From: Tahibacter harae
GTDB lineage: Bacteria; Pseudomonadota; Gammaproteobacteria; Xanthomonadales; Rhodanobacteraceae
Length of the DNA: 64,000 nucleotides
NCBI RefSeq assembly: GCF_024437735.1
Contig: NZ_JANFQO010000001.1
Location: forward strand, 248,001 to 312,000
Reading direction: 5' to 3'
Shown here: positions 1 to 64,000 of the stretch, piece by piece
Layout of the letters: every line of letters starts with the position of its first letter
How positions within the stretch are numbered: the stretch's first letter is position 1
Translations under genes and position numbers: made by a program
The notes under the pieces: model-generated
What the model saw: the letters and a program-made list of their open reading frames with translations, nothing else
What the model was told of the DNA's origin: nothing
Databases searched by the model: none

Positions 1-636
1 GAACTCGGCGCGGGCTTCACCCTGGCCACGCACGATCTGGAAATCCGCGGCGCCGGCGAACTGCTGGGCGAGGAACAGAGCGGGCAGATGCAGGAAGTCG
101 GCTTCTCGCTCTATACCGAGCTGCTGGAGCGCGCGGTCAAGGCGCTGCGCAGCGGCAAGGTGCCGGATTTCGAGCTGGTCAGCGCGCACGAGACCGAGGT
201 CGAGCTGCATCTGCCGGCGCTGATTCCGGACGATTACCTGCCCGACGTGCACGCCCGCCTGACCCTGTACAAACGCATCGCCAGCGCCCGCGACGCCGAA
301 CGCCTGCGCGAACTGCAAGTGGAGATGATCGACCGCTTCGGCCTGCTGCCCGATCCGGTCAAGCACCTGTTTGCGGTGACCGAGATCAAGCAGCGCGCGA
401 CCGAGCTGGGCATACGCAAGATCGACTTCGGTGCCCAGGGCGGCCGCGTCGTGTTCGCGCCGCAGCCCAATCTGGATCCGCTCAACGTCATCAAGCTGAT
501 CCAGAGCCAGCCGCGCGTATTCACCCTGGACGGCCAGGACAAGCTCAAGGTCAAGCTGGAAATGCCCGGCGCGGCCGAGCGCCTGCGCTCGGCCAATGAT
601 CTCCTTACCGCGCTGGGCGCGCGCAAGGCCGCCTGA
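1..636 (+). CDS. mfd: Transcription-repair coupling factor Mfd, C-terminal part (5' truncated by window)
   Basis: The frame is open from base 1 and ends with TGA at 634-636, so about 211 C-terminal residues are present. The start of the visible part (RGAGELLGEEQSGQ, then VGFSLYTELLERAV) is the end of the Mfd translocase module, homologous to RecG. The rest is the Mfd C-terminal domain (D7), which masks the UvrA-binding surface until the enzyme engages stalled RNA polymerase. Mfd is a cytoplasmic ATP-driven translocase that removes stalled polymerase and recruits UvrAB. The helicase motifs and UvrB-homology region lie upstream of the window. No frameshift is seen in the part present. Confidence 0.95.
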   Translation, partial: ELGAGFTLATHDLEIRGAGELLGEEQSGQMQEVGFSLYTELLERAVKALRSGKVPDFELVSAHETEVELHLPALIPDDYLPDVHARLTLYKRIASARDAERLRELQVEMIDRFGLLPDPVKHLFAVTEIKQRATELGIRKIDFGAQGGRVVFAPQPNLDPLNVIKLIQSQPRVFTLDGQDKLKVKLEMPGAAERLRSANDLLTALGARKAA

Positions 637-685
637 CCACTGCGCGCCAGCCCGGCGCGCCCGCACCGGAGTCTGAACCACGAAC

Positions 686-1168
686 ATGCATACGCGAGCC
701 GAAGAACTGATCCGCGCGCTGCAGCTGGAACCGCATATCGAAGGCGGCCACTACCGCCGCATCTACGAATCCTCCACCCGGGTGGCCTACGGCGACAGCA
801 GCCAGCGCGCGGTGGCGACGTCGATTTATTTCCTGCTCGCCGACGGCGAGCTGAGCCGCTGGCACCGCGTCGACGCGGACGAAGTCTGGCATTACTACGA
901 AGGCCAGCCGCTGGAACTGCTGCGCTACGACCCGGCCGAAGGCGTGCTGACCACGCATACGCTGGGGCCGGCCTCACGCGAATCCGCGCCGGTGTTCGTG
1001 GTGCCCGCCGGCATGTGGCAGGCGGCGCGGCCGCGCGGCGCCTATACCCTGGTCGGCTGCACCGTCGCGCCGGGCTACGAATACCGCGGTTTCGCCCTGC
1101 TCGACCAGGCGCCGGAAGTGGCGCGCCAGCTTGGCGCGATCGACGACAGCCTGCTGGACCTGGCCTGA
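686..1168 (+). CDS. Cupin-superfamily protein, DUF985 type
   Basis: A 160-residue single-domain protein. The series EGGHYRRIYES, SIYFLLADGELSRWHRVDADEVWHYYEG (split here only for description), VPAGMWQAARP and GCTVAPGYEYRGF is the usual DUF985/cupin_5 pattern. The HR..ADEVWHYYEG segment corresponds to the first cupin motif. Family members adopt a dimeric beta-barrel; the substrate is unknown, and I cannot tell whether a metal is bound. The stop codon overlaps the start of yaeQ by one base (TGATG at 1166-1170), so the two genes are probably translationally coupled. The start at 686 is the first ATG in a frame well separated from mfd. Confidence 0.85.
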   Translation: MHTRAEELIRALQLEPHIEGGHYRRIYESSTRVAYGDSSQRAVATSIYFLLADGELSRWHRVDADEVWHYYEGQPLELLRYDPAEGVLTTHTLGPASRESAPVFVVPAGMWQAARPRGAYTLVGCTVAPGYEYRGFALLDQAPEVARQLGAIDDSLLDLA

Positions 1169-1704
1169 TGGCGCTGACCGCGACGGTATACAAAGTCGAG
1201 CTGCAGGTCAGCGACATGGACCGGCACTACTACGCCACCCACGCGCTGACCGTGGCGCGGCATCCGTCGGAGACCGAGGAACGCCTGATGCTGCGCGTGC
1301 TCGCCTTCGCCCTGAACGCCGATGAAGCCCTGGCCTTCGGCAAGGGCCTCAGCGACACCGACGAGCCGGACCTGTGGCGCAAGGATCTCACCGGCGCGAT
1401 AGAGCAATGGGTGGAACTGGGCCAGCCCGATGAACAGCGCCTGCGCCAGGCCGCCGGCCGCGCGCGCGACGTGCGCGTCTACGGCTACGGCCGCGCTGCC
1501 GCTATCTGGTGGGACAAGAATGCCGCCGCGCTGAACCGCCTGCGCAACCTGCGCGTGTTCGAGGTGATGCCGGCGACCTGCCAGGCCCTGGCCGCGATCG
1601 CCGCGCGCAAGCTCGCGCTGCAATGCCTGATCCAGGACGGCGCGATCCAGCTGCTGCACGACGGCGGCTGCATCGACGTGGAACTGAAGACCTGCAAGGA
1701 ATGA
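1168..1704 (+). CDS. yaeQ: YaeQ family protein
   Basis: A protein of 178 residues when started at the ATG overlapping the preceding stop. A longer upstream reading to 1015 would run inside the cupin gene and lacks family similarity. It begins MALTATVYKVELQVSDMDR and continues HPSETEERLMLRVLAFAL, DEPDLWRKDLTGAIEQWVELGQPDE and VYGYG..AAIWWDKN, all characteristic of YaeQ. YaeQ structures show a PD-(D/E)XK nuclease-like fold. An early link to RfaH-type antitermination has not given a clear biochemical role, so function stays open. Normal length for the family. Confidence 0.93.
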   Translation: MALTATVYKVELQVSDMDRHYYATHALTVARHPSETEERLMLRVLAFALNADEALAFGKGLSDTDEPDLWRKDLTGAIEQWVELGQPDEQRLRQAAGRARDVRVYGYGRAAAIWWDKNAAALNRLRNLRVFEVMPATCQALAAIAARKLALQCLIQDGAIQLLHDGGCIDVELKTCKE

Positions 1705-1759
1705 GGCGGCGGCACTAGTGGAAAACGCAGCGCCCGCAGCGCTGCGCCTCCCATCCCAC

Positions 1760-4027
1760 TCAGTACTCTGCCACCGGTTCGCCGCCGGAAAGCCGCAGCT
1801 TCAATGCACCCTCGCCGCTGTCCTCCAGCCGCTCCGGCGTCAGCTCGGCGCGTTCGTGGCCGACGCGGTCGGCGCGCAGGAACACCACGCCGCTGGCGCG
1901 CAGTGCGGCGGTGTAGTGGGCGAACACTGCCGCGCGCAGCTCGCCGCTGAGATCCAGCTCGCATTCGGCCCAGTCGGCCCAGGCGAAATAACGTTCCTCG
2001 CCGGTTTCCTCATTCATTTCGGGCTGGAAGAAATCCACCAGGCGCTGATGCGCCCGCGCATCGGCGCAGGACTGCGGATGGACGGGCACGATCAAATAAA
2101 TGGCTTCGGGAAACAGCGCCGCGAGGCGGTCCTGCTGCCAGTCCTTTGCCAGGCGCTGGCGCACCTTGGCCAGCTCGGAGGAAAACACGCGGAAGCTGTC
2201 GAGCATGTCGTGGTCGCGCGTAGGCAGCGCCGCACCCTGGTCCAGTTCGGGTACGCGGGCCAGGCTCTGTTCCACCCAGGCATCCAGCGTGACGAACTGC
2301 TCGGGCGGATACAGCGCCACGGCCGGATAGCGCCCCTGCGCCGCGCCCAGCGCGAAGGCGCCGTATTCCTGCAGCGCCTTGCGATAGGCCTGCGGCAGCT
2401 TCCAGCCCTGCTTCTGCTCGAAGGCATCCAGCGCGGCGGCCTCCGGCGCGGGCCGGCTGCGCAGTTCGGCGCTGGCATCCAGCTGCGGCAACACCGCGCG
2501 CACCGCGGCCATCGATTGCTTGTACGCGCCCAGTGCGCCGCCCGTGGCCATGGCCGTGTTGAACGCATCTTCCACGCCGCGGCGGGTGACCACGATGGCG
2601 CCCTTGCCCGCGCGCTTGCGCGTACCGGCCTCGCGCGTGCGCATCTCGCCGCGCAGTTCGTAGGTGTGGATGCCGGGCTTGAGTTCCAGCACGGCCTGGC
2701 CGCGGTGACTGCGCGGCGTCGTCCGGTCCAGCTGCAGCACCGCGGCCTGCCTGCCGTCTATCCAGAGTTCGCTGCGCTCGTCGAGCTGGTCTTCGCTGAG
2801 TTCGCTGGTGAACACGAATTCCGCCGCGCCGGCCTTGACCGCGGCGCTGGGCGCCGGCGTCTGCCGCGTCACATCCAGGACGACCGGCAGCAGGTTGTCG
2901 TCAGCGCCGCCGGCGTAGAAACCGCCGACCGTGGGCGAATTGCGGCCCCAGCCCAGCACACTGCCGTCGGCCAGACGCGCGTAGGCGTTGTAGCTGCCGG
3001 CAAACAGTTCCACCACATTCCTGCCGTCCAGCGCCTCGATGCGGCGCAGGTCGCCGACCAGTTCGTCGCCGCCGTCGCCAAGCGTGCCGTAGACATTGCC
3101 GCCGCGCGCCCACACGCTGCCGTCGCGCTTGAGCACCAGGCTGTAGTCGTCGCCGGCCGCGATCGCCACGGCGCCGTCCAGGCCGCGCAGGGGCTTGGGC
3201 GGCTGCGGATAGATGTCCACTGCCGGCGTGGCCAGCTGGGCCGAATCGTTGAGGCCCCAGCCCCACACCTGGCCAGCGCCGTCCAGCGCCAGCGCGTGAA
3301 AGCGGCCCAGGCTGATCGCCTTGATGTTTTCCAGGCCGGCGATGCGCAGCGGCTGCGCATGCGGCGGGTCGTTGAAATCCAGCGGCTTCCATTTGCCCTG
3401 CTTGCCCAGCAGGCCGGCGGCGCCGCTGCCCATGCCCCAGACCGTGCCATCGGCGCGCAGGATCAGGCTGGTGTCGTTCTGCGCCGCGACGGCGACCGCA
3501 TCGTCCAGGCCGGCGACGACCTGCGGCACGCGGCCCTGCTCCAGCCAGGCGCCTTCGCGTACGGGCTGGCCCAGCTGGCCGACATCGTTGCGTCCCGCCG
3601 CGCGCACCTTGCCGTCGCGGCCGATGGCGATGACGTGATCGTTGCCCAGGGCGACGCTGCGCACCGCGCCGATGGCGTCGAAACGGCGCGGCCGATGGCG
3701 TTCCTCGCAGTCGTCCTTGGCGCAGGCCAGGGCGACCAGGTCGCCCCACAGCCACAGGCCGCCGTCGGCGTCGATGGCGGCGGCGGAGTCGGAGGAATCG
3801 TGATTCAGCGCGATGCCGGTGATGCGCGCCAGGCCTTCGATGCGGCGGAAGTCATTGCGCGGCGTGTTGTCGCGGTCGCCGCGCACATGACCGTCGTCGC
3901 CGCTGGCCCAGACACTGCCGTCGGGCTGCAGCCACAGCACCTGGCTGTCGGCGGCGATTTGCGCCGGCACCTGGGCCGCAGCCCACAGCGGCAGGCAGAA
4001 CAACAGACTCGTCAACATCCTGTACAT
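1760..4027 (-). CDS. Secreted RCC1-repeat protein with SMI1/KNR4-like C-terminal region
   Basis: A 755-residue protein with an N-terminal signal peptide (MLTSLLFCLPLWAAAQVPA). Two in-frame ATGs (4027, 4018) are possible; the second gives a more compact signal peptide. Residues about 25-390 carry repeated blades such as GSVWASGDDGHVRG, GGLWLWGD, GTVWGMGSGAAGLLG, GQVWGWGLNDSAQL and GSVLGWGRN, the RCC1/BLIP-II beta-propeller pattern. Residues about 530-700 (DAFEQKQGWKLPQAYRKAL, then a Phe/Asp-rich stretch) resemble SMI1/KNR4 domains, which are often cytoplasmic toxin-immunity modules. An exported RCC1-SMI1 fusion is unusual. Function unknown; protein binding outside the cytoplasm is an inference. 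Confidence 0.8.
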   Translation of the reverse strand: MYRMLTSLLFCLPLWAAAQVPAQIAADSQVLWLQPDGSVWASGDDGHVRGDRDNTPRNDFRRIEGLARITGIALNHDSSDSAAAIDADGGLWLWGDLVALACAKDDCEERHRPRRFDAIGAVRSVALGNDHVIAIGRDGKVRAAGRNDVGQLGQPVREGAWLEQGRVPQVVAGLDDAVAVAAQNDTSLILRADGTVWGMGSGAAGLLGKQGKWKPLDFNDPPHAQPLRIAGLENIKAISLGRFHALALDGAGQVWGWGLNDSAQLATPAVDIYPQPPKPLRGLDGAVAIAAGDDYSLVLKRDGSVWARGGNVYGTLGDGGDELVGDLRRIEALDGRNVVELFAGSYNAYARLADGSVLGWGRNSPTVGGFYAGGADDNLLPVVLDVTRQTPAPSAAVKAGAAEFVFTSELSEDQLDERSELWIDGRQAAVLQLDRTTPRSHRGQAVLELKPGIHTYELRGEMRTREAGTRKRAGKGAIVVTRRGVEDAFNTAMATGGALGAYKQSMAAVRAVLPQLDASAELRSRPAPEAAALDAFEQKQGWKLPQAYRKALQEYGAFALGAAQGRYPAVALYPPEQFVTLDAWVEQSLARVPELDQGAALPTRDHDMLDSFRVFSSELAKVRQRLAKDWQQDRLAALFPEAIYLIVPVHPQSCADARAHQRLVDFFQPEMNEETGEERYFAWADWAECELDLSGELRAAVFAHYTAALRASGVVFLRADRVGHERAELTPERLEDSGEGALKLRLSGGEPVAEY

Positions 4028-4117
4028 GGGCCGGGAAAACGCCGCGGAAGTCCGAAGGCCACGAAGTATAGCGGGGCCATGCGCAGGGAAGGCACCGGCG
4101 CCGCGCCGGCGCGCAAT

Positions 4118-5014
4118 TCAGCCGCGCCGCGCCAGCTGCTGTCCTATGCAATCGTCCTTGTCGCGCCAGAGCGCGTTCAGCCATTCCTGGAAACGGGCGC
4201 GGAACGCCGCATCGTTCTCGTAGTCGCCGTCCAGCAGCTCCGGCGGAATCGGCCGCTGGCGCACGATGATGCGCACTTCGCGCACGCGCCCGGCGAGCAG
4301 GTCATACATGCTGGGCCGGCCGCCGGGATAGACCAGGGTCACATCGACCAGGGCCTGGAACAGACCGCCCATGGCCTGCAGCACGAAGGCCGTACCGCCG
4401 GCGCGCGGCAGCAGCAGATGGCGATAGGGCGAGCCCTGCTGCGCGTGCTTGGCCGGCGTGAAGCGCGTGCCCTCGACGAAGTTCATCACCGATACCGGAA
4501 TGCGGCGGAATTTCTCGCAGGCCGCGCGCGTGGCCTGCATGTCCTTGCCGCGCCATTCGGGATGCTTTTCCAGCTGCGCCCGCGTGTAGCGGCGCATGAA
4601 CGGGAAATCCAGCGCCCACCAGGCCAGGCCCAGCAGCGGCACCCAGATCAGCTCGCGCTTGAGGAAGAATTTCAGCAGCGGGATGCGTGTGTTGAAGGCC
4701 TGCTGCAGCAGCGGAATATCGGCCCAGCTCTGATGATTGCAGATCACCAGATACCAGCCGCGGCGATCGAGTTCACCCTCCTGCTGCACCGTGGTGCGCG
4801 TGCCCACCGCCTGCAGCAGCCAGCTGTTGACGGCGATCCAGCTGTGCCCGATCGCACTGAGCATGGCGGTGATGCGGTCGCGCCAGGCCGGCAGCGGCAG
4901 TACCAGCTTGAACAGGGCCAGGGCCAGCAGCGGCGTTGCATGCAGCACGGTGCTGACGGCGATGATCAGGAAGGCGACAGCGGCGCGCAGCGGCTGTACG
5001 AAACGGGAAAGCAT
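4118..5014 (-). CDS. 1-acyl-glycerol-3-phosphate acyltransferase-like protein (YihG/PlsC family)
   Basis: A 298-residue inner-membrane-associated acyltransferase. The ATG at 5014 is preferred; a TTG six bases upstream (5020) is in frame but neither has a strong ribosome-binding site. Residues about 10-40 form an N-terminal hydrophobic segment. The catalytic HX4D motif is NHQSWAD (His94, Asp99), followed by LKRELIWVPLLGLAWWALDFPFMRR and the substrate motif NFVEGTRFTP, as in YihG and PlsC proteins. YihG-type enzymes acylate lysophosphatidic acid and influence acyl-chain composition, but the exact acceptor cannot be read from sequence. It shares direction with the RCC1 gene downstream, 90 bases away. 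Confidence 0.88.
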   Translation of the reverse strand: MLSRFVQPLRAAVAFLIIAVSTVLHATPLLALALFKLVLPLPAWRDRITAMLSAIGHSWIAVNSWLLQAVGTRTTVQQEGELDRRGWYLVICNHQSWADIPLLQQAFNTRIPLLKFFLKRELIWVPLLGLAWWALDFPFMRRYTRAQLEKHPEWRGKDMQATRAACEKFRRIPVSVMNFVEGTRFTPAKHAQQGSPYRHLLLPRAGGTAFVLQAMGGLFQALVDVTLVYPGGRPSMYDLLAGRVREVRIIVRQRPIPPELLDGDYENDAAFRARFQEWLNALWRDKDDCIGQQLARRG

Positions 5015-5111
5015 CGGCAAGAAATCGCGGCGGCGGAGGCGGAAGCCCGCAGCATAAGTCAGCGTCCGCCGAAGATTCCATCAACCCGGCCCCGATAAGC
5101 GCCGCCGCAAA

Positions 5112-7895
5112 TCACGGCGGCACCAGCTTGTGCACGGAGGCCACGGCCGCATCGCCGAGCAGATGCCGGGGCAGCATCCAGGCGTAGCTGGCGCCGCTCA
5201 TGCCACTGTGCAGCAGCAGGGTGGAACGGCGCTCGGCCGGACAGATCGCCGTGGCCAGCAGCTCGTCGGCCAGGCTGTGGGCGTACAGCTCGGCCAGCAC
5301 ATCGCCGCGTTTGCGCGCTTCCTCGTGTATGGCGCCCAGCGCACGCCCGGCCTGCTCGCGCCGGCCGTGGGCATAGTCGAGCACCACGCCCACATAGCGC
5401 AGGCGGGTGCTGGCAAACCAGTCGTCCGCCGGCAGCAGCGCCGCGGCGGCCCGGGCCTGATGCTCGGCTTCGCTCAGCTCCCCGCTGGCCAGGGCGATCT
5501 CCGCCAGCGAGGTACGCGCATCCAGCTCCACCGCCGCATAGCCCGAGTTCACGATGGCCGGCATCAGTGGTTCCAGCAGGCTGCGCGCGGCGTCCTGGTC
5601 GCCCAGGGTGGAATAGGCCCGGGCCAGATTGGTCGACAGCACCCAGCGCTCGGGCTGCACGGGTTCGCTCTCCACTTCTGCACGCAGCACCTGCAACTGC
5701 CGCCGCGCCGCTTCCTTGTCGCCGCCCAGCATGTCCAGCACCACCTGGCCTATGCGCGCATAGCGGGCGAAATACGGAAACTCCGGCGCCTGGCAGGCCT
5801 GGAACGCGGTATGCGCATCGGCCAGGCGGCCCTGGTAGACGTAGATGGTGCCGCGCTGGCAGGCCAGGCCGGCGGCGATCTGCGGCAGGCTGCGCGTCTC
5901 GCCCGCGCGCAGTTGGTCCTCGGTGCGCTGCAATGTCGCCAGACCGGCCTCGTACTGGCCCCGGCGGGTCTGCAGACGCAGGCTGAGCATGCCCACCCAG
6001 TAGGCCATGGCGCCCTGCAGCGGTTCGGCGCCCAGCGCGTCTATGCGCCGCTGCATCGCGGCCAGCTCGTTGCGATAGCCGTCCTGGCGCAGCAGCAGCA
6101 CCTCGACGGCGCGCTGCTGGTAGGCGTCGCCCGCGGCGGCGGCCACCGCCCGGGCCTGCTCGAAGCGCTCGCGCGCGAGCCGGGCGTCGCCGTGGCGGAA
6201 ATGGAACTGGCCGGCGCGGCGCAAGGTGTCGACTTCCACGGCCACGTTGCCGGCGGCGCGCGCTTCCACCAGCAGTTCGTCCAGATGCGAGCCGGCCGCC
6301 AGGCTGTCGGCATCGCCGCGCAGCTCGCGGTAGACCTGGGTGCGCAGCACGCCCAGGCGGTCGCCCGCGAGCGTGAAGGCGGCAGCGGCATCCTCGAACA
6401 GGCTGTCCGCGACCGGCCGGCCGGCGGCGCCGAGCACGTCGGCCAGCAGCAGCGCCGCCTGTGCGCGCTCGCGGTCCCAGCCCAGGTTGCGCGCCACCTC
6501 CATCGCACTGCCGGCGGCGGCCTGAGCCAGCGCCTGGTCGCGATTGGCCAGCTGTATCTCGGCGCGCTCCAGCAGCCAGGGCACCGCCTGCGCCGGCGAG
6601 CGCGGTTCGAGCTGGGCCAGGCGTTCCTGCGCATCGCGGCTGCGTCCGGCCTTGCGCAGGTTGCTGGCTTCGGCCAGGCGGAAATCGGTGCGCTCGCCGG
6701 CACTGTTCTTCCACAGCGCGCCGAATGCCGCCGCGGCAGCGACGTATTCCTGGCGTATGGCCAGCGCCTGCGCCCTCAGCGGCGGCTGCAGCGCCGCCGG
6801 CAGTTGCTCCATCCAGGAGCGGGCCTGGGCCAGCTCCGCCTTGGCCGCGTTGGACTGGCCCAGCTCGGCCAAGCACTGCGCCAGGCGCAGGCGGGCGAAG
6901 CCGAATTCCGGCGCATTCAGCAGCACCTTGCGATAGGAGGCGACCGCGTCGTTCCAGCGCCGGCGTTGCTCGGCGGTGGTGCCGCGCACCAGCTCCGCGG
7001 CGGAAGCCGCGTCGAGCTTCAGCACCGGCGCGGCCTGGTCCAGGGCCTGCGGCACCAGCCGCTGCAGCACGGCATGGCTGACCTGGCCTATGGTCTCGAC
7101 CAGTTTGTCCGGCGCGGTGCGGCGCACGATGTCGTTTTCGTATCCCGCGCCATGAAAGTTCGCGCGCACCTGCCAGTCGCCGCGGCTGTCCGCCGGCATC
7201 TCCACGCTGAGCAGCACGATGAGTTCTTCCTTGCCGTCTTCCTCGCGATTGTCGCGGCCGACGACGACGCGGTCGGAAACGCTGCGCAGCTGCCAGTCCA
7301 GCCAGCCGTGCATCAGCTCCAGCGGCCAGCGCGCCTCGCTGGAAAGCGCCGCGTCGGGCTGGGTCACCAGCACGATGCGGCCGCGGGGCGCGCGTTCCAC
7401 GCCGGCATGGAGGAAGCCCAGCAGCAGCAGGCACAGCGCGCCGGCAGCGATGCCGATGAACCAGGGCCGGCGCCGCAGGCGCGGCGGCGGCGCGGAGGCA
7501 ACGGCGGCGGCGGCGGATTCCGGCCGGGCCGCCGTTTCCACCGGCAGCACGGGTTCGGGCGGGCCCGGCGGATCGAAGACGTAGCCTTGCTTGGGAACGG
7601 TGCGGATCCAGCGCTTGGCGCCTTCGCCGAGCGCCTTGCGCAGCACCCAGATGCTGGTGGTGATGTTGGCATCCTCGACCACTACGCCCGGCCAGACGCG
7701 GCGGAAGATTTCCTCGCGGCTGTGCACCACGCCGGGTTCGCTCAGGAACAGCTGCAGCAGGTCGAAGCAGCGCTGGTTCAGCTCATGGACCGAACCCAGC
7801 CTGTGGATGCTGCGAAAGCGCAAGTCGATCTCGATTTCGCCCAGGCGCAGGCGATGCGTATTCGCAGGCCACAGCTGGCTGAATCCCTCGGACAT
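5112..7895 (-). CDS. CadC/ToxR-like membrane transcriptional regulator with TPR-type sensor domain
   Basis: A 927-residue protein from the ATG at 7895, preceded by a GGGAGAGG ribosome-binding site; the longer reading to 7967 adds 24 unlikely residues. Residues about 10-110 form an OmpR/PhoB-type winged helix (LNQRCFDLLQLFLSEPG, VHSREEIFRRVWPG, WVLRKALGE, IRTVPKQGYVF). A Pro/Ala linker leads to one membrane span at about 145-164 (IGIAAGALCLLLLGFLHAG). The remaining roughly 750 residues are Ala/Leu-rich helical repeats of TPR type. Such proteins bind DNA from the membrane and sense signals with the C-terminal region. No phosphoacceptor domain is present. Target genes are not evident; autoregulation from the AT-rich region upstream is plausible. 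Confidence 0.82.
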   Translation of the reverse strand: MSEGFSQLWPANTHRLRLGEIEIDLRFRSIHRLGSVHELNQRCFDLLQLFLSEPGVVHSREEIFRRVWPGVVVEDANITTSIWVLRKALGEGAKRWIRTVPKQGYVFDPPGPPEPVLPVETAARPESAAAAVASAPPPRLRRRPWFIGIAAGALCLLLLGFLHAGVERAPRGRIVLVTQPDAALSSEARWPLELMHGWLDWQLRSVSDRVVVGRDNREEDGKEELIVLLSVEMPADSRGDWQVRANFHGAGYENDIVRRTAPDKLVETIGQVSHAVLQRLVPQALDQAAPVLKLDAASAAELVRGTTAEQRRRWNDAVASYRKVLLNAPEFGFARLRLAQCLAELGQSNAAKAELAQARSWMEQLPAALQPPLRAQALAIRQEYVAAAAAFGALWKNSAGERTDFRLAEASNLRKAGRSRDAQERLAQLEPRSPAQAVPWLLERAEIQLANRDQALAQAAAGSAMEVARNLGWDRERAQAALLLADVLGAAGRPVADSLFEDAAAAFTLAGDRLGVLRTQVYRELRGDADSLAAGSHLDELLVEARAAGNVAVEVDTLRRAGQFHFRHGDARLARERFEQARAVAAAAGDAYQQRAVEVLLLRQDGYRNELAAMQRRIDALGAEPLQGAMAYWVGMLSLRLQTRRGQYEAGLATLQRTEDQLRAGETRSLPQIAAGLACQRGTIYVYQGRLADAHTAFQACQAPEFPYFARYARIGQVVLDMLGGDKEAARRQLQVLRAEVESEPVQPERWVLSTNLARAYSTLGDQDAARSLLEPLMPAIVNSGYAAVELDARTSLAEIALASGELSEAEHQARAAAALLPADDWFASTRLRYVGVVLDYAHGRREQAGRALGAIHEEARKRGDVLAELYAHSLADELLATAICPAERRSTLLLHSGMSGASYAWMLPRHLLGDAAVASVHKLVPP

Positions 7896-8424
7896 TGCCT
7901 CTCCCGCCCGGCGCGCCGGAATCAGGCTGCGATACGACAGCCACGCTTCGGCGCTGTCGCCAACCATACAATGCAGTACGTCAAATTTTGCCTAAGTTTT
8001 TGCACCACAAATACCCCTGCGCGGTGAAAACCATGAACCTGTGTAAATAATTCTTCCGGCATTGAAAACGATCCGGCGCATTCAGCGATACAGACACCAA
8101 TAATCATTTGACGCAGGAATTTGAGTGCCGCGACGGCGATCGAAAGTTGCCTTGGCACCGGCAGAGCCTGGAAAAATTACAAAAAACGCTGCCGCCGGAC
8201 AACGCAGCAAAAACTGGACATAACGGCAATTCTGTTCAGCGGCACTTTCATCGCCGGCGCAAACGGCGGGCGCTGCGGCGCGGCTGCCCCCCAGCCAGCC
8301 TGTGCACGCCCTCCGGCGCGAAGGGCACTGCCAGGAAACCAGCGGCGCGAAAACACGGCGCACCGCAGCGCAGGCCCCGGACGCAAAAAGCCTGCACAAA
8401 GGCTTTTTGCAATCCACGGCAGGT
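7896..8424. other. Divergent-side gap of 529 bp: leader of the CadC-like gene and downstream region of the M28 gene
   Basis: No credible gene is seen on either strand. Positions about 7970-8110 are clearly AT-richer than their surroundings and probably hold the promoter for the minus-strand CadC-like gene, but no hexamer pair is convincing. Positions 8250-8380 are GC-rich without recognisable structure. The hairpin at 8383-8410 terminates the peptidase gene. Confidence 0.5.
8383..8410 (-). terminator. Rho-independent terminator of the M28 peptidase gene
   Basis: A perfect 11-bp inverted repeat (GCAAAAAGCCT / AGGCTTTTTGC) with a 6-base loop, starting 15 bases after the peptidase stop codon. 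The A5/T5 tracts form part of the stem, so it could act in both directions. Confidence 0.75.
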
Positions 8425-9762
8425 TCACGGCTGCAACCCGTCGGCAAAGATGCGGTCGTCGGCGCCGCTGAGCTGCGCCAGCATTGCGGCGTTGGTCTTG
8501 AGTATGGCGCCGCCCATGGCCTGGGCGTTGATGCCCATGTTCGCCGGCGTGTCCGTGCTGCTGTGGTAATGCGGATAGACGTCCCAGTCCGATTCGATCG
8601 CGAGCAGGGTTTCCTTGCCCGCATTCAAATACGGCATATGGTCGGAACCGAACGGATTGGTGCTCAGCGTAACGTTCAGCGCAGGCACGTAGGTCGCCGC
8701 CGCCGCGGCGAAGCGGTCGAGGAAGGATTGGTACAAAGCCTTGCTTTCGTACAGCACATCCAGCGTGCCATCGGCGCTGTAGCCGATCATGTCCATGATC
8801 ACGACCGACTTCACCTTGGCCAGGTCGCCGGCGGAAGACAGGGCCGAAACATGCGCGGCGCTGCCCAGCAGGCCCTGTTCCTCGCCCGCATAGCACATGA
8901 ACAGCACTGAGCGGCGCGGCTTGAACGGCAGCAGCGCGCGGGCGAGTTCGATCACGCCGGCGCAGCCGCTGGCATTGTCCTCAGCGCCGGGCGTATTGCT
9001 CACGCTGTTGCCGTTCGCATTGCGCGAGTCGTAGTGCGCGCCGACGATGATCCATTCGTCCGGCAGGCGAGTGCCGGTCCAGCGCCCGATCACGTTCTGC
9101 CGCGAGATCGTGCCCGTCGGCCCCTGCATGGTGAACGAAGGCTGGCTCACGGCCAGGCCCAGTTGCTGGAACTGCTGTCCCAGCCAGTCGCGCGCGGCGG
9201 CGATGCCGCTGCTGCCGTAGCTGGAACGGTCCCAGGAAGCGAGCTGGCTGACATCGGCAAACCAGCGCGCGGCATCGACACGCTGCACCACGGGCAGGAT
9301 CAGCGGATCCGGCGCCGCGCGCGCCGCGGCGTCGAGCCGGTACTGCCGCGCCAGCACTTGGCCGCCGGCCTGCACGCGGCGCCATTCGTCGTGTCCGGCG
9401 CGCGCGGCGGGCAGGCTGCCTCCCGCCGGCAGCAGGCGCAATTGCCAGCGGCCGCCGCGGGCAAGCAGACGGCCGGGCGCGGGCTCCTCGTCGTTGCAGC
9501 CGATCGCGCGCAGGGCGAGATCGCGGCGGTCCACTTCGGCCAGCTCGCCCCGCAGCGGCGCCTCAGCCGCGAGCGCCCGCAGCGGCGCAGCGGCGCCGCC
9601 CACGACCAGGCTGTCGCCCAGTTCTATCCACCAGTCCGCGCCGGGCGCATGGCGATAGCTTTCCACCTCGGCGGCGCTGGCATGGCGGATGTCGATGACC
9701 AGCGCGTGCCCGGGCGCACTCGCGGCGGGCAGGGCCAGGATGAGGGCAAGCGCAGGCAGCAT
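8425..9762 (-). CDS. Secreted M28-family zinc aminopeptidase
   Basis: A 445-residue exported metallopeptidase. It has a short signal peptide (MLPALALILALPAASAPG), an N-terminal prodomain-like region to about residue 170, and an M28 catalytic domain. Co-catalytic zinc ligands are visible in order: His243 (GAHYDS), Asp262 (PGAEDNASG), the acid/base and ligand Glu294-Glu295 (AGEEQGLLGS), Asp324 (VIMDMIGY) and His400 (YHSSTDT). The domain order matches leucine-aminopeptidase-like M28 enzymes of Xanthomonas relatives. The last residues, DDRIFADGLQP, lie beyond the catalytic fold and recur at the end of the delta-60 protein at 43106-44551. Likely role: extracellular peptide hydrolysis. Confidence 0.9.
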   Translation of the reverse strand: MLPALALILALPAASAPGHALVIDIRHASAAEVESYRHAPGADWWIELGDSLVVGGAAAPLRALAAEAPLRGELAEVDRRDLALRAIGCNDEEPAPGRLLARGGRWQLRLLPAGGSLPAARAGHDEWRRVQAGGQVLARQYRLDAAARAAPDPLILPVVQRVDAARWFADVSQLASWDRSSYGSSGIAAARDWLGQQFQQLGLAVSQPSFTMQGPTGTISRQNVIGRWTGTRLPDEWIIVGAHYDSRNANGNSVSNTPGAEDNASGCAGVIELARALLPFKPRRSVLFMCYAGEEQGLLGSAAHVSALSSAGDLAKVKSVVIMDMIGYSADGTLDVLYESKALYQSFLDRFAAAAATYVPALNVTLSTNPFGSDHMPYLNAGKETLLAIESDWDVYPHYHSSTDTPANMGINAQAMGGAILKTNAAMLAQLSGADDRIFADGLQP

Positions 9763-9972
9763 CGCGGCGATCCGCTGGAATGACGCGCAAGTCTAGCAAC
9801 GCGGAACGGCCACTCTGCTGTGTGTTTCGCGCCCATCGTTCCTGCATCCGGTCACAGGTTTTGCCGCAGGCGAGCGTTGGCGCCGCTTTGCGTGCAAAGC
9901 GCGCGGTGGCATTGCTATACAGCCGGCCAGCCAGATCCTGGCGTCATCGCTCTTTTTTCCGAGGAAATTTGC

Positions 9973-10887
9973 ATGTTGCACCTTCTACGCACGGTCGCCG
10001 CCTGTGCCGGCCTGTTCCTGCTCGCCAGCCAGGCCCCGGCTGCACCGCCGGCCACACCGCAGCAGGCCGTCGATGCGCTGCTCGCCGCCGACCGCGCCTA
10101 CGCCGCGGCCAGCGCCAGGACCGACCTGATCAGCGGCCTGAGCGCCATGTTCGCCGACGACGTGGTCATGCCCGTGCCCGGCAACCGTTTCGCCCGCGGC
10201 GCGGCCGAAGTACGCGACTACCTGCGCAGCGTGCCGGACAACGCCAAGTCGCGCCTGGAATGGGCGCCGCAGCGCGGCGGCATTTCCGCCGACGGCCAGC
10301 ACGGCTTCACCTTCGGCTACATGACCCTGCACAAGCCCGACCAGAGCACCCAGGCGCAGAAATACCTGGCTTACTGGATACGCCGCAACGACAGCTGGCG
10401 CGTGGTGGTTTACAAGCGCAGCCGCAGCAACGCCGCGCCGGCGCAGCCCGCGCCCCTGCCGCCGGCGCTGCCGGCCCAGCTCGCCGCCACGCCGGCCGAC
10501 GCGGCACATACGCAGGAATACGCGCGCAGCCTGGACCAGGCCGAACGCACCTTCTCCGATACCGCCCAGCGCATTGGACTGGGCCCCGCCTTCGCCCAGT
10601 ACGGCAGCGCCGACGCGATCAACCTGGGCGGCCCGGACGATGCCGAAGTGGTGCTGGGCGCCGACAAGATCGCCCTCGCCGTCGGCGCCGGATTGGCGCC
10701 GGGTACCAGCCCGGTAACCTGGGCACCGGACGAAGTCATCGTCGCCGGCAGCGGCGATCTGGGCATCACCATCGGTTTTCTGCAGCCCAACGCCGGCGCG
10801 GCGGACACCGGCCGCAAGCCGGTGCCGTTCTTTACGATCTGGCGCCGCGCCACTACCGCCGATCCCTGGCGCTACGTCGCCGAATGA
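9973..10887 (+). CDS. Exported protein with two tandem NTF2-like (SnoaL/DUF4440-type) domains
   Basis: A 304-residue protein started at the ATG at 9973 because of the GAGGAAA site 6 bases upstream; the signal peptide (LLRTVAACAGLFLLASQAPA) fits this start only. Residues about 30-140 (AVDALLAADRAYAAASART, MFADDVVMPVPGNRFARGAAEVRDYL, YWIRRNDSWRVVVYKRS) form one NTF2-like domain. Residues about 165-300 (SLDQAERTFSDTAQRIGLGPAFAQYG, ...IWRRATTADPWRYVAE) look like a second copy. NTF2-like folds bind small molecules or act as simple enzymes; no catalytic residues can be named. A Pro/Ala linker joins the domains. Function unknown. Confidence 0.78.
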   Translation: MLHLLRTVAACAGLFLLASQAPAAPPATPQQAVDALLAADRAYAAASARTDLISGLSAMFADDVVMPVPGNRFARGAAEVRDYLRSVPDNAKSRLEWAPQRGGISADGQHGFTFGYMTLHKPDQSTQAQKYLAYWIRRNDSWRVVVYKRSRSNAAPAQPAPLPPALPAQLAATPADAAHTQEYARSLDQAERTFSDTAQRIGLGPAFAQYGSADAINLGGPDDAEVVLGADKIALAVGAGLAPGTSPVTWAPDEVIVAGSGDLGITIGFLQPNAGAADTGRKPVPFFTIWRRATTADPWRYVAE

Positions 10888-10967
10888 ACCGCGCCGGCGG
10901 CCAGGGGTACGGCAGAGACTGGTAGACTCCGCGGCGCTGCCGTCCGGCAGCGCCGCGCGCCCTATGC

Positions 10968-12377
10968 ATGCTCCGCCGCCAGATTCCGTCCACAGGGATA
11001 ATTTGCGCGCTTTTCGCAATTGTCTATGCGGCAGCTTTCTTCCCGGGCTACGTCTCCTTCGACAGCGCCTACCAGTGGTGGCAGGCGCGCAGCGGCGAGA
11101 TCTCCACCATCAACGGCGTCGGCATCGTGCTGCTGTGGCGGGCCGGCGGCCTGCTGCACGACGGGCCGGCGCCGCTGCTGCTGTTCAACCTGGTACTGTT
11201 CTGGACCGGCGCCGCCTGGATCGCCCAGGCCGCCGGCGCGACGCCTGCACGGCGCCTGCTGCTGCCGCTGCTGTTGGGACTGGCGCCGGCGAGCTGGCTG
11301 CTGGCGCATATCTGGTCGGATATCAGCCTGCTCGCCCTGCTGCTGTTCGCAACCGGCGCACTGCTGCGGCAGCGCGAACGTCCCGGCTGCGGCTTTGCGC
11401 TGCTGGCCGGGCTGGCCTGCGCGTTCGCGCTGGCGCAGCGCCATAACGCCGTATTCGCAGTGGCGCCGCTGCTGGCATTGCTGGCCCGCGCCGACCAGGC
11501 CGAGGGTGCGGCGCGCCGGCGCCGCCTGGGCGCGGCGGCGCTGGCCGGGCTGCTGCTGTTCGGCGGCGTGCAGCTGCTCGCCGCGCAGCTGACCCGCGTG
11601 CATTATCCGGTGCTGCCTTCGCTCACCCTGTGGGATCTCGCCGGCATGTCGGTGCGCGAGCAGCAGATCCTGCTGCCGGACTACGTGATCGAAGCGCGTA
11701 CCTCGCTCGACGACCTGGCCTCGGCCTACGTGCCCTGGAGCAATACACCGCTGTTCGCCAGCCCCCGCGCCGGCGTGCGCTATCCGTTCCAGAGCTGGCC
11801 CGAGGCCGATCTGCGCCGGCTGGACCGCGACTGGCTGCAGCGCCTGGCGCAGCATCCGCGCGCCTACCTGGCCCACCGCGGCGAACTGCTGGCCGGCCTG
11901 TTCGGCACGCGCCCGCGCAGCCTGCCGATGGAGCTGACCTATGTCGCCGGTCCCGTGGTGTACAAGGACAACCCGCCTGTCAGCGTACCCGACACCGCGC
12001 TGCGCCGCCTGGCCCTGGCCGGCTTCGATACGCTGCGCGCGACGCCGGCCTTCGCCGCCTGGCCTTACCTGCTGTTCGGCCTCTGCGGCGCCTGGCGCGC
12101 CTGGCGCCGGCGCGATGCGCTGAGCGCACCGGCGCTGTGGCTGTGCGCCAGCGCCTGGGCCTATGCCCTGCCCTACGCCGTGCTCGCCCCGGCGGCGGAA
12201 TTCCGCTATCTGGCCTGGAGCTGCGGCATCAGCCTGGTGCTGGGCTGGCTGGGTTTTTTCGCCCGGCCGGCGAAATCCGTGCCGGCTGCGCAGAGCATCG
12301 AACGGCCTGAACGGGATTCACTCCGCCGCCCCACGCTCGGCCCCGCCCCCTGCGGCCAAACCCCGCCGGCCGCTTGA
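10968..12377 (+). CDS. Polytopic inner-membrane protein, GT-C-like
   Basis: A 469-residue protein with roughly nine to eleven hydrophobic segments: for example GIICALFAIVYAAAFFPGY, LLLFNLVLFWTGAAWIAQAA and LLLPLLLGLAPASWLLAHI near the N-terminus and LCASAWAYALPYAVLAPA near the C-terminus. An acidic motif sits in the first loop (YVSFDSAYQWWQA) and there is an extracytoplasmic-type stretch around residues 210-320. This layout resembles GT-C fold glycosyltransferases that use polyprenyl-linked sugars, but no family motif is certain. The C-terminal 35 residues are charged and probably cytoplasmic. The start at 10968 overlaps an alternative ATG at 10964 in another frame. Confidence 0.65.
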   Translation: MLRRQIPSTGIICALFAIVYAAAFFPGYVSFDSAYQWWQARSGEISTINGVGIVLLWRAGGLLHDGPAPLLLFNLVLFWTGAAWIAQAAGATPARRLLLPLLLGLAPASWLLAHIWSDISLLALLLFATGALLRQRERPGCGFALLAGLACAFALAQRHNAVFAVAPLLALLARADQAEGAARRRRLGAAALAGLLLFGGVQLLAAQLTRVHYPVLPSLTLWDLAGMSVREQQILLPDYVIEARTSLDDLASAYVPWSNTPLFASPRAGVRYPFQSWPEADLRRLDRDWLQRLAQHPRAYLAHRGELLAGLFGTRPRSLPMELTYVAGPVVYKDNPPVSVPDTALRRLALAGFDTLRATPAFAAWPYLLFGLCGAWRAWRRRDALSAPALWLCASAWAYALPYAVLAPAAEFRYLAWSCGISLVLGWLGFFARPAKSVPAAQSIERPERDSLRRPTLGPAPCGQTPPAA

Positions 12378-12478
12378 CCGCGTTCGGCTGCGCGGTACCG
12401 CAATCCGCGCCGCTGTTCTAGCATCGCGGCGCCGGCACCGTTCTTCGTCGTCCGCACCGTGCCTCAGGGGAGTACGCA

Positions 12479-12997
12479 ATGGCCTCGTTTCCGAAGATCG
12501 ATTCACCCTGTCCGCTGCGCTGGAAGGAAATGCCCAGCGCCGGGCGCGATTTCTGCACGCTGTGCAAGCGTCAGGTGCACAACCTGGATGCCATGAGCCT
12601 GGATGAGCGCCGCGCTTTCCTCGCCTCCTGCAGCGGCGAGGTCTGCGTCGCCTACACCGTGCCGCGCAAGCCGCTGCGCGCTGCCGCCGCCGGCCTGGGC
12701 CTGGCCGCGGCGCTGAGCCTGACGCCGGCCCTGGCCGAGCCGCCCGCAGCAATGTCGCCGGTGGCACAGCAAAGCCTGCTGCCGGGCGAGCCCAAGGCGG
12801 ATTGCGATACGCCGCCGGAGGAAGAAGAATTCCTGCCGATCGTTTATTTGGGTGGGGTGCGCAATCCCGCCGCCGCGCAGCTGGAACTGGAAACCGCGGA
12901 CAACGACCTGCCGGAGCTGCCTGTGATTGACGACGACGCCTTGCTGCCTGCGGCAGAATTCGTCGCGCCGCCGCAGGATGCGGCGAAACCGCGTTGA
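12479..12997 (+). CDS. Membrane-anchored protein with N-terminal five-Cys metal-binding-like domain
   Basis: A 172-residue protein preceded by a strong AGGGGAG site. Residues 1-63 hold Cys11, Cys26, Cys29, Cys51 and Cys56 in the pattern SPCPLRW.EM, GRDFCTLCKRQVHNLDAMS and CSGEVCVAY. The arrangement C-W-M-GR.FC..C...V.(D/N) resembles a domain found at the start of many Bacteroidetes proteins, suggesting a small Zn or Fe site; this is recalled similarity, not a search. A hydrophobic stretch (about 67-86) follows, then an acidic, Pro-rich tail (PPEEEEFLPIVYLGG) probably outside the cytoplasm. Function unknown. Confidence 0.75.
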   Translation: MASFPKIDSPCPLRWKEMPSAGRDFCTLCKRQVHNLDAMSLDERRAFLASCSGEVCVAYTVPRKPLRAAAAGLGLAAALSLTPALAEPPAAMSPVAQQSLLPGEPKADCDTPPEEEEFLPIVYLGGVRNPAAAQLELETADNDLPELPVIDDDALLPAAEFVAPPQDAAKPR

Positions 12998-13020
12998 CGC
13001 CTGCCCTACCTGACGCCATC

Positions 13021-13051
13021 CGCCGGCGCGCGACGCAAGTCCGCGCCGGCG
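13021..13051. terminator. Hairpin between convergent genes
   Basis: CGCCGGCGCG and CGCGCCGGCG form a perfect 10-bp stem with an 11-base loop, between the plus-strand Cys-rich gene and the minus-strand transglutaminase gene. No T-tract follows on either side, so it may only support termination or protect 3' ends. Confidence 0.4.
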
Positions 13052-13094
13052 CAGTACGCAGCCGTTGCAGAAAACGGCGATTTTCACCGGTGTT

Positions 13095-14519
13095 TCAAGG
13101 CACTTTCGTCGCACCGCCCAGCGGACGGCGCGGCGCCACCTGACCCGCGTCCACCAGCCGCAGGCGGCGCATGCGCTGCAGCACACCGGCATAGTCGTCG
13201 GGCGAGCCGTCACCCACCACCAGCACGACATGGGTGGACTCGAATCCGCCCAGGCCGGCGTCGAAACTGCGCCAGCGCTTGCCGTCCCAGACCTGTACCC
13301 AGCTGTGCGGGCTGAACACATCGCGCCCGCCGGCAAAACGGCTGGAATAGGCCAGGCCGCCGACCACGCGCGCGGGCAGTCCCAATGCCCGCGCCGCGGC
13401 GGCCAGCAGCAGGGCGAATTCGGTGCAGTCGCCGCTGCGGTTATGCAGGGCCTGCAACGCGCTGGCATAGCCCAGGACCTCGCGGCTGCCGCTCATATGC
13501 ACATAGACCGCCGTCTCCAGCCGGCGCATGCGCCCTTCGATGGAACCGCCAGGCCCGGCCGCGGAACGCGCAAATGCGCGGATTTCCCCCTCCTCGCTCT
13601 CCACCCAGGCATTGGCACGGCGATAGCGTTCCAGCTCGGCCGGCGTGGGCGCGGCTTCATCGCCGCAATCGGCACAGATCGTGACCACACTGCGCCTGCC
13701 GTCCACCACCACGCGCTGTTCGCCGGTGGATGGCAGTGCCGGCGCACCGCCGTCGCTGTCCTCGAATACGTAGCGCAGCTTGCCGTGGCGGGCCTGGGCC
13801 GGAAAACGGTACGGCGTGGCCACCGCCAGGCGCTGCAACAGATCCAGGTCCTGCACGGGCGCCGGCGCGCAGGCTTCGGCGCAGGGCTGGCTGGTGAGCA
13901 CGGCGCCGCCCAGGTTCCAGCTGGCCAGCACGCGCTGCTGCACCAGCGACCAGCGCAGCAGGCGGCGCCCGCCGATGCTGTCGCGCTGCAGCTCCAGCAC
14001 ACCGTCCACGGCGAGGCCGTCGCTGCTCAGGCGCACCGGCACCAACTGTGCGGCAAGCAGATCCAGTTCGGTGTAGTCGAAAGCCCAGGCCTGCCCGGCC
14101 GGCTGCGCCGCAATGCGCCGCACCAGCCCGACATCGAGCAGCAGGTCCGCCGGCAGCGCCAGCGTACGCCGGCTTTGCTGCTTGCCCACACGCTGTTGCA
14201 GCACGATGCGGCCGTCGCCGATGCGGGCCTCGGCCTCGCTGCGCTCCAGCCCCGTGACAGTGCGCTGCCAGGCCGACAGCGGCCGGCCATCGCTGCTTTC
14301 GGCACTGCGCCGCTCGCCTTCGAGGGTTTCGCGCGAACCGTTGGCGCTGACTTCGATGCGGAACTGCTCGCGCGTGCGGCGCAGGCCGTCCTGTTCACGC
14401 AGTTCGAATACCGACTCGCCGTAGCGCGCGCCGGCGTGTTCTATCGATGCCCTGTATTCGCGCGCCGCCGCACCGGTACAGACCAGTGCCAGCAGCACCA
14501 TTGCCAGGCAGCGCCGCAT
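13095..14519 (-). CDS. Exported transglutaminase-like protein
   Basis: A 474-residue protein with a signal peptide (RRCLAMVLLALVCTGAAA). Residues 20-300 form an N-terminal all-beta-like region seen in bacterial transglutaminase-like proteins. The papain-like core is in the C-terminal third, with a visible triad: Cys365 (NRSGDCTEFA), His405 (FSPHSWVQVW) and Asp420 (SFDAGLG). Family members are cysteine proteases or acyltransferases on periplasmic or secreted proteins; the substrate here is unknown. Two Cys pairs in the beta region (CAEAC, CADC) suggest disulfides, in keeping with export. Confidence 0.87.
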   Translation of the reverse strand: MRRCLAMVLLALVCTGAAAREYRASIEHAGARYGESVFELREQDGLRRTREQFRIEVSANGSRETLEGERRSAESSDGRPLSAWQRTVTGLERSEAEARIGDGRIVLQQRVGKQQSRRTLALPADLLLDVGLVRRIAAQPAGQAWAFDYTELDLLAAQLVPVRLSSDGLAVDGVLELQRDSIGGRRLLRWSLVQQRVLASWNLGGAVLTSQPCAEACAPAPVQDLDLLQRLAVATPYRFPAQARHGKLRYVFEDSDGGAPALPSTGEQRVVVDGRRSVVTICADCGDEAAPTPAELERYRRANAWVESEEGEIRAFARSAAGPGGSIEGRMRRLETAVYVHMSGSREVLGYASALQALHNRSGDCTEFALLLAAAARALGLPARVVGGLAYSSRFAGGRDVFSPHSWVQVWDGKRWRSFDAGLGGFESTHVVLVVGDGSPDDYAGVLQRMRRLRLVDAGQVAPRRPLGGATKVP

Positions 14520-14601
14520 GCCATCCCCTGTCCCGCCGCAGCGGCCGGCGCGGAACGCGCGCGGCCGCCGGCGATGGGAGCAACGCTAGCGCAAAACGGA
14601 C

Positions 14602-15819
14602 TCAGGCGGCGATGCCGAAGGGATCGTCTATCGAATGCGCCGGCTGGGTGAACCAGCGCGGGCCCTGCTCAGTCATGTAGAAATGGTCTTCATGGCGGAT
14701 GCCGAACTCGCCCGGCACGCAGATCATGGGCTCGTTGGAAAAACACATGCCGGCCGCCAGCGGCGTGCGGTCGCCGCCGACCAGGTAAGGCCATTCGTGG
14801 ATGTCCAGGCCTATGCCGTGGCCGGTACGGTGCGGCAGGCCCGGCAAGGCATAGCCCGGGCCCAGGCCCTGGGCTTCCAGATACTGCCGCGCGGCCGCAT
14901 CGACCGCCTCGCAGGGCACGCCGGGCCGGGCCGCGGCGAAGGCGGCGGCCTGGGCAGCTTTTTCCACATTCCAGATTTCGCGCTGGCGCGCCGTGGGTTC
15001 GCCGAAGACATAGCTGCGCGTGATGTCGGACATGTAGCCGTGCACCAGGCAGCCGGTGTCGATCAGCACCATGTCGCCGCGCTGCAGCGCCTTGGGCGTC
15101 TTCACGCCGTGGGGGAAGGCGCTGTCCGGACCGAACAGCACGATGCAGAAATACGAGCCGGACGCGCCGACGCGGCGGTGCGCCTCGTCGATGAAATCTT
15201 CCACCTCGGCCGCGCTGATGCCTTCGTACAGCATGCTGGCCACGGCCTTGTGCACGGCCAGGGTCATGTCGTGGGCGCACTGCATCAGGGCGATCTCGCT
15301 GGCCGATTTGCGCATGCGGCAGCCGGCGGTGACCGCCTTGGCATTCACCAGCTGCAGCTGCGGCGCCAGCTGGCGCAGGCCGTCGACGGTGAAGAACGGC
15401 GTGCTCTCGCACAGGCCCAGGCGCGCGTCCGCGGCGACGCCGTGGGCGGTCAGGCGCTGCAGCACCAGTTCGTAGGGGCTCTCGTGCTCGTGCCAGGTGT
15501 GGATAGCGCCAGGCACCACCTGGTAGCCGCGCACCGTGCCTTCCTCGAAAGCCGGAGCCAGGTATTCCAGCTCGCCTTCGGCCGGCAGCAGGGCGCCGAC
15601 CAGGCGTTCGCTGGACCGCCAGACCAGGCCGCTGAAATAGCGCAGGCTGGTGCCGGCATGCAGGTACAGCGCAGCCAGGCCTTGCTCGCGCAGCAGCGCC
15701 TGGGCGCGCGCGATGCGCGCGCGGTATTCGTCCAGGCCTATCGGCGCCACGCCGTCGTTCATGCGGTGCAGGCCGGCCAAGGCCGCTTCGCGGCTGCTGC
15801 CGCCGATACCCAGGGTCAT
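14602..15819 (-). CDS. M24-family metallopeptidase (Xaa-Pro dipeptidase/aminopeptidase-like)
   Basis: A 405-residue protein with the creatinase N-terminal domain (about 30-165) and the pita-bread catalytic domain (about 170-395). All five dinuclear metal ligands are present: Asp254 (LIDTGC), Asp265 (SDITRSY), His334 (RTGHGIGLDIHE), Glu363 (SNEPMI) and Glu377 (IRHEDH). No signal peptide, so cytoplasmic cleavage of imported dipeptides or Pro-containing peptides is expected. It is transcribed divergently from an XRE-cupin regulator, as for the PsdR/dipeptidase pair of Pseudomonas, suggesting that the regulator controls it. An internal ATG at 15762 is an alternative start. Confidence 0.9.
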   Translation of the reverse strand: MTLGIGGSSREAALAGLHRMNDGVAPIGLDEYRARIARAQALLREQGLAALYLHAGTSLRYFSGLVWRSSERLVGALLPAEGELEYLAPAFEEGTVRGYQVVPGAIHTWHEHESPYELVLQRLTAHGVAADARLGLCESTPFFTVDGLRQLAPQLQLVNAKAVTAGCRMRKSASEIALMQCAHDMTLAVHKAVASMLYEGISAAEVEDFIDEAHRRVGASGSYFCIVLFGPDSAFPHGVKTPKALQRGDMVLIDTGCLVHGYMSDITRSYVFGEPTARQREIWNVEKAAQAAAFAAARPGVPCEAVDAAARQYLEAQGLGPGYALPGLPHRTGHGIGLDIHEWPYLVGGDRTPLAAGMCFSNEPMICVPGEFGIRHEDHFYMTEQGPRWFTQPAHSIDDPFGIAA

Positions 15820-15866
15820 TGCAGGATTCCCGCCATGGCGCGCCGCGCCGGATCGGTCGAAATTAC

Positions 15867-15917
15867 GTCCGACTAAAATTCAGGTCAAATGAAATCTTAG
15901 GTCCCACTAAAATTCGC
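15867..15917. promoter_or_regulatory. Three direct repeats with 17-bp period between M24 and XRE-cupin genes
   Basis: Units start at 15867, 15884 and 15901: GTCCGACTAAAATTCAG, GTCAAATGAAATCTTAG and GTCCCACTAAAATTCGC. Units 1 and 3 match at 14 of 17 positions; unit 2 matches unit 1 at 10. The AT-rich core stands out from flanking DNA. The position in the 166-bp divergent region makes these candidate operators for the XRE-cupin protein, overlapping both promoters. Binding is inferred. Confidence 0.6.
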
Positions 15918-15985
15918 CCACGCTCCAGCCTGCCCCTAAACTGCCATCCACCGCGCCGGGGCGCTTACGCAGACAGGGAGGCGGC

Positions 15986-16552
15986 ATGAGCATGGAGCAG
16001 ATCGGCCAACGGCTGCGCCGCTACCGGCGCGCGGCCGGCAAGACCTTGCTGGAAGTCGCCACCGAGGCCGGCCTCTCGGCTGGCTTCCTGTCCCAGGCCG
16101 AGCGCAATCTGTCGGGCCTGTCGATCACCTCGCTGGCCGCCATCGCCAAGGCGCTGAACGTGCCGCTGCGCCTGCTCATCGACCAGCCGCCGCAGCCCTC
16201 GCCCGATTCCCACGCCGGCCAGCGCCTGCGCTATTCCACCAGCGACCGCGGCCAGAGCTACGAACGCCTTTCCAGCAGCTTCCCCGGCAGCCAGATCAAT
16301 GCGGTGAAGATGACCCTGCCGGTGGGCTACGAATCCGAGGAAGTCGCCCACGGCGGCGACGAATTCGCCTACGTGCTGTCGGGCTGCGTGCGCTATCGCA
16401 TCGCCGGCGTGGACTATCTGCTGCGCAGCGGCGATTCGCTGCATTTCGACAGCCGCCAGCTGCATCTGCTGGCCAATGCCGGCGAGCAGACGGCGGAAAT
16501 CGTCTCGGTGGGCACCCTGGCCATCTTCGACGATACGCCGGCAACTCCGTAG
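15986..16552 (+). CDS. XRE-family transcriptional regulator with C-terminal cupin sensor
   Basis: A 188-residue regulator with a good AGGGAGG site. Residues 6-65 are an XRE-type helix-turn-helix (IGQRLRRYRRAAGKTLLEVA, GLSAGFLSQAERNLSGLSI). Residues about 105-180 form a small cupin barrel (VAHGGDEFAYVLSGCVRYRI, LRSGDSLHFDSRQLHLLAN). In this class (PuuR, PsdR, SutR) the cupin binds a small ligand that modulates repression. The divergent M24 peptidase suggests a peptide or amino-acid ligand and local repression of that gene. The three 17-bp repeats upstream are the likely binding region. Confidence 0.9.
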   Translation: MSMEQIGQRLRRYRRAAGKTLLEVATEAGLSAGFLSQAERNLSGLSITSLAAIAKALNVPLRLLIDQPPQPSPDSHAGQRLRYSTSDRGQSYERLSSSFPGSQINAVKMTLPVGYESEEVAHGGDEFAYVLSGCVRYRIAGVDYLLRSGDSLHFDSRQLHLLANAGEQTAEIVSVGTLAIFDDTPATP

Positions 16553-16605
16553 CCCGCGCCGCGCGGCGCCATCGTCAGCCCACTTCCCTTCGCCCACGGA
16601 TCCCG

Positions 16606-17292
16606 ATGCAAACACCGCGACTGCTGCGCCGCCACCCATCCGCCCTGCTGCTGGCCGCGCAGCTGGCCAGCCTGGTGCTGTATCCGCTGACCGACGCGAA
16701 CGAGGACGGGCGCATCCTGTTCGGCGCCATCGGCGTGGTCGCCGTGTCGCTGTCCGTATGGGTGGTGGACCGCAGCCCCGCGCGCACCTGGATCGCCCTG
16801 CTGCTCGCGCTGCCGGCCGTAGGCATGACGCTGGCCGCGATCCTCTTCGACAGCAACGCGCTGCTGGTGCATTCGGCCCTGCTCGAATCCGCGCTGTACT
16901 TCTACGCCGCCGGCAGCCTTATCGCCTACATGATGCGCGACCACCGCGTCACCAGCGACGAATACTTCGCCGCCGGAGCCACTTTCACCCTGCTCGCCTG
17001 GGGCTTCGCCTATGCGTTCTTCGTCTGCCAGGCCTGGTATCCGGACAGCTTCACCGGCCTGCGTGCGCCGCAGGAGCCGCGGCGCTGGATGGAGCTGCTG
17101 TTCCTGAGCTTCACCACGCTCTCGGGCGTGGGCATAGGCGACGTGATCCCGCTGGGCATGCCGGCGCGCGCCCTGGTCATGCTGGAGCAGTTCGCCGGCA
17201 TCGGCTATATCGCCGTGGTGGTGTCGCGCCTGATCGGCCTGGGCATGCTGCGCATCTCGCGGCGCGCGGAACAGGAACAGGACAAGGGCTGA
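16606..17292 (+). CDS. Two-TM-type potassium-channel-like membrane protein
   Basis: A 228-residue protein with about six hydrophobic segments. The last two flank a pore loop with the sequence FLSFTTLSGVGIGDVIP (about residues 164-180), the Ion_trans_2 pore pattern. The selectivity filter is GVGIGD rather than GYGD, so Ile replaces the usual Tyr. Four N-terminal segments could be an extra membrane domain without the Arg-rich S4 of voltage sensors. No cytoplasmic RCK domain is fused; the C-terminus ends shortly after the last helix. Likely inner-membrane K+ or monovalent-cation conductance; selectivity is uncertain because of the altered filter. Confidence 0.78.
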   Translation: MQTPRLLRRHPSALLLAAQLASLVLYPLTDANEDGRILFGAIGVVAVSLSVWVVDRSPARTWIALLLALPAVGMTLAAILFDSNALLVHSALLESALYFYAAGSLIAYMMRDHRVTSDEYFAAGATFTLLAWGFAYAFFVCQAWYPDSFTGLRAPQEPRRWMELLFLSFTTLSGVGIGDVIPLGMPARALVMLEQFAGIGYIAVVVSRLIGLGMLRISRRAEQEQDKG

Positions 17293-17325
17293 GGGGCAGG
17301 CCGCAACCCGCGGCCCCGCGCCGTT

Positions 17326-17919
17326 TCACTGCAGCGCTTCCTCGCCGACCATCGCCACGTACAGGCCCAGCAGAACCAGCAGCCAGAGCAGCACGCCGAC
17401 TACCATCCAGACGATATTGGCCGCGGTCAGCGTATTGTTGCTTTCGCCCTGCGGATCGCCGGCAGCGGAATTGGCCGCCTTCTGCGCCGCGAGCAGCGGG
17501 AACATCACCGCCGGCACCATCAGCAGCGAGGCGAAGTCAGTCAGCGGCGAGCCTATGTCGCGGTTCGCCATCTGGCCGATCAGCGAACTGACGATGGACA
17601 GGATCACATAAACCGTCGCCGTGCCCGCCGCATTCCAGACGTGGCGCACGGCGCTGGACTGGAGCACGCAGTCGATCTCCGCGAACAGGGAATGGGTGAA
17701 GAAGATGGAGAAAATCGCACGCGGCACCGGCCAGACATTCAGGTTGTGCTGGCGCTTGATCAAGGCCCAGTTCTGGTAGAACCAGTACAGCGCGTACATG
17801 CCCACCGTGAACAGGTACAGCAGGACGAACTTGCGCGGGGAGACGATGTAGAAAGGCCGTCCCGCCGCGGGATCGTCGTCCACGCGCGCGGCGGGGGGCT
17901 GGTAATAGTTGTCGGTCAT
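17326..17919 (-). CDS. Conserved four-TM inner-membrane protein of unknown function
   Basis: A 197-residue protein with an N-terminal cytoplasmic tail (DNYYQPPAARVDDDPAAG) and the motif SPRKFVLLYLFTVGMYALYWFYQNW, frequently seen in small proteobacterial membrane proteins with a tail of the form YxPPxA. About four transmembrane segments follow, the last being NIVWMVVGVLLWLLVLLGLY. No catalytic motif. It faces the channel gene convergently with 33 bases between them. Function unknown. Confidence 0.75.
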   Translation of the reverse strand: MTDNYYQPPAARVDDDPAAGRPFYIVSPRKFVLLYLFTVGMYALYWFYQNWALIKRQHNLNVWPVPRAIFSIFFTHSLFAEIDCVLQSSAVRHVWNAAGTATVYVILSIVSSLIGQMANRDIGSPLTDFASLLMVPAVMFPLLAAQKAANSAAGDPQGESNNTLTAANIVWMVVGVLLWLLVLLGLYVAMVGEEALQ

Positions 17920-18104
17920 GGCTGCGTCCAGGTTGCAGTGGGAAGGCGCCGTTGCGCCCGGCTAGCCTAGCAGGGCCGCCGGTCCGCGCAACGCGGGTGA
18001 CCCTGGCGAAGGCGGCTGCGCGGGCAACGGCGCCAGCCCCGATCCGGCAATACGGAGCCGCCATCTGCGCGGCCCCGGCGGCGCCCGACTCCGCCGCGCC
18101 GGCG

Positions 18105-18482
18105 CTAGCGCGCAGCCGCCAGCGCGGCCACGCAAGCCGCCAGCGGCTTTGGAATTCCCGGCACGTTTTCAACAAGCCAGCGCGCGGTCGCGGCTTCGCC
18201 TTGCGGCAGGGCGAAACTGCCTATGGCTTCGACGAAACGCTGGCTGTGCGGATCGCCGGACCAGAACACGTAGCTCTCGTCCATGTTCCGCGCCGTCACC
18301 TGCAGCACGCGCCAGTCGCCGCTGCGCAGCGAGGCGTGCACGGCGACGCCGCGCACTTCCAGCTGACGCGCGGCCAGGGCGACCAGGCCGGGGCGCTCGG
18401 CCTCGTCCAGCGCGCGGTCCACGCCGGCGCAAGGTTCCGCCGCCGGCGCCACGAGGAAGGCCAAAGCCAGCCAGAGATTCAT
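18105..18482 (-). CDS. Small exported protein of unknown function
   Basis: About 125 residues from the ATG at 18482, beginning MNLWLALAFLVAPAAEPCAGV, a signal peptide. A second ATG six bases upstream (18488) sits only two bases from the ribosome-binding site, so 18482 is preferred. The mature part contains GVAVHASLRSGDWRVLQVTA and ESYVFWSGDP, a small alpha/beta pattern with no family I recognise. The upstream extension to 18611 is rich in His, Cys and Arg and is unlikely to be translated. Function unknown. Confidence 0.6.
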   Translation of the reverse strand: MNLWLALAFLVAPAAEPCAGVDRALDEAERPGLVALAARQLEVRGVAVHASLRSGDWRVLQVTARNMDESYVFWSGDPHSQRFVEAIGSFALPQGEAATARWLVENVPGIPKPLAACVAALAAAR

Positions 18483-18812
18483 GCGCATGCTCCCCAGGGT
18501 CCTGCCGCGACTGTGGCAGCAAAAACCGGCACCGGCACCATGGCAATGGTGCAGAGATTGCGCATAGGCCAGGAGCCGCACCGAATCGCGGATCAGCCGG
18601 AACTGGAGCATCGGGCACGGCGCGCAGCGGCCTCCTGTTGCCGCCGCACCGCGATGGCAAGGAATTCATGGCCTGCCGGAGTTCGCCCCGGCGCCTGCTC
18701 AGCGCACCGGCGGCATCGGCGGCGTACCACGCAGATCCGATACCCGGACGATCGCCCCGCCAGCGCCGCCGCTCAATCCCGGCGGCACAACGCAATCGCC
18801 AGCCCGCCCGTC
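18483..18812. other. 330-bp gap without a recognised gene
   Basis: Apart from the ribosome-binding site at 18491-18495 I see no coding region, terminator or clear promoter. The small exported-protein gene must be transcribed from here. Confidence 0.4.
18491..18495 (-). promoter_or_regulatory. Ribosome-binding site that decides between two ATGs
   Basis: GGGGA on the minus strand lies 2 bases before the ATG at 18488 and 8 bases before the ATG at 18482; normal spacing favours the latter. Confidence 0.6.
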
Positions 18813-19562
18813 TCAGCGAAACAGCGCCAGCAATCCCAGTCCCAGGTGATACCAGCCTGTGCCCAGGCCGAAGAACAGCAGCAGCAACAGGGCGAGCTGG
18901 CCGTTGAGCGGCCCGGCGACCAGTTCCTGCAGATGCGCGCCGAGCTGCTCCACCGCACTGATGCGCACCTTTTCCAGATCTATGCCGCCACCGCCCTGGG
19001 CGCCCTGCTCGGCGCGGAATGCGCGCAGCAGCCAGGTTTCCACTTTTTCCGTGACCAGCCGGCGCGCCTTGCGCAGCACCCAGGCGAACAGGCCGCGGCC
19101 GCGGTCGGTTTCCTCGCTGCCCAGGTAGCTGCGTATCGCCTGCTTGAGCTTTTCCTCCAGCGTGGCCAGCGGCAGGTTGGCCAGGCGCGTGCCCAGCTGC
19201 TGCTGCAACAGATCGATGACCCGGTCCACCACCTGGCGCACCAGGCCCCACTGCGCCTCCAGCGCCAGCGCCGCGCGGGCGACGCCGCGGTTCATGCCGT
19301 GCAGTCCGAACAGGAACAGGCCGGCCAGCGGCACCAGCACGAATACCGCCAGCCGCGGACCGCGCAGCAGGTCGGCCGCGCCGCCGGGCAGGGTCAGCCA
19401 TCCCAGCAGCAGGCAGAGGCCGTCCGCGAGCAGGCCTGCCCCCAGGCCCAGCAGCGCCCACAGCAGCACGCGGGTAGGCACATGGCGGGCGATGGTCAGT
19501 GCGGCATTGCCGGCGCCGCCGAGCAGAGCGGCGGCCTGGGAGCGGAGCGGATCGGCGTTCAT
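18813..19562 (-). CDS. Membrane protein with long amphipathic central helix region
   Basis: A 249-residue protein with two hydrophobic segments near residues 30-60 and 68-88 (LLWALLGLGAGLLADGLCLL, LAVFVLVPLAGLFLFGLHG). A charged helical middle follows (LVRQVVDRVIDLLQQQLG, LEEKLKQAIRSYLGSEE, VLRKARRLVTEKVETWLL), then a C-terminal span (LALLLLLFFGLGTGWYHLGL). No family recognised. The charged middle probably lies on one side of the membrane and may be a coiled-coil interaction region. Upstream, degenerate GGGATTCG-like motifs occur. Confidence 0.6.
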   Translation of the reverse strand: MNADPLRSQAAALLGGAGNAALTIARHVPTRVLLWALLGLGAGLLADGLCLLLGWLTLPGGAADLLRGPRLAVFVLVPLAGLFLFGLHGMNRGVARAALALEAQWGLVRQVVDRVIDLLQQQLGTRLANLPLATLEEKLKQAIRSYLGSEETDRGRGLFAWVLRKARRLVTEKVETWLLRAFRAEQGAQGGGGIDLEKVRISAVEQLGAHLQELVAGPLNGQLALLLLLFFGLGTGWYHLGLGLLALFR

Positions 19563-19827
19563 GGGTTTCGGAATTGGCGATTCGGGGTTCGCAAAGGCCC
19601 TGGATGCTGCAGGCTGTTGCGCTCAAGTGCAATTGCGGAAGTCCGCATCCGCAAGAGCGACGAGGCGCCGCGGTCCGCCGCAACGCAGCGCGAATCCCGA
19701 ATCACCCATCCCGAACCACCGATCTCCTATCATCCCGGCCTGCTCCGCCTCCGTCCCGGGACTGCGACGCGCTACGCCGCCAAGCCGTCCGGAACGGCCG
19801 GCCCCTGCCCGCCACAAGGAAGATCGC

Positions 19828-20541
19828 ATGCCTGCCACCGACGCCGCCGCGACCATGCCTTCGGCCGAGGCCGCGGCCATCGCGCGCGCCTTCCTGCCGG
19901 CGCGGCGCCTGGGCAATCGCACGGCGTATTACTACGTGCGCGGCAAGCTCGCCAGCGATCCGCTCTACGGCGGCATCTGCCACGCGCTGCGGACCAGCCG
20001 CGCGCCGTTGCTGGACCTGGGCTGCGGCCTGGGCCTGCTCGCCCATGCCCTGCGCCAGGCCGGGCTGGACCTGCCCTACCGCGGCGTGGACAACGATGCG
20101 CGCAAGATCGCCCTGGCGCGCACGGCAGCCGGGCGCAGGGAGCTGCGCGACGTCAGCTTCGATCTGGTCGACCTGGCCGCGGGCGCGCCGGCCCACCAAG
20201 GCAATGTCGCGCTGCTGGACGTGCTGCAGTTCATCTCGCCGCAGGCCCAGGACCAATTGCTCGATGCCGCCATTGCCATGCTCACGCCCGGCGCCTGCCT
20301 GGTGCTGCGTACTGGCCTGGAAGACGGCGGCTGGCGCGCGCGCGTGACCCGCTCGGTGGATAACCTGTCGCGCTGGGCCGGCTGGATGAATGCCGGGCCG
20401 CGCCGCTATCCCGATGCTGCCGAGCTGCGCGCGCGCTTTGCCGCAGCCGGGCTGCACAGCGAGTTCTCGCCGCTGTTCGGCCGCACGCCGTTCAACAACT
20501 GGCGCATCGTGGCGACCAGGCCGGCGAACGCCGCCGCGTAG
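19828..20541 (+). CDS. Class I SAM-dependent methyltransferase
   Basis: A 237-residue cytoplasmic protein from the ATG at 19828, preceded by AAGGAAGA. The SAM-binding motif I is LLDLGCGLGLLAHALRQAG, followed by an acidic strand-2 end (YRGVDNDARKIALAR) and motif LLDVLQFISPQAQD. The C-terminus has the cap strand pair SEFSPLFGRTPFNNWRIVA typical of small-molecule methyltransferases. Acceptor unknown. It is convergent with a NodB-type deacetylase gene; a shared role in envelope glycan or lipid modification is possible but only inferred. Confidence 0.85.
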   Translation: MPATDAAATMPSAEAAAIARAFLPARRLGNRTAYYYVRGKLASDPLYGGICHALRTSRAPLLDLGCGLGLLAHALRQAGLDLPYRGVDNDARKIALARTAAGRRELRDVSFDLVDLAAGAPAHQGNVALLDVLQFISPQAQDQLLDAAIAMLTPGACLVLRTGLEDGGWRARVTRSVDNLSRWAGWMNAGPRRYPDAAELRARFAAAGLHSEFSPLFGRTPFNNWRIVATRPANAAA

Positions 20542-20599
20542 TTGGAAAATCGCTCACGAATTCATTGAATCGCCGCGCGGCGGCCGGCGTGCGGCACAC

Positions 20600-21442
20600 C
20601 TACACCGCCGCCCCACCCGCCGCCGCCGCGCTTTGCTGCGGCTCCAGCGCCTCGGGCTGCACGGTTGCATAGCCCTGCGCGCGCAGCAGCTCCAGTACCG
20701 CCGCGACGACGGCGACGCTGTTGCCGTGCGGCGCGCCCTCATGCAGCAGCACGATGGCGCCCGGCCGCAGCCCCTGGGCGATGCGCGCCGCGACGCGGGC
20801 CGGGTCCGCCTCGCGCGCATCGAAGCCGCGCGCGCACCAGGCCGCACGGGCCAGGCCCAGCGGCTTGAGCGCCGCGGCGACGAAGGGATTGGCCATGCCG
20901 ACCACGGCGCGGAACCAGCGCGGCGGCGTACCGGCCAGCGCGGTGAGCGCCTGCTGCGCGCGCGCAACCTGGACCTGCATCGCCGCTGGCGGCAGCGCCC
21001 AGAACCACTTCTCCGGATGGCTGTAGCTGTGATTGCCCAGCTGATGGCCGCGGCGCAGGATTTCGCGCACCAGCCCGGGCCTGGCCTCGGCGCGTTCGCC
21101 GACGACGAAGAAACAGGCCTTGGCCTGGTGAGCGTCCAGCAGATCGAGCAGGGCCGGCGTATCGGCGGAAGGACCGTCGTCGATGGTCAGCCAGACCACG
21201 CGCTCGTCCGTGGGCAGGCAGGTGAGCACGGGACTGAACAGACGCGACTGCGGCCACAGGGTGGCCCAGAACACCGTTGCCTGTCCGCCCAGCAGCAGCG
21301 GCAGGCCCCAGCGCCAGCCCCACTGCCACCAGACCGCGAGCGCGCCCAGCTGGGCGGCGCCGAAGATCCAGGCCCAGGCCTGCGCAAAACGTGGCGGGCG
21401 ATGCAGCTTCAGGCGCGGCGGCGACTCGGCAGTCTCGGTCAT
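20600..21442 (-). CDS. Membrane-anchored polysaccharide deacetylase (NodB homology domain)
   Basis: A 280-residue protein with an N-terminal membrane region (about residues 20-65, two short hydrophobic stretches rich in Trp) and a NodB domain. Motif 1 is LTIDDGPS, with the catalytic base and metal Asp. Motif 2 is NHSYSHPEKW, with metal His residues. The late motif IVLLHEG carries the His of motif 5. Such CE4 enzymes remove N-acetyl groups from sugar polymers at the cell envelope, using Zn. Length suits a minimal enzyme with one anchor. Confidence 0.88.
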   Translation of the reverse strand: MTETAESPPRLKLHRPPRFAQAWAWIFGAAQLGALAVWWQWGWRWGLPLLLGGQATVFWATLWPQSRLFSPVLTCLPTDERVVWLTIDDGPSADTPALLDLLDAHQAKACFFVVGERAEARPGLVREILRRGHQLGNHSYSHPEKWFWALPPAAMQVQVARAQQALTALAGTPPRWFRAVVGMANPFVAAALKPLGLARAAWCARGFDAREADPARVAARIAQGLRPGAIVLLHEGAPHGNSVAVVAAVLELLRAQGYATVQPEALEPQQSAAAAGGAAV

Positions 21443-21626
21443 GCGGACACGTTTTCCTCGCGCGGCCGGCGCGCCGCCGCCGGATCCTAGCGCAAGCCGC
21501 GGGGCAGCGTGGACGCCGTCCCGTCCCTTGATGGCGCGATCTGTCCGTTTCTGGTCCTCGCCCGGCGTTTCGGCGCCGCCCGGCCGCGGCGAAGATGGAC
21601 TACCATCAACTCAACCGGAGCACACC

Positions 21627-22193
21627 ATGTCCGACTCAGCCACCGCGCTCATCGTCATCGACGCGCAGGAATCGTTCCGCCACCGTCCCTATTGGAGCGA
21701 CGCCGATGTGGCGGCGTATATTGACCGCCAGCAGGCCCTGATCGACGGCGCACAGCGGCAGGGCATCCCTGTCGTGCAGATCTTCCATGTCGAAGCCGAA
21801 GGGGCCTTCTCCCTGGCCTCGGGCTGGGTGCGCGCACTGGAGCCGCTGCGGCTGCAGCCCGCCGCGGTGTTCCACAAGACCCGCCACAGCGCCCTGGTCG
21901 GCAGCGGCCTGGATGTGTGGCTGACCGAACACGGCATACGCCGCCTGCTGATCAGCGGCATACGCACCGAGCAATGCTGCGAGACCACCACCCGGCACGC
22001 CTCGGACCTGGGCTACGCCGTCGATTTCGTCAGCGAAGCCACCCTGACCTTCGCCATGCGCGACGCCCGCGGCCGCGACTGGAGCGCGGCGGAGATCAAG
22101 GCGCGCAGCGAACTGGTGCTGGACGGCCGCTTCGCCCGCATCGTCAGCGTGGCGCAGGCCCTCGCCGGCAACCCGCAGCGTCATGCCGCATGA
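21627..22193 (+). CDS. Isochorismatase-like cysteine hydrolase
   Basis: A 188-residue hydrolase from the ATG at 21627, with CCGGAG 6 bases upstream. The triad of the family is visible: Asp12 (VIDAQESF), Lys84 (FHKTRHSAL) and nucleophile Cys117 (GIRTEQCCET). Family reactions include amide and imide hydrolysis (nicotinamidase, N-carbamoyl hydrolases) or vinyl-ether cleavage; the substrate here is unknown. The stop overlaps the start of a GlxA-type regulator by 4 bases (ATGA), so the two are co-translated and the regulator probably senses or controls the same pathway. Confidence 0.9.
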   Translation: MSDSATALIVIDAQESFRHRPYWSDADVAAYIDRQQALIDGAQRQGIPVVQIFHVEAEGAFSLASGWVRALEPLRLQPAAVFHKTRHSALVGSGLDVWLTEHGIRRLLISGIRTEQCCETTTRHASDLGYAVDFVSEATLTFAMRDARGRDWSAAEIKARSELVLDGRFARIVSVAQALAGNPQRHAA

Positions 22194-23170
22194 ACAGGGC
22201 GCGGCGGATACCCGTATGGGTGGTGGTGCCGCCGCGCTGCCTGCTGCTGGATCTGGCCGGCCCGGCCGAGGTACTGCGCCGGGCCAATGTCGAGCAGCAG
22301 GAATTGCAGTTTGAAGTCCGCTATCTTGCCGCGCGCCCGGCGCTGACCAGCTCCATAGGCCTGCAGCTGGCCGGACTGCAGCCGCTGCCGGCCGCGCTGC
22401 CCGGCGAGGCCAACGTGCTGGTCTGCGGCAATGTGGACGATGTTGCCTTTGCACCGCCTGGCGATCGCCCCCGCGACGATGCCGACGAGGCGCTGATCGT
22501 GGACTGGCTGCGCCGCTGCGTGCGGCCGCAGCACCGCCTGCTGTCGATCTGCTCCGGCAGCCTGCTGGCGGCCCGCGCCGGCCTGCTCGACGGCCACGCC
22601 TGCACCACGCATTTCAGCTGCCTGGACGCGCTGCGCGCCGCCGCGCCATTGGCCCGGGTGCAGGACAACCGCCTGTTCGTCGAAGACGGCAACCGTGCCA
22701 GCAGCGCCGGCGTCACCGCCGGCATCGACCTGCTGCTGCACTGGGTGGCCGGACTGACCTCGCCGGCCTGCGCACTGGCGGTGGCGCGCCACTTGGTCGT
22801 CTACCTGCGCCGCAGCGGCGCCGATCCGCAGCTGTCGCCGTGGCTGGAAGGCCGCAACCATATCCATCCGGCGCTGCACCGCGCCCAGGACCTGATCGCC
22901 GCCGCACCGCAGCAGCCCTGGAGCCTGGCCCGCCTCGCCCGCGTGGCCAGCACCAGTCCGCGCCATCTCTCGCGCCTGTTCAACGAACACGCCGGCATGA
23001 GCCTGCCCGACTACGTCAACCGCCTGCGCGTGGCGCTGGCGCGCGAGCTGCTCGCGCATACCCGGCTGGACATGGAGCGCGTGGCCGAACGCAGCGGCTT
23101 CGGTTCGGCGCGCCAGCTGCGCCGCGCCTGGTCGCGCTCGCAGCCGGGCACGCCGCGCCAGACGCGCTGA
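22190..23170 (+). CDS. GlxA-family AraC-type transcriptional regulator (DJ-1/PfpI domain)
   Basis: A 326-residue regulator. Residues about 7-190 form a DJ-1/PfpI-like domain (VWVVVPPRCLLLDLAGPAEVLRR, LLSICSGSLLAARAGLLDG, where Cys sits at the nucleophile-elbow position). Residues about 225-320 form the double AraC helix-turn-helix (WSLARLARVASTSPRHLSRLF and MERVAERSGFGSARQLRRAW). GlxA-type proteins activate catabolic or osmolyte genes. The ATGA overlap with the cysteine hydrolase is a common arrangement and suggests a shared operon. Confidence 0.9.
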   Translation: MNRARRIPVWVVVPPRCLLLDLAGPAEVLRRANVEQQELQFEVRYLAARPALTSSIGLQLAGLQPLPAALPGEANVLVCGNVDDVAFAPPGDRPRDDADEALIVDWLRRCVRPQHRLLSICSGSLLAARAGLLDGHACTTHFSCLDALRAAAPLARVQDNRLFVEDGNRASSAGVTAGIDLLLHWVAGLTSPACALAVARHLVVYLRRSGADPQLSPWLEGRNHIHPALHRAQDLIAAAPQQPWSLARLARVASTSPRHLSRLFNEHAGMSLPDYVNRLRVALARELLAHTRLDMERVAERSGFGSARQLRRAWSRSQPGTPRQTR

Positions 23171-23206
23171 AAAAACAGCGGCGGCGGAACACCTCCGCCG
23201 CCGCCG
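23170..23206 (-). terminator. Rho-independent terminator of the secreted-protein gene at 23233-24717
   Basis: GCGGCGGCGGA and TCCGCCGCCGC (23178-23188 and 23194-23204) form a perfect 11-bp stem with a 5-base loop. Read on the minus strand it is followed by TG and six T's ending at 23170, which abuts the GlxA stop codon. Confidence 0.8.
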
Positions 23207-23232
23207 TGACCTTCCCTGGCCGTCCCGCCGGA

Positions 23233-24717
23233 TCAGTTCGGGTCAAGCGCGCAGCAATAGCCCTCGTCCTTGGTATCCACGAACGGCGCCTCGACCGCGC
23301 TGATGCCCGTCAACACTTTCACCGGCGGGGTGAAGCGCTCGTACGGCAGCTGCGCCGGCGACCAGTCCTGCGTCCATTCGCGCACGCACTGGGTCTTCTT
23401 GTTGGGATCGGTCTGCACCAGGTAGAAATCCTGGTTGTCGCCGCTGCCGTCCCAGTCGGTGAAGGTGCTGCCGGCCATCACGAAGCGCGAACCCTTGTTG
23501 TCGATCGCGAACAGGTTCTCGCGCTGCGGGCTCTGCGTGCTGTAGCGGAACTGGCCGCCGACCGGGCTCAGGTTGGCGTCGGTGGCGGTCAGCGCGAAGC
23601 CGTCCCCCTGGGTGACGCTGCCGCTGATCGCGCCGGTGGCGACGATGCTGGGCGGGAACAGCGTGGTCGTCGGCGGCGATTCGACCACGTCGTAGGCAAT
23701 GGCGCCGTCCTGCGGATCGCGCCACACCGACTGCACCAGCGGCACGCAGGCGCCGGCGCTGAAGCGGGTCAGGTAGACCGAGGCGGGGCCCAGCGTCGCA
23801 CTGGCCGGCTGGGTCGCGCCGACCAGCACGCTCTCGGCGGCGAAATTGCCGATGCTCAGCGCGGTGATGCCGTAGTAGTCCTCGTTGGCGTTGTCGGCCG
23901 TACCCAGCAGGGCGTTGCACACCGGCGCGCCATTGAAGGCGACGCGGAACATCAGTCCGCGGCGGTCCGCCACCCAGCTGGTGCCGCGCGCGGCGGAGCC
24001 TGCGACGACGATATCCGGCTGGCCGCCGCTGGCCGACTTGTTCTCGGTGAGCGCGCGGAAACGCAGGCCCAGCGGCTGGTTGGGCTGGCTGTAGGCATGG
24101 TTGAACACCAGCCCGCCCGCGGCGGTCACGCGCGCGATGCGGCCGTGCACCGCGCCAGCCGGCGCGGCCAGGTTCTCGTCGCCGACCACGATCAGCTGGC
24201 TCACCACACCGGTGACACCGCCAGCCTCGACGATGTCATAGCCCACCGCGCGATTGCCCGTGGCCTGGTTGGGCAGCACGCGCGCCCACAGCGGCTTGCC
24301 GTCGCAGTCAATGCGCATCACATAGATGAACGTATCGACCAGGTTGGGCGAGCGCCGCACCGTGCCGGTCAGTGCGAAACCGCTGCCGTCGCGCAGTTCC
24401 ACCACCGCATTGGCCGTGCTGTTGTTGCTGCCGGCGATGCGGTAGGCGCGCTGCCACAGCGCCGCGCCGTTGTCGTTCACGCGCGTGGCGCGCGCCTCGA
24501 TGCCGTTGCTGACGCGGCGCGTGCCGACCACGATGCTGCCCTTGTTCGGGCAACGGTTCACGGCTTTGACGTCCTCGCCGCCATCGTTGGCCGGCTGCTC
24601 GCCGTAATAGCTTTCAAAGTTCTGCGCCTGGGCCAGCGGCGCCAGCAGGCCCAGCAGCGGCAGGGCCAGCAGGCCGGCCAGCTGCGCACGCAGCGGATTT
24701 CCTTTCAGGGTTTTCAT
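23233..24717 (-). CDS. Secreted protein of unknown function, beta-propeller-like
   Basis: A 494-residue protein with a signal peptide (LAGLLALPLLGLLAPLAQAQ) and a GGAGA site 10 bases before the ATG. Several segments repeat a strand pattern with a buried V-G or A-G end: KGSIVVGTRRV, GSGFALTGTVRR, VSQLIVVGDENL, PDIVVAGSAARG, ESVLVGATQPAS, SRFVMAGSTFTDWDG. This is what propellers of delta-60 or kelch style show. A late Cys pair (CC in EGYCCALDPN) closes the protein. No enzymatic motif. An extracellular or outer-surface location is inferred from the signal peptide. Confidence 0.7.
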   Translation of the reverse strand: MKTLKGNPLRAQLAGLLALPLLGLLAPLAQAQNFESYYGEQPANDGGEDVKAVNRCPNKGSIVVGTRRVSNGIEARATRVNDNGAALWQRAYRIAGSNNSTANAVVELRDGSGFALTGTVRRSPNLVDTFIYVMRIDCDGKPLWARVLPNQATGNRAVGYDIVEAGGVTGVVSQLIVVGDENLAAPAGAVHGRIARVTAAGGLVFNHAYSQPNQPLGLRFRALTENKSASGGQPDIVVAGSAARGTSWVADRRGLMFRVAFNGAPVCNALLGTADNANEDYYGITALSIGNFAAESVLVGATQPASATLGPASVYLTRFSAGACVPLVQSVWRDPQDGAIAYDVVESPPTTTLFPPSIVATGAISGSVTQGDGFALTATDANLSPVGGQFRYSTQSPQRENLFAIDNKGSRFVMAGSTFTDWDGSGDNQDFYLVQTDPNKKTQCVREWTQDWSPAQLPYERFTPPVKVLTGISAVEAPFVDTKDEGYCCALDPN

Positions 24718-25392
24718 GCAAGATCTCCGTCAACTGCGGGTTGTCATTGCGAAAATTGCAGGACACGACGCCCCCTTCACGCCGTGGGGACAGAACACCC
24801 GCGCCCCCGCCGCGATGCCCTCTCCGTATCGAACGCCGCCCCTGGCGCCATCCGAACAGTGTGCATAAGCACAATGCGAGAGGATGATAAACCGCAACAT
24901 TTGCAAATATGCATACGCAATGCACAGCCGCACGGGCTCATGCTTCACGTCCGGCGGCGGAAGCCGGTCACACAATTCCGGCGGACCAGGCCGGCGCGGC
25001 AATTCCGCGCCGCGGCAGGCCCGGCGAAATCTCAATGGCTTGGCGGAGATTGCTGCGGCACTATCCCGCTTTGGGGAAAAACGCCCGCGCGACCGGGTCG
25101 GATTGCACCCGGTGCTTCTGCCGACGAACCGCCGGGCCCGGGTGCCCCGCGGCGGCGCAATCCGCCCCGCGCCGGCACAGTTGAGACAATTCCTCGAAGT
25201 ATTCGCCTGAGCTTTGTCCGGCAAGGAAAAACCGTGATTTCCCCTGATGCGGGAAAGGCGCGTCTGGCCTAAGATCGGAGCCGGGTACGGTCCTGCCGGC
25301 ACGGGAGTCGCCGCCGTACTTCGCCGGCTCCGGCCGGTGCAGACCGCCGCCTGCCGTGCCGGAAGCACGCCCGCCGGCGCAAGGGGCCAGCC
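24718..25392. other. 675-bp divergent intergenic region upstream of the secreted-protein and parA-like genes
   Basis: No credible gene. Positions about 24855-24925 are AT-rich and contain two adjoining palindromes, ATTTGCAAAT (24899-24908) and TATGCATA (24908-24915), likely promoter or operator DNA for the secreted-protein gene. Near the parA-like gene, TTTCCC and GGGAAA (25238-25243 and 25251-25256) form a small inverted repeat, and TAAGAT at 25270-25275 could be a -10 element without a good -35. The GC-rich middle shows nothing recognisable. Confidence 0.5.
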
Positions 25393-26097
25393 ATGTTCCG
25401 CATCCTGATCGCCAACAGCAAAGGCGGCTGCGGCAAGACCACCGTCACCAGCACGCTGGCCGGCTACTACGCCCGCAGCGGCCGCCAGACCTGCCTGATC
25501 GACTGTGACCCGCAGGGCTCGTCCCTGGCCTGGTGCCAGCAGCGTCCGGCCCACCGCCCGCCGCTGCGCGCCATGGCCGGCAACGATTCCGGCCACGGCC
25601 TGGGCGCCGGCTGGGTGCTGCGTCTGCCGGCGCAGACCCAGATCCTGCTGATCGACACACCCGCCGGCCTGCGCGCCCACGAATTCGCCCCATTCGCCCG
25701 CCACGCCGATGTGCTGCTGGTGCCGCTGGTGCCCTCGGCCCTGGACCTGCGCGCCAGCCTCGCCTTCCTCGACCACGTGCGCCGCCTGCCCGAAGTGCGC
25801 CGCGGCGAGCTGCGCGTGGGCCTGGTCGCCAACCGCGTGCGCGAGCGCGCCATGTCCACGCGCGAACTCGACGCCACATTGCAGCGCATGACCCAGATCG
25901 CCCTGGCCCGCGTGCGCGACGCGCAGATCTACGTGCGCAACGCCGCCCTGGGCCTGAGCCTGTTCGAGGACGACGGCAGCGCCGCCCGCAGCCACCGCGA
26001 AGACTGGGCGCCCCTGCTCGCCTGGCTGCAGCAGCGCGAAACCGAGCGCAGCAGCAGCGGCAAGGTCGCGTTTCTGCCGGCACGGCAGTCAGGGTGA
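25393..26097 (+). CDS. Orphan ParA-family ATPase
   Basis: A 234-residue P-loop ATPase with the deviant Walker A of the ParA/MinD class, NSKGGCGKTT (Lys10 and Lys15), a Walker A' site (LIDCDPQGSS) and a Walker B strand (ILLIDTPAG). No ParB gene or centromere-like iteron follows, so this is not a standard plasmid or chromosome partition pair. Orphan ParAs of this size often position protein complexes or flagella/chemoreceptor arrays; the cargo cannot be told here. The 3' end is immediately followed by a heptamer array and then a hairpin terminator candidate. Confidence 0.88.
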   Translation: MFRILIANSKGGCGKTTVTSTLAGYYARSGRQTCLIDCDPQGSSLAWCQQRPAHRPPLRAMAGNDSGHGLGAGWVLRLPAQTQILLIDTPAGLRAHEFAPFARHADVLLVPLVPSALDLRASLAFLDHVRRLPEVRRGELRVGLVANRVRERAMSTRELDATLQRMTQIALARVRDAQIYVRNAALGLSLFEDDGSAARSHREDWAPLLAWLQQRETERSSSGKVAFLPARQSG

Positions 26098-26098
26098 G

Positions 26099-26207
26099 TT
26101 CGGGATTCGGGATTCGGGATTCGGGATTCGGGATTCGGGATTCGGGATTCGGGATTCGGGATTCGGGATTCGGGATTCGGGATTCGGGATTCGGGATTCG
26201 GGATTCG
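26099..26207 (+). repeat. Heptanucleotide tandem array (TTCGGGA), 15.6 perfect copies
   Basis: Fifteen uninterrupted TTCGGGA units plus TTCG, starting one base after the ParA stop codon. Three units make 21 bases, so every frame translates into a 7-residue repeat (ESRIPNP on the minus strand), which produces spurious ORFs. Perfect copies indicate recent slippage expansion. Degenerate copies of the same motif lie at about 19574-19735, 26550-26695 and 36545-36610. Confidence 0.97.
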
Positions 26208-26235
26208 CAGGGAGTGTGCGGCGGAATCCGGAGTT

Positions 26236-26265
26236 TCCGGCAAGTGAAATTTGCCGGATTTCTTC
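26236..26265 (+). terminator. Possible terminator of the parA-like gene
   Basis: TCCGGCAA (26236-26243) and TTGCCGGA (26251-26258) form a perfect 8-bp stem with a 7-base loop, followed by TTTCTTC. It lies 139 bases after the stop, beyond the heptamer array, so the array would be transcribed into the 3' UTR. Confidence 0.5.
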
Positions 26266-26282
26266 GAGAAAAAGCGAAAGCT

Positions 26283-26327
26283 CCCTCTCCCCCAAGCTCG
26301 CTTGGGGGAGAGGGCCGGGGTGAGGGG
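26283..26327 (+). repeat. REP-like palindromic element with GTGAGGGG tail, copy 1
   Basis: CCCTCTCCCCCAAGC and GCTTGGGGGAGAGGG form a perfect 15-bp stem with a 2-base loop (26283-26314), followed by the tail CCGGGGTGAGGGG. This matches a short interspersed palindrome common in xanthomonads and other proteobacteria. Confidence 0.8.
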
Positions 26328-26423
26328 GCAACGACCAACGCGCCTCTACGTCTGGATTTTCGCCAAAATCTTCAACACGAAAAGAACACCGCGAAAACCG
26401 GAGTTCTTCGCAACCTGAAGCGT

Positions 26424-26467
26424 CCCCTCACCCGACCCTCTCTCCCAAACAAGTTTGGGAGAGAGGG
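26424..26467 (-). repeat. REP-like palindromic element, copy 2, inverted relative to copy 1
   Basis: CCCTCTCTCCCAAAC and GTTTGGGAGAGAGGG form a perfect 15-bp stem with a 2-base loop (26436-26467); the tail, read on the minus strand, is TCGGGTGAGGGG (26424-26435). Orientation is opposite to copy 1, with about 96 bases between the tails, a REPIN-like layout. Confidence 0.8.
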
Positions 26468-26688
26468 CTTTCCAAGGCGGGATTCAAGCTTCGGCACACC
26501 AGCCACCCGGAAAACCAAGGCAAGCGTTCCTGCAGACGGCCCTGCACTCGAATCCTTGATCCCCAATCCCCACGCCACTTCCACGAAACCGCCCCCCAGT
26601 CGCGAATCTCGACTCCCGAAAGCCGAACCCGGACCCCGATCCCTGCAACCGAACTTCCCTCCCGATCATCCGAACCTCAAATCCCGGA
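26468..26688. other. Degenerate repeat remnant between REP-like pair and dioxygenase gene
   Basis: Noncoding by composition: short C-rich tracts with degraded versions of the heptamer on the opposite strand (CGAATCC, CCCCAATCCCC, CGAATCTCGACTCCCG, CAAATCCCGGATC). No gene, promoter or terminator recognised. Confidence 0.5.
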
Positions 26689-27273
26689 TCACGCCCCCTC
26701 GACCACAGCCCCGTGAAACCAGCTCGCCACGCTATACCGCCGCCCATGCACCACCGGCAGCACCTCATGCGTGGTCTCCGCACGGAAAGCCAGCAGGCTA
26801 CCGGCGGCGGGCACTTCGCGGCAAGGCTCGCCACCGCCGCGCGGATGGAACAGCAGTTCGCCGCCGCCGTAGCTGCCATCGCACGGCGCATCCGCGGCGG
26901 CGTTGAGCAGCAGGATCACCGATACGCGCCGCGTCAGCGACGCATCGCGCAGCAGCGGCGTATTGCCGTCCTGGTGGGCGACGAAAAAATCGCCGGTCTC
27001 GTAGCGCAGGAACTGGGCCGCTTCACAACGGCCCAGCGCGACATCGAAGCATTCCTGCAGCCGCGGCCGCAGCGACTGCAACAGATCCATGGCCTGGGCA
27101 TGCAAGGGCGGCGGCGCCTGCAAGCGGGCCGCGCGGCGCATCTGCGGCGCAACGCGGCCGCCGTAGTGGTTATCCAGCACCTGGGCCGGAGCGGCGCCGG
27201 CCTGTTCCAGCTGCGCCAGCCAGTCCAGGCACTGGGCCGGCGTGAGCAGGGCGGCGATACGCAGCAGATCCAT
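26689..27273 (-). CDS. 2-oxoglutarate/Fe(II)-dependent dioxygenase, prolyl-hydroxylase type
   Basis: A 194-residue protein with a double-stranded beta-helix core. Iron ligands are His100 and Asp102 (VAHQDGNT) and His169 (TTHEVLPV). The 2-oxoglutarate-binding Arg179 follows (GRRYSVASWF). The acidic sheet motif YGGGELLFHP is typical of P4H-type enzymes, related to bacterial PiuC/YbiX-like proteins. The substrate could be a protein or a small molecule and cannot be told. The start codon overlaps the stop of the YjbR gene by one base (TAATG), so the two are translationally coupled. Confidence 0.88.
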   Translation of the reverse strand: MDLLRIAALLTPAQCLDWLAQLEQAGAAPAQVLDNHYGGRVAPQMRRAARLQAPPPLHAQAMDLLQSLRPRLQECFDVALGRCEAAQFLRYETGDFFVAHQDGNTPLLRDASLTRRVSVILLLNAAADAPCDGSYGGGELLFHPRGGGEPCREVPAAGSLLAFRAETTHEVLPVVHGRRYSVASWFHGAVVEGA

Positions 27274-27632
27274 TATTCCAGCCCCAGGGCGAGACGCCGG
27301 CGCCGGCTCAGTGAATGCACGGCGTGGCGGTACGACCAGCCGACCAGTTCGCGCAGGTAGTCCGGCGGAAATTCTTCCACCTTGACGATGGTGACCCAGC
27401 GGAAGCGCGCCATGTAGCGCGCCGGTTTCACTCCGGGCATGTCGGTGAGTTCGACGAAGCGCTCCGGCGTCACGCGCAGGCTGAAGCGCCAGCGTTCGGG
27501 TTCGCTGGTCTTGAACCAGGCGAAGTTACGCCCGCCCACCGAATAGACCAGGATATTGCTAGGCTCACCCAGCAGGCGTTCTGTGCTGGCCGGCAGCCGG
27601 CGCAGATAGTTCTTCAGCTGCTGCAGTTTCAT
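27273..27632 (-). CDS. MmcQ/YjbR family DNA-binding-like protein
   Basis: A 119-residue protein with the YjbR (CyaY-like) fold pattern: VYSVGGRNFAWFKTSEPERWRF, LRVTPERFVELTDMPGVKPARYMARFRWVTI and LRELVGWSYRHAVHSLS. Members of this family are small cytoplasmic proteins, annotated as DNA-binding from the fold, with little functional evidence. It is the first gene of a two-gene unit with the dioxygenase. Normal family length. Confidence 0.85.
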   Translation of the reverse strand: MKLQQLKNYLRRLPASTERLLGEPSNILVYSVGGRNFAWFKTSEPERWRFSLRVTPERFVELTDMPGVKPARYMARFRWVTIVKVEEFPPDYLRELVGWSYRHAVHSLSRRRRLALGLE

Positions 27633-28087
27633 CCGGCGCGGCGCGGCAAGAAAGACAGGCCGGCAAAGCTACACGCTGCGGCGGCGGCTGCAAACCGCCG
27701 GCGGCGCAGATGCGGCGGAAACCGGCCGGGCCGGACCGCTGCCGCCCTCGGGCGCAGCCCTGTGCGCAGCGAGCGGCGGCGGCCAATATCGCCGCCGCGC
27801 GCTGCGGCCAGAACCAGCGCGGCGGCGCTCGGCAATCGCATGGCTGTCGCTGCGCGCAGATACCGGAACCCCATGCCGACAACGCCATGCGCGCGCATGG
27901 CCGCGAATCGCGCGGAAAGCCGCGGCGGCGCCGCAACGGCATTCATAGCCGCGTATCGGGCGGCGCGGCACCGCAGTCCATCGCCCGCCAGGGCGCCGGA
28001 CTCGAATACACTTTGCCCGCTAGTGCTTTTTTCAAAGCCGGCACGAAATCCACAAACGCCGTCCAGCCGCCGCCAGAGGGAAAACCC
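27633..28087. other. 455-bp divergent intergenic region upstream of sulfatase and YjbR genes
   Basis: No coding potential recognised; very GC-rich between 27680 and 27990. The last 100 bases before the sulfatase contain an AT-richer patch (about 28005-28040, GAATACACTTTGCCCGCTAG then TGCTTTTTTC) that may hold its promoter, without a confident hexamer pair. Confidence 0.4.
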
Positions 28088-30037
28088 ATGCAGACTGCCA
28101 GCCGCCGTCCCAATATCCTGCTGATCCTGGTCGACCAATTGCGCTTTCCGCGCTACGCCTACGGCGCCGGCGGCGGTTTCGCGCCGGATCTGAAGGACAT
28201 CGTCGGCGTGCAGGGCAGCACGCAGCAGTCCAACAGCTATCGCGACTACTTCCCCGGCCTGTGGTCGCTGCGGCGCGACTCGGTGGTGCTGCGGCGGCAT
28301 ACCATCGCCGCCTCGGCCTGCACGCCCAGCCGCGCCACCCTCTTCACCGGCCAGTACGGCACGCGCACCGGCGTGACCCAGACGGACGGCCTGTTCAAGA
28401 ACGGCGACGCCGAGGCGTTTCCCTGGCTGGCCGCCGACGGCATTCCCACCCTGGGCCACTGGTTCCGTGCCGCCGGCTATCGCACCCACTATTTCGGCAA
28501 GTGGCATGTGAGCAATCCGCCGCAGCACAACCTCGAGGAATACGGCTTCGAGGACTGGGAGCTGTCCTGGCCGGAGCCGCATGGCTCCAGCATCAACAAC
28601 CTCGGCGCCTACCGCGATTTCGGCTTCGCCGACCTGGTCTGCGGCTTCCTGCGCGGCCAGGGCCTGGCGCTGGACTACAACCGCCGCCTGGCGCAACAGC
28701 AGCAGACCGCACCGCTGGCGCCGCCGCCCTCGACCGAGCCCGAACCCTGGCTGGCCGTGGCGTCCTTCACCAATCCGCACGATATCGCCACCTATCCCGG
28801 CCTGCCGCGCGGGCTGGATCCGAACGCGCCCAAGTTCGGGCCGCTGCCGGTGCCCAACGCCGGCACCTTCAGCAATCCGCCCCAGGGCGGCAGCCTGCGC
28901 TTTGATCTCAACCCGCACGGCTTCCCGCAGGACAACGCCGCGAACGCGCCCAGCCTGCACGACGACCTTCGCAACAAGCCCGCCTGCCAGTACGACTACG
29001 CCTACAAGATGGGTCTGGCCCTGGCCAGCAAGACCGGCGTCAACGCCGGCGACCAGACCGGCCGCGATCCGCTGGACCTGGCCCTGCTCTCGGGCATTCC
29101 GTTCCAGCTCACTGCCGATCCGGACCAGGCCGCGCTGAATTTCGTCCAGTACTACGCCTGGCTGCAGCACCTGGTCGACGGCCATATCCACCGCGTGCTG
29201 ACCACGCTGGACGAATCCGGCCTGCGCGAGGACACCGTGGTGGTATTCCTGGCCGACCACGGCGAATACGGCGCCGCGCACAATTACATGCTGGAAAAAT
29301 GGCATACCGCCTACCAGGAAGCGCTGCACGTGCCGGTAGTGGTGCAGTCGCGGCGTTATCACCAGGGCGAGGAGCCGCGCCAGATCGACGCGCTGACCAG
29401 CCATGTCGATATCCTGCCCACCCTGCTAGGCCTGGCCGAGATTCCGCCGCAGGAAGTCGAGCGCATCGCCGCCGAACTGCGCCGCACCCGGCCCGTGCCG
29501 CCATTCGCCGGCGCCGACCTGGCGCCGCTGATCCGCGGCTGGACCGATCACGTCAAGGAAGCCGACGGCAGCCCGCGCGAAGGCGTGCTGTTCGCCACCG
29601 ACGACGAGATCACGGAACCGCTGCAGGCCGGCGCCGATCCGCACGAATTCCATTCTTACCGCGAATACAAGCTGTTCCTGCAGATGGTCGATACCGTGCG
29701 CACCGGCGACACGCGCATCCCGCACAGCGGCCCGGTACCGCGCCTGGCGCCGGGGCCGGTGCGCCAGCCCAACCATGTGCGCTGCGTGCGCTCGGGCGAA
29801 TGGAAACTGGTGCGCTATTTCGATCCGTCCGGCCGGGAAGCCGATCAGTGGGAGCTGTACGACCTGGAGCACGACGGCTGCGAGATGACCAATCTGCTGG
29901 TGACCGACGCCGTCTTTCCCACGCCCATCGCCGCGCTGCCGCCGCAGTACACCGACGCGGGCATCCGCGCCACCGCGCAGCGCCTGCACGCGCTGCTGCG
30001 GCGCTACGAGGCCGAGAAGCTTTCCTGGCCGGCCTGA
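28088..30037 (+). CDS. Sulfatase (formylglycine-dependent, alkaline-phosphatase superfamily)
   Basis: A 649-residue hydrolase from the ATG at 28088. The sulfatase signature is SACTPSRATLFTG, in which Cys78 of CxPxR is the residue converted to formylglycine. The metal site is started by Asp16 (LILVDQLRF) and completed by FLADHGEYGAAH. No clear signal peptide, since the protein begins MQTASRRPNILLILVD, so cytoplasmic location or nonclassical export are both open. Length exceeds simple aryl sulfatases because of an insert at residues about 215-330. No formylglycine-generating enzyme is seen nearby. The 3' end overlaps the opposite GNAT gene by 34 bases. Confidence 0.9.
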   Translation: MQTASRRPNILLILVDQLRFPRYAYGAGGGFAPDLKDIVGVQGSTQQSNSYRDYFPGLWSLRRDSVVLRRHTIAASACTPSRATLFTGQYGTRTGVTQTDGLFKNGDAEAFPWLAADGIPTLGHWFRAAGYRTHYFGKWHVSNPPQHNLEEYGFEDWELSWPEPHGSSINNLGAYRDFGFADLVCGFLRGQGLALDYNRRLAQQQQTAPLAPPPSTEPEPWLAVASFTNPHDIATYPGLPRGLDPNAPKFGPLPVPNAGTFSNPPQGGSLRFDLNPHGFPQDNAANAPSLHDDLRNKPACQYDYAYKMGLALASKTGVNAGDQTGRDPLDLALLSGIPFQLTADPDQAALNFVQYYAWLQHLVDGHIHRVLTTLDESGLREDTVVVFLADHGEYGAAHNYMLEKWHTAYQEALHVPVVVQSRRYHQGEEPRQIDALTSHVDILPTLLGLAEIPPQEVERIAAELRRTRPVPPFAGADLAPLIRGWTDHVKEADGSPREGVLFATDDEITEPLQAGADPHEFHSYREYKLFLQMVDTVRTGDTRIPHSGPVPRLAPGPVRQPNHVRCVRSGEWKLVRYFDPSGREADQWELYDLEHDGCEMTNLLVTDAVFPTPIAALPPQYTDAGIRATAQRLHALLRRYEAEKLSWPA

Positions 30038-30534
30038 GCGCGTCGCCAGGCGTCCCGCGTCAGCTGGAACACCAGGCAGTCGTCCGCGCCGAAACGGCGC
30101 GGACCCACGGCCTCGAAACCGAGCCGGCGGTAGAAAGCGTGGGCGCGGGTGTTGCTCGCCAGCGGATCGATCAGCACCGCGCTCACGTCCTGCGCCGCGA
30201 AGCAGCGCGCCAGCGCCTGCGCCATCATCTGGCTGCCCAGGCCGCGGCCGAGGTAGGCGGCCTCGCCTATCCAGATATCGACGGCGCGCAGGCCGGCGGC
30301 GATGTCGCCCCAGTAATGGCTGTCCTCGCGCGCCGGGTCGATGATCTGCACGAAGCCAATCGGCACGCCATCGGCCTCGGCGATCAGCTGTTCGCGCCAG
30401 TCCACTTCGCGGCCCAGTTCTTCTTCCCAGCCCCAGTCGTCGTTGGGATCGGCGGCGATCACCTGGGGCTGCTCGTCCCAGTGGCGCAGCAGAGCCAGAT
30501 CGGCGGGCGTGGCGGGGCGCAGGCGGATTTGCAT
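30004..30534 (-). CDS. GNAT acetyltransferase resembling aminoglycoside 6'-N-acetyltransferases
   Basis: A 176-residue protein from the ATG at 30534; the longer reading to 30675 adds a basic extension without similarity. The order GFVQIIDPAREDSHYWGD, VDIWIGEAAYLGRGLGSQMM (acetyl-CoA motif A) and LIDPLASNTRAHAFYRRLGFE follows the AAC(6')-I layout closely, including the IDP..SN.RA..FY...GF segment. True drug modification cannot be concluded; many chromosomal relatives acetylate other amines. Convergent with, and overlapping by 34 bases, the sulfatase gene. Confidence 0.82.
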   Translation of the reverse strand: MQIRLRPATPADLALLRHWDEQPQVIAADPNDDWGWEEELGREVDWREQLIAEADGVPIGFVQIIDPAREDSHYWGDIAAGLRAVDIWIGEAAYLGRGLGSQMMAQALARCFAAQDVSAVLIDPLASNTRAHAFYRRLGFEAVGPRRFGADDCLVFQLTRDAWRRAQAGQESFSAS

Positions 30535-30705
30535 GGAACAGTCTCCGGAACCGGGGAAGTGCGAACTGCGGGCCGCCGGCGCAGTGCGCAAGAGGCGCGC
30601 AGATGACGCCAGGACGCGGGTGCGGCCGACGCGCGGAATGGCCCGGCCAGGCTGCCGTTTCCGGTGCAGGATCAACCGCGCGGCGCCGCTGCCGCCGTCG
30701 CGGTT

Positions 30706-31521
30706 TCAACCCACCGCCGCGCCGTCGCGGAACCATTGCTCTGTCGCCGCATCCGCCGGCACCAGAAATTCCACCCGCAGATGCTCCACGCGCGTATCCA
30801 GCGGCGCGTGCAGGCTGGCGATGACGACGAACAGGGCCAGGCGCACCGCGTCGAAGCGATAGCGCAGCAGCACCACCGGCGCCGCCTGCGCAGCCGGATC
30901 GTTCTGCAGCAGCTGCTTCACTTCCGGATTGGCCGCCAGTTGCGCCACCAGTTCGTCCAGCTCGGGCCGGCGCAGCTGGGCGTGCTCGGCCATGTAGCGG
31001 CGCAGCAGGCAGGCGGCGGCCTCGCTCCAGTTTTCCAGCCGCTCGCGCCGCGCGCCGGGGCGCAGCATCAGCTCGAACACGTTGTCGCGCGGCACTTCGC
31101 GCAGCGGTTCGCCGCGCACCGCCGACCACAGCCGCGCGGCGCCGCGATTGCCCTGTTCTATCCAGGCGCCATCGCGCAGCAGCAAGGCGGGAAACGGCTC
31201 GTGCGCGTGCAGGAAGGCCTGCATGGCGCGGCCGACCAGATCCGGCTCGGGCGCGGGCTTGGCATCCGGCTGGTACAGCGGCGCGAAACCGGCGGCGAGC
31301 AGCAGCTGGTTCTGCCGGCTCAGGCACAGCCCCAGGGCGGCGCTGAGCGCCAGCACCACGCCGCGGCCGGGCCGGGCGCGGCCGCTTTCGAGAAAACTCA
31401 GATGCCGCTGCGAGATGCCGGCCAGCAGCGCCGTCTGCAATTGCGAACGCCCGGCGCTGCGCCGGTGCACGCGCAGTACGGCGGGGAAATCGTCGGCGGC
31501 GGGAACCAGGTCGGCACGCAT
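30706..31521 (-). CDS. MmyB-type XRE transcriptional regulator
   Basis: A 271-residue protein. Residues about 12-75 are an XRE helix-turn-helix (AGRSQLQTALLAGISQRHLSFLESGRARPG). The rest is the MmyB-like ligand-binding domain, a PAS-like fold (FPALLLRDGAWIEQGNRGAARLW, NVFELMLRPGARRERLENWSEAA, PVVLLRYRFDAVRLALFVVIASL). Such regulators typically control an adjacent divergent gene, often a redox enzyme; here the divergent gene encodes a secreted protein. The palindromes between them are candidate operators. The ligand, possibly a fatty-acid-like molecule in relatives, is unknown here. Confidence 0.88.
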   Translation of the reverse strand: MRADLVPAADDFPAVLRVHRRSAGRSQLQTALLAGISQRHLSFLESGRARPGRGVVLALSAALGLCLSRQNQLLLAAGFAPLYQPDAKPAPEPDLVGRAMQAFLHAHEPFPALLLRDGAWIEQGNRGAARLWSAVRGEPLREVPRDNVFELMLRPGARRERLENWSEAAACLLRRYMAEHAQLRRPELDELVAQLAANPEVKQLLQNDPAAQAAPVVLLRYRFDAVRLALFVVIASLHAPLDTRVEHLRVEFLVPADAATEQWFRDGAAVG

Positions 31522-31666
31522 GCGGCAGTCGGCACGAAGCAGAGGCGCGCCATGCTAGTGCAGCGCTGCCGCCGCAGCGGACACGGCCGCGGCCGAAAGC
31601 GCAGCAGCGCAACACCGCGCCATCCGGCCGCGCGGCGCGGTCATGGTCATTTCTGCACATTGCGAT

Positions 31667-31732
31667 TTTCCGGAAATTGCGCAGTCGCCGCGGCCAGTCC
31701 CGCCGCAGCGCGGCGATTACCTGCGCGGTAAT
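31667..31732. promoter_or_regulatory. Two palindromes in the MmyB/secreted-protein divergent region
   Basis: TTTCCGGAAA (31667-31676) is a perfect 10-bp palindrome; ATTACC-TGCGC-GGTAAT (31716-31732) is a 17-bp inverted repeat 69 bases before the plus-strand ATG. They are candidate operator sites for the MmyB-type regulator within a 279-bp spacer. Confidence 0.5.
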
Positions 31733-31800
31733 TGGCGCCATCCGGCCGCGGCGCCGAGGCTGGCGCCGCGGCCACCCTGCGCCGTCAACGGAGAATCGCC

Positions 31801-32298
31801 ATGAAGCACACGACCGCCACCTGCCTCGCCCTGGCCCTGCTGCTCGCCGCCCAGGCCGCCGCCGCCGACGACACGGATCCGAATTCGCACCAGCCGCGCT
31901 GCCGTCCGCTGCGCGGCCTCATCGTCGACAGCCAGGTCACCGAGGGCTGCACCAGCCCGAACGGCTTCTGCGCCGCGGGCACGGTCGACGCCAATCAGGG
32001 CTTCAACGGCACCACGTATTTCGTGATGGACGGCGCCGTGCGCGGACCGGCCAGCGCGCCGGGCACGCTGGGGACTTCGGGCCTGCTCACCTACACGCTG
32101 CGCCACGGCACCTTGATCGTGCGCGAAAGCGGGCTGTCCGGCCTGCGCGTGGGTACGGACGGCTATTTCGCCGCGTTCCAGCAGGTGCTGTCGGGCACCG
32201 GCCGCTACGAAGGCGCGACCGGCTATGCCTACGTGCTGGGCCAGGCCCTGCCGGATCATTTCGAGGCGGAGATCCAGGGCGAGCTGTGCACGCGCTGA
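31801..32298 (+). CDS. Secreted small barrel-like protein (allene-oxide-cyclase/dirigent-like)
   Basis: A 165-residue protein with a signal peptide (TTATCLALALLLAAQAAAAD), a GGAG site and Cys-containing mature start (QPRCRPLRGLIVDSQVTEGC). The body follows the AOC-barrel sequence rhythm: FNGTTYFVMDGAVRG, GLLTYTLRHGTLIVRESG, FAAFQQVLSGTGRYEGATGYAYVLG. Bacterial proteins of this sort are annotated as allene-oxide-cyclase-barrel-like without known catalysis. Four Cys (CR, GC, FC, LC) may form two disulfides. Probably controlled by the divergent MmyB regulator. Confidence 0.72.
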   Translation: MKHTTATCLALALLLAAQAAAADDTDPNSHQPRCRPLRGLIVDSQVTEGCTSPNGFCAAGTVDANQGFNGTTYFVMDGAVRGPASAPGTLGTSGLLTYTLRHGTLIVRESGLSGLRVGTDGYFAAFQQVLSGTGRYEGATGYAYVLGQALPDHFEAEIQGELCTR

Positions 32299-32669
32299 AC
32301 TCGCAGGAACGCAGCGCGGGCGGGCACCGCGCCCGCGCTTGAAGGCATCGCCGCCGCCCGCGCTCCGGGCGGCGGCGGACGACGGTTACGCCGCAGAAAA
32401 AACCGCACGGGCTGCCACGCTCGCCGCCCCGCATCCGTCTGTTCCGCTTTTGCGCGCCGCTGCAGCGACGCCGCCGCACAGGCCCGGCGGTGGTCGCGTG
32501 CAGCGGCGCTTTTTTCCATCGCCGCGCAACCAGGGCCGCCCGGATTCCACGGCTGGCGACGCAGGCGCCATCGGCAAGCCTGCGCCCGCTCCGGCCAATG
32601 CGCCTGTCATCGTCGCCGCCCTGTCCGTATTAGCTCAGTGGCAAGCCCACTCAACTGACGGAGAAACCC
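32299..32669. other. 371-bp gap with a terminator-like hairpin and the promoter side of the sigma/kinase operon
   Basis: AGCGCGGGCG and CGCCCGCGCT pair as a perfect 10-bp stem with a 7-base loop at 32313-32339, 15 bases past the barrel-protein stop, without a T-tract. The rest is GC-rich and noncoding. An ACGGAGAAA ribosome-binding site precedes the next gene. No promoter hexamers are convincing; an ECF-type promoter recognised by the operon's own sigma factor could lie here. Confidence 0.5.
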
Positions 32670-33665
32670 ATGCGCCATCTGCCCCGCCGCCGGCTGTCCG
32701 CACTGCTGTTCGCCGCCCTGCCCCTGGCCGCCGCGGCCCAGCCGGCGGATACGGCCACGACCGAACTCGCGCGCAGCGCCGCCGCCCAGGCCCAGGCCTA
32801 CCGCCGCCAGCAGAGCGCGCGCCTGGCCGCGGCGACGGACCGCGACAGCCTGATCGCCGCGGTGCTGCTGGCCCTGCCGGCCGATGTGGAGCACGCGCCC
32901 GACGACGCCGCCGCCGCGCCGCTGCAACGCCTGCAGCAGCGCTATCCCGACGACCCGCTGGCGCTGTACACCGCGGCCCTGGTCTGCCATCTGCGGCCGG
33001 ATTGCAGCGACGCCGGTGCCGCAACGCGGCTGCAGGCGCGCGCTCCGGCCAATGCCGTGCACTGGCTGCTGCAGCCGGCCATGGGCAGGCCCACGGCCGC
33101 GCAGCTGCAACAGGCCGCGGCGGCCGGCGGCGCGCAGCCGCATCTGGGCGAATTCGTCGCTATCGTCGGGCGCGTGCTGGACGGCCAGCCCGCACCGCAA
33201 GCGGAACACGATCCCGCCGCCCTCGCCGCGCAGTTGCGCGTGGATGCAATCGACGCGCTGCCGCAGCCGCGCTTCGCGGCCATGTTGCAGGCATGCAAGG
33301 ACGCGGCTGCCGCCAAGGACTGCCGCACGCTGGGCCAGCGCCTGCTGCACGACGCCCAGGGCAGCATCCTGTCGCGCATGATCGGCAGCACGCTGCTGCG
33401 CCGCCTGGCCAAGGGCGGCGCCGAGGAAACCGCCGCCAGGGCGTTCCGCCGCGACTATGTCTGGCTGGGCGGGCACGAGCTGGGCCGCGGCAGCACCGAA
33501 GGCCGCGCGCGCCTGCAGCGCGATCTTGCCGCCTACGGCGAATGGCAGGCGCTGCAGCGCGCCGCGAGCGCGGCCGGCATCGCCGCGAGCGCGCCGGAAG
33601 GCTGGATGCCGGCCGATCCGCAGCAACTGCTGCTGCCGGAAGAACGCCAGCCGGCCAGCCGCTAG
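32670..33665 (+). CDS. Secreted protein paralogous to the sensor domain of the downstream Ser/Thr kinase
   Basis: A 331-residue protein with a signal peptide (LSALLFAALPLAAAAQP). From about residue 55 to the end it aligns with residues 438-731 of the kinase at 34348-36543: DRDSLIAAVLL, a CH-x4-C pair (Cys106, Cys112), APANAVHWLL, a second Cys pair (Cys209, Cys218), ILSRMIGSTLLRRLAKG, YVWLGG and the ending YGEWQALQRAA..AGIA...GW.P.DPQQLLLPEER. Cys pairs and helices suggest a disulfide-stabilised, TPR-like periplasmic fold. It is first in a tight operon, 9 bases before the sigma gene. Likely a free copy of the kinase's sensor module; function otherwise unknown. Confidence 0.82.
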   Translation: MRHLPRRRLSALLFAALPLAAAAQPADTATTELARSAAAQAQAYRRQQSARLAAATDRDSLIAAVLLALPADVEHAPDDAAAAPLQRLQQRYPDDPLALYTAALVCHLRPDCSDAGAATRLQARAPANAVHWLLQPAMGRPTAAQLQQAAAAGGAQPHLGEFVAIVGRVLDGQPAPQAEHDPAALAAQLRVDAIDALPQPRFAAMLQACKDAAAAKDCRTLGQRLLHDAQGSILSRMIGSTLLRRLAKGGAEETAARAFRRDYVWLGGHELGRGSTEGRARLQRDLAAYGEWQALQRAASAAGIAASAPEGWMPADPQQLLLPEERQPASR

Positions 33666-33674
33666 ACTGGCCCC

Positions 33675-34346
33675 ATGGCGGCCTTTCCCACCACGCGCTG
33701 GAGCCTGATCCGCGCCAGCCGGCAGCCGCCGCGCGATGCCGCGGCGGCCTGGTCGGCGCTGGTGCGCGACTACCAGCCGGCCATCGTCGCCTATTTTCGC
33801 CGCAGCCCGCTGGCGCGCGAGGCGGAGGACCTGGCGCAGGAATTCCTGCTCGCGTCCATGCAGGCCGGCTGGTGGTCGCGCGCCGACGACCAGGCCGGCA
33901 GTTTCCGCCGCTTCCTGCTCGCCCTGCTCGGACGCTTCCTCGCCAACCGCCGCGACAACGCTGCGCTGCGGCGCGAGGTGCCGGGCGGCGAGGCCATGGA
34001 AATCGCCACGGAGGATTCACCCGAAGCCGAGTTCGATCTGCAATTCGCCCTCTGCCTCACCCGCCAGGCACTGGCCGCGCTGCGCGAACGCTATGCCGCG
34101 GAAGGCCGCGCGGCGCTGCTCGATCAGCTGCAACCCTGGCTGGTGGAGACGCCGGCCCACGGCGAACTGGCCGCCGTCGCGCAACAGCTGGCGCTGGCGC
34201 CGAATACGCTGGCGGTGCAGCTCAAGCGTCTGCGCGAACGTTTCCGCCAGGCAGTGCGCGACGCGCTGGCCGAACTCTGCCTGGACCGCGCCCAGGCCGC
34301 TGCGGACCTCGCCGCGCTGCGCCAGGCGCTGACGCGGAGCGGCTGA
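33675..34346 (+). CDS. ECF-type RNA polymerase sigma factor of the kinase-associated class
   Basis: A 223-residue protein. It begins FPTTRWSLIRASR, as in sigma factors encoded beside Ser/Thr kinases. Region 2 is LVRDYQPAIVAYFRRS...AEDLAQEFLLASM, and region 4 is ELAAVAQQLALAPNTLAVQLKRLRERFRQAV with a helix-turn-helix. No anti-sigma factor gene is present. In the known ECF43-type systems (EcfP/PknT, EcfK/PknS) a co-encoded kinase phosphorylates the sigma factor to allow polymerase binding; similar control is likely here but inferred. The acidic EAEDL in region 2 differs from the Thr-containing site of EcfP. Start is 9 bases after the secreted-protein stop; end is 1 base before the kinase ATG. 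Confidence 0.88.
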   Translation: MAAFPTTRWSLIRASRQPPRDAAAAWSALVRDYQPAIVAYFRRSPLAREAEDLAQEFLLASMQAGWWSRADDQAGSFRRFLLALLGRFLANRRDNAALRREVPGGEAMEIATEDSPEAEFDLQFALCLTRQALAALRERYAAEGRAALLDQLQPWLVETPAHGELAAVAQQLALAPNTLAVQLKRLRERFRQAVRDALAELCLDRAQAAADLAALRQALTRSG

Positions 34347-34347
34347 G

Positions 34348-36543
34348 ATGCAGGCCGCCGACGCCACCTTGCTGCAACTCGCCCGCGGTGCCCTGCTGGC
34401 CGACGATCCGGCCGATTCGGTACTGGCCGCGCTGGATCTGGACGACCCGCAGCAGCGCCGCTTCGGCGACTACGAACTGCTGCAGCGCCTGGGCCGCGGC
34501 GGCATGGGCGTGGTGTTCCGTGCGCGCCAGCTCAGCCTGCAGCGCGAAGTCGCGCTCAAGGTCATCGCCGGGCTGGGCGAGGACGCAGCCGCTGTCGCGC
34601 GCTTCCTCGGCGAAGCCCGCGCCGCGGCGCAGCTGCATCATCCGCATATCGTGCCGGTGTACGAAGTCGGCCTGATCGGCGATGTGCATTTCTTCTCCAT
34701 GCCGCTGGCCGCGTCCACGCTCGCCACGCAGCTCGACGGCAGGGCGCTGGCGCCCGCCGCCGCACTGGAACTGATGCTGCAACTGGCCGGCGCGGTCGGC
34801 TATGCCCACAGCCTGGGCCTGCTGCACCTGGATCTGAAACCCGACAACGTGCTGCTGGACGAACAGGGCCGCGCGCAGATCGCCGATTTCGGACTGGCGC
34901 TGGCGTTCGATCCGCAGCGCCTGGCGCCGGCGCAGGAAATCTCCGGCACGCCGGCCTACATGGCGCCGGAGCAGCGCGATCCGGCGCTGGGCCCGCTGGG
35001 GCCGGCCAGCGACGTCTACGCCCTGGGCGCGATGCTGCTGCAATTCCTCGGCGGCCGCCTGCCCGATGCCGCCGGGCGCGACGCGCTGCTGGCCGGGCTC
35101 GACGCAGACCTGGGCGCGATCTGCCGCCATTGCCTGAACGAGGATCCGCGCCGGCGCTATGCCAGCGTGGCCGAATTCGCCACCGACCTGGCCCGCGCCC
35201 GCGACGGCAATGCAGTCAGCGTGCGGCCGCGGCGCTGGGCCGAACGCGCCTGGCGCGGCCTGCGCCGGCACCCGGCGCTGAGCCTTGCCGTCGCCGCGGC
35301 CCTGCTCGCGCTGTGCGCCGGCCTGGCCGCGACGGCCTGGCAATGGCAGCGCGCCCAGGCCGCACTGGCCGCGGCCGAGACCGCGCGCCAGCAGAGCAGC
35401 GCCCGCGCTGAACGCTTGCGCCAGCTGGCCGGGCTGATGGCTGCCAGCTTTCCCAGCGGCAGCGCCAGCGAAGCCCAGCGCCGCGCCGGCGCCGAGGCCG
35501 CCGTGGCCTGGCTCCGGCGCGAGACCGCCGATCCCGCCGCCCAGCGCGAACTGCTGGACGCCTTCGGCCAGGCCCTGCGCAGCGCCGGCAAGGACGACGC
35601 GGTGGAAACGCTGCTGGCCGAGATCATCCGCCAGCTCGGCCAGGACTACCGCCGCGCGCAATTGCAGCAGCTGATCGCCCGCGGCGACCGCGACAGCCTG
35701 ATCGCCGCGGTGCTGCTGTCCAGCACCCAGCCGGAGCAGGCCGGGCTCGCCGCACAGGCGCGGACGCAGCTGCGCCAGGGGCATCCCGGCGACGTGGCCG
35801 CCCTGTCCGCACTAGCCCTGGCCTGTCATGTACAAAATAACAATTGCGAAGAAATACAGGATTTCCGCAACCTGACCCGGCTGGCGCCGGACAACGCGGT
35901 GCACTGGGTGCTGTGGCCGCAGGGCCTGGCCGAATCCGAGCGCGCGCTGGCCCGGCGCCTGGCCCAGGCCGCGGCCGCAACTACCTTCGACGACCACGCC
36001 GCAAGCCAGGCCGCCCTGCTGCAGCGCATGCTGCAGAAGCCGCCGCTGCCCGAATCGCTGCGCCAGCCGCTGCAGGCGGTGCTGGATCCGGCCGACATGG
36101 CCGCGTCCCTGCGCCGCACCGCCGTCGACGCCGTGCCGCTGCCGCGCTATGCGGATTTCGTGCGCCTGTGCCGGCCGGACTATGGCGCGCTCGCGCGCCA
36201 GCCGGGGCTGCGCGAACACTGCATCGCCTTTGCCCAGCGCGGGCTGACCGCACCCGGCGCCGCAGTGCTTTCGCGCATGGTGGCCAGCGCCATGCTGCGC
36301 CGCCTGTACAAGGGCCGGCCCGAAGCCGGGCCGGCCTACGCCGCGCGGCGCCAGTACGTCTGGCTGGCCGAGCAATTCACCCGCCGCCGCATCGACCCCG
36401 AGCAACTGCGCCAGGACTTCGCCCGCTACGGCGAGTGGCAGGCCATGGAACGCATGGCGCAGCGCCACGGCATCGCCGCCACGCCGCCAGCGGACTGGCA
36501 GCCGCAGGATCCGAAGATGTTGTTGCTCAGCGAAGATCGCTGA
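34348..36543 (+). CDS. Transmembrane Ser/Thr protein kinase with Cys-paired extracytoplasmic sensor domain
   Basis: A 731-residue protein. Cytoplasmic kinase domain at about 42-290: glycine loop LGRGGMGVVF, Lys71, catalytic loop HLDLKPDN (Asp162), DFG at 180-182, SGTPAYMAPEQ. The catalytic loop is HLD, not HRD, so this is a non-RD kinase and may not need activation-loop phosphorylation. One membrane span at about 310-331. The extracytoplasmic part (about 438-731) is homologous to the secreted protein at 32670-33665, with Cys493/Cys500 and Cys608/Cys625. The codons around 493-510 are conspicuously AT-rich. Last gene of a tight three-gene operon; it likely signals to the sigma factor. Confidence 0.9.
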   Translation: MQAADATLLQLARGALLADDPADSVLAALDLDDPQQRRFGDYELLQRLGRGGMGVVFRARQLSLQREVALKVIAGLGEDAAAVARFLGEARAAAQLHHPHIVPVYEVGLIGDVHFFSMPLAASTLATQLDGRALAPAAALELMLQLAGAVGYAHSLGLLHLDLKPDNVLLDEQGRAQIADFGLALAFDPQRLAPAQEISGTPAYMAPEQRDPALGPLGPASDVYALGAMLLQFLGGRLPDAAGRDALLAGLDADLGAICRHCLNEDPRRRYASVAEFATDLARARDGNAVSVRPRRWAERAWRGLRRHPALSLAVAAALLALCAGLAATAWQWQRAQAALAAAETARQQSSARAERLRQLAGLMAASFPSGSASEAQRRAGAEAAVAWLRRETADPAAQRELLDAFGQALRSAGKDDAVETLLAEIIRQLGQDYRRAQLQQLIARGDRDSLIAAVLLSSTQPEQAGLAAQARTQLRQGHPGDVAALSALALACHVQNNNCEEIQDFRNLTRLAPDNAVHWVLWPQGLAESERALARRLAQAAAATTFDDHAASQAALLQRMLQKPPLPESLRQPLQAVLDPADMAASLRRTAVDAVPLPRYADFVRLCRPDYGALARQPGLREHCIAFAQRGLTAPGAAVLSRMVASAMLRRLYKGRPEAGPAYAARRQYVWLAEQFTRRRIDPEQLRQDFARYGEWQAMERMAQRHGIAATPPADWQPQDPKMLLLSEDR

Positions 36544-36616
36544 ACGGGCCTCGGGATTCGCAGGCGGGCCGCCGCTGCGTCTACCAATCCCGGATCCTGT
36601 CATCCCGGATCCCTGC

Positions 36617-37279
36617 TCAATCCACACTGAAGCGCTGCAGCGCCACCGGCGTCAGATTGACGCCGAAGAACACGTTGTCGACATTCGCCATGGCGCCGCC
36701 GGCGGCGTTGTCGCGCATCAGGTATACGCGCAGCTGCGCGCTGGCCGCGGTCTTGGGCGAGACCAGGCTGGCCGGCGTGCCCGGCACGCCGGCGGGGAGG
36801 CCGCGCCAGGCGCTGTCGTCCAGCGGAAAATCCGTGCCTATCAGCAGCGACTGGCTGCCGCCTGTGCCCAGCGAGGCTTCGCAGGCCGGCGCGGAATAGA
36901 ACGCCACCTCGATATGCACGCGCGCCTGGCCGGTGGGCTGCCCTGTGGGCAAAAGCACGCGCGCGCCGTAGTTGTAGCTCTGGCTGGGCACTACCGCGAA
37001 ACACTGGCTCAGGCCGATGGCGACGCCGTTGCCGGCCTTGGCGCTGAGCAGGAACTGGGCCGAACCCGATCCGGCCACGCCGGCCACGTCGGCGCCGGTG
37101 TAGTTGCGCTGGCCGTTGGAGAGTTCCTGCGAGCCGTAATCGCTCCAGCTGTCCAGGCCGCCGCCGAAGCCGGGATTGCCGAGCAGGTTCTGCGCCGCCG
37201 CCGGCGCGCTGGCCAGGGCCGCCGTCAGCCCCGCCAGCAGTGCGCGGCGAATCACCGGTGTATTTCTGCCAAAGTCCAT
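36617..37279 (-). CDS. Secreted CBM-like jelly-roll protein
   Basis: A 220-residue protein with a signal peptide (VIRRALLAGLTAALASAPAAAQ) and a mature part starting NLLGNPGFGGGLDSWSDYG, the pattern at the start of carbohydrate-binding CBM4/9/16-like domains. Later strands include AQFLLSAKAGNGVAIGLSQCF, VPSQSYNYGARVLLPTG and AQLRVYLMRDNAAGGAMANVDNVFFG. No catalytic domain is attached. It is convergent with the kinase operon. Sugar or glycan binding outside the cell is a reasonable inference only. Confidence 0.72.
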   Translation of the reverse strand: MDFGRNTPVIRRALLAGLTAALASAPAAAQNLLGNPGFGGGLDSWSDYGSQELSNGQRNYTGADVAGVAGSGSAQFLLSAKAGNGVAIGLSQCFAVVPSQSYNYGARVLLPTGQPTGQARVHIEVAFYSAPACEASLGTGGSQSLLIGTDFPLDDSAWRGLPAGVPGTPASLVSPKTAASAQLRVYLMRDNAAGGAMANVDNVFFGVNLTPVALQRFSVD

Positions 37280-37483
37280 GAATGTCTTCCTGCCTGGTGA
37301 AAAACGCCGGCCGCGGGTCCGGGCCGGTCCGCAGGCATTAGCGGATTCGCCACGCGCCGACTGTCAGCACCGGCGGTTGTCTTCACCACACTGAACGAAA
37401 TGGCGCGGGGATTGGCCGCCGCCCGGCGCGCGACGCATCATCCGGGCATTCCTGTTTCCCTTGGCAGCAGAGCCTATCCACGC

Positions 37484-38032
37484 ATGTATGTCGTCTTTCT
37501 GCACGGCCCCGCCGGCGCCGGCAAATACACCATAGGCCGCCTGCTCGGCGCCGAACTCGGCCTGCCCCTGCTGCATAACCACCTGGCAGTGGATCCGGCC
37601 CTGGCCCTGTTCGACTTCGGCACGGCGCCGTTCCGCCGCCTGCGCGCGGCGATCTGGCGCGCGGCCTTCGGCGAGGCCGCCGCGGCCGGGCGTTCCTTCA
37701 TCTTCACCTTCCATCCCGAAGCCAGCGTCGCGCCGGAACTGATCGGCGAACTGTGCGCCCTGGTGGAAGACGCCGGCGGCCGCGTGCATTTCGTCGCGCT
37801 GCACTGCGCCACCGCGGCATTGCTGCCGCGCCTGGATTCGCCCGGCCGCCGCCGCTTCGGCAAACTCGCCGATCCCGTCCTGTACCAGCGCATCGAAGCC
37901 GCGGGCGGCTTCGATTTTCCGCCCCTGCCTGCAGCATTGCTGCAGCTGGACACTGCCGCGCTGGCCGCCGAAGAGTCCGCCGCGCGCATCGCCGCCGCGC
38001 TGCGCGCGGCCGAGCCGGCGGCGCCCGCGTGA
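37484..38032 (+). CDS. Small P-loop kinase-like protein (AAA/shikimate-kinase-like)
   Basis: A 182-residue protein from the ATG at 37484. The Walker A is HGPAGAGKYT (Gly8 to Thr16) and the following IGRLLGAELGLPLLHNHLAVD is like small nucleotide or antibiotic kinases, where the loop after strand 2 binds substrate. FIFTFHP, VHFVALHC and a C-terminal helix complete a small alpha/beta NMP-kinase fold. Similar proteins are annotated only as shikimate-kinase-like or AAA. Substrate unknown. The longer reading to 37400 has no support. Confidence 0.78.
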   Translation: MYVVFLHGPAGAGKYTIGRLLGAELGLPLLHNHLAVDPALALFDFGTAPFRRLRAAIWRAAFGEAAAAGRSFIFTFHPEASVAPELIGELCALVEDAGGRVHFVALHCATAALLPRLDSPGRRRFGKLADPVLYQRIEAAGGFDFPPLPAALLQLDTAALAAEESAARIAAALRAAEPAAPA

Positions 38033-38268
38033 TCTGCGGCAGCCTGGAACTGCGCTAGTCGTCAGAGGAAGCCGTGCGGGCCGCGCCGAAGGCCGGTACC
38101 GCCGCGGCGCCGCGGCGCAGGCTGCGGCGCAGGATCCGCGGCACCGGGGGGACATGGCTGGCAGAGGCGCAAGGCAGGATCGACTTGTGCATGACTTCCA
38201 AAGGGGCAAGACGGCGCAGCCCCCGCCCATGCCGGGCGTCGCGCGCCGGACACATGCAGGAGGGGAAC

Positions 38269-39933
38269 ATGGCAAGGTCAGCTTTCCAGCGCCGCGCAGT
38301 CGCCGCGGCCATCGTACTTGGACTTTCTTTCGGCGGCACCGCCCTGGCTGCGGGCGTCAGCCCGGATGCGGCCGGCGTGCAGTTCGCGCCCACACTCGCC
38401 GCGCCGGCGTATCTGCTGCGCGTGACCGGCCCGGCCGGCTTCCTGTTTGAACGCAATTTCCACGCCGGCCAGGCGCTCAGCGTCGCCGCGCCGGCCGGCG
38501 GCTGGGCCGACGGCAGCTACACCTATGAAATCACCGCGCTGACCCTGGCCAGCCGCCGCCGCGACAGCGCGCAGGGCGTCGCCGACAGCCCGCCGGCGCA
38601 GAGCGAGAACGGCAGCTTCAACGTGCTCAACGGCATCGTCCACGTCGCCGATACGTTCGGCGGACGCAGCGACAACGGCCTCAATTCGGGCGAACAGCTC
38701 AACGACCAGGTCATTCCCGACGACCTCATCGTGCAGGGCAGCACCTGCGTGGGCTTCGACTGCGTCAACAACGAATCCTTCGGCTTCGACACGATACGGC
38801 TGAAGGAAAACAACACCCGCATCAAGTTCGACGACACCTCCACCGGCGCCTTCCCCGCCACCGACTGGCAGCTCACCGCCAACGACAGCGCCTCCGGCGG
38901 CGCCAACCGCTTCTCCATCGAAGACACCACCGCCGCGCGCATTCCCTTCACCATCACCGGCGCAGCGCCGACGAATTCCATCTTCGTCGCCAGCACCGGC
39001 AAGGTCGGCTTCCGCACCGCCACGCCGGTGCTCGATCTGCATATGAGCACCACCGACACGCCGGCCTGGCGCCTGGAACAGACCAACGGCGGCGGCTTCA
39101 CCGCACAGACCTGGGATGTGGCCGGCAACGAGGCGAATTTCTTCGTGCGCGACGTGACCGGCGGCAGCCGCCTGCCCTTCCGCATACGCCCGGGCGCGCC
39201 GACCAGTTCCATCGACATCAGTGCCTCGGGCAATGTGGGCGTGGGTACGGCATCGCCTTCGGTCAAGCTCAATGTCAACGGTTCCGATGGCACCACCACC
39301 CAGGTGCTGGTGCAGGAAACCAACGGCACCGCCGCCGGCCGCGACCTGCTGCGCCTGGAAAACAACGGTCCGACCCGTCTGCGCCTGAAGAACACCGGTA
39401 CTGGCAACGAGTGGAGCCTCAACGCCCACGATGCGGATTTCCGCATGACCCCGGCCGGCTCGGCCACCGTGGCCATGACCATCTTCCCCACCGGCAACGT
39501 CACTATCGCCGGAACGCTGACGCAGAACTCCGACCGCAACAGCAAGGAAAACTTCCGCCCGCTGGACCACAAGGCCCTGCTGCAGAAGATCGCCAAGCTC
39601 GACATCACCGAATGGAACTTCAAGTACGAAGCCGACGAAGTGCGCCATATCGGTCCGATGGCTCAGGACTTCCATTCCGTCTTCGGCCTGGGTGAACGCG
39701 AAGACCGCATCGCGCCGCTGGATACCTCCGGCGTGGCGCTCGCCGCGGTGCAGGGCCTGCAGCAGGAACTGGCCGAACGCGACCGCCAGATCGCCGATCT
39801 GCAGGCCCGCGTCGAACAGCTCGCCGCCCTGACCAGCAAGCTTGCCCGGGCACAGGAGGAAAACCGCAGCGTGGCGATTCCGGCGAGCTTGGCCGGCGCC
39901 TGCGACGGCAAGCCGGTGGCCACCGGCCTGTAA
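38269..39933 (+). CDS. Secreted tail-fibre-like protein with S74 intramolecular chaperone
   Basis: A 554-residue protein with a very strong AGGAGGGG site, a signal peptide (AVAAAIVLGLSFGGTALAAGV) and a repetitive beta-rich body (GNVGVGTASPSVKLNVNG style, about residues 240-410) like tail-fibre or trimeric-surface proteins. Near the end is a Peptidase_S74 domain, NSDRNSKENFRPL, where Ser421 and Lys426 sit at the positions of the autocleavage dyad, followed by LDITEWNFKYEADEVRHIGPMAQDFHSVFGLG and a coiled coil (LQQELAERDRQIADLQARVEQL). These domains fold and trim trimeric fibres in phages. No phage genes accompany it, so a surface fibre of bacterial origin is likely. Confidence 0.85.
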   Translation: MARSAFQRRAVAAAIVLGLSFGGTALAAGVSPDAAGVQFAPTLAAPAYLLRVTGPAGFLFERNFHAGQALSVAAPAGGWADGSYTYEITALTLASRRRDSAQGVADSPPAQSENGSFNVLNGIVHVADTFGGRSDNGLNSGEQLNDQVIPDDLIVQGSTCVGFDCVNNESFGFDTIRLKENNTRIKFDDTSTGAFPATDWQLTANDSASGGANRFSIEDTTAARIPFTITGAAPTNSIFVASTGKVGFRTATPVLDLHMSTTDTPAWRLEQTNGGGFTAQTWDVAGNEANFFVRDVTGGSRLPFRIRPGAPTSSIDISASGNVGVGTASPSVKLNVNGSDGTTTQVLVQETNGTAAGRDLLRLENNGPTRLRLKNTGTGNEWSLNAHDADFRMTPAGSATVAMTIFPTGNVTIAGTLTQNSDRNSKENFRPLDHKALLQKIAKLDITEWNFKYEADEVRHIGPMAQDFHSVFGLGEREDRIAPLDTSGVALAAVQGLQQELAERDRQIADLQARVEQLAALTSKLARAQEENRSVAIPASLAGACDGKPVATGL

Positions 39934-39947
39934 GCGACGGTACTTTG

Positions 39948-39981
39948 GCGCGCCGCGCGGATGGGCGCGGCGCGCTTTTTT
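39948..39981 (+). terminator. Strong Rho-independent terminator after the S74 gene
   Basis: GCGCGCCGCGC (39948-39958) and GCGCGGCGCGC (39965-39975) form a perfect 11-bp stem with a 6-base loop, followed by six T's. Confidence 0.9.
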
Positions 39982-40511
39982 CTGCGGCGAGGCCACATGC
40001 TAATTTTCCCGGCCGCCAGGCGGCGACTGGCAGAGGAGCGACGGCGGCGTCAGCAAGCACTGCAAGCAAGGCAGCCGGACGGCGGTCCCAATGAGGACTT
40101 CGGCAACCACCGGACCCGAACCGCATACGCCGCGTCAGCACTCCGTTCAGATGCAAGGATTCCACCCGGCCTGGCGGCGCTGCCGGCATCGGCAGCACCA
40201 GCGCCGCGGCGCGTCCAAAAAGACGGGCAGACGCAGACAGCGGCGCGCCCGATGGCAGCGCAGGCGTAGCGAAACGCACCGCCGCGGACCGGACACGTTA
40301 GCCGGGACGAACGCCACGAATCGCGCTGCGGTCGTCACCGCCAAATTGCACCGCCTGCCGCCCTTGGCTAACGTCGCCCCATGCCGATTCCGCCAGCGCA
40401 GCTGCCGCCAACCTCGCCCCTCATTCCTGCCTCAGGCAGCCCTGCGGCAACACAGCCAGCGCAGCGCGATTGCGTATACAGCGGACCGCGGCCGGCCGGG
40501 ACGGCCATCGC
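39982..40511. other. 530-bp gap upstream of the LytS/LytTR operon with a long-spaced inverted repeat
   Basis: No gene is supported. ACGTTAGCC (40295-40303) and GGCTAACGT (40366-40374) are a perfect 9-bp inverted repeat with 62 bases between, 138 bases before the kinase start; they may be regulator sites. The remaining sequence is GC-rich without clear promoter hexamers or terminators. Confidence 0.5.
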
Positions 40512-41684
40512 ATGAGCCAACCCGCAACCGAGCCCGCAGGCAGCAGTCTGGCGGACACGCTGCCCGAGTCCGCCGGTGCGTCCCAGGACACCGCCGCAGC
40601 GCCGCTGCGCACCTGGACCTCGCCCAGGCTGTGGCGCAACCTGCTGCTGTTCTGGACCGCGCACAGCCTGGTGTTCGCGCAGACCACGCTGAGCCTGAGC
40701 GGCGCCGGGCCGACGCCGGCGGATATCCAGTCGGCGCTGCGGCTGAGCCTGGGCACCTGGCTGCCGTGGGTGCCGATGAGCGTGTTCGTGATCTGGCTGG
40801 TGCAGCAGTATCCGATCGGCCGCAAGCATGTGCTGCGCTCGATCGCGGCGCTCTGCGCCGGCAACGCCGCCGTCATCTTGGCCAAGGCCGCCTGCGTGTT
40901 CGCGTTCAACGACCTGGTGCAGTGGTACGACTTCACCCCGACTCCGGGCCGCGTGCTGACCGCCAGCCTGTTCAACAACCTGCTGCTGTACTGGCTGGTC
41001 GTCGGCGCCGCGCATGCGCTGCTGTATTCGCACCGCTACTGGCAGCGCGAAGCGGAAGTCGCGGCGCTGCGCGCCAGCCTGTCGGAAGCGCGGCTGCAGG
41101 CGCTGTCGGCCCAGCTCAATCCGCATTTCCTGTTCAACACGCTCAATACCGTGGCCGAGCTGGTGCATCACGACGCGGCGGCGGCCGACCGCATGCTGGC
41201 GAACCTTTCCGCGCTGCTGCGGCGCAGTCTCGGCACCTCGGCCGCGCAGGAAGTGCCGCTGCGCGACGAGCTGGCGATGCTGGAGCAATACCTGGCCATA
41301 CAGCGCGTGCGTTTCGGCGCGCGCCTGCAATCGGCCTTCGCCGTCGATGCCGGCTGCCTGGATGCCGCCGTGCCGTTCCTGCTGCTGCAGCCGCTGGTGG
41401 AGAACGCCATCGTGCATGCGATCGCGCCGCGCATCGAAGGCGGCTGCGTGCGCGTTTCGGCAGGGCGCGAAGGTGACGGCCGGCTCAGGCTCTGCGTCAG
41501 CGACGACGGTGCGCCGGCGCGGGCCGCGCCGGCCGGCAACGGCATCGGCCTGCGCAATACCGCCGACCGGCTGCACTGTCTCTACGGCGAGGCCGGCGTG
41601 CTGGAGCTGGCGCAGGCCGCCGGCGGCGGCCTGTGCGTGACGCTCACCCTGCCCTGGCGCCACGCCGCAGGAGCCCCGCCGTGA
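40512..41684 (+). CDS. LytS/YehU-type membrane sensor histidine kinase
   Basis: A 390-residue protein from the ATG at 40512. Residues about 55-190 form four hydrophobic segments (WRNLLLFWTAHSLVFAQTTL, WVPMSVFVIWLVQQ, AAVILAKAACVFAFNDLV, ASLFNNLLLYWLVVGAAHALL). The His_kinase domain has the phospho-acceptor motif LSAQLNPHFLFNTLNT, the N box QPLVENAIVHAI and the G box GNGIGLRNTADRL. No sensory domain other than the membrane part. The stop overlaps the GTG start of the response-regulator gene by 4 bases. Signal and targets are unknown. Confidence 0.9.
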   Translation: MSQPATEPAGSSLADTLPESAGASQDTAAAPLRTWTSPRLWRNLLLFWTAHSLVFAQTTLSLSGAGPTPADIQSALRLSLGTWLPWVPMSVFVIWLVQQYPIGRKHVLRSIAALCAGNAAVILAKAACVFAFNDLVQWYDFTPTPGRVLTASLFNNLLLYWLVVGAAHALLYSHRYWQREAEVAALRASLSEARLQALSAQLNPHFLFNTLNTVAELVHHDAAAADRMLANLSALLRRSLGTSAAQEVPLRDELAMLEQYLAIQRVRFGARLQSAFAVDAGCLDAAVPFLLLQPLVENAIVHAIAPRIEGGCVRVSAGREGDGRLRLCVSDDGAPARAAPAGNGIGLRNTADRLHCLYGEAGVLELAQAAGGGLCVTLTLPWRHAAGAPP

Positions 41685-42403
41685 GCCCCCTGCGCGTGGC
41701 CATCGCCGACGACGAACCGATTGCGCGCCTGCGCCTGCAGCGACTGCTGGGCAGCGACAGCGGCATAGCCATCGTCGCCAGCTGCGGGAGTGCCGACGAA
41801 CTCCTGCGCGCCCTGCAAACCCAGCCCGTCGATGCGCTGTTCCTGGACATAGAAATGCCCGGCAAGGACGTGTTCGCCGCCTGGGCCGGGCTGCCGCCGC
41901 CGCGCCCGCGCGTGGTGTTCGTCACCGCCTATGCGGAGTTCGCCGCGAAGGCATTCGAGATCGATGCGGTCGATTACCTGGTAAAGCCAGTAGTGCAGGA
42001 ACGGCTGTTCGCCGCGGTCGAGCGCGTGCGGCGCGACCTCGCCGCAGCCGCGGCAGCGCCGCCGGTACCGGAGTCGCGGCATATCCCGCTGCCGATAGGC
42101 CGCCGCATCCGCCTGGTCGACCTGGCGACGATCGATCACGTCGTGGTCGAGGCGAACTACCTGGAGATCCACGCGGCCTCGCGCAGCTTCGTGCTGCGGC
42201 GTCCGATCTCGTGGATGGAAGCGCAGTTGGACCCGCGCGCCTTCCTGCGCGTGCACCGCTCGCATATCGTGCGCATCCGCGCCATCGAGCAGATCGAGCC
42301 GCTGTCCTCGGGCCGCTATCGCCTGCGCCTGCACGGCGGCGCGCAGCTGTTCTCCAGCCGCAGCTACCGCGACGCGATACGGCTGGCGCTGGGCATTGCC
42401 TGA
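41681..42403 (+). CDS. LytTR-family response regulator
   Basis: A 240-residue protein with a GTG start (GTGA overlap with the kinase stop) preceded by AGGAG. Receiver domain: acidic pocket Asp10-Asp11, phosphoacceptor Asp56 (LFLDIEMPG), Thr82 (VFVTAY) and Lys102 (LVKPV). LytTR DNA-binding domain at about 135-235 (GRRIRLVDLATIDHVVVEANYLEIH, FLRVHRSHIVRI, YRLRLHGG). Pairs with the upstream LytS-type kinase. LytTR regulators usually bind direct repeats upstream of a few membrane or export genes; none next to it is an obvious target. Confidence 0.92.
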   Translation: MSPLRVAIADDEPIARLRLQRLLGSDSGIAIVASCGSADELLRALQTQPVDALFLDIEMPGKDVFAAWAGLPPPRPRVVFVTAYAEFAAKAFEIDAVDYLVKPVVQERLFAAVERVRRDLAAAAAAPPVPESRHIPLPIGRRIRLVDLATIDHVVVEANYLEIHAASRSFVLRRPISWMEAQLDPRAFLRVHRSHIVRIRAIEQIEPLSSGRYRLRLHGGAQLFSSRSYRDAIRLALGIA

Positions 42404-42460
42404 GGCTCCGCGCCGCAGCCGGCGCTATGCTTGCCGCTTCCCGAAACCGCCGGCGCCGCC

Positions 42461-43039
42461 ATGCAGCAGATCATCGATTTCATCCTCGAACTGGACAAGC
42501 TCAAGGGCGTCACGCGCAAGGTCAAGCCGCTGGGGCTGGAGCGCTACGAGAATTCCGCCGAGCACAGCTGGCAGCTGGCCCTGCTGGCGGCGTCGCTGGC
42601 GCCGCATGCGCCGGCAGGCGTGCCTATCGACCATGTGATCGTCCTGCTGCTGGTGCACGACATCGGCGAGATCGACACCGGCGACACCATCGCCTTCGCC
42701 GAGGACGGCTGGGAGGCACGCAAGGCGGCGGAGCTGGCCGCGGTGCAGCGCATCTTCGGTCTGCTGCCGCAGGAACAGGCGCAGAGATTCCTCGCCCTGT
42801 GGCAGGAATTCGATGCGGCGCAGACGCCTGCGGCACAGTTCGCCCATGCGGCGGACCGGGCCATGCCGGTGCTGCTCAACCTGGCCAGCGGCGGCCAGAG
42901 CTGGCGCGAGAACGGCATCAGCTACGAGCGCGTGGTGCGCCGGGTGCGGCCGCCGATCGAGCAGGGCTGTCCCGCGTTGTGGCAGTACCTGGAAGGCCGC
43001 CTGCTGCAGGCGCGCGAGCAGGGATTTTTCGGCGCCTGA
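42461..43039 (+). CDS. HD-domain phosphohydrolase, HDDC2/YfbR-like nucleotidase
   Basis: A 192-residue cytoplasmic protein from the ATG at 42461. The HD motifs are SAEHSWQLAL (first His), LLVHDIGEIDTGD (His-Asp) and a later Asp in ...ADRAMPVLLN. The N-terminal IIDFILELDKLKGVTRKV is typical of the HDDC2 group, whose members are metal-dependent 5'-deoxynucleotidases. Role in nucleotide salvage is inferred from family. Stands alone between the LytTR gene and the delta-60 gene. Confidence 0.85.
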   Translation: MQQIIDFILELDKLKGVTRKVKPLGLERYENSAEHSWQLALLAASLAPHAPAGVPIDHVIVLLLVHDIGEIDTGDTIAFAEDGWEARKAAELAAVQRIFGLLPQEQAQRFLALWQEFDAAQTPAAQFAHAADRAMPVLLNLASGGQSWRENGISYERVVRRVRPPIEQGCPALWQYLEGRLLQAREQGFFGA

Positions 43040-43105
43040 GGCGCCATGTCAGGGTTGCGCCCGTTTCTGCGAATTCCTCGGGCAGGGAATTTCGGGAGTG
43101 GAGTC

Positions 43106-44551
43106 ATGCAATCACTTGTGGGTCGCCTCGTTCTCGCCGCCGCGGCGCTGGTGCCGGGCCTGGCCGCCGCCGGGAATATCAATTACGACGCGATGGTCGA
43201 CACCAGCTTCGCCACCACCACGTCGCCGCCGTATTGGCGCCGCCTGTACACCACCGGGACGGTGGACGAGCGCGCCATCGCCGTTGCGCGCATGCCCGAC
43301 CGCAGCATCGTCGCGCTGATCTCGGTGCCGGGCGGCGCGGTCGGCAGCAAGATCGGCCTGCAGCGCTACAACGCCAATGGAAGCCCCTTCAGCGGCGTCT
43401 TCGGCAGCGCCGGCAAGGTGGTCAAGGACGCTTACCTCATTACCCTGACCGGCATGATCGCCGACAGCCAGGGCCGCATCGTCGTGATCGGTTCCACGCC
43501 CGGCCCAGGCGGCAAGACGGATTTCGGCGTGGTGCGCTTCAACGGCGACGGCAGCGACGACACCAGCTTCGGCGGCGACGGCGGCGTGGCCGTGGGCATG
43601 GAGCCGCTGCCCAATGCCGGCGACGACTATCCCGTCGCCATCATCGAACAGCCCACCGCGACCGGCTCGCGCCTGGTGATCGCCGGCAATACCAGCATGA
43701 CGTCCGGCTCCAGCACGCTGCACCGCTTCGGCCTGATCGGCCTGCGCCAGGACGGCAGCATCGATCCGGATTTCGGCAACTACGTCGATCCGGACTACGC
43801 CGGCCGCGTCAACGACCGCTACGTTTCCGGCCAGGACGCCTACGCCAGCAGCCTGGTGCTGATGCCGAACAGTAGCCTGCTGATCGCCGGCGCCACCGTG
43901 CAGAACAGCACCGACACCGACTACGGCGCCTGCTATCTGTCGCCCAACGGCGCGCCATTCGCGGACTTCTCCTCGTGCATCCGCGTGGCCATCGACGAGC
44001 CGGGCCCGGGCGGCTCGCTCTACGACAGTGTCACCGCCATGGCGGTGTCGCGCCCGGACCGCATCACCCTGGTCGGCAATTCCAGCGGCCGCATCTCGGC
44101 GACGCGGCTGCTGCTGGAGGGAAGCCACCTGGGCCTGGACCCCACTTTTCTCGGCAGCAACATCACCGGCCGCGAATACCTGTTCGTCCATCCCAGCACC
44201 GGCACCTACGCCAACGACGCCGCGCTGCGCAGCGACGGCAGCCTCATCATCGCCGGGCGCTACAACGACGGCAGCCGCAGCCGCGCTGCCGTGCACCGCC
44301 TGCGTCCCAACGGCAGCTCCGACACCATGGGCTATTTCAGCCCCACCGGCTTCATCGTCACCGAGGTGCCGGCGTTCAGCACCAGCGGCAACAGCTTCTT
44401 CGGGGAGTTCAACAAGGTGCTGATCGACAGCGGCAAGCCGCTGCTGCTGGGCACGGCCTCCGACAGCACGACGGCAGCGACCGATCTGGACGGCGTGCTG
44501 GTGCGCCTGTATGCGGACCTGATCTTCGCCGACGGCCTGCAGCCGCGCTGA
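43106..44551 (+). CDS. Secreted delta-60-repeat protein with FADGLQP C-terminal tail
   Basis: A 481-residue protein from the ATG at 43106 (GGGAGTGGAG site upstream), with a signal peptide (LVGRLVLAAAALVPGLAAAG). Repeated strands of delta-60 type: PDRSIVALISVPGG, QGRIVVIGSTPG, GSRLVIAGNT, NSSLLIAGATV, PDRITLVGNSSG, DGSLIIAGRYNDG. These are propeller-like extracellular modules without catalytic residues. The protein ends LIFADGLQPR, nearly the same as the end of the unrelated M28 peptidase at 8425-9762 (RIFADGLQP), suggesting a common tail signal. Confidence 0.82.
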   Translation: MQSLVGRLVLAAAALVPGLAAAGNINYDAMVDTSFATTTSPPYWRRLYTTGTVDERAIAVARMPDRSIVALISVPGGAVGSKIGLQRYNANGSPFSGVFGSAGKVVKDAYLITLTGMIADSQGRIVVIGSTPGPGGKTDFGVVRFNGDGSDDTSFGGDGGVAVGMEPLPNAGDDYPVAIIEQPTATGSRLVIAGNTSMTSGSSTLHRFGLIGLRQDGSIDPDFGNYVDPDYAGRVNDRYVSGQDAYASSLVLMPNSSLLIAGATVQNSTDTDYGACYLSPNGAPFADFSSCIRVAIDEPGPGGSLYDSVTAMAVSRPDRITLVGNSSGRISATRLLLEGSHLGLDPTFLGSNITGREYLFVHPSTGTYANDAALRSDGSLIIAGRYNDGSRSRAAVHRLRPNGSSDTMGYFSPTGFIVTEVPAFSTSGNSFFGEFNKVLIDSGKPLLLGTASDSTTAATDLDGVLVRLYADLIFADGLQPR

Positions 44552-44553
44552 AA

Positions 44554-44575
44554 CGGCGCCGCAGCGCCGGCGCCG
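44554..44575. terminator. Small hairpin between convergent genes
   Basis: CGGCGCC and GGCGCCG pair over 7 bp with an 8-base loop, 2 bases after the delta-60 stop and before the opposing ACT-domain gene. No T-tract. Confidence 0.35.
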
Positions 44576-44597
44576 CGGCACGATGGCGATGCTCCGC

Positions 44598-44981
44598 TCA
44601 GGTCACGCTATGACCGGCGGCCGACAGTGCGGCAATCGCCGCCGCGCTGTCGGCCTGCTTCACCAGCACATGATCGCCGTCGAAACTGGAGACCACGAAT
44701 ACGCCCAGGCCGGCGGCGGACAAGGGCGCGACGACGGTGAGGACGATGCCGGTCTCGTCGAAGGCGAACGGGCCGGCCAGCTTGAAGCAGGTCCACGGGC
44801 CGTCCTGGCGCACCGCGGCCGGCACGCGCGCGGCCAGGCAGGCGACGGAAAGCTCGTCATCACTGCGGCTGATGCTGACGAAGCCGGGGCCGTCGGCCCA
44901 GGCGGGAATGGCAGCGGCAGCGGCGAGCCGCGCAACCGTGTAGTCGCCGGACAGGCGGCGCAGGAGCAGTGGGCGTTTCAT
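44598..44981 (-). CDS. ACT-domain protein (DUF2241/CASTOR-like)
   Basis: A 127-residue protein made of two ACT-like halves: RLSGDYTVARLAAAAAIPAWADG, FVSISRSDDELSVACLAARVP, FKLAGPFAFDETGIVLTVVAPLSAAGLGVFVVSSFDGDHVLVK. This layout is shared with small bacterial ACT proteins thought to bind amino acids. No enzyme is fused. Role as an amino-acid sensor is family-based inference. Normal length. Confidence 0.85.
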   Translation of the reverse strand: MKRPLLLRRLSGDYTVARLAAAAAIPAWADGPGFVSISRSDDELSVACLAARVPAAVRQDGPWTCFKLAGPFAFDETGIVLTVVAPLSAAGLGVFVVSSFDGDHVLVKQADSAAAIAALSAAGHSVT

Positions 44982-45009
44982 GCGCCGATTATCCGGTACG
45001 GCGGTGCGG

Positions 45010-45498
45010 TCAGCCGCCGGATTTCATGCTGGTCTTCTCCACCTTCCACTGCCCGTCTTCCTTGACCAGGCGCGAGAGGCCGCTGGACTTGGCGCCGGAC
45101 TGGTCGACAGCGTCGATATCCAGCTCCACGCGATCGCCGAAATCGCGCCCGCCGGTCACAGTGGCGCTGCGCGGAGCGAAAGCCTTCATCATTTCCAGCA
45201 TGGCGCCGAACTGCGGATCCTTGCGCTGGGCGCGCATCTTGTCGGCCTGGGCCTTGACCACGGTGGCGAGCATGGCATCGACATCGCCCGCGCGCATGGC
45301 GGCGAGATTGGCCTGGAACACCTGGCCTGCATCGCCGCCGCCGGGCGGCAGCGGCTTGCTCGCGCCGGTGGAAGCGGCCGCGGCATCGCCGGAGGGGCCA
45401 TCGGCGCGCGCCTGCGCCATGCCGGCGCCAAAGACCAGGAACAGTGCCGCGGCGACGGCAAGGCAGTCATGGGATTTCTTGCGCGAACGGGTCTGCAT
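45010..45498 (-). CDS. Exported small protein, NTF2-like
   Basis: A 162-residue protein from the ATG at 45498, chosen for its CGGAGAAAG site and the following signal peptide (CLAVAAALFLVFGAGMAQA). The mature part has a Gly/Ser/Pro linker, then NLAAMRAGDVDAMLATVVKAQADKMR, a basic helix, and the strands VTGGRDFGDRVELDIDAVDQSG and LSRLVKEDGQWKVEKTSM, matching NTF2-like export-associated proteins. No catalytic residues named. The region upstream (45660-45730) is AT-rich and probably carries the promoter. Confidence 0.7.
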   Translation of the reverse strand: MQTRSRKKSHDCLAVAAALFLVFGAGMAQARADGPSGDAAAASTGASKPLPPGGGDAGQVFQANLAAMRAGDVDAMLATVVKAQADKMRAQRKDPQFGAMLEMMKAFAPRSATVTGGRDFGDRVELDIDAVDQSGAKSSGLSRLVKEDGQWKVEKTSMKSGG

Positions 45499-45762
45499 GG
45501 CTTTCTCCGCTTGATCGTGATGCAAAAAGGAACGCGCCATGGCGGAGAAACGAACATCGGCCGATTCGCGACGGCGCCCCGGACCGCGGGAATTCGGCAC
45601 GCAGCAGTACGCAACCCGGGAAATTTCCGCGCCGGCAGATGTGCGGAGCCGCCCCCCGCAAGCCGTGCCGGCGTTGCGCATCATCAACTTCCACAAATAA
45701 CCAAATAAAACTCCAAACAAAGTAGCGCTGCGGCCTGCATTCTTCCCGCACAGCCTCTACGC

Positions 45763-46569
45763 CTACCTGTCGTTCAGCACCGCAAGGACTTCCTCCAGCA
45801 CCGCCTCGCTGCACGCACTGACCAGGCTGCCGGCGAAGACCAGGCCGTCGCGCTGCCCGTTCGCGCTGCTGGCCACGCCGCCGGCTTCATGGATGCACGG
45901 CAGCAGCGCGGCGATGTCCCAGGGCTGCATGATGGTGTCTATGGCCGCGTGCAGATTGCCGCGGCAGATCAGCGCGTGCTGCATGCAGTCGCCGCAGAAA
46001 CGGAATTTGCGTGCGCGCTGCAGCAGCGGCGATACGCGCCAGGCGGCGCCGTCGGCGGCGGGCCAGATATCCGAGGCGTGCATGCCCGAGGCCGAGACCA
46101 GGGCCTGCGCCAGCGGCACCGGCGCGGCGGCCTGCACGCGCTCGGGTGCGCCGCCGCCGCGGCGGAACCAGCAGCCCTCGCCTTCGGCGGCGTAGACCGT
46201 CTCGCCCAGTACCGGGAAATGGATCACGCCGACCACTGGCCGGCCGCGGTCGAGGTAGGCGATCAGGGTGCCGAACAGCGGCAGGCCCAGGGCGAAGGCG
46301 CTGGTGCCGTCCAGCGGGTCGATGATCCACAGGTCGTCGGCTTCGCGCGGTCCGCCGAATTCCTCGCCCAGTACGGCGTGCTGCGGGAAATGCCGCGCCA
46401 GGTGCTCGCGTATCGCCCGTTCGGCGCCGCGGTCGGCTTCGGTGACTTCGCTGCCGTCAGCCTTGTGGCTGACCGCGCAGCGCTGGTACCAGGGCAGGAT
46501 CTGCTGTTCGGCCAGGGCGGCCAGTTGCAGCGCGCAGTCCAGTTGCGCGCGGTAGCGGGAATGCGGCAT
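45763..46569 (-). CDS. Inositol-monophosphatase-family phosphatase, HisN-like
   Basis: A 268-residue protein from the ATG at 46569; the longer reading extends through noncoding DNA and the opposing gene. Metal and catalytic motifs: VLGEEFGG (Glu69, Glu70), WIIDPLDGTSAF (Asp84, Asp87) and PWDIAALLP. The substrate in this family can be inositol phosphate, histidinol phosphate or sulfate-pathway nucleotides. The GEEFGG/DPLDGTSAF form is common in histidinol-phosphatase-type members, but no his genes lie nearby, so the precise substrate is uncertain. Confidence 0.88.
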   Translation of the reverse strand: MPHSRYRAQLDCALQLAALAEQQILPWYQRCAVSHKADGSEVTEADRGAERAIREHLARHFPQHAVLGEEFGGPREADDLWIIDPLDGTSAFALGLPLFGTLIAYLDRGRPVVGVIHFPVLGETVYAAEGEGCWFRRGGGAPERVQAAAPVPLAQALVSASGMHASDIWPAADGAAWRVSPLLQRARKFRFCGDCMQHALICRGNLHAAIDTIMQPWDIAALLPCIHEAGGVASSANGQRDGLVFAGSLVSACSEAVLEEVLAVLNDR

Positions 46570-46854
46570 GTCTGCGGCTCCACGAAGGGTGCCGCGACAG
46601 TAGCGCAAGCGCCGGCATCGGTGTTGACGCGGCGGTCGCGCAACTGCGCTGCCGGTAAAGCACGCGCTGCCGCGTTGCCGTCGTGCGCGACGAACTGCCG
46701 CACTGCGCCGCGTACGCGCCCCGCACCGCGGCACAACCATCGTGCGCGGCACCGGCCGCACTGCGCGGCACGCCTGCCGCACACGGCGCCGCATGCCAGG
46801 GCACCGCGCCGCGCTTGCCGCCGCACGCACCTTCGCGCAACATCCGCGCCCGCC

Positions 46855-47310
46855 ATGTCCACCCTGCCCTTCCAGCGCGCCCGCGGCATCCTGCGCTACA
46901 GCCCCGAGATCCGCCCCGGTTCGCATACCCGCCGCGACGGCGGCAGCACCTACTGGTGGCTGATCATCGACTGCGATGCGGAACTCGGCCGCTATCTGCG
47001 CCACCTGTACGAGCAGGCGTACTGGCACACGCGCCCGCTCACCAGCCCGCTGTGGGGACCGCATATCTCCGTGATCCGCGGCGAGCAGCCGGCGGATACG
47101 GCAGGCTGGGGCTGGCGCAACGGCGAATCCGTCGAATTCGAGTTCTCGCCGCTGGCCGAGGAAACCCACAGCTATGTCTGGCATCCGGTGCGCTGCGCCG
47201 CTGCGCTGGCCTTGCGCGAACACTACGGCCTGGCGCGCGAGCCCACGCCGCCGCTGCACCTGAGCATAGGCAACGGGCTGAGCACGCGCGGCGAGGGCGC
47301 CGCCGGCTGA
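46855..47310 (+). CDS. Small protein with two H-x-S motifs, candidate 2H phosphoesterase
   Basis: A 151-residue protein from the ATG at 46855. Two motifs typical of the 2H superfamily are present: HISVIRGEQP and HLSIGNG, about 68 residues apart, with an N-terminal strand YWWLIIDCDAELGRYLRHLY. In 2H enzymes such a His-x-Ser/Thr pair hydrolyses 2',3'-cyclic or 2',5'-linked RNA ends. The overall length is short for a LigT-type enzyme but the spacing suits a single domain. The upstream 285 bases are low-complexity with repeated GCCGCAC motifs and contain no other gene. Confidence 0.62.
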   Translation: MSTLPFQRARGILRYSPEIRPGSHTRRDGGSTYWWLIIDCDAELGRYLRHLYEQAYWHTRPLTSPLWGPHISVIRGEQPADTAGWGWRNGESVEFEFSPLAEETHSYVWHPVRCAAALALREHYGLAREPTPPLHLSIGNGLSTRGEGAAG

Positions 47311-47444
47311 TGCGGAAAACCACTTTTCTCGAACTGGAAAAATAACGGCGCCGGCGGACGCGCCGCCGAAACCGACCGCGGACTGCGTGCGACACAGTTG
47401 CGGCGCCGCGCCCGCGACGGATACGCGGCGGCGCCGGCCCATCC

Positions 47445-48176
47445 TCAGTCCAGCCGCACCCCGTCCGGCCCGAAGCGGCGCTCCAGCAACCCCGTCGCGC
47501 CCTGCCCATCGCGCCAGGCCAGGGTGCTGGCGCGAGTGCCGTAGAGCGCACCGCGAATGAAGATCGGGGCGAGGAAACGCTCGATCTCCAGGCCTACGCC
47601 GGTGTCCGGCAGGTCCGCGTCGCCGGGCTGGTGCGTATCGCCGAGCAGATCGAGCAAGGCCGCATCGTCCGCGCCCGCAGCGCTGGCCGCAGCGTAGCGC
47701 TCGCACAGCCGGCGCATCTTGGGCCAGGGCGCATCCAGCGGGCCGTTGCTGACCGTGTGCAGGCCCGGCGGCAGGCGCTGGGCCTTGGCGCTGGGACTTT
47801 GCAGGCACCAGGCCTCGCGCGTATCGGCGACGACCAGATTGAACGGCGCGTAGTCGCCCAGGCGCGTGCCCAGTTCGGCCACGTAGTCCGCGGCGCTGAT
47901 CTGGCCGGCGACGAAATCGCGCACCAGGTCGCCGCGCGAGCGCGGGCCGCGCTGAGGGTTGAGCAGGCGGATATTGGTCACCGCGGCGATGCGGCCGTTG
48001 TCGTGCACAGCCAGCCAGCTGCCGCCGGCTTCGAGATCGCGTCCGCCGCGCACGCCGGGCAGGTCCGGCCAGGGTGCCGCCGCGGCGCTGGGGCGGGCGT
48101 GGAATTCGTCGCGGTTGGCCAGCAGCAGCAGGGGCCGCGCCGGCACCACGTCAACAGCGAGCAGCAACAGGCACAT
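47445..48176 (-). CDS. TANGO2/NRDE-family protein
   Basis: A 243-residue protein from the ATG at 48176 (GGAAGAA site 8 bases upstream). Cys2 follows the initiator Met, as in N-terminal-nucleophile members, and the NRDE motif is present in LLLLANRDEFHARPSA. Further conserved blocks: GGRDLEAGGSWLAV, VTNIRLLNP, RSRGDLVRDF, FNLVVAD, VSNGPLDAPWPK. TANGO2 proteins have been linked to haem or lipid handling in eukaryotes; the bacterial role is not settled. A possible Ntn hydrolase in the cytoplasm. Confidence 0.88.
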   Translation of the reverse strand: MCLLLLAVDVVPARPLLLLANRDEFHARPSAAAAPWPDLPGVRGGRDLEAGGSWLAVHDNGRIAAVTNIRLLNPQRGPRSRGDLVRDFVAGQISAADYVAELGTRLGDYAPFNLVVADTREAWCLQSPSAKAQRLPPGLHTVSNGPLDAPWPKMRRLCERYAAASAAGADDAALLDLLGDTHQPGDADLPDTGVGLEIERFLAPIFIRGALYGTRASTLAWRDGQGATGLLERRFGPDGVRLD

Positions 48177-48449
48177 GGATTTCTTCCAGTCGGAACAAGG
48201 GAACGGCTGCCGACCGCGCGCCATGCCCGCGGGTTCCGGCGCGCCCGCATCGGCGCGCCGGAACGAAGCGGCGGCCGGACCAGCCGCACGCGGCGACACC
48301 ACAACGCAGGGCACCGATGACGGGCGGCCCGCCGGCGCAACGCCACCGGACGGGCGCGGCGACGGCAACGAACTCCGATCGCCGCCAACGCGAACTGCCG
48401 CGCTGCGCAGCCGCTGCGATCGCTGCCACGCGCCTGCGCCAGCCTGACG

Positions 48450-50987
48450 CTAACCGCCGCTGCCGCCGTCCGCGGCGCGGCCCAGCTCGCGCAGGCGCTG
48501 CTCCACCGCGCCCAGGCGCGGATTGGCCGGGCTGAGATCGCGCGCGGCGTCCAGCGCGCGGCGGGCTTCGCCCGGACGGTTCTCGCCGGCACGCTTTTCC
48601 GCCTCGTCGAGCAGGGCTTCGGCCAGGCGCGCGCGCAAGGTGGGCAGGCCGGCGTCGCCGGGCGAGAGCTGTTCCAGCGTGTCGACCAGATCGCGCGCAC
48701 GTTCCAGCTGGCGTTCGCCGATGGCGATGTTGAACAGGTCGCGCGCGCGCTGCGGCAGCGCCTGCAGGCCGGCCAGGGCCTGGGCGTTGTTGCCGTCCAG
48801 GGCCAGCACGGCGCGGTATTTGTCGTAGGCGGAACTGCCCGGCGGCAGCATCAGGTTGCCGGCGGCGGCGGCCTTTTCCGCGGCGGCCAGGTTGGCGGCG
48901 AGCTTCTGCTGCTGTTCCGGCGTCAGCGCCGGGCGCGATGCGGCAATTTCCACCTGTTCACGCAGATCGCGCAGCCGGTTCTTTGCCGCGGTGAGTTCGA
49001 CCGAGCCGGGCGCCAGCTGTTCGGCCTGGCGGATCAGGCGTTCGGCCGCCGCGGCGTCGCTCTGCTCCAGCGCCATGGTCGCCTGCAGGATCAGGGCCTG
49101 GGCGACCTGGCCCAGGCCGGCCTTGGCGCGCACGTTGCCTGGATCGCGCGCAAGCACGGCCTGGAACTGGGCCAGGGCGTTGTCGCTGCCGCTGCCGGCG
49201 ACCTGGCCGCCGCGCAGCAGTTCCTGCGCGCGCTTGAGCTGGGCATCCAGCGCCGCGCCGGCGGCGCTGCGGCCGGCGGCGAGTTCGGCGCGCAGGTTGG
49301 GCAGGGCCGGATCGTTGGGCAGGATGCGCGCGATGGCTTCTATGCGCGAAGCCGCATCGTCCACTTTTCCCTGTGTCAACAAATCCCGCGCCTGCCCGGC
49401 CAGGGCGGCGCCGGCCTTGCGCAGGCCGGCCTGGGCCGGCGCGTTGTCGCGTTCGGCGGCGAGCATGCGCTGATACAGCTCGATCGCGCCGCCGGGCTCC
49501 AGCAGCTGGCCCGCGGCCAGCGCAGCTTCGGCACGGCCGAACAGGTCGGCCACGGCGGTGCTCTGCGCCTCGGCCTGTTTCAAGGCGGCCTCGGCCTGTT
49601 CGATGGCGATGCCGCCGACCAGCAGCGCGCGCGCATCGGCCAGGCGCGCATGGGCGACGGCGAGATTGCCCGACTTGGTCGCGGCCACGGCCTCGGCCAG
49701 CAGCGCTTCGCCGACGCGGCGCAGGCCGGCGCGGGCGATGTCGTTGTCCGGGTCGATCTCGCGCGCGGACTGGAACAGTTCGCCGGCGCTGTCGCCGGCC
49801 GTGCCGGTGAGCCGGCCGGCGGCCAGCGCGCCTTCGGCCCGCGCCAGGATGTCGTTGAGTTCGGTGCGCGGCAGCAGCGCGCGCAGCTTGTCCTGGTTGC
49901 GCCACAGCGCAAACGCGCCCACGGCCATCAGCAGCACCACCGCGCCGCTGAAGATCCACGGTCCCAGGCGCCGCGGACGCGCCCGCGGCATGTCGACGCG
50001 GCTGCGCCGCGGCGGCTCGTTCACGGATACGTCGATGCGGCCTATCACCGGCTCGGCGCGCTGGCGCGCCTCGGCCGGCGCGGCAGCGGCGGCGACGGCG
50101 GCCGCCGGCAGCACCATGGTCGGCGTGCTCGCGGCGCGGCCGCGCAGCAATTCGCGCAGTTCGCCGCGTTCCAGGCGTCGCTCCAGGCCTTCGATGGCGG
50201 CCGCCACCGCGCTGCCGTCCTGGAAGCGGTCTTCCGGTTCCTTGGCCAGCAGCAGGTCCAGCACCGGCTGCAGCGCCTTGTATTCGGCCGGCAGCTGCGG
50301 CACCGGCTGGGTGATGTGCATGATGCCGACGGCGAGCGAATCTTCGGCGTGGTAGGGCACGCGACCGGCCAGCAGCTCGTACATGACGATGCCGAGGCTG
50401 TAGAGGTCGGAGCGGCCGTCCAGGCCGCGGCCGCGCGCCTGCTCCGGACTCATGTAGTGCGGCGTGCCCACGACCGCGCCAGTGCGGGTCATGCGGGTGG
50501 CGGAATCATTCGCCCGGGCGATGCCGAAATCGGTCAGCGCGGCCGAGCCGTCCTCGCGCAGCAGTATGTTGTCGGGCTTGACGTCGCGGTGCACGAAGCC
50601 CTTGCTGTTGGCATAGGCCAGTGCCTTGGCGATCTCGCGCACCACGCGCAGAGTGAAGGGCACGTCGCGCGGCTTGCCGTCCTCGTGCAGCACGGGACCG
50701 CCGGCGACGTATTCCATGGCGATGTAGAAATAGTCGCCCTGGCGGCCCACGTCGTGGATGCCGACGACATGCGGGTGATGCAGCTTGGCCGCGATGCGCG
50801 CCTCGCGCAGGAAGCGTTCGCCGTAGGTGGGATCGGCCAGCAGGGTCGGCGACATCACCTTGAGCGCGACTTCCCTATCCACCGACTCCTGTATGGCCAG
50901 GTATACCGTCGCCATCCCGCCGCGCCCCAGCGGACGCAAAACACGGTATCCAGGAATATCGATCATGCGCTGCTGGATCATCGGCAT
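48450..50987 (-). CDS. Membrane Ser/Thr protein kinase with long C-terminal helical repeats
   Basis: An 845-residue protein from the ATG at 50987 (GCGGGA upstream; an ATG at 50981 is equally possible). Kinase domain about 12-275: LGRGGMATVYL, Lys43, HRDVKPDN (Asp135), DFG (153-155), VGTPHYMSPEQ; a normal RD kinase of PknB type. After a basic linker a membrane span lies at about 330-350 (WIFSGAVVLLMAVGAFALW). The rest repeats a unit with L.AG.L....G..A...F...L..DP.N..A.AGL..V at least three times, a TPR-like pattern, presumably periplasmic. No sigma-factor gene accompanies it. Targets unknown. Confidence 0.88.
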   Translation of the reverse strand: MPMIQQRMIDIPGYRVLRPLGRGGMATVYLAIQESVDREVALKVMSPTLLADPTYGERFLREARIAAKLHHPHVVGIHDVGRQGDYFYIAMEYVAGGPVLHEDGKPRDVPFTLRVVREIAKALAYANSKGFVHRDVKPDNILLREDGSAALTDFGIARANDSATRMTRTGAVVGTPHYMSPEQARGRGLDGRSDLYSLGIVMYELLAGRVPYHAEDSLAVGIMHITQPVPQLPAEYKALQPVLDLLLAKEPEDRFQDGSAVAAAIEGLERRLERGELRELLRGRAASTPTMVLPAAAVAAAAAPAEARQRAEPVIGRIDVSVNEPPRRSRVDMPRARPRRLGPWIFSGAVVLLMAVGAFALWRNQDKLRALLPRTELNDILARAEGALAAGRLTGTAGDSAGELFQSAREIDPDNDIARAGLRRVGEALLAEAVAATKSGNLAVAHARLADARALLVGGIAIEQAEAALKQAEAQSTAVADLFGRAEAALAAGQLLEPGGAIELYQRMLAAERDNAPAQAGLRKAGAALAGQARDLLTQGKVDDAASRIEAIARILPNDPALPNLRAELAAGRSAAGAALDAQLKRAQELLRGGQVAGSGSDNALAQFQAVLARDPGNVRAKAGLGQVAQALILQATMALEQSDAAAAERLIRQAEQLAPGSVELTAAKNRLRDLREQVEIAASRPALTPEQQQKLAANLAAAEKAAAAGNLMLPPGSSAYDKYRAVLALDGNNAQALAGLQALPQRARDLFNIAIGERQLERARDLVDTLEQLSPGDAGLPTLRARLAEALLDEAEKRAGENRPGEARRALDAARDLSPANPRLGAVEQRLRELGRAADGGSGG

Positions 50988-51094
50988 CGCCGCGTCCCGC
51001 GGCATCGCGCCGCAGCATAGCATGGCGACTACGCGCGCCCCGCGCACAGCGCCGGGCCGCGCAGGCGGCCGCGGCGGCGCCCGAAACGCCGCGG

Positions 51095-51135
51095 CGCCGC
51101 TTCCCGGCCGCCACCACGGCAGCCGGGAAGCGGCG
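51095..51135 (-). terminator. Long hairpin between rsgA and the Ser/Thr kinase gene
   Basis: A 14-bp perfect stem (51095-51108 with 51122-51135), one C-A mismatch and a further 3 bp with a 5-base loop. It starts 3 bases after the rsgA stop on the minus strand. No T-tract follows, so partial termination or RNA protection are alternatives. Confidence 0.5.
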
Positions 51136-51138
51136 GAC

Positions 51139-52197
51139 TCAGCCGTCGCGGCGCTCGCGCTTGGCCGCCATCACCGCCCGCGCGAGCTTGCCGAAGCCGC
51201 GTTCGCGCTCGCGCCGCTCGCGCAGGCTAAGGCTGGCCTGCGCGTCCTCGGCGGCGAGCTTGCGCCAGCGCCGCAGCCGCGCCGGATCCAGCGCGCCGGA
51301 CTGCAGCGCCGCGGCCACGGCGCAGCCCGGCTCGCCCTGATGGGCGCAGTCGGCGAAGCGGCAGGCCGCGGCGAGTTGCAGGATGTCGGCGAATACGCCG
51401 GCGATGCCGTTGCCCGCCTGCGCCAGCTGCAATTCGCGCATGCCCGGCGTATCGAACAGCCACGCACCGGACGGCAGGCGGTGCAGCGAGCGCGCCGTGG
51501 TCGTATGCCGGCCGCGCGCATCGTCCTCGCGTATGCCCTGAGTGGCCTGGCCGGCGCCGGCGAGGCTGTTGACCAGGGTGGACTTGCCCACGCCGGAGGA
51601 CCCCAGCAGCGCCACGCTGCGGCCGCGGCCGCACCAGGGCGCGAGCACTGCGGCGGCCCGAGAATCGCGTGCATCGACCAGTTCCACCAGTAACCCCGGC
51701 AGCAGCCGTGCCGCCGCGGCGGCGTAGCCCGCGGCATCGGTGCAGAGGTCGGCCTTGGTCAACACCACCACCGGCGTCACGCCGGCTTCGCCGGCCAGGC
51801 TGAGATAACGCTCCAGCCGTGCCGGATTGAAGTCCTGGTTGCAGGAGGAAACCACGAACACGGTATCGACATTGGCCGCGATCAGCTGCAGCCGCACCGC
51901 CGTGCCCGCGGCGCGGCGCTGGAACAGGCTGCTGCGCGCGAGCAGGCGGCGCGGGCGCCGGTCGGCGGCGTCCAGCAGCAGCCAGTCGCCGACGGTGGCA
52001 GTGGATTGCGCGCCGGCCGCGTCGGCGGCAAACGGGGCGATGCGGTGGCTGAATTCCGCGCCGGCCAGCAGCAGGCGGTCGCGGTGCACGGCCATGACGC
52101 GGGCCGGCAGGCAGTGCTCATGCTCGAAGAGATCGAGCTGGGTGGAAAAGAAGGGCGTCCAGCCGAGATCGGCCAGGGAAAAGGCGTCGTAGGTCAT
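51139..52197 (-). CDS. rsgA: Small-ribosomal-subunit biogenesis GTPase RsgA
   Basis: A 352-residue circularly permuted GTPase. An N-terminal OB-fold (about 30-105) is followed by the G motifs in permuted order: G4 LTKAD, G1 GSSGVGKST, G3 DTPGM. The C-terminal zinc site is CRFADCAHQGEPGC. RsgA binds late 30S particles and releases factors on GTP hydrolysis; it is also inhibited by (p)ppGpp in other bacteria, which is interesting beside relA, the next gene upstream. Length and motifs are normal. Confidence 0.95.
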   Translation of the reverse strand: MTYDAFSLADLGWTPFFSTQLDLFEHEHCLPARVMAVHRDRLLLAGAEFSHRIAPFAADAAGAQSTATVGDWLLLDAADRRPRRLLARSSLFQRRAAGTAVRLQLIAANVDTVFVVSSCNQDFNPARLERYLSLAGEAGVTPVVVLTKADLCTDAAGYAAAAARLLPGLLVELVDARDSRAAAVLAPWCGRGRSVALLGSSGVGKSTLVNSLAGAGQATQGIREDDARGRHTTTARSLHRLPSGAWLFDTPGMRELQLAQAGNGIAGVFADILQLAAACRFADCAHQGEPGCAVAAALQSGALDPARLRRWRKLAAEDAQASLSLRERRERERGFGKLARAVMAAKRERRDG

Positions 52198-52729
52198 TGG
52201 TTCTCACCAGCAGTGCGCCACGCCGGGCGTGGGCGCGAACGGATGCACACGCCTGCGGCGCAGGCGTGTCCGTACGGCGATCAGCTGGAGGAACCGCGGG
52301 AAAAACGCAGGACGCGACGGCCCCGTGGAAAATCAGTCGATGCGGATTCCGCCAGCCGGGCGAGATACAAGGTCAGACACAGAAGCCTCCCGCGGCGGAA
52401 TGGAAAGGAGGCGCAGCTTATGGCCTGTGCGCGCCGGGTTCAATCGCGCCGGGTTCAATCAGGCTGGCGCGCTGCGGCGCCGCGCTGCGCTGGATCCGCC
52501 GGCGGACTGCTGCACCAGACGCTGCGCCCGATCCTGCCGCTACGCTGCGGCACTGCGCGCTGCGACTGATCCTGACACCCGGCTGTATCACGCGCGGCGT
52601 CTGGCCCTGCCGACGCGCAGCGGCACCGCGCACCGCATTCACTCCGGTCGGCCCGCTGCCGCACCACGCGCGGCGTTCAATCACCCCGGCGCCGTTGCCG
52701 CCGCGCCGCATGCGCTCACGCCCGCCCGC
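52198..52729. other. 532-bp gap between relA and rsgA
   Basis: No credible gene; apparent ORFs are of low complexity. A perfect 15-bp tandem duplication is present (see 52430-52459), and a looser copy of its GTTCAATC part occurs at about 52671-52683 (GCGGCGTTCAATC). The promoter of rsgA should lie near 52198-52400 but no clear hexamers are seen. Confidence 0.5.
52430..52459 (+). repeat. 15-bp perfect tandem duplication
   Basis: CGCGCCGGGTTCAAT occurs twice head-to-tail (52430-52444 and 52445-52459). Confidence 0.85.
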
Positions 52730-54943
52730 TCAGGCCAGGCGCCTCGCCTCGATCACGTTGGGCACGGCGGCGAGCTTGCCGAGCAGGCTGGAGAGCTGGC
52801 CGTAGTCGGTCACGCGCAGGGCGAAGTTCATCGTGGCCAGGCCGGATACGCTGTCCACGCGCGTGTTCACCGCGAGCAAGTGCGCATTGGCCGAGGCGAT
52901 CACGTTGGTGATGTCCTTGTGCAGCCATTTGCGGTCGTAACCCTTGACCAGCACATCGACCTCATAGGCCTGCTCGCGCCGGCTGCCCCATTCGACTTCG
53001 ATCACGCGGCTGGGATCGCGCGTGCGCAGGCGCGCCAGGCTGGCGCAGTCGGCGCGATGCACGCTGACGCCGCGGCCGCGGGTGATGAAGCCCAGCACCG
53101 GATCGCCCGGCAGCGGCTGGCAGCAGCGCGCAAGCTGGGTCAGCAGGTTGCCGACGCCGTCGATGGTCAGCGCGTCCTTGGTGCCGGCCTTGGGCGGCCG
53201 CAGCGCGGGTGCGGGCGCGGGCTTGGGCGGCGCAGTCATCTCGTGCAGTGCGCGCGCCACCTGGGCGGCGCTGATCTCGCCCAGGGCCAGCGCAACCAGG
53301 AATTCCTCCAGGTTCTTCTGGTTGAAGCGCGGCGGCAGCGAATCCAGCTCGACGTTGCTCAGGGCCAGGCGCTTGAGTTCCTTGTCCAGGATGGCGCGGC
53401 CGGCGCTGAGGTTGGCGGCCAGGTCCACGCGCTTGAACCAGGTGCGCACTTTTTCCAGCGCGCGGTGCGTGGTGAGGAAGCCGTGCTGGGCGCTGAGCCA
53501 GTCGCGCCGCGGCGCCTTTTCCTTGGCGGTGAGGATCTCGATGCGGTCGCCGCTGGACGGCTGGAAGGCCAGCGGCACGATGCGGCCGTTGACCTTGGCG
53601 CCGCGGCAGCGGTGGCCTACGTCGGTGTGTACGTGGTAGGCGAAATCCAGCACGGTGGCGCCGCGCGGCAGGTCCATGATCTCGCCGCGCGGGGTGAGCA
53701 GGTAGACGCGGTCCTCGTGCAGGTCGGTGCGCAGGCCGGCGAGCAAGGCCGCGTCGTCGTCGCTGTCGTCCTTGGCTTCGAGCAGCTGGCGCATCCAGGC
53801 GACCTTGCGCTCGAAGCTCTCGTCGTTGCTGCCGCCTTCCTTGTAGCGCCAGTGCGCGGCGACGCCGAGTTCGGCGTGGGCGTGCATGTCGTGGGTGCGG
53901 ATCTGCACTTCCAGGGTCTTGCCTTCCGGCCCGGCCACGGCGGTATGCAGCGACTGGTAGTGGTTGCCCTTGGGCCGCGCGATGTAATCGTCGAACTCGC
54001 CCGGGATGTAGGGCCACAGCGAATGCACCACGCCCAGGGCGGCGTAGCAGGCCGGCAGATCCTTCACCAGCAGGCGCACGGCGCGGATGTCGTAGAGCGC
54101 GCCGAAGTCGCCGTCCTTGCGCTGCATTTTTTTCCAGATGGAATAAATGTGCTTGGGCCGGCCGGCGATGTCGGCGGCGATGCCGGCTTCGGCCAGGGCG
54201 GTGCGCAGCTGCGCGACCGCACCGGCGATATAGCGCTCGCGGTCGACCCGGCGTTCGTCCAGCAGGCGTGCGATGCGCTTGTAGGTATCGGGCTGGGACA
54301 GGCGGAAGGCCAGGTCTTCCAGCTCCCATTTCAGCTGCCAGATGCCCAGGCGGTTGGCCAGCGGCGCATGGATGTCGGCAGTCATCTGCGCCAGGGCCTG
54401 GCGCTGGGTTTCCTCCAGCGCATCGGCCGTGCGCAGCCGCGCCAGCTGGCGCGCGAGCAGGATGAACACCACGCGCAGGTCGCGCACCACCGCCAGCAGC
54501 AGCCGGCGCAGGCCTTCGGGACGGGTGCGCGCATCGCGCGCGGCGTAGAGTTCCCAGACTTTTTCCGCCGCGATCTGGCCGTCGATGAGCAGGCGCAGGC
54601 CGGCGCCGTAGTCGCTGCGCGGCGCCGCCTCGGTGCCGCGCGCGGGCGGCTCGGCACGGGTTTCGCCGCCGCGGGCCGGCTCGGCGCGGGCGTCGCCGGC
54701 GGCGCGGTCCAGTTCGTACAGGATGGCTGCGGCCAGGGTTTCGTCGTCCAGGCCCAGGCCGGCCAGCAGTTGCAGGGTGACCGCCAGCACCGCCAGGCGC
54801 GCGCCGGTGTCGGCGTCGTGCTCCTGCGCCAGCAGCGCATCGAGGCGGCCGCAGGCCAGGTTGAGATCTTCGGAGAGCGGCGCGCTGCTGCGGCGTGCCT
54901 GCATCCATTGTTCGAGATTGGCGGTGGCTTGGACGTGCTTCAC
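52730..54943 (-). CDS. relA: GTP pyrophosphokinase RelA
   Basis: A 737-residue (p)ppGpp synthetase with a GTG start. The synthetase domain is recognised by RPKHIYSIWKKMQRKDGDF, LYDIRAVRLLVKDLPACYAALG, EFDDYIARPKGNHYQSLHT and VQIRTHDMHAHAELGVAAHW. TGS domain about 385-445 (DRVYLLTPRGEIMDLPRGAT) and C-terminal zinc-finger/ACT (ARCCQPLPGD, GFITRGRGVSVHRADC). The hydrolase HD site is lost: the segment aligned with the usual HD motif reads LAAAILYELDRAAGD, so no hydrolase activity is expected. A Glu/Ala/Pro-rich insertion (residues about 87-108) interrupts this degenerate domain. Made on stalled ribosomes during amino-acid starvation. Confidence 0.95.
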   Translation of the reverse strand: MKHVQATANLEQWMQARRSSAPLSEDLNLACGRLDALLAQEHDADTGARLAVLAVTLQLLAGLGLDDETLAAAILYELDRAAGDARAEPARGGETRAEPPARGTEAAPRSDYGAGLRLLIDGQIAAEKVWELYAARDARTRPEGLRRLLLAVVRDLRVVFILLARQLARLRTADALEETQRQALAQMTADIHAPLANRLGIWQLKWELEDLAFRLSQPDTYKRIARLLDERRVDRERYIAGAVAQLRTALAEAGIAADIAGRPKHIYSIWKKMQRKDGDFGALYDIRAVRLLVKDLPACYAALGVVHSLWPYIPGEFDDYIARPKGNHYQSLHTAVAGPEGKTLEVQIRTHDMHAHAELGVAAHWRYKEGGSNDESFERKVAWMRQLLEAKDDSDDDAALLAGLRTDLHEDRVYLLTPRGEIMDLPRGATVLDFAYHVHTDVGHRCRGAKVNGRIVPLAFQPSSGDRIEILTAKEKAPRRDWLSAQHGFLTTHRALEKVRTWFKRVDLAANLSAGRAILDKELKRLALSNVELDSLPPRFNQKNLEEFLVALALGEISAAQVARALHEMTAPPKPAPAPALRPPKAGTKDALTIDGVGNLLTQLARCCQPLPGDPVLGFITRGRGVSVHRADCASLARLRTRDPSRVIEVEWGSRREQAYEVDVLVKGYDRKWLHKDITNVIASANAHLLAVNTRVDSVSGLATMNFALRVTDYGQLSSLLGKLAAVPNVIEARRLA

Positions 54944-54986
54944 GCCGCGATTGTAGCGAAGCAGGCCGCAGCGCCCAGCCCATAAC

Positions 54987-55015
54987 GAAAGAACCCCGGC
55001 GCGGGCCGGGGTTCT
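54987..55015 (-). terminator. Terminator of the secreted-protein gene at 55040-56794
   Basis: AGAACCCCGGC (54990-55000) and GCCGGGGTTCT (55005-55015) form a perfect 11-bp stem with a 4-base loop; on the minus strand it is followed by TTTC. It lies between this gene and relA, both minus-strand. Confidence 0.7.
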
Positions 55016-55039
55016 GCTTGCGGAGCTGTGTCCCGGTGC

Positions 55040-56794
55040 TTACGGCGCCGGCGGCGGCGCGACCAGGATGCGGAACTGGATCTGGCTCTGCGTGTAGCTG
55101 TGGCCGGCCGGATAGTTGTTGTCGCCGACCACGACCCAGCAGTCCGAGTAGCCCGTGGCGCCGGTCAGGCTGTAGGAAAGATCGACGCGATCGCCGTTGT
55201 AGACGAACTTGGGACTGTTGGCGCCGCTGAAGGAGAAGATCGACGGCGACGAGCCCGAACACTGCAGCTTGTTGTTCGTATCCACGCCGGCGAAGAAGGT
55301 GCCCTGGGTCTTCAGTTCGTCATAGGCATAGGTCGGACCCGGCTTGCGGTCCAGCACGAAGCCTTCGATCAGGCCCTGGCACTGCGGCGTCTGGTTGCGC
55401 ACGCCCGAGGGCTGTACTTCGCAGCGCAGCGTCGGCAGGTTGCCGTTGCTGGCACTGGGATCTTCCAGCGCCTTGCTCAGGGAGAAGGTCGGCGGATCGT
55501 TCTCGCTGCCGACCACATGGAACGGAACGACGCGGGTGCTGGTCTGGTTGCGGCCGTCGGTCGCGACGATGGTCACCGAGGCGCTCACGTTGGGCGCATA
55601 GGTGCCCGCGACCGCATCGGTGGCGAAGTGCTGGTCGAACACGGGGATGTCGAAGGTGCAGTTGCGGCGCGTGACCTCGCCGCCCTGCGGCGTACCGACC
55701 AGGCAGGTCGCATTGGTCTGCACCACGTTGCCGTTGAAATTCACCGACACCGTCGCGCTCAGCGGCGGCAGGCCGTTTTCCGAGGTGTCGTCGGTCAGCA
55801 CGAAGCTCAGGCCGGTCGCGCCGGTGCCTTCGGCCATGTTCGGGATGGACGGCGCGGTGATGACCGGATCCAGGTCCGACAGCAGCGCACGGCCCACGGA
55901 AACGTTGTCGCTGAGATCGCGGTCTTCCGGGCCCGACGCCGACGGAGCGATGAACAGGGCCGCCGTCGTCAGCATCGCATCGGGATTGGCCGGCAGCGAG
56001 AACACGCCGGACTTCAACGGACGGATCACGATGAAACGCTTGGTCACGCCTTCCGCCGGCACCGTGCCGCGGAAGTTGACGTTGTTCTGGGTAATGGTCA
56101 GGCCGGAGCAGACGGTGGCGCTGGGCGACGTCGGCGCGCAGTACTGCGAGAGGTCGCTGCTGAACACCGAGCTGTCGAAGCCGTCGGTCACGACGTAGTT
56201 GCGGCCGGCGAATTCGGCCGGGATGTTCACGTCGATGAAGTACTTGTAGTTGCTCTCGCCGTCCGGGAGGGCGACCACGCGGGTGACGAGGCTGGCGTTG
56301 GGGCCGGTGGCCTCGGACGCGAAGGTGTCATCAAACAGGTGCGCGCTCTGCTTGCGCACGCCGTCGGCCGACAGCACATAGCAGGCCAGCGTGTCAGTGA
56401 ACGGCTCCAGATCCAGGCCGACCGAGGTATAGCGCCAGCCCTTGACGCCGCTGAGCGAAAGCGGCGGACGACTGGCGACGGTGGTATCCAGCTGGCCGAA
56501 CTTGAAATCGCCGTTGCTGGGAGTGAACCCCGGCAGCACGGTGGCCAGACGGGTGCCCTGGGCGGTCGCGGTGAGATTCGCGCAGAGCATCGGCCGATCC
56601 AGGCCGACCGTGGTCAGGGTAACGCCCGAGGTGATGTCCCGGTCCACCACCATGGCAGTGAGCTTGGGGGCATCTTCGTCCTGGAAGCGCAGCGAGAAAT
56701 CAGCAGCAGCCTGGCTGACACCAGTCGCACCAGCCAGCGCCAGGCCGAGCAGCACGGTCGTTCGGGTCGGACGGAATTGCCTCATCGTTTTCAT
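55040..56794 (-). CDS. Large secreted protein of unknown function, Ig/cadherin-like beta modules
   Basis: A 584-residue protein; the ATG at 56794 is used because upstream in-frame codons are TTG/GTG. The signal peptide (TTVLLGLALAGATGVSQA) follows a basic start. The mature part is beta-rich with acidic, Asn/Ser/Thr-rich loops (DPVITAPSIPNMAEGTGATG, VAGTYAPNVSASVTIVATDG, SENDPPTFSLSKALEDPSAS) like bacterial Ig or cadherin-type modules, and five or more Cys. The end is RILVAPPPAP. No catalytic motif recognised. Divergent from a small periplasmic protein gene across a 297-bp region. Confidence 0.68.
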   Translation of the reverse strand: MKTMRQFRPTRTTVLLGLALAGATGVSQAAADFSLRFQDEDAPKLTAMVVDRDITSGVTLTTVGLDRPMLCANLTATAQGTRLATVLPGFTPSNGDFKFGQLDTTVASRPPLSLSGVKGWRYTSVGLDLEPFTDTLACYVLSADGVRKQSAHLFDDTFASEATGPNASLVTRVVALPDGESNYKYFIDVNIPAEFAGRNYVVTDGFDSSVFSSDLSQYCAPTSPSATVCSGLTITQNNVNFRGTVPAEGVTKRFIVIRPLKSGVFSLPANPDAMLTTAALFIAPSASGPEDRDLSDNVSVGRALLSDLDPVITAPSIPNMAEGTGATGLSFVLTDDTSENGLPPLSATVSVNFNGNVVQTNATCLVGTPQGGEVTRRNCTFDIPVFDQHFATDAVAGTYAPNVSASVTIVATDGRNQTSTRVVPFHVVGSENDPPTFSLSKALEDPSASNGNLPTLRCEVQPSGVRNQTPQCQGLIEGFVLDRKPGPTYAYDELKTQGTFFAGVDTNNKLQCSGSSPSIFSFSGANSPKFVYNGDRVDLSYSLTGATGYSDCWVVVGDNNYPAGHSYTQSQIQFRILVAPPPAP

Positions 56795-56940
56795 CACCAA
56801 AGTCGCAAATTGCTTGAGAAGAGCGCGCGCAGACGGCGCGATCCCATGGAACGCAGGCTTTCGGACCTATCCCGTTGTCCCCGCTCAGGCCGGCGAGACG
56901 GTGCGTAGCTGTCTCATCCATGCCACTGCATGTGGCGCGC

Positions 56941-56960
56941 AGTATACGGACCCCTTGACA
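56941..56960. promoter_or_regulatory. Candidate promoter elements in the divergent region 56795-57091
   Basis: TTGACA (56955-56960) is a perfect -35 hexamer on the plus strand, though the matching -10 is weak. TATACT, on the minus strand (56941-56946), is a five-of-six -10 for the secreted-protein gene. The remainder of the region is AT-richer than average. Confidence 0.4.
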
Positions 56961-57091
56961 GACCAGTGTTAAGTAGCAGTTACCCGTCGCGCCGATTTTC
57001 GACCAAATTCCGCAGCTTGACGAGAACTGATGGCCCACTATTTACAATTGGGCCTTTCGCCGCCCCGCCGCGGCATCGCTAGAGGTGATTC

Positions 57092-57577
57092 ATGAACAGG
57101 TTCCGGGCCCTGGCCCTGGCTGTCGCTTTTACCGCTTCGGCCGCCGCCCAGGCCGTCGAGTTCTCCACGCTGGAAGAACGCATGAGCCGCGCCGAGTTCA
57201 CCGCGGCCGGCTTGCAAAATCTGAGCCCGGAGCAGCTGAAAGCCCTCAATGACTGGCTGCGCATCAACGGACTGGCCCCCGGCGCGCCGGTCGCGCGCGG
57301 CAAGAGCGGTCCCAACGACGTGCCGGAGTTCTATCCCGAGGAAGAGGACCGCCAGGTCATCGAGAGCAGCATTGCCGGCAACCTGGACGGCTGGCTGGGC
57401 AAGACCTCGTTCAAGCTGGAAAACGGCCAGGTCTGGCAGCAGGCGGATTCCAGCCGCATGACCGGCCTGGGCCTGAGCAGCCCGGCGGTACGCATACGCC
57501 CCACCCTGCTCGGCAACTGGCTCATGTACGTCGATGGCTGCGGCTGCAAGCCGCTGCCGGTGCGCCGCATCAAGTAA
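57092..57577 (+). CDS. Small exported protein of unknown function
   Basis: A 161-residue protein with an AGAGGTG site and a signal peptide (FRALALAVAFTASAAAQA). The mature part starts with a helical segment, SRAEFTAAGLQNLSPEQLKALNDWLR, which is widespread in small xanthomonad exported proteins. It continues with an acidic linker (DVPEFYPEEEDRQ) and a beta-rich end with a Cys pair (GWLGKTSFKLENGQVWQQAD, VDGCGCKPLPVRRI). Function not known; periplasmic location inferred. Confidence 0.75.
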   Translation: MNRFRALALAVAFTASAAAQAVEFSTLEERMSRAEFTAAGLQNLSPEQLKALNDWLRINGLAPGAPVARGKSGPNDVPEFYPEEEDRQVIESSIAGNLDGWLGKTSFKLENGQVWQQADSSRMTGLGLSSPAVRIRPTLLGNWLMYVDGCGCKPLPVRRIK

Positions 57578-57584
57578 GCCCCGC

Positions 57585-57614
57585 GATCCCGGCCGGCGGG
57601 CGCCGGCCGGGATC
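57585..57614. terminator. Hairpin between the small exported-protein gene and hrpA (convergent)
   Basis: GATCCCGGCCGGC and GCCGGCCGGGATC form a perfect 13-bp stem with a 4-base loop, 7 bases after the stop at 57577. No T-tract. Confidence 0.5.
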
Positions 57615-57660
57615 CGCGCCCGGCGCCCGCCGCGCCGGCGCGTTTCGCCGCCTTTCCCGC

Positions 57661-60600
57661 TCAGCGCCCCGCGGCGCGCAGGTTCTCGATCGCTTTCTGC
57701 AGGCGCTTGGGCGATACCGCCTCGGCCGTGCGCAGTTCCTGCGCGAACACCGACACGCGCATTTCCTCCACCAGCCAGCGCAGTTCCTCCAGCTCGGCCG
57801 CGGCGACGCCGCTGGCGCGCAGCTTGAGGTATTCGCGCCAGTAGCCCTGCACCGCCAGCAGGCGCGCCTGGTCGCGGCTGGCGTCCACGCGCAGACGCTC
57901 GGCGCGCAGGCGCATGGCCTTGAGGTAGCGCGGGTAATGCGCCAGGCGCGCGCGGCTGAGCTCGCGCACGAAGCCGGCGTGCATCAGATTGTCCAGCTGC
58001 TCGCGCAGGTCGTCGTAATTGGCCTTGCCATAGCCCATCAGCGGCGCTTTCAGCCACGGCCCCAGTTCGACATAGGCGGCCAGCACGTCCTCGACCAGGC
58101 GCAGCCACTCCACCGCCGCCGGGAACAGCTGCCGGCCCAGTTCGGCCTCGACGCGCTGGAAATCCTCGCGCCGGCGCAGGTCCAGGTCGCGCGCGGCAAC
58201 CAGTTCGCCGAAGGCCGCCTCGATCAGGTCCTCGCGCAGCGATTCCACGCTGGCGATGCCGGCGTATTTCAGCGCCAGCGCGTGATTGATCGGCAGCTGC
58301 CGGCGCGCCTGCTTGATGCGGTCGGCCAGGGCGCGGCGCAGCAGGCGCAGCACGCCGGCGCGGTGCTCGGCCAGGGCTTCGTCGCGGCGCTCGAACACGC
58401 GCAGGGCCACGCTGTCGCCAAGGTCGACCAGGGCCGGATAGGCGACCAGGTTGCCCTGGCTCTGCAGCGAGGCGGGGATCTCGGCGAAATCGAAGGTTTC
58501 CACGTCTTCGCGGGTCAGGTCCGCATCGGCCTGGCGCGAGAAGGCGGCGCGCGCGGCGCCGCTCCAGTTGGCCTGGATCAGGGCGAGGTCGCGGCCCTGT
58601 TCCAGCGTGCGGCCCTGCTCGTCGTAGACGCGGAAATGCATGCGCAGGTGCGCCGGCAGCTCGATGCCGGCGAAGTCCGCCTCGCTCACGCCGACGCCGG
58701 TGACGCGCTGCAGATACGCGGCCAGCACCTGCGCCAGCGGCACATCGCGCGGCGCCTCGCTTTCGGCGAAGGCGCGGGCGAAATCCGGCGCCGGCACGAA
58801 ATTGCGCCGCAGCGCCTTGGGCAAGCCGCGGATCAGTTCCGCCACTTTCTCCGCCAGCAGGCCGGGCACCAGCCATTCGCAGCGCGCCGCCGGCACGGCG
58901 TTCACGAAGGCCAGCGGCAGCTGCAGGCTGACGCCGTCGGCGGGATCGTCGGGAATGAAGCGGTATTCCAGCTTGAGCTTGTGCCCGCCCAGATCCAGCC
59001 GCGGCGGATAGTCTTGCGCGGCGATGCCGGCGCGCGCGCCCAGCACATCGTCCAGCGACCAGCGCAGTGCGGCCTGTTCGGTCGGCGAGGCACGGCGATA
59101 CCAGGCGTCCAGCGCGGCGGCGCTGGAAATGTCGCCGGGCAGCTTGCCGGCAAACCAGGCGGCCAGGGCGGCCTCGTCCTTGACCAGGCCGGCACGGCGC
59201 TGCTTGGCTTCCAGCTCCTGCGCCTCGGCCAGCACGCGCGCGTTGGCGCGCACGAAGTCGGCCTTGGCGTCGATCTCGCCGCGCGCCAGGGCCTCGCGCA
59301 GGAACACCTCGTGCGCCAGCTGCGGCTCCTGCGCGCCGAACTGCACCTGGCGCTTTTCCACCAGGATCAGCCCGAACAGGCTGACCTGCTCATAGGCCAT
59401 CACCGCGCCGCGCTTGCGCGACCAGTGCGCATCGCGCCAGCTGCGCTTGACCAGGTGATCGGCCTGCTGCTCTATCCACTCGGGTTCCACCCGCGCATTG
59501 AGCAGGCCGTAGACTTTCTGCAGGTCGATGATCTGCCCGGCCAGCAGCCATTGCGGCGGCGACTTGGCTAGGAAAGAGCCCGGAAACACCTGGAAGCGGC
59601 GCTCGCGCGTGCCGCGGTACTGGCCGCGTTCGTCCTTGCGCCCAACCTGGGTGGGCCAGCCCGACAGCAGGCAGCGGTGCACCTGCTCGTAGCCCGGCGC
59701 ATCCAGCAGCGGCGCGGCGGCGGGATCGGCCTCGCCGGGCGGCAGGCTGACGCCGGCGAGGGTCCAGTCCAGTTCCTCGCTCTGCAGCAGCAGCTGGCGG
59801 TGCAGTTCGCGCCATTCGCGCATGCGCAGGTAGGACAGGAAACGCGCCTGGCACCAGTCGCGCAGGCGCGACTGGCTCAGTTCCTCGTGCGCCGCCGCGT
59901 GCGCCTGCCACAGCCGGAGCACGGCGACGAAGTCCGAGCGCGGATCGGCGAACTGGGCATGCGCCTGGTCGGCCGCCTGGCGCGCATCGGCCGGGCGTTC
60001 GCGCGGGTCCTGGATGCTCAGGAACGCAGCCAGGATCAGCACCTCGCGCAGCGCGCCGCGCTCGCGCGCCTCGATCAGCATGCGCGCCAGGGCTACGTCG
60101 ATGGGCAGCTGGGCCATGGTGCGGCCAACCGCGGTCAGGCGCTTGCGTTCGTCGATCGCGCCCAGTTCGGCCAGGCGCCGGTAGCCGTCGCCGACGGCGC
60201 GCTCCGGCGGCGCCTCGACAAAAGGAAATTCGCTGACTTCTCCCAATTTCAGGCTGAGCATGCGCAGGATCACGCCGGCCAGCGAACTGCGCAGGATTTC
60301 CGGATCGGTATAGCGCGGCCGCTGCTGGAAATCCTGCTCGCCGTAGAGGCGGAAGCAGACGCCGGCGGCGACGCGGCCGCAGCGGCCCTTGCGCTGCTCG
60401 GCGGCGGCCTGGGAGATCGGTTCTATATGCAGCCGTTCGAGCTGGCTGCGCGGCGAATAGCGCTTGACCCGCGCCGTGCCGGTGTCGATCACGTAGCGGA
60501 TGCGCGGCACGGTCAGCGAAGTCTCGGCGACATTGGTCGCCAGCACGATGCGCCGCTGCGCGCCGGGCTTGAACACGCGGTCCTGGTCGTTGGCCGACAG

Positions 60601-61647
60601 GCGCGCGTACAGCGGCAGCACTTCGGTGGCGCGGTACTGGCGCCGCGCCAGGGCGAGATGGGCGTCGCGGATCTCGCGCTCGCCGGGCAGGAAGACCAGC
60701 ACGTCGCCGCGCGGGTCCTCGGCGGTGATCTCGTCGGCCACGGCGACGATCTGCTCGACCAGGCTGAGTTCGCCGCGCTCAGCCGCGCGCGCGCGGCCGC
60801 CTTCGGCGCCGGCCTCGGCCACCGGCGGACGCCAGCGCACTTCCACCGGATAGCTGCGTCCTTCCACGCTGACCACCGGCGCATTGCCGAAATGCGCGGC
60901 GAAGCGCGCGGTATCGATGGTGGCCGAGGTGACGATGAGCTTGAGGTCGCGCCGCTTGGCCAGCAGGCGCTTGAGATAGCCGAGCAGGAAATCGATGTTG
61001 AGGCTGCGCTCGTGCGCCTCGTCAAGGATGATGGTGTCGTAGTCGTTGAGCCAGGCGTCGCTCTGGGTCTCGGCCAGCAGGATGCCGTCGGTCATGAACT
61101 TGATCAGCGACTCCTCCGACACCTGATCGCTGAAGCGTACCTGGAAGCCGACCAGCTTGCCGACCTCGCTGCCCAGTTCCTGCGCCACCCGGTGCGCCAC
61201 GCTGCGCGCGGCGATGCGGCGCGGCTGGGTGCAGCCGATGCGGCCGGCCACGCCGCGGCCGGCGGCCAGGCACAGCTTGGGCAGCTGGGTGGTCTTGCCC
61301 GAACCGGTCTCGCCGGCCAGCACCACCACCTGGTGCTTGCGGATCAGCTGCACGATCTCATCCGCGCGGGCGGCGATGGGCAGGGATTCGTCTACGCGGA
61401 TCGGCGGCACCCGCGCCGCGCGCGCGGCGCGGCGCGCGGCGGACGCGGCGATATCGGCGTCGAGCCGGTCCAGCGCAGCGGCCTCGGCCTTGTCCGGCGC
61501 TTCGCTGAAACGCCGCCAGCGGCCGAGCAGGCGCGCGAAATCCCGCACCAGCACGCCGTCCAGGGCCTTGCGCTGGGCGGCCACGCGCGCGGCGGGCGAA
61601 CCGGGTTCGGGCCGCGCCGCGGCGCGGGAAGGATTCTTCTGGGTCAT
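57661..61647 (-). CDS. hrpA: ATP-dependent RNA helicase HrpA (DEAH box)
   Basis: A 1328-residue protein from the ATG at 61647, close to the 1300 residues of E. coli HrpA. Motifs: I GETGSGKTTQ, Ia TQPRRIAARS, II DEAHERS, III VTSATID, V LATNVAETSLTVP, VI QRKGRCGR. A helicase-associated domain and the long C-terminal DUF3418 region follow (for example LEYRFIPDDPADGVSLQLPL). HrpA has been implicated in mRNA processing and in rescuing collided ribosomes. The longer reading to 61770 runs into the upstream promoter region and is not used. Divergent from the Dps-like gene with 137 bases between. Confidence 0.96.
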   Translation of the reverse strand: MTQKNPSRAAARPEPGSPAARVAAQRKALDGVLVRDFARLLGRWRRFSEAPDKAEAAALDRLDADIAASAARRAARAARVPPIRVDESLPIAARADEIVQLIRKHQVVVLAGETGSGKTTQLPKLCLAAGRGVAGRIGCTQPRRIAARSVAHRVAQELGSEVGKLVGFQVRFSDQVSEESLIKFMTDGILLAETQSDAWLNDYDTIILDEAHERSLNIDFLLGYLKRLLAKRRDLKLIVTSATIDTARFAAHFGNAPVVSVEGRSYPVEVRWRPPVAEAGAEGGRARAAERGELSLVEQIVAVADEITAEDPRGDVLVFLPGEREIRDAHLALARRQYRATEVLPLYARLSANDQDRVFKPGAQRRIVLATNVAETSLTVPRIRYVIDTGTARVKRYSPRSQLERLHIEPISQAAAEQRKGRCGRVAAGVCFRLYGEQDFQQRPRYTDPEILRSSLAGVILRMLSLKLGEVSEFPFVEAPPERAVGDGYRRLAELGAIDERKRLTAVGRTMAQLPIDVALARMLIEARERGALREVLILAAFLSIQDPRERPADARQAADQAHAQFADPRSDFVAVLRLWQAHAAAHEELSQSRLRDWCQARFLSYLRMREWRELHRQLLLQSEELDWTLAGVSLPPGEADPAAAPLLDAPGYEQVHRCLLSGWPTQVGRKDERGQYRGTRERRFQVFPGSFLAKSPPQWLLAGQIIDLQKVYGLLNARVEPEWIEQQADHLVKRSWRDAHWSRKRGAVMAYEQVSLFGLILVEKRQVQFGAQEPQLAHEVFLREALARGEIDAKADFVRANARVLAEAQELEAKQRRAGLVKDEAALAAWFAGKLPGDISSAAALDAWYRRASPTEQAALRWSLDDVLGARAGIAAQDYPPRLDLGGHKLKLEYRFIPDDPADGVSLQLPLAFVNAVPAARCEWLVPGLLAEKVAELIRGLPKALRRNFVPAPDFARAFAESEAPRDVPLAQVLAAYLQRVTGVGVSEADFAGIELPAHLRMHFRVYDEQGRTLEQGRDLALIQANWSGAARAAFSRQADADLTREDVETFDFAEIPASLQSQGNLVAYPALVDLGDSVALRVFERRDEALAEHRAGVLRLLRRALADRIKQARRQLPINHALALKYAGIASVESLREDLIEAAFGELVAARDLDLRRREDFQRVEAELGRQLFPAAVEWLRLVEDVLAAYVELGPWLKAPLMGYGKANYDDLREQLDNLMHAGFVRELSRARLAHYPRYLKAMRLRAERLRVDASRDQARLLAVQGYWREYLKLRASGVAAAELEELRWLVEEMRVSVFAQELRTAEAVSPKRLQKAIENLRAAGR

Positions 61648-61784
61648 TACGTTCAAAACTCGGGGCAACCGCCCGCGGAACCGCCAATGATAGCGGCTGC
61701 CTATCGCGACTATCGTCTCCGGCGTCACCGGCGCCCCCGCCGGCGCGGTAAAGTGGGGCGCCTGAACCAAACTGGAGTCTGCAC

Positions 61785-62252
61785 ATGGGTATCGACATCG
61801 GCATTGCCAAGAAGGACCGCGAAGCGATTGCCAAGGGCCTGTCCCGCCTGCTCGCCGACAGCTATACGCTCTATCTGAAGACCCACGGTTTCCACTGGAA
61901 CATCACCGGCTCCATGTTCAACAGCCTGCACCTGATGTTCGAGACCCAGTACAACGAACTCTGGCTGGCCCTGGACCAGATCGCCGAACGCATCCGCTCG
62001 CTGGACCTGGCCGCGCCGGCCTCCGGCGCCCAGTTCGCCAAGCTCTCCTCGATCAAGGAAGAAACCGGCGTACCCGAGTGGCGCGACATGGTGGCCCAGT
62101 TGGTCGAGGGCCATGAAACGGTCGCCCGCACCGCGCGCGAAGTGTTCCAGCTGGCCGACAAGGCTTCCGACCAGCCCACCGCCGACCTCGCCACCCAGCG
62201 CATGCAGGCGCACGAGAAGACCGCCTGGATGTTGCGCTCCCTGCTCGCCTGA
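61785..62252 (+). CDS. Dps-family ferritin-like DNA-protection protein
   Basis: A 155-residue protein with the Dps-type ferroxidase residues at the expected spacing: His37 ([10 protein letters not shown]), His49, Glu53 (MFETQY), Asp64 and Glu68 ([10 protein letters not shown]). Dps dodecamers oxidise Fe(II) with H2O2 and store iron, and some bind DNA. The N-terminus is short and only mildly basic ([17 protein letters not shown]), so DNA binding may be weak. RBS is ACTGGAG. Oxidative or iron-stress control is likely but no OxyR site was recognised. A GC hairpin (62260-62289) follows the stop. Confidence 0.93.
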
Positions 62253-62571
62253 GTGTCCCGGCCGCGCCGGCTTCGCGGCCGGCGCGGCCCTGTCGCGGCG
62301 CGCTGCCGCGCCCCTGTGCGCCAGCCGCGCCGCAGTACATGAAAACGTCAAATGGGCGTGATAGCCTGCCTGGCCTTTCGACAGGCGCGCGGCCGAGCGC
62401 CCACGCCTGCCCCGATGCGACGGGCGAGTCGCACTGCCCGGCCCCTGCGCCGGACGGCCGGGTAAGCGCACCGCAGGGCGCGGCGCGCAACGAATTGCAG
62501 GACCCTGAATTCCTTGAATTCAAACCCCTGGCCGCTCGTGGCCGGGCATTCATTACACGTGGGGATCACAC
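62253..62571. other. 319-bp gap between the Dps-like gene and the lamin-tail gene
   Basis: A perfect 12-bp stem with a 6-base loop occurs at 62260-62289 (GGCCGCGCCGGC / GCCGGCGCGGCC) directly after the Dps-like stop, without a T-tract; probable termination. AT-richer patches around 62338-62362 and 62505-62560 (GAATTC twice, then CATTCATTACACG) likely include the promoter of the following gene. No gene recognised. Confidence 0.5.
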
Positions 62572-64000
62572 ATGCTTCGCAAGCACCGAGCCTTGTTTGC
62601 CGGACTCGCGTTGTTGTCAGCCGTGACGAGCGCCGATGCGGCCGTCGTCATCAGCCAGGTCTACGGCGGCGGCGGCGGCACCAACGCGGCGACTTCGTAC
62701 AAGAATGACTACATCGAGCTGTTCAACAGCGGCACCACCGCGGTGACCTTGTCGAGCTATTCGATCCAGTACGGTTCTTCCGGCGGAACCGGCGCCTGGA
62801 GCGTGCACAACCTGCCCGCGCTGACGATCCAGCCCGGCGCCTATGCACTGATCCAGGAAGGCGGCGGCACGGTCGGCGCCACGCTCCCCACGCCGGACGC
62901 GACCGGCGGGCTCAACCTGTCGGCCACGGCCGGCAAGGTCGCCCTGGTGTCGAACACGACCGCGCTCAACGGCGCCTGCCCGACTGCCGGCGTGGTCGAT
63001 GTCGTCGGCTTCGGCGGCGCAAATTGCTTCGAGACGGCGCCGACTGCCGTGCTGAGCGTCAGCACCGGCGCGCTGCGCAATGCCAACGGCTGCACCGACA
63101 CCGGCAACAACTCCACCGATTTCACCGTGACCACGCCGGTCCCGCGCAACAGCGCCAGCCCGGCCAATCCCTGCGGCGGCGGCACGCCGACCCTGTCCAT
63201 CGCCGATGCCAGCATCGCCGAAGGCGTCTCCGGCACTACCGTGCTGACCTTCAACGTCAGCCTGTCCGGCCCGGCCCCGGCCGGCGGCGTGGGCTTCACT
63301 GTCGATACCACCGATGACACCGCCACCAGCGCCAGCGGCGACTATGTCGCCATCGCCGGCGGCAGCGGCAGCATCGCCGCCACCCAGTCCAGCGGCACGG
63401 TCAGCGTGACCATCAACGGCGACGCGCTGTACGAAGCCGACGAGACCTTCAAGGTCACCCTGAGCGCTCTCTCCAACGCCACTGCAGGCGATGTCGAAGC
63501 CGTCGGCACCATCACCAATGACGACACCGCGCCGACCCTGTCCATCGACAACGTGGCGATCAACGAAGGCAACGGCAGCACCAACCCGACCGCGACCTTC
63601 ACGGTCTCGCTGTCGGCCGTCTCCGGTCTGCCCGCTAGCTTCGACGCTGCCACCGCCGACGACACCGCCACCGCCGGCAGCGACTACACCGCGACCAGCC
63701 GCAGCGTCAGCATTCCGGCCGGCCAGAGTTCGGCGCAGATCAATGTCCCCCTGCTCAGCGACGACACCGCCGAGCCGGACGAAACCTATTTCGTCAACCT
63801 GAGCAATCCCGTTGGCGCCACCATCGCCGACGGCCAGGGCCTGGGCACCATCCTCAACGACGATGTCGCCGTGACGCCCAGCCTGTCCGTCGACAACGTG
63901 ACCGTCACCGAAGGCGGCAGCGGCACGGTCAACGCCGTGTTCACCATCAGCTCCACGCTGGCGGCGCCCGCCGGCGGCATCAGCGTCAGCGTCGCCACCG
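62572..64000 (+). CDS. Secreted lamin-tail/Calx-beta protein, probable extracellular nuclease (3' truncated by window)
   Basis: Starts at the ATG at 62572 and stays open to the window end (476 residues). Signal peptide (ALFAGLALLSAVTSADA), then a lamin-tail domain at about 24-165 (VVISQVYGGGGG, YIELFNSGTTAVTLSSYSIQ, IQPGAYALIQEGG). Calx-beta repeats follow from about 205: TLSIADASIAEG, TLSIDNVAINEG, SLSVDNVTVTEGG, each ending near TITNDD or TILNDD. Lamin-tail plus repeats commonly precede an endonuclease/exonuclease/phosphatase domain in bacterial extracellular nucleases such as ExeM; that part would lie beyond the window, so the enzyme assignment is inference. Confidence 0.85.
   Translation, partial: MLRKHRALFAGLALLSAVTSADAAVVISQVYGGGGGTNAATSYKNDYIELFNSGTTAVTLSSYSIQYGSSGGTGAWSVHNLPALTIQPGAYALIQEGGGTVGATLPTPDATGGLNLSATAGKVALVSNTTALNGACPTAGVVDVVGFGGANCFETAPTAVLSVSTGALRNANGCTDTGNNSTDFTVTTPVPRNSASPANPCGGGTPTLSIADASIAEGVSGTTVLTFNVSLSGPAPAGGVGFTVDTTDDTATSASGDYVAIAGGSGSIAATQSSGTVSVTINGDALYEADETFKVTLSALSNATAGDVEAVGTITNDDTAPTLSIDNVAINEGNGSTNPTATFTVSLSAVSGLPASFDAATADDTATAGSDYTATSRSVSIPAGQSSAQINVPLLSDDTAEPDETYFVNLSNPVGATIADGQGLGTILNDDVAVTPSLSVDNVTVTEGGSGTVNAVFTISSTLAAPAGGISVSVAT

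Follow-up and report, generated by a model that had tools for sequence, protein, structure and literature searches.

To our knowledge, few sigma-kinase pairs have a known signal. The closest described systems are the ECF43 sigma-kinase pairs EcfP/PknT of Vibrio parahaemolyticus and EcfK/PknS of Xanthomonas citri, in which an ECF-type sigma factor is likewise encoded beside a transmembrane Ser/Thr kinase. In the sections of the two reports drawn on here, EcfP is described as inactive until a threonine in region 2.2 is phosphorylated (PMC8999054), EcfK as requiring Thr51 or the linker residue Thr106 (PMC13147305), and ECF43 members as lacking the acidic region-2.2 motif (PMC8999054). Both kinases also have a periplasmic part; that of PknS contains TPRs and may restrain the kinase (PMC13147305), and the same sections contain no mention of a free sensor for either system (PMC8999054; PMC13147305). 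According to an excerpt of PMC8999054, many bacterial sigma-kinase pairs have been predicted from gene order alone.

The window, by which the whole stretch of 64,000 nucleotides analysed here is meant, originates from Tahibacter harae, whose assembly has a size of 5.99 Mb. It contains an operon that, unlike EcfP/PknT and EcfK/PknS, adds a free sensor to the sigma factor and the kinase. Among the matches listed from the open-licence PMC literature, no description of such a free-sensor/sigma/kinase operon was found. Two other known systems share single traits with it. The sensor domain of the mycobacterial kinase PknH has two disulfides and free exported homologues (LpqQ, LprH, LppH, LpqA, and Rv3705c), but its fold has a V-shaped cleft, whereas the window domain is predicted to be all-helical (the two were compared by description only), and the sections of the PknH report considered here mention neither a sigma factor nor a shared operon, unlike the situation in the window (PMC4118811). 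The ECF41 sigma factors studied, as far as the excerpt describes them, have the neighbouring gene as sole target and use a promoter, TGTCACA-n16-CGTC, that resembles the type of motif found in the window; they are controlled by a fused C-terminal domain, and the excerpt mentions no kinase, unlike the window system (PMC3426412). We read the window operon as an autoregulated circuit in which a soluble receptor serves as feedback sink, a reading that is plausible rather than probable and is put forward tentatively.

Organization of the operon and the sensor domain

The operon occupies positions 32670-36543 on the + strand and encodes a free exported protein, then an ECF-type sigma factor, then a transmembrane kinase. 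This order and the intergenic gaps of 9 bp (free copy/sigma) and 1 bp (sigma/kinase), as given in the original prediction, agree with the ORF coordinates, and all three genes lie on the + strand. The features are, in window positions:

32605..32630, + strand: promoter-like motif TGTCATCGTC-N11-CGTAT, 39 bp 5' of the free-copy ATG
32670..33665, + strand: sensor domain as a free exported protein of 331 aa, with a signal-peptide-like N-terminus and Cys 106/112 and 209/218
33675..34346, + strand: ECF-type sigma factor of 223 aa (FPTTRW type)
33819..33830, + strand: residues 49-52 of the sigma, the acidic EAED of region 2.2
34017..34025, + strand: Ser115-Pro-Glu in the sigma2-sigma4 linker, a candidate phosphosite only
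34348..36543, + strand: transmembrane Ser/Thr kinase of 731 aa, of the non-RD kind (HLDLKPDN)
34471..35070, + strand: kinase catalytic domain, residues 42-241 (best Pkinase stretch)
35269..35343, + strand: hydrophobic transmembrane-like stretch, about residues 308-332 of the kinase
35596..36540, + strand: extracytoplasmic part of the kinase homologous to the free copy, residues 417-731, with Cys 493/500 and 608/625

The proposed homology of the exported protein and the kinase ectodomain over nearly their full length was confirmed by BLASTP, which aligned the free copy to kinase residues 417-731 with 129/322 identical positions (40%), 147 bits, and an E-value of 1e-43 for that single comparison, and the short sequence motifs named in the prediction were found in both proteins. 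This E-value and the occurrence of the trio in seven genomes rule out chance similarity. The N-termini of the window free copy and of the other trio free copies look signal-peptide-like when judged by eye. No Pfam or NCBIfam family could be assigned to the free copy, the kinase ectodomain had no match above cut-off in either database, and no Pfam TPR model matched the window free copy or the kinase at E ≤ 1; one relative matched TPR_17 at E 0.03, which is under the cut-off of this model. AlphaFold2 models built from 11 sequences each were confident and all-helical (pLDDT 89.9 for the free copy and 89.4 for the ectodomain), with about 85 additional helical residues adjoining the membrane in the predicted ectodomain. 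A Foldseek search against the PDB found no match at E ≤ 0.001 (best 0.027, the TPR part of BcsC), the weak matches being helical repeats, several of them TPR. The best weak profile match to a solved chain was the Pseudomonas TPR protein LbcA (PA4667; E 0.0028 for 8sxe and 0.0032 for 7rqf), which also appears in the weak Foldseek list; this match is far from confident, and LbcA is described as a lipoprotein partner of the protease CtpA, not as a kinase sensor.

Kinase and sigma factor

The kinase shows a Pkinase match with an E-value of 1.1e-34 and a single hydrophobic stretch, the one listed above. K71, E89, D162, N167, and D180-G182 are invariant in all five trio kinases aligned, and with its catalytic Lys, Asp, and Asn and the DFG motif the protein belongs to the Hanks-type Ser/Thr kinases. 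HLD replaces HRD, hence its designation as non-RD. When the 41 kinases of the same genome were sorted by a simple pattern, 31 had HRD, six had other triplets (three HCD and one each of HLD, HGD, and HKD), and four were unmatched. A non-kinase ORF homologous to the part C-terminal to the kinase domain, which alone served as query (BLASTP, E ≤ 1e-4), was present in the fetched stretch of 1 of these 41 kinases, the window kinase, and such an ORF was present for 1 of the 13 kinases adjoining this sigma type (13 fetched loci), that of the one trio among them. Free sensor copies as a general feature of these kinases are ruled out by the counts, which agree with the rarity that the original prediction had implied.

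The sigma factor has sub-threshold profile matches only (Sigma70_r2, E 0.0093; sigma70-ECF, 1.3e-6 and 28.2 bits vs. a cut-off of 42.9). It did not match PF07638 (Sigma70_ECF), used as stand-in for the ECF43 group, at E ≤ 0.01, while 33 other places in the same genome did. In the 19 ECF43-like sigmas that were aligned, taken from 23 strong PF07638 places in this genome, the third position of the region-2.2 motif is T (18) or S (1), whereas it is E or D in 13/13 sigmas of the window type, the window protein having EAED. Unlike EcfP and EcfK, the window sigma thus keeps the acidic motif; it is also not among the PF07638 matches of its genome, and membership in ECF43 was rejected on both grounds. 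Since the window-type sigma keeps the acidic region-2.2 motif, the phospho-switch of EcfP and EcfK does not carry over to it; E/D at the third position in 13/13 rules out such a region-2.2 switch for the window sigma. The kinase presumably phosphorylates the sigma factor at a site other than the region-2.2 Thr of EcfP/EcfK. The linker sequence [S/T]PE, found in 8 of the 13 sigmas of the window type (the seven trios and the two-gene locus of G050), would be our guess at a phosphosite.

Wherever the neighbour was readable, the sigma gene adjoins the gene of the sensor-kinase (16/16 loci, which omit three kinase loci cut by contig edges in G006, G413, and G102-L108). Kinase-linked ECF groups include ECF59, 61, 62, 217, and 283. 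By the adjacency of a sigma-70 family protein and a Ser/Thr kinase, the window pair fits among such kinase-linked sigmas.

Distribution and genomic context

The trio occurs in the same order in seven genomes of at least two families. The full set is present in five of the eight genomes of the genus, that of the window included (G000, G002, G004, G005, and G007); in a further one (G006) the trio pieces end at contig edges, and neither sensor nor sigma was matched in G001 (95% complete) and G003 (87%). Beyond the genus, trios were found in a MAG of unplaced family (L102) and in G262, which carries another family code (L107; f2). An order-wide profile search matched the sensor in at least 122 of 398 genomes at E ≤ 1e-4, 12 of them with at least 100 bits, a class-wide draw in at least 2 of 369 at 1e-20, both of the window genus, and a search of the family of G262 in at least 8 of 198 at 1e-20; all these genome counts are lower bounds, with four, five, and nine candidates scored per genome, respectively. 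No flanking gene was common to more than two of the seven trio loci, as judged with an imperfect gene caller that often takes antisense frames in GC-rich DNA and renders the called neighbour genes unreliable; sigma, kinase, and sensor themselves were located by BLASTP or profile across all frames.

Nine loci in eight genomes encode the sigma and the sensor-kinase without a free copy in the fetched stretch (G050, G102, G090, G192, G246, G096, G487, and two in G447), with the gene order reversed, kinase before sigma, in G096. The stretches of G102 and G246 are short contigs and the G447 loci lie near contig ends, so that a free copy elsewhere is possible there; G102 has two further sensor matches (L109, a frame of 308 aa located at a contig edge, and the weak L111), and G096 has one further weak match (L116). 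These loci, which have the same sensor type and sigma, speak against the free copy being an obligate partner, one that activation depends on and that forms a heteromer with the receptor domain of the kinase or presents the ligand to it. Such a role, which we consider quite unlikely, would agree with the tight linkage and parallel descent of the free and kinase-borne copies and with a helical-repeat fold, for which the fold matches are weak. Helical-repeat domains commonly bind proteins.

One strong free copy (L104, 314 bits) lies away from any window-type sigma or kinase in the MAG RIFCSPHIGHO2_12_FULL_63_22; this genome, whose completeness is not stated, yielded no sigma match and only two further, weak sensor matches. 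The distant relatives of the sensor are free exported proteins beside ParA/SixA-like genes. At the loci of the best-scoring weak matches from the order-wide search (L083-L100), a ParA-like gene was found in the 4-kb stretch in 18/18 cases and a SixA-like gene in 17/18. For the distant member in the genome of the window (L123), a ParA-like and a SixA-like gene both lie within about 5 kb; at a distance of about 10 kb there are also an ECF43-like sigma and a kinase. The wide regions of six ParA-linked copies outside this genome (L117-L121 and L126) contained no sigma or kinase profile match. Specificity of the domain for a sigma/kinase system is ruled out by these free relatives. The original prediction had named occurrence of the domain without sigma/kinase partners as a refutation. 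Such occurrence is seen for the wider domain, with its ParA-linked copies, and for the close copy L104, but not for the closer subfamily, in which the sigma lies beside all 16 readable sensor-kinases.

The apparently orphan close copy L104 is also the best argument for a different role of the free protein, that of a matched effector. It would then be the working output, acting on an envelope substrate by binding, sequestration, or handling, and the kinase would carry the domain only to gauge demand, any lowering of kinase activity being a by-product. The distant family, consisting of free exported proteins, points the same way. A parallel could be the receptor BlaR1, with its sensor similar to class D beta-lactamases. 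Overall we hold the effector role to be unlikely, though a serious alternative; evidence on both of its sides is found in the phylogeny and the promoter region.

All four cysteines are present in each of the 20 full-length copies examined from trios, two-gene loci, and L104, and also in 19/20 ParA-linked free copies, the exception being L126, which lacks the first pair; among copies without a ParA neighbour (L116, L122, L124, and L125), some cysteines are lost in most rows. The disulfide state had been considered a candidate signal, but a disulfide switch is not favoured because the distant free relatives already have both pairs, and the pattern points to structural staples as the role of the conserved cysteines.

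Phylogeny of the sensor domain copies

A midpoint-rooted tree was calculated from 48 of 54 domain rows. It omits the fragments of G006, G039, G050 (twice), G102-L110, and G102-L111, the rows L083-L085 and L088 (same genes as L117-L120), and also G413, G447, G462, and G487. The seven trio free copies form one clade (100/83), as do the seven trio kinase-borne copies (98/87); the two are sister clades, and L104 joins the free one (99/98, 99/94). The five two-gene kinases entered in the tree fall outside both trio clades. From this topology, a single origin of the free copy from a kinase-borne domain is most likely, and one old duplication with co-inheritance since is the probable history. Forcing all kinase-borne copies together cost 15.7 log-likelihood units (AU p 0.038); direct descent of the trio's free copies from the old free family was rejected on this basis, modest as the p-value is for a grouping chosen after the tree. 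With the same reservation, the position of the free copy inside the kinase-borne lineage, apart from the old free family, argues against the effector role, which would have to have been regained.

Pairwise identities within the free and the kinase-borne sets correlate (r 0.84, 21 pairs), which would also be expected from shared descent alone. Identity between free and kinase-borne copies is 0.386 within genomes vs. 0.372 between them, and there is therefore little sign of gene conversion. Mean identity of the free copies (0.437) is slightly under that of the kinase-borne copies (0.463), and this value, together with the apparently single duplication, could suggest a duplication relic that plays no part in the pathway and is retained through linkage. 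Against this very improbable explanation stand an intact ORF, an export-signal-like N-terminus, and four cysteines in 7/7 trios, which belong to at least two families, and also the placement of the free copy next to the promoter in all seven.

Promoter-like motif

In four of the seven trios, a script detected words of the TGTCATCG and CGTAT types at equal spacing in the 250 bp 5' of the free copy, and variants with the same spacing were recognized by eye in the remaining three. The exact pattern TGTCATCGTYN11CGYAT occurs five times in the eight genus genomes, once in each of the five trio genomes and there 34-48 bp 5' of the free-copy ATG, and is absent from the three other genus genomes scanned; one of these, G006, has it with one mismatch before the free-copy fragment. 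The two trios outside the genus, which the exact scan of the eight genus genomes did not include, carry variants. New here is thus a conserved promoter-like motif before the free copy that is exact once per scanned trio genome. That the promoter of the free copy is the only exact site in 5/5 trio genomes would also be expected if the free protein were the effector output.

Scans for further targets gave no clear additions. With one mismatch, 18 further sites were found in the eight genomes vs. four for the reversed control. Called genes contain 11 of these sites, and of the remaining seven, three (two in G001 and one in G007) lie no more than 40 bp from a called start. G001, with its two start-proximal sites, is a genome without the sigma. 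A longer pattern with up to three mismatches gave 33 sites in the five trio genomes, the five operons' own included, vs. 24 for the control, and 11 vs. 16 in G001 and G003. A weight matrix located the motif between sigma and kinase in the two-gene locus of G090 (26.5 bits) and, with weaker scores, in the corresponding gaps of G246 (14.7), G487 (12.2), and G102 (11.8 bits). The background comprised 14 matches of at least 11 bits, up to 15.3, in 404 kb on both strands, and the weak gap motifs count by position, not score. In five of the nine two-gene loci, no match of at least 11 bits was found in the sigma-kinase gap, and L104 lacks the motif. None of the exact, mismatch, longer-pattern, and weight-matrix scans revealed a further target that would indicate a wider regulon. 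The motif lies before the free copy in the trios and before the kinase in two-gene relatives where seen; the window sigma may use it.

Proposed circuit

In the feedback-sink reading, the periplasmic TPR-like domain of the kinase would receive an envelope signal, upon which the kinase would activate the sigma factor encoded beside it, and the sigma, with the motif at 32605-32630 as promoter, would transcribe the operon that encodes it. Nearest to the promoter, the operon would yield the receptor domain in soluble, exported form. This twin would probably bind the same ligand as the kinase, or else the receptor domain of the kinase itself, and thereby lower kinase stimulation. The twin presumably shares the ligand or binds the kinase, with damping as the effect. 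The set of genes, a promoter site with a single exact occurrence, and flanks without commonly shared neighbours suggest a closed circuit. A stricter form, in which the operon is the sole target and the secreted twin titrates the signal to give a homeostatic response, is possible but doubtful. Soluble decoy receptors in animals follow such titration logic.

Several observations stand against the sink. The free protein may work alone, given L104 without sigma match or motif, and the free copy is missing from the fetched stretches of nine two-gene loci. One-mismatch sites exist at 18 places elsewhere, and the motif is missing in 5/9 two-gene gaps. In addition, free and kinase-borne copies are told apart by two alignment columns only, and no surface specific to the free copy is therefore apparent.

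The window sigma must be controlled otherwise than by the known region-2.2 phospho-switch. A three-gene circuit with one detectable promoter would constitute a small testable system, in which the operon itself supplies a reporter, in the form of the motif, and a soluble receptor domain for ligand fishing and crystallisation.

Distant free members of the domain family

The 18 loci with the best-scoring weak domain matches in the order-wide profile search (L083-L100, retrieved as 4-kb stretches) contained distant free exported relatives of the sensor domain, which were adjoined by a ParA-like gene in all 18 cases and by a SixA-like gene in 17 of them. The T. harae genome encodes a distant member of its own, with a ParA-like and a SixA-like gene no more than about 5 kb away, and a further ParA-like gene is present in the window:

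L123:5854-7053, distant free exported family member of T. harae
window 25393-26097, ParA-like gene, approximately 6.6 kb upstream of the operon

The window gene shares approximately 40% identity with the ParA adjoining the distant family, and no ParA-like gene was found in the stretches fetched around each of the six other trios of free copy, sigma factor, and kinase. None of the 10 wider-family proteins scanned had a Pfam match to the domain.

Unusual domain architectures

Two proteins (L124, L125) carry the domain twice, with partial loss of the cysteines. The sensor of one kinase (L032, genome G050) is divided between two reading frames, a split that is either real or a sequencing error. 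Genome G039 contains one short frame that lies downstream of a gene judged by eye to be NtrC-like, and this frame may be a remnant of the domain:

L031:8903-9382, short frame whose similarity is confined to the domain's C-terminal part

Sigma factor tandems and sigma-kinase pairs

Tandem pairs of sigma genes of the operon's FPTTRW type occur next to a single kinase at L185, L186, L188, and L189, and also at L113 and L165; in such tandems the copy closer to the kinase had the lower score. Across the whole T. harae genome, Ser/Thr kinases were detected at 41 places, and PF07638 (Sigma70_ECF), our stand-in for ECF43-like sigma factors, matched strongly at 23; at least 19 of these 23 lie inside the stretches fetched around kinases. 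Sigma-kinase pairs are greatly expanded in number in this organism.
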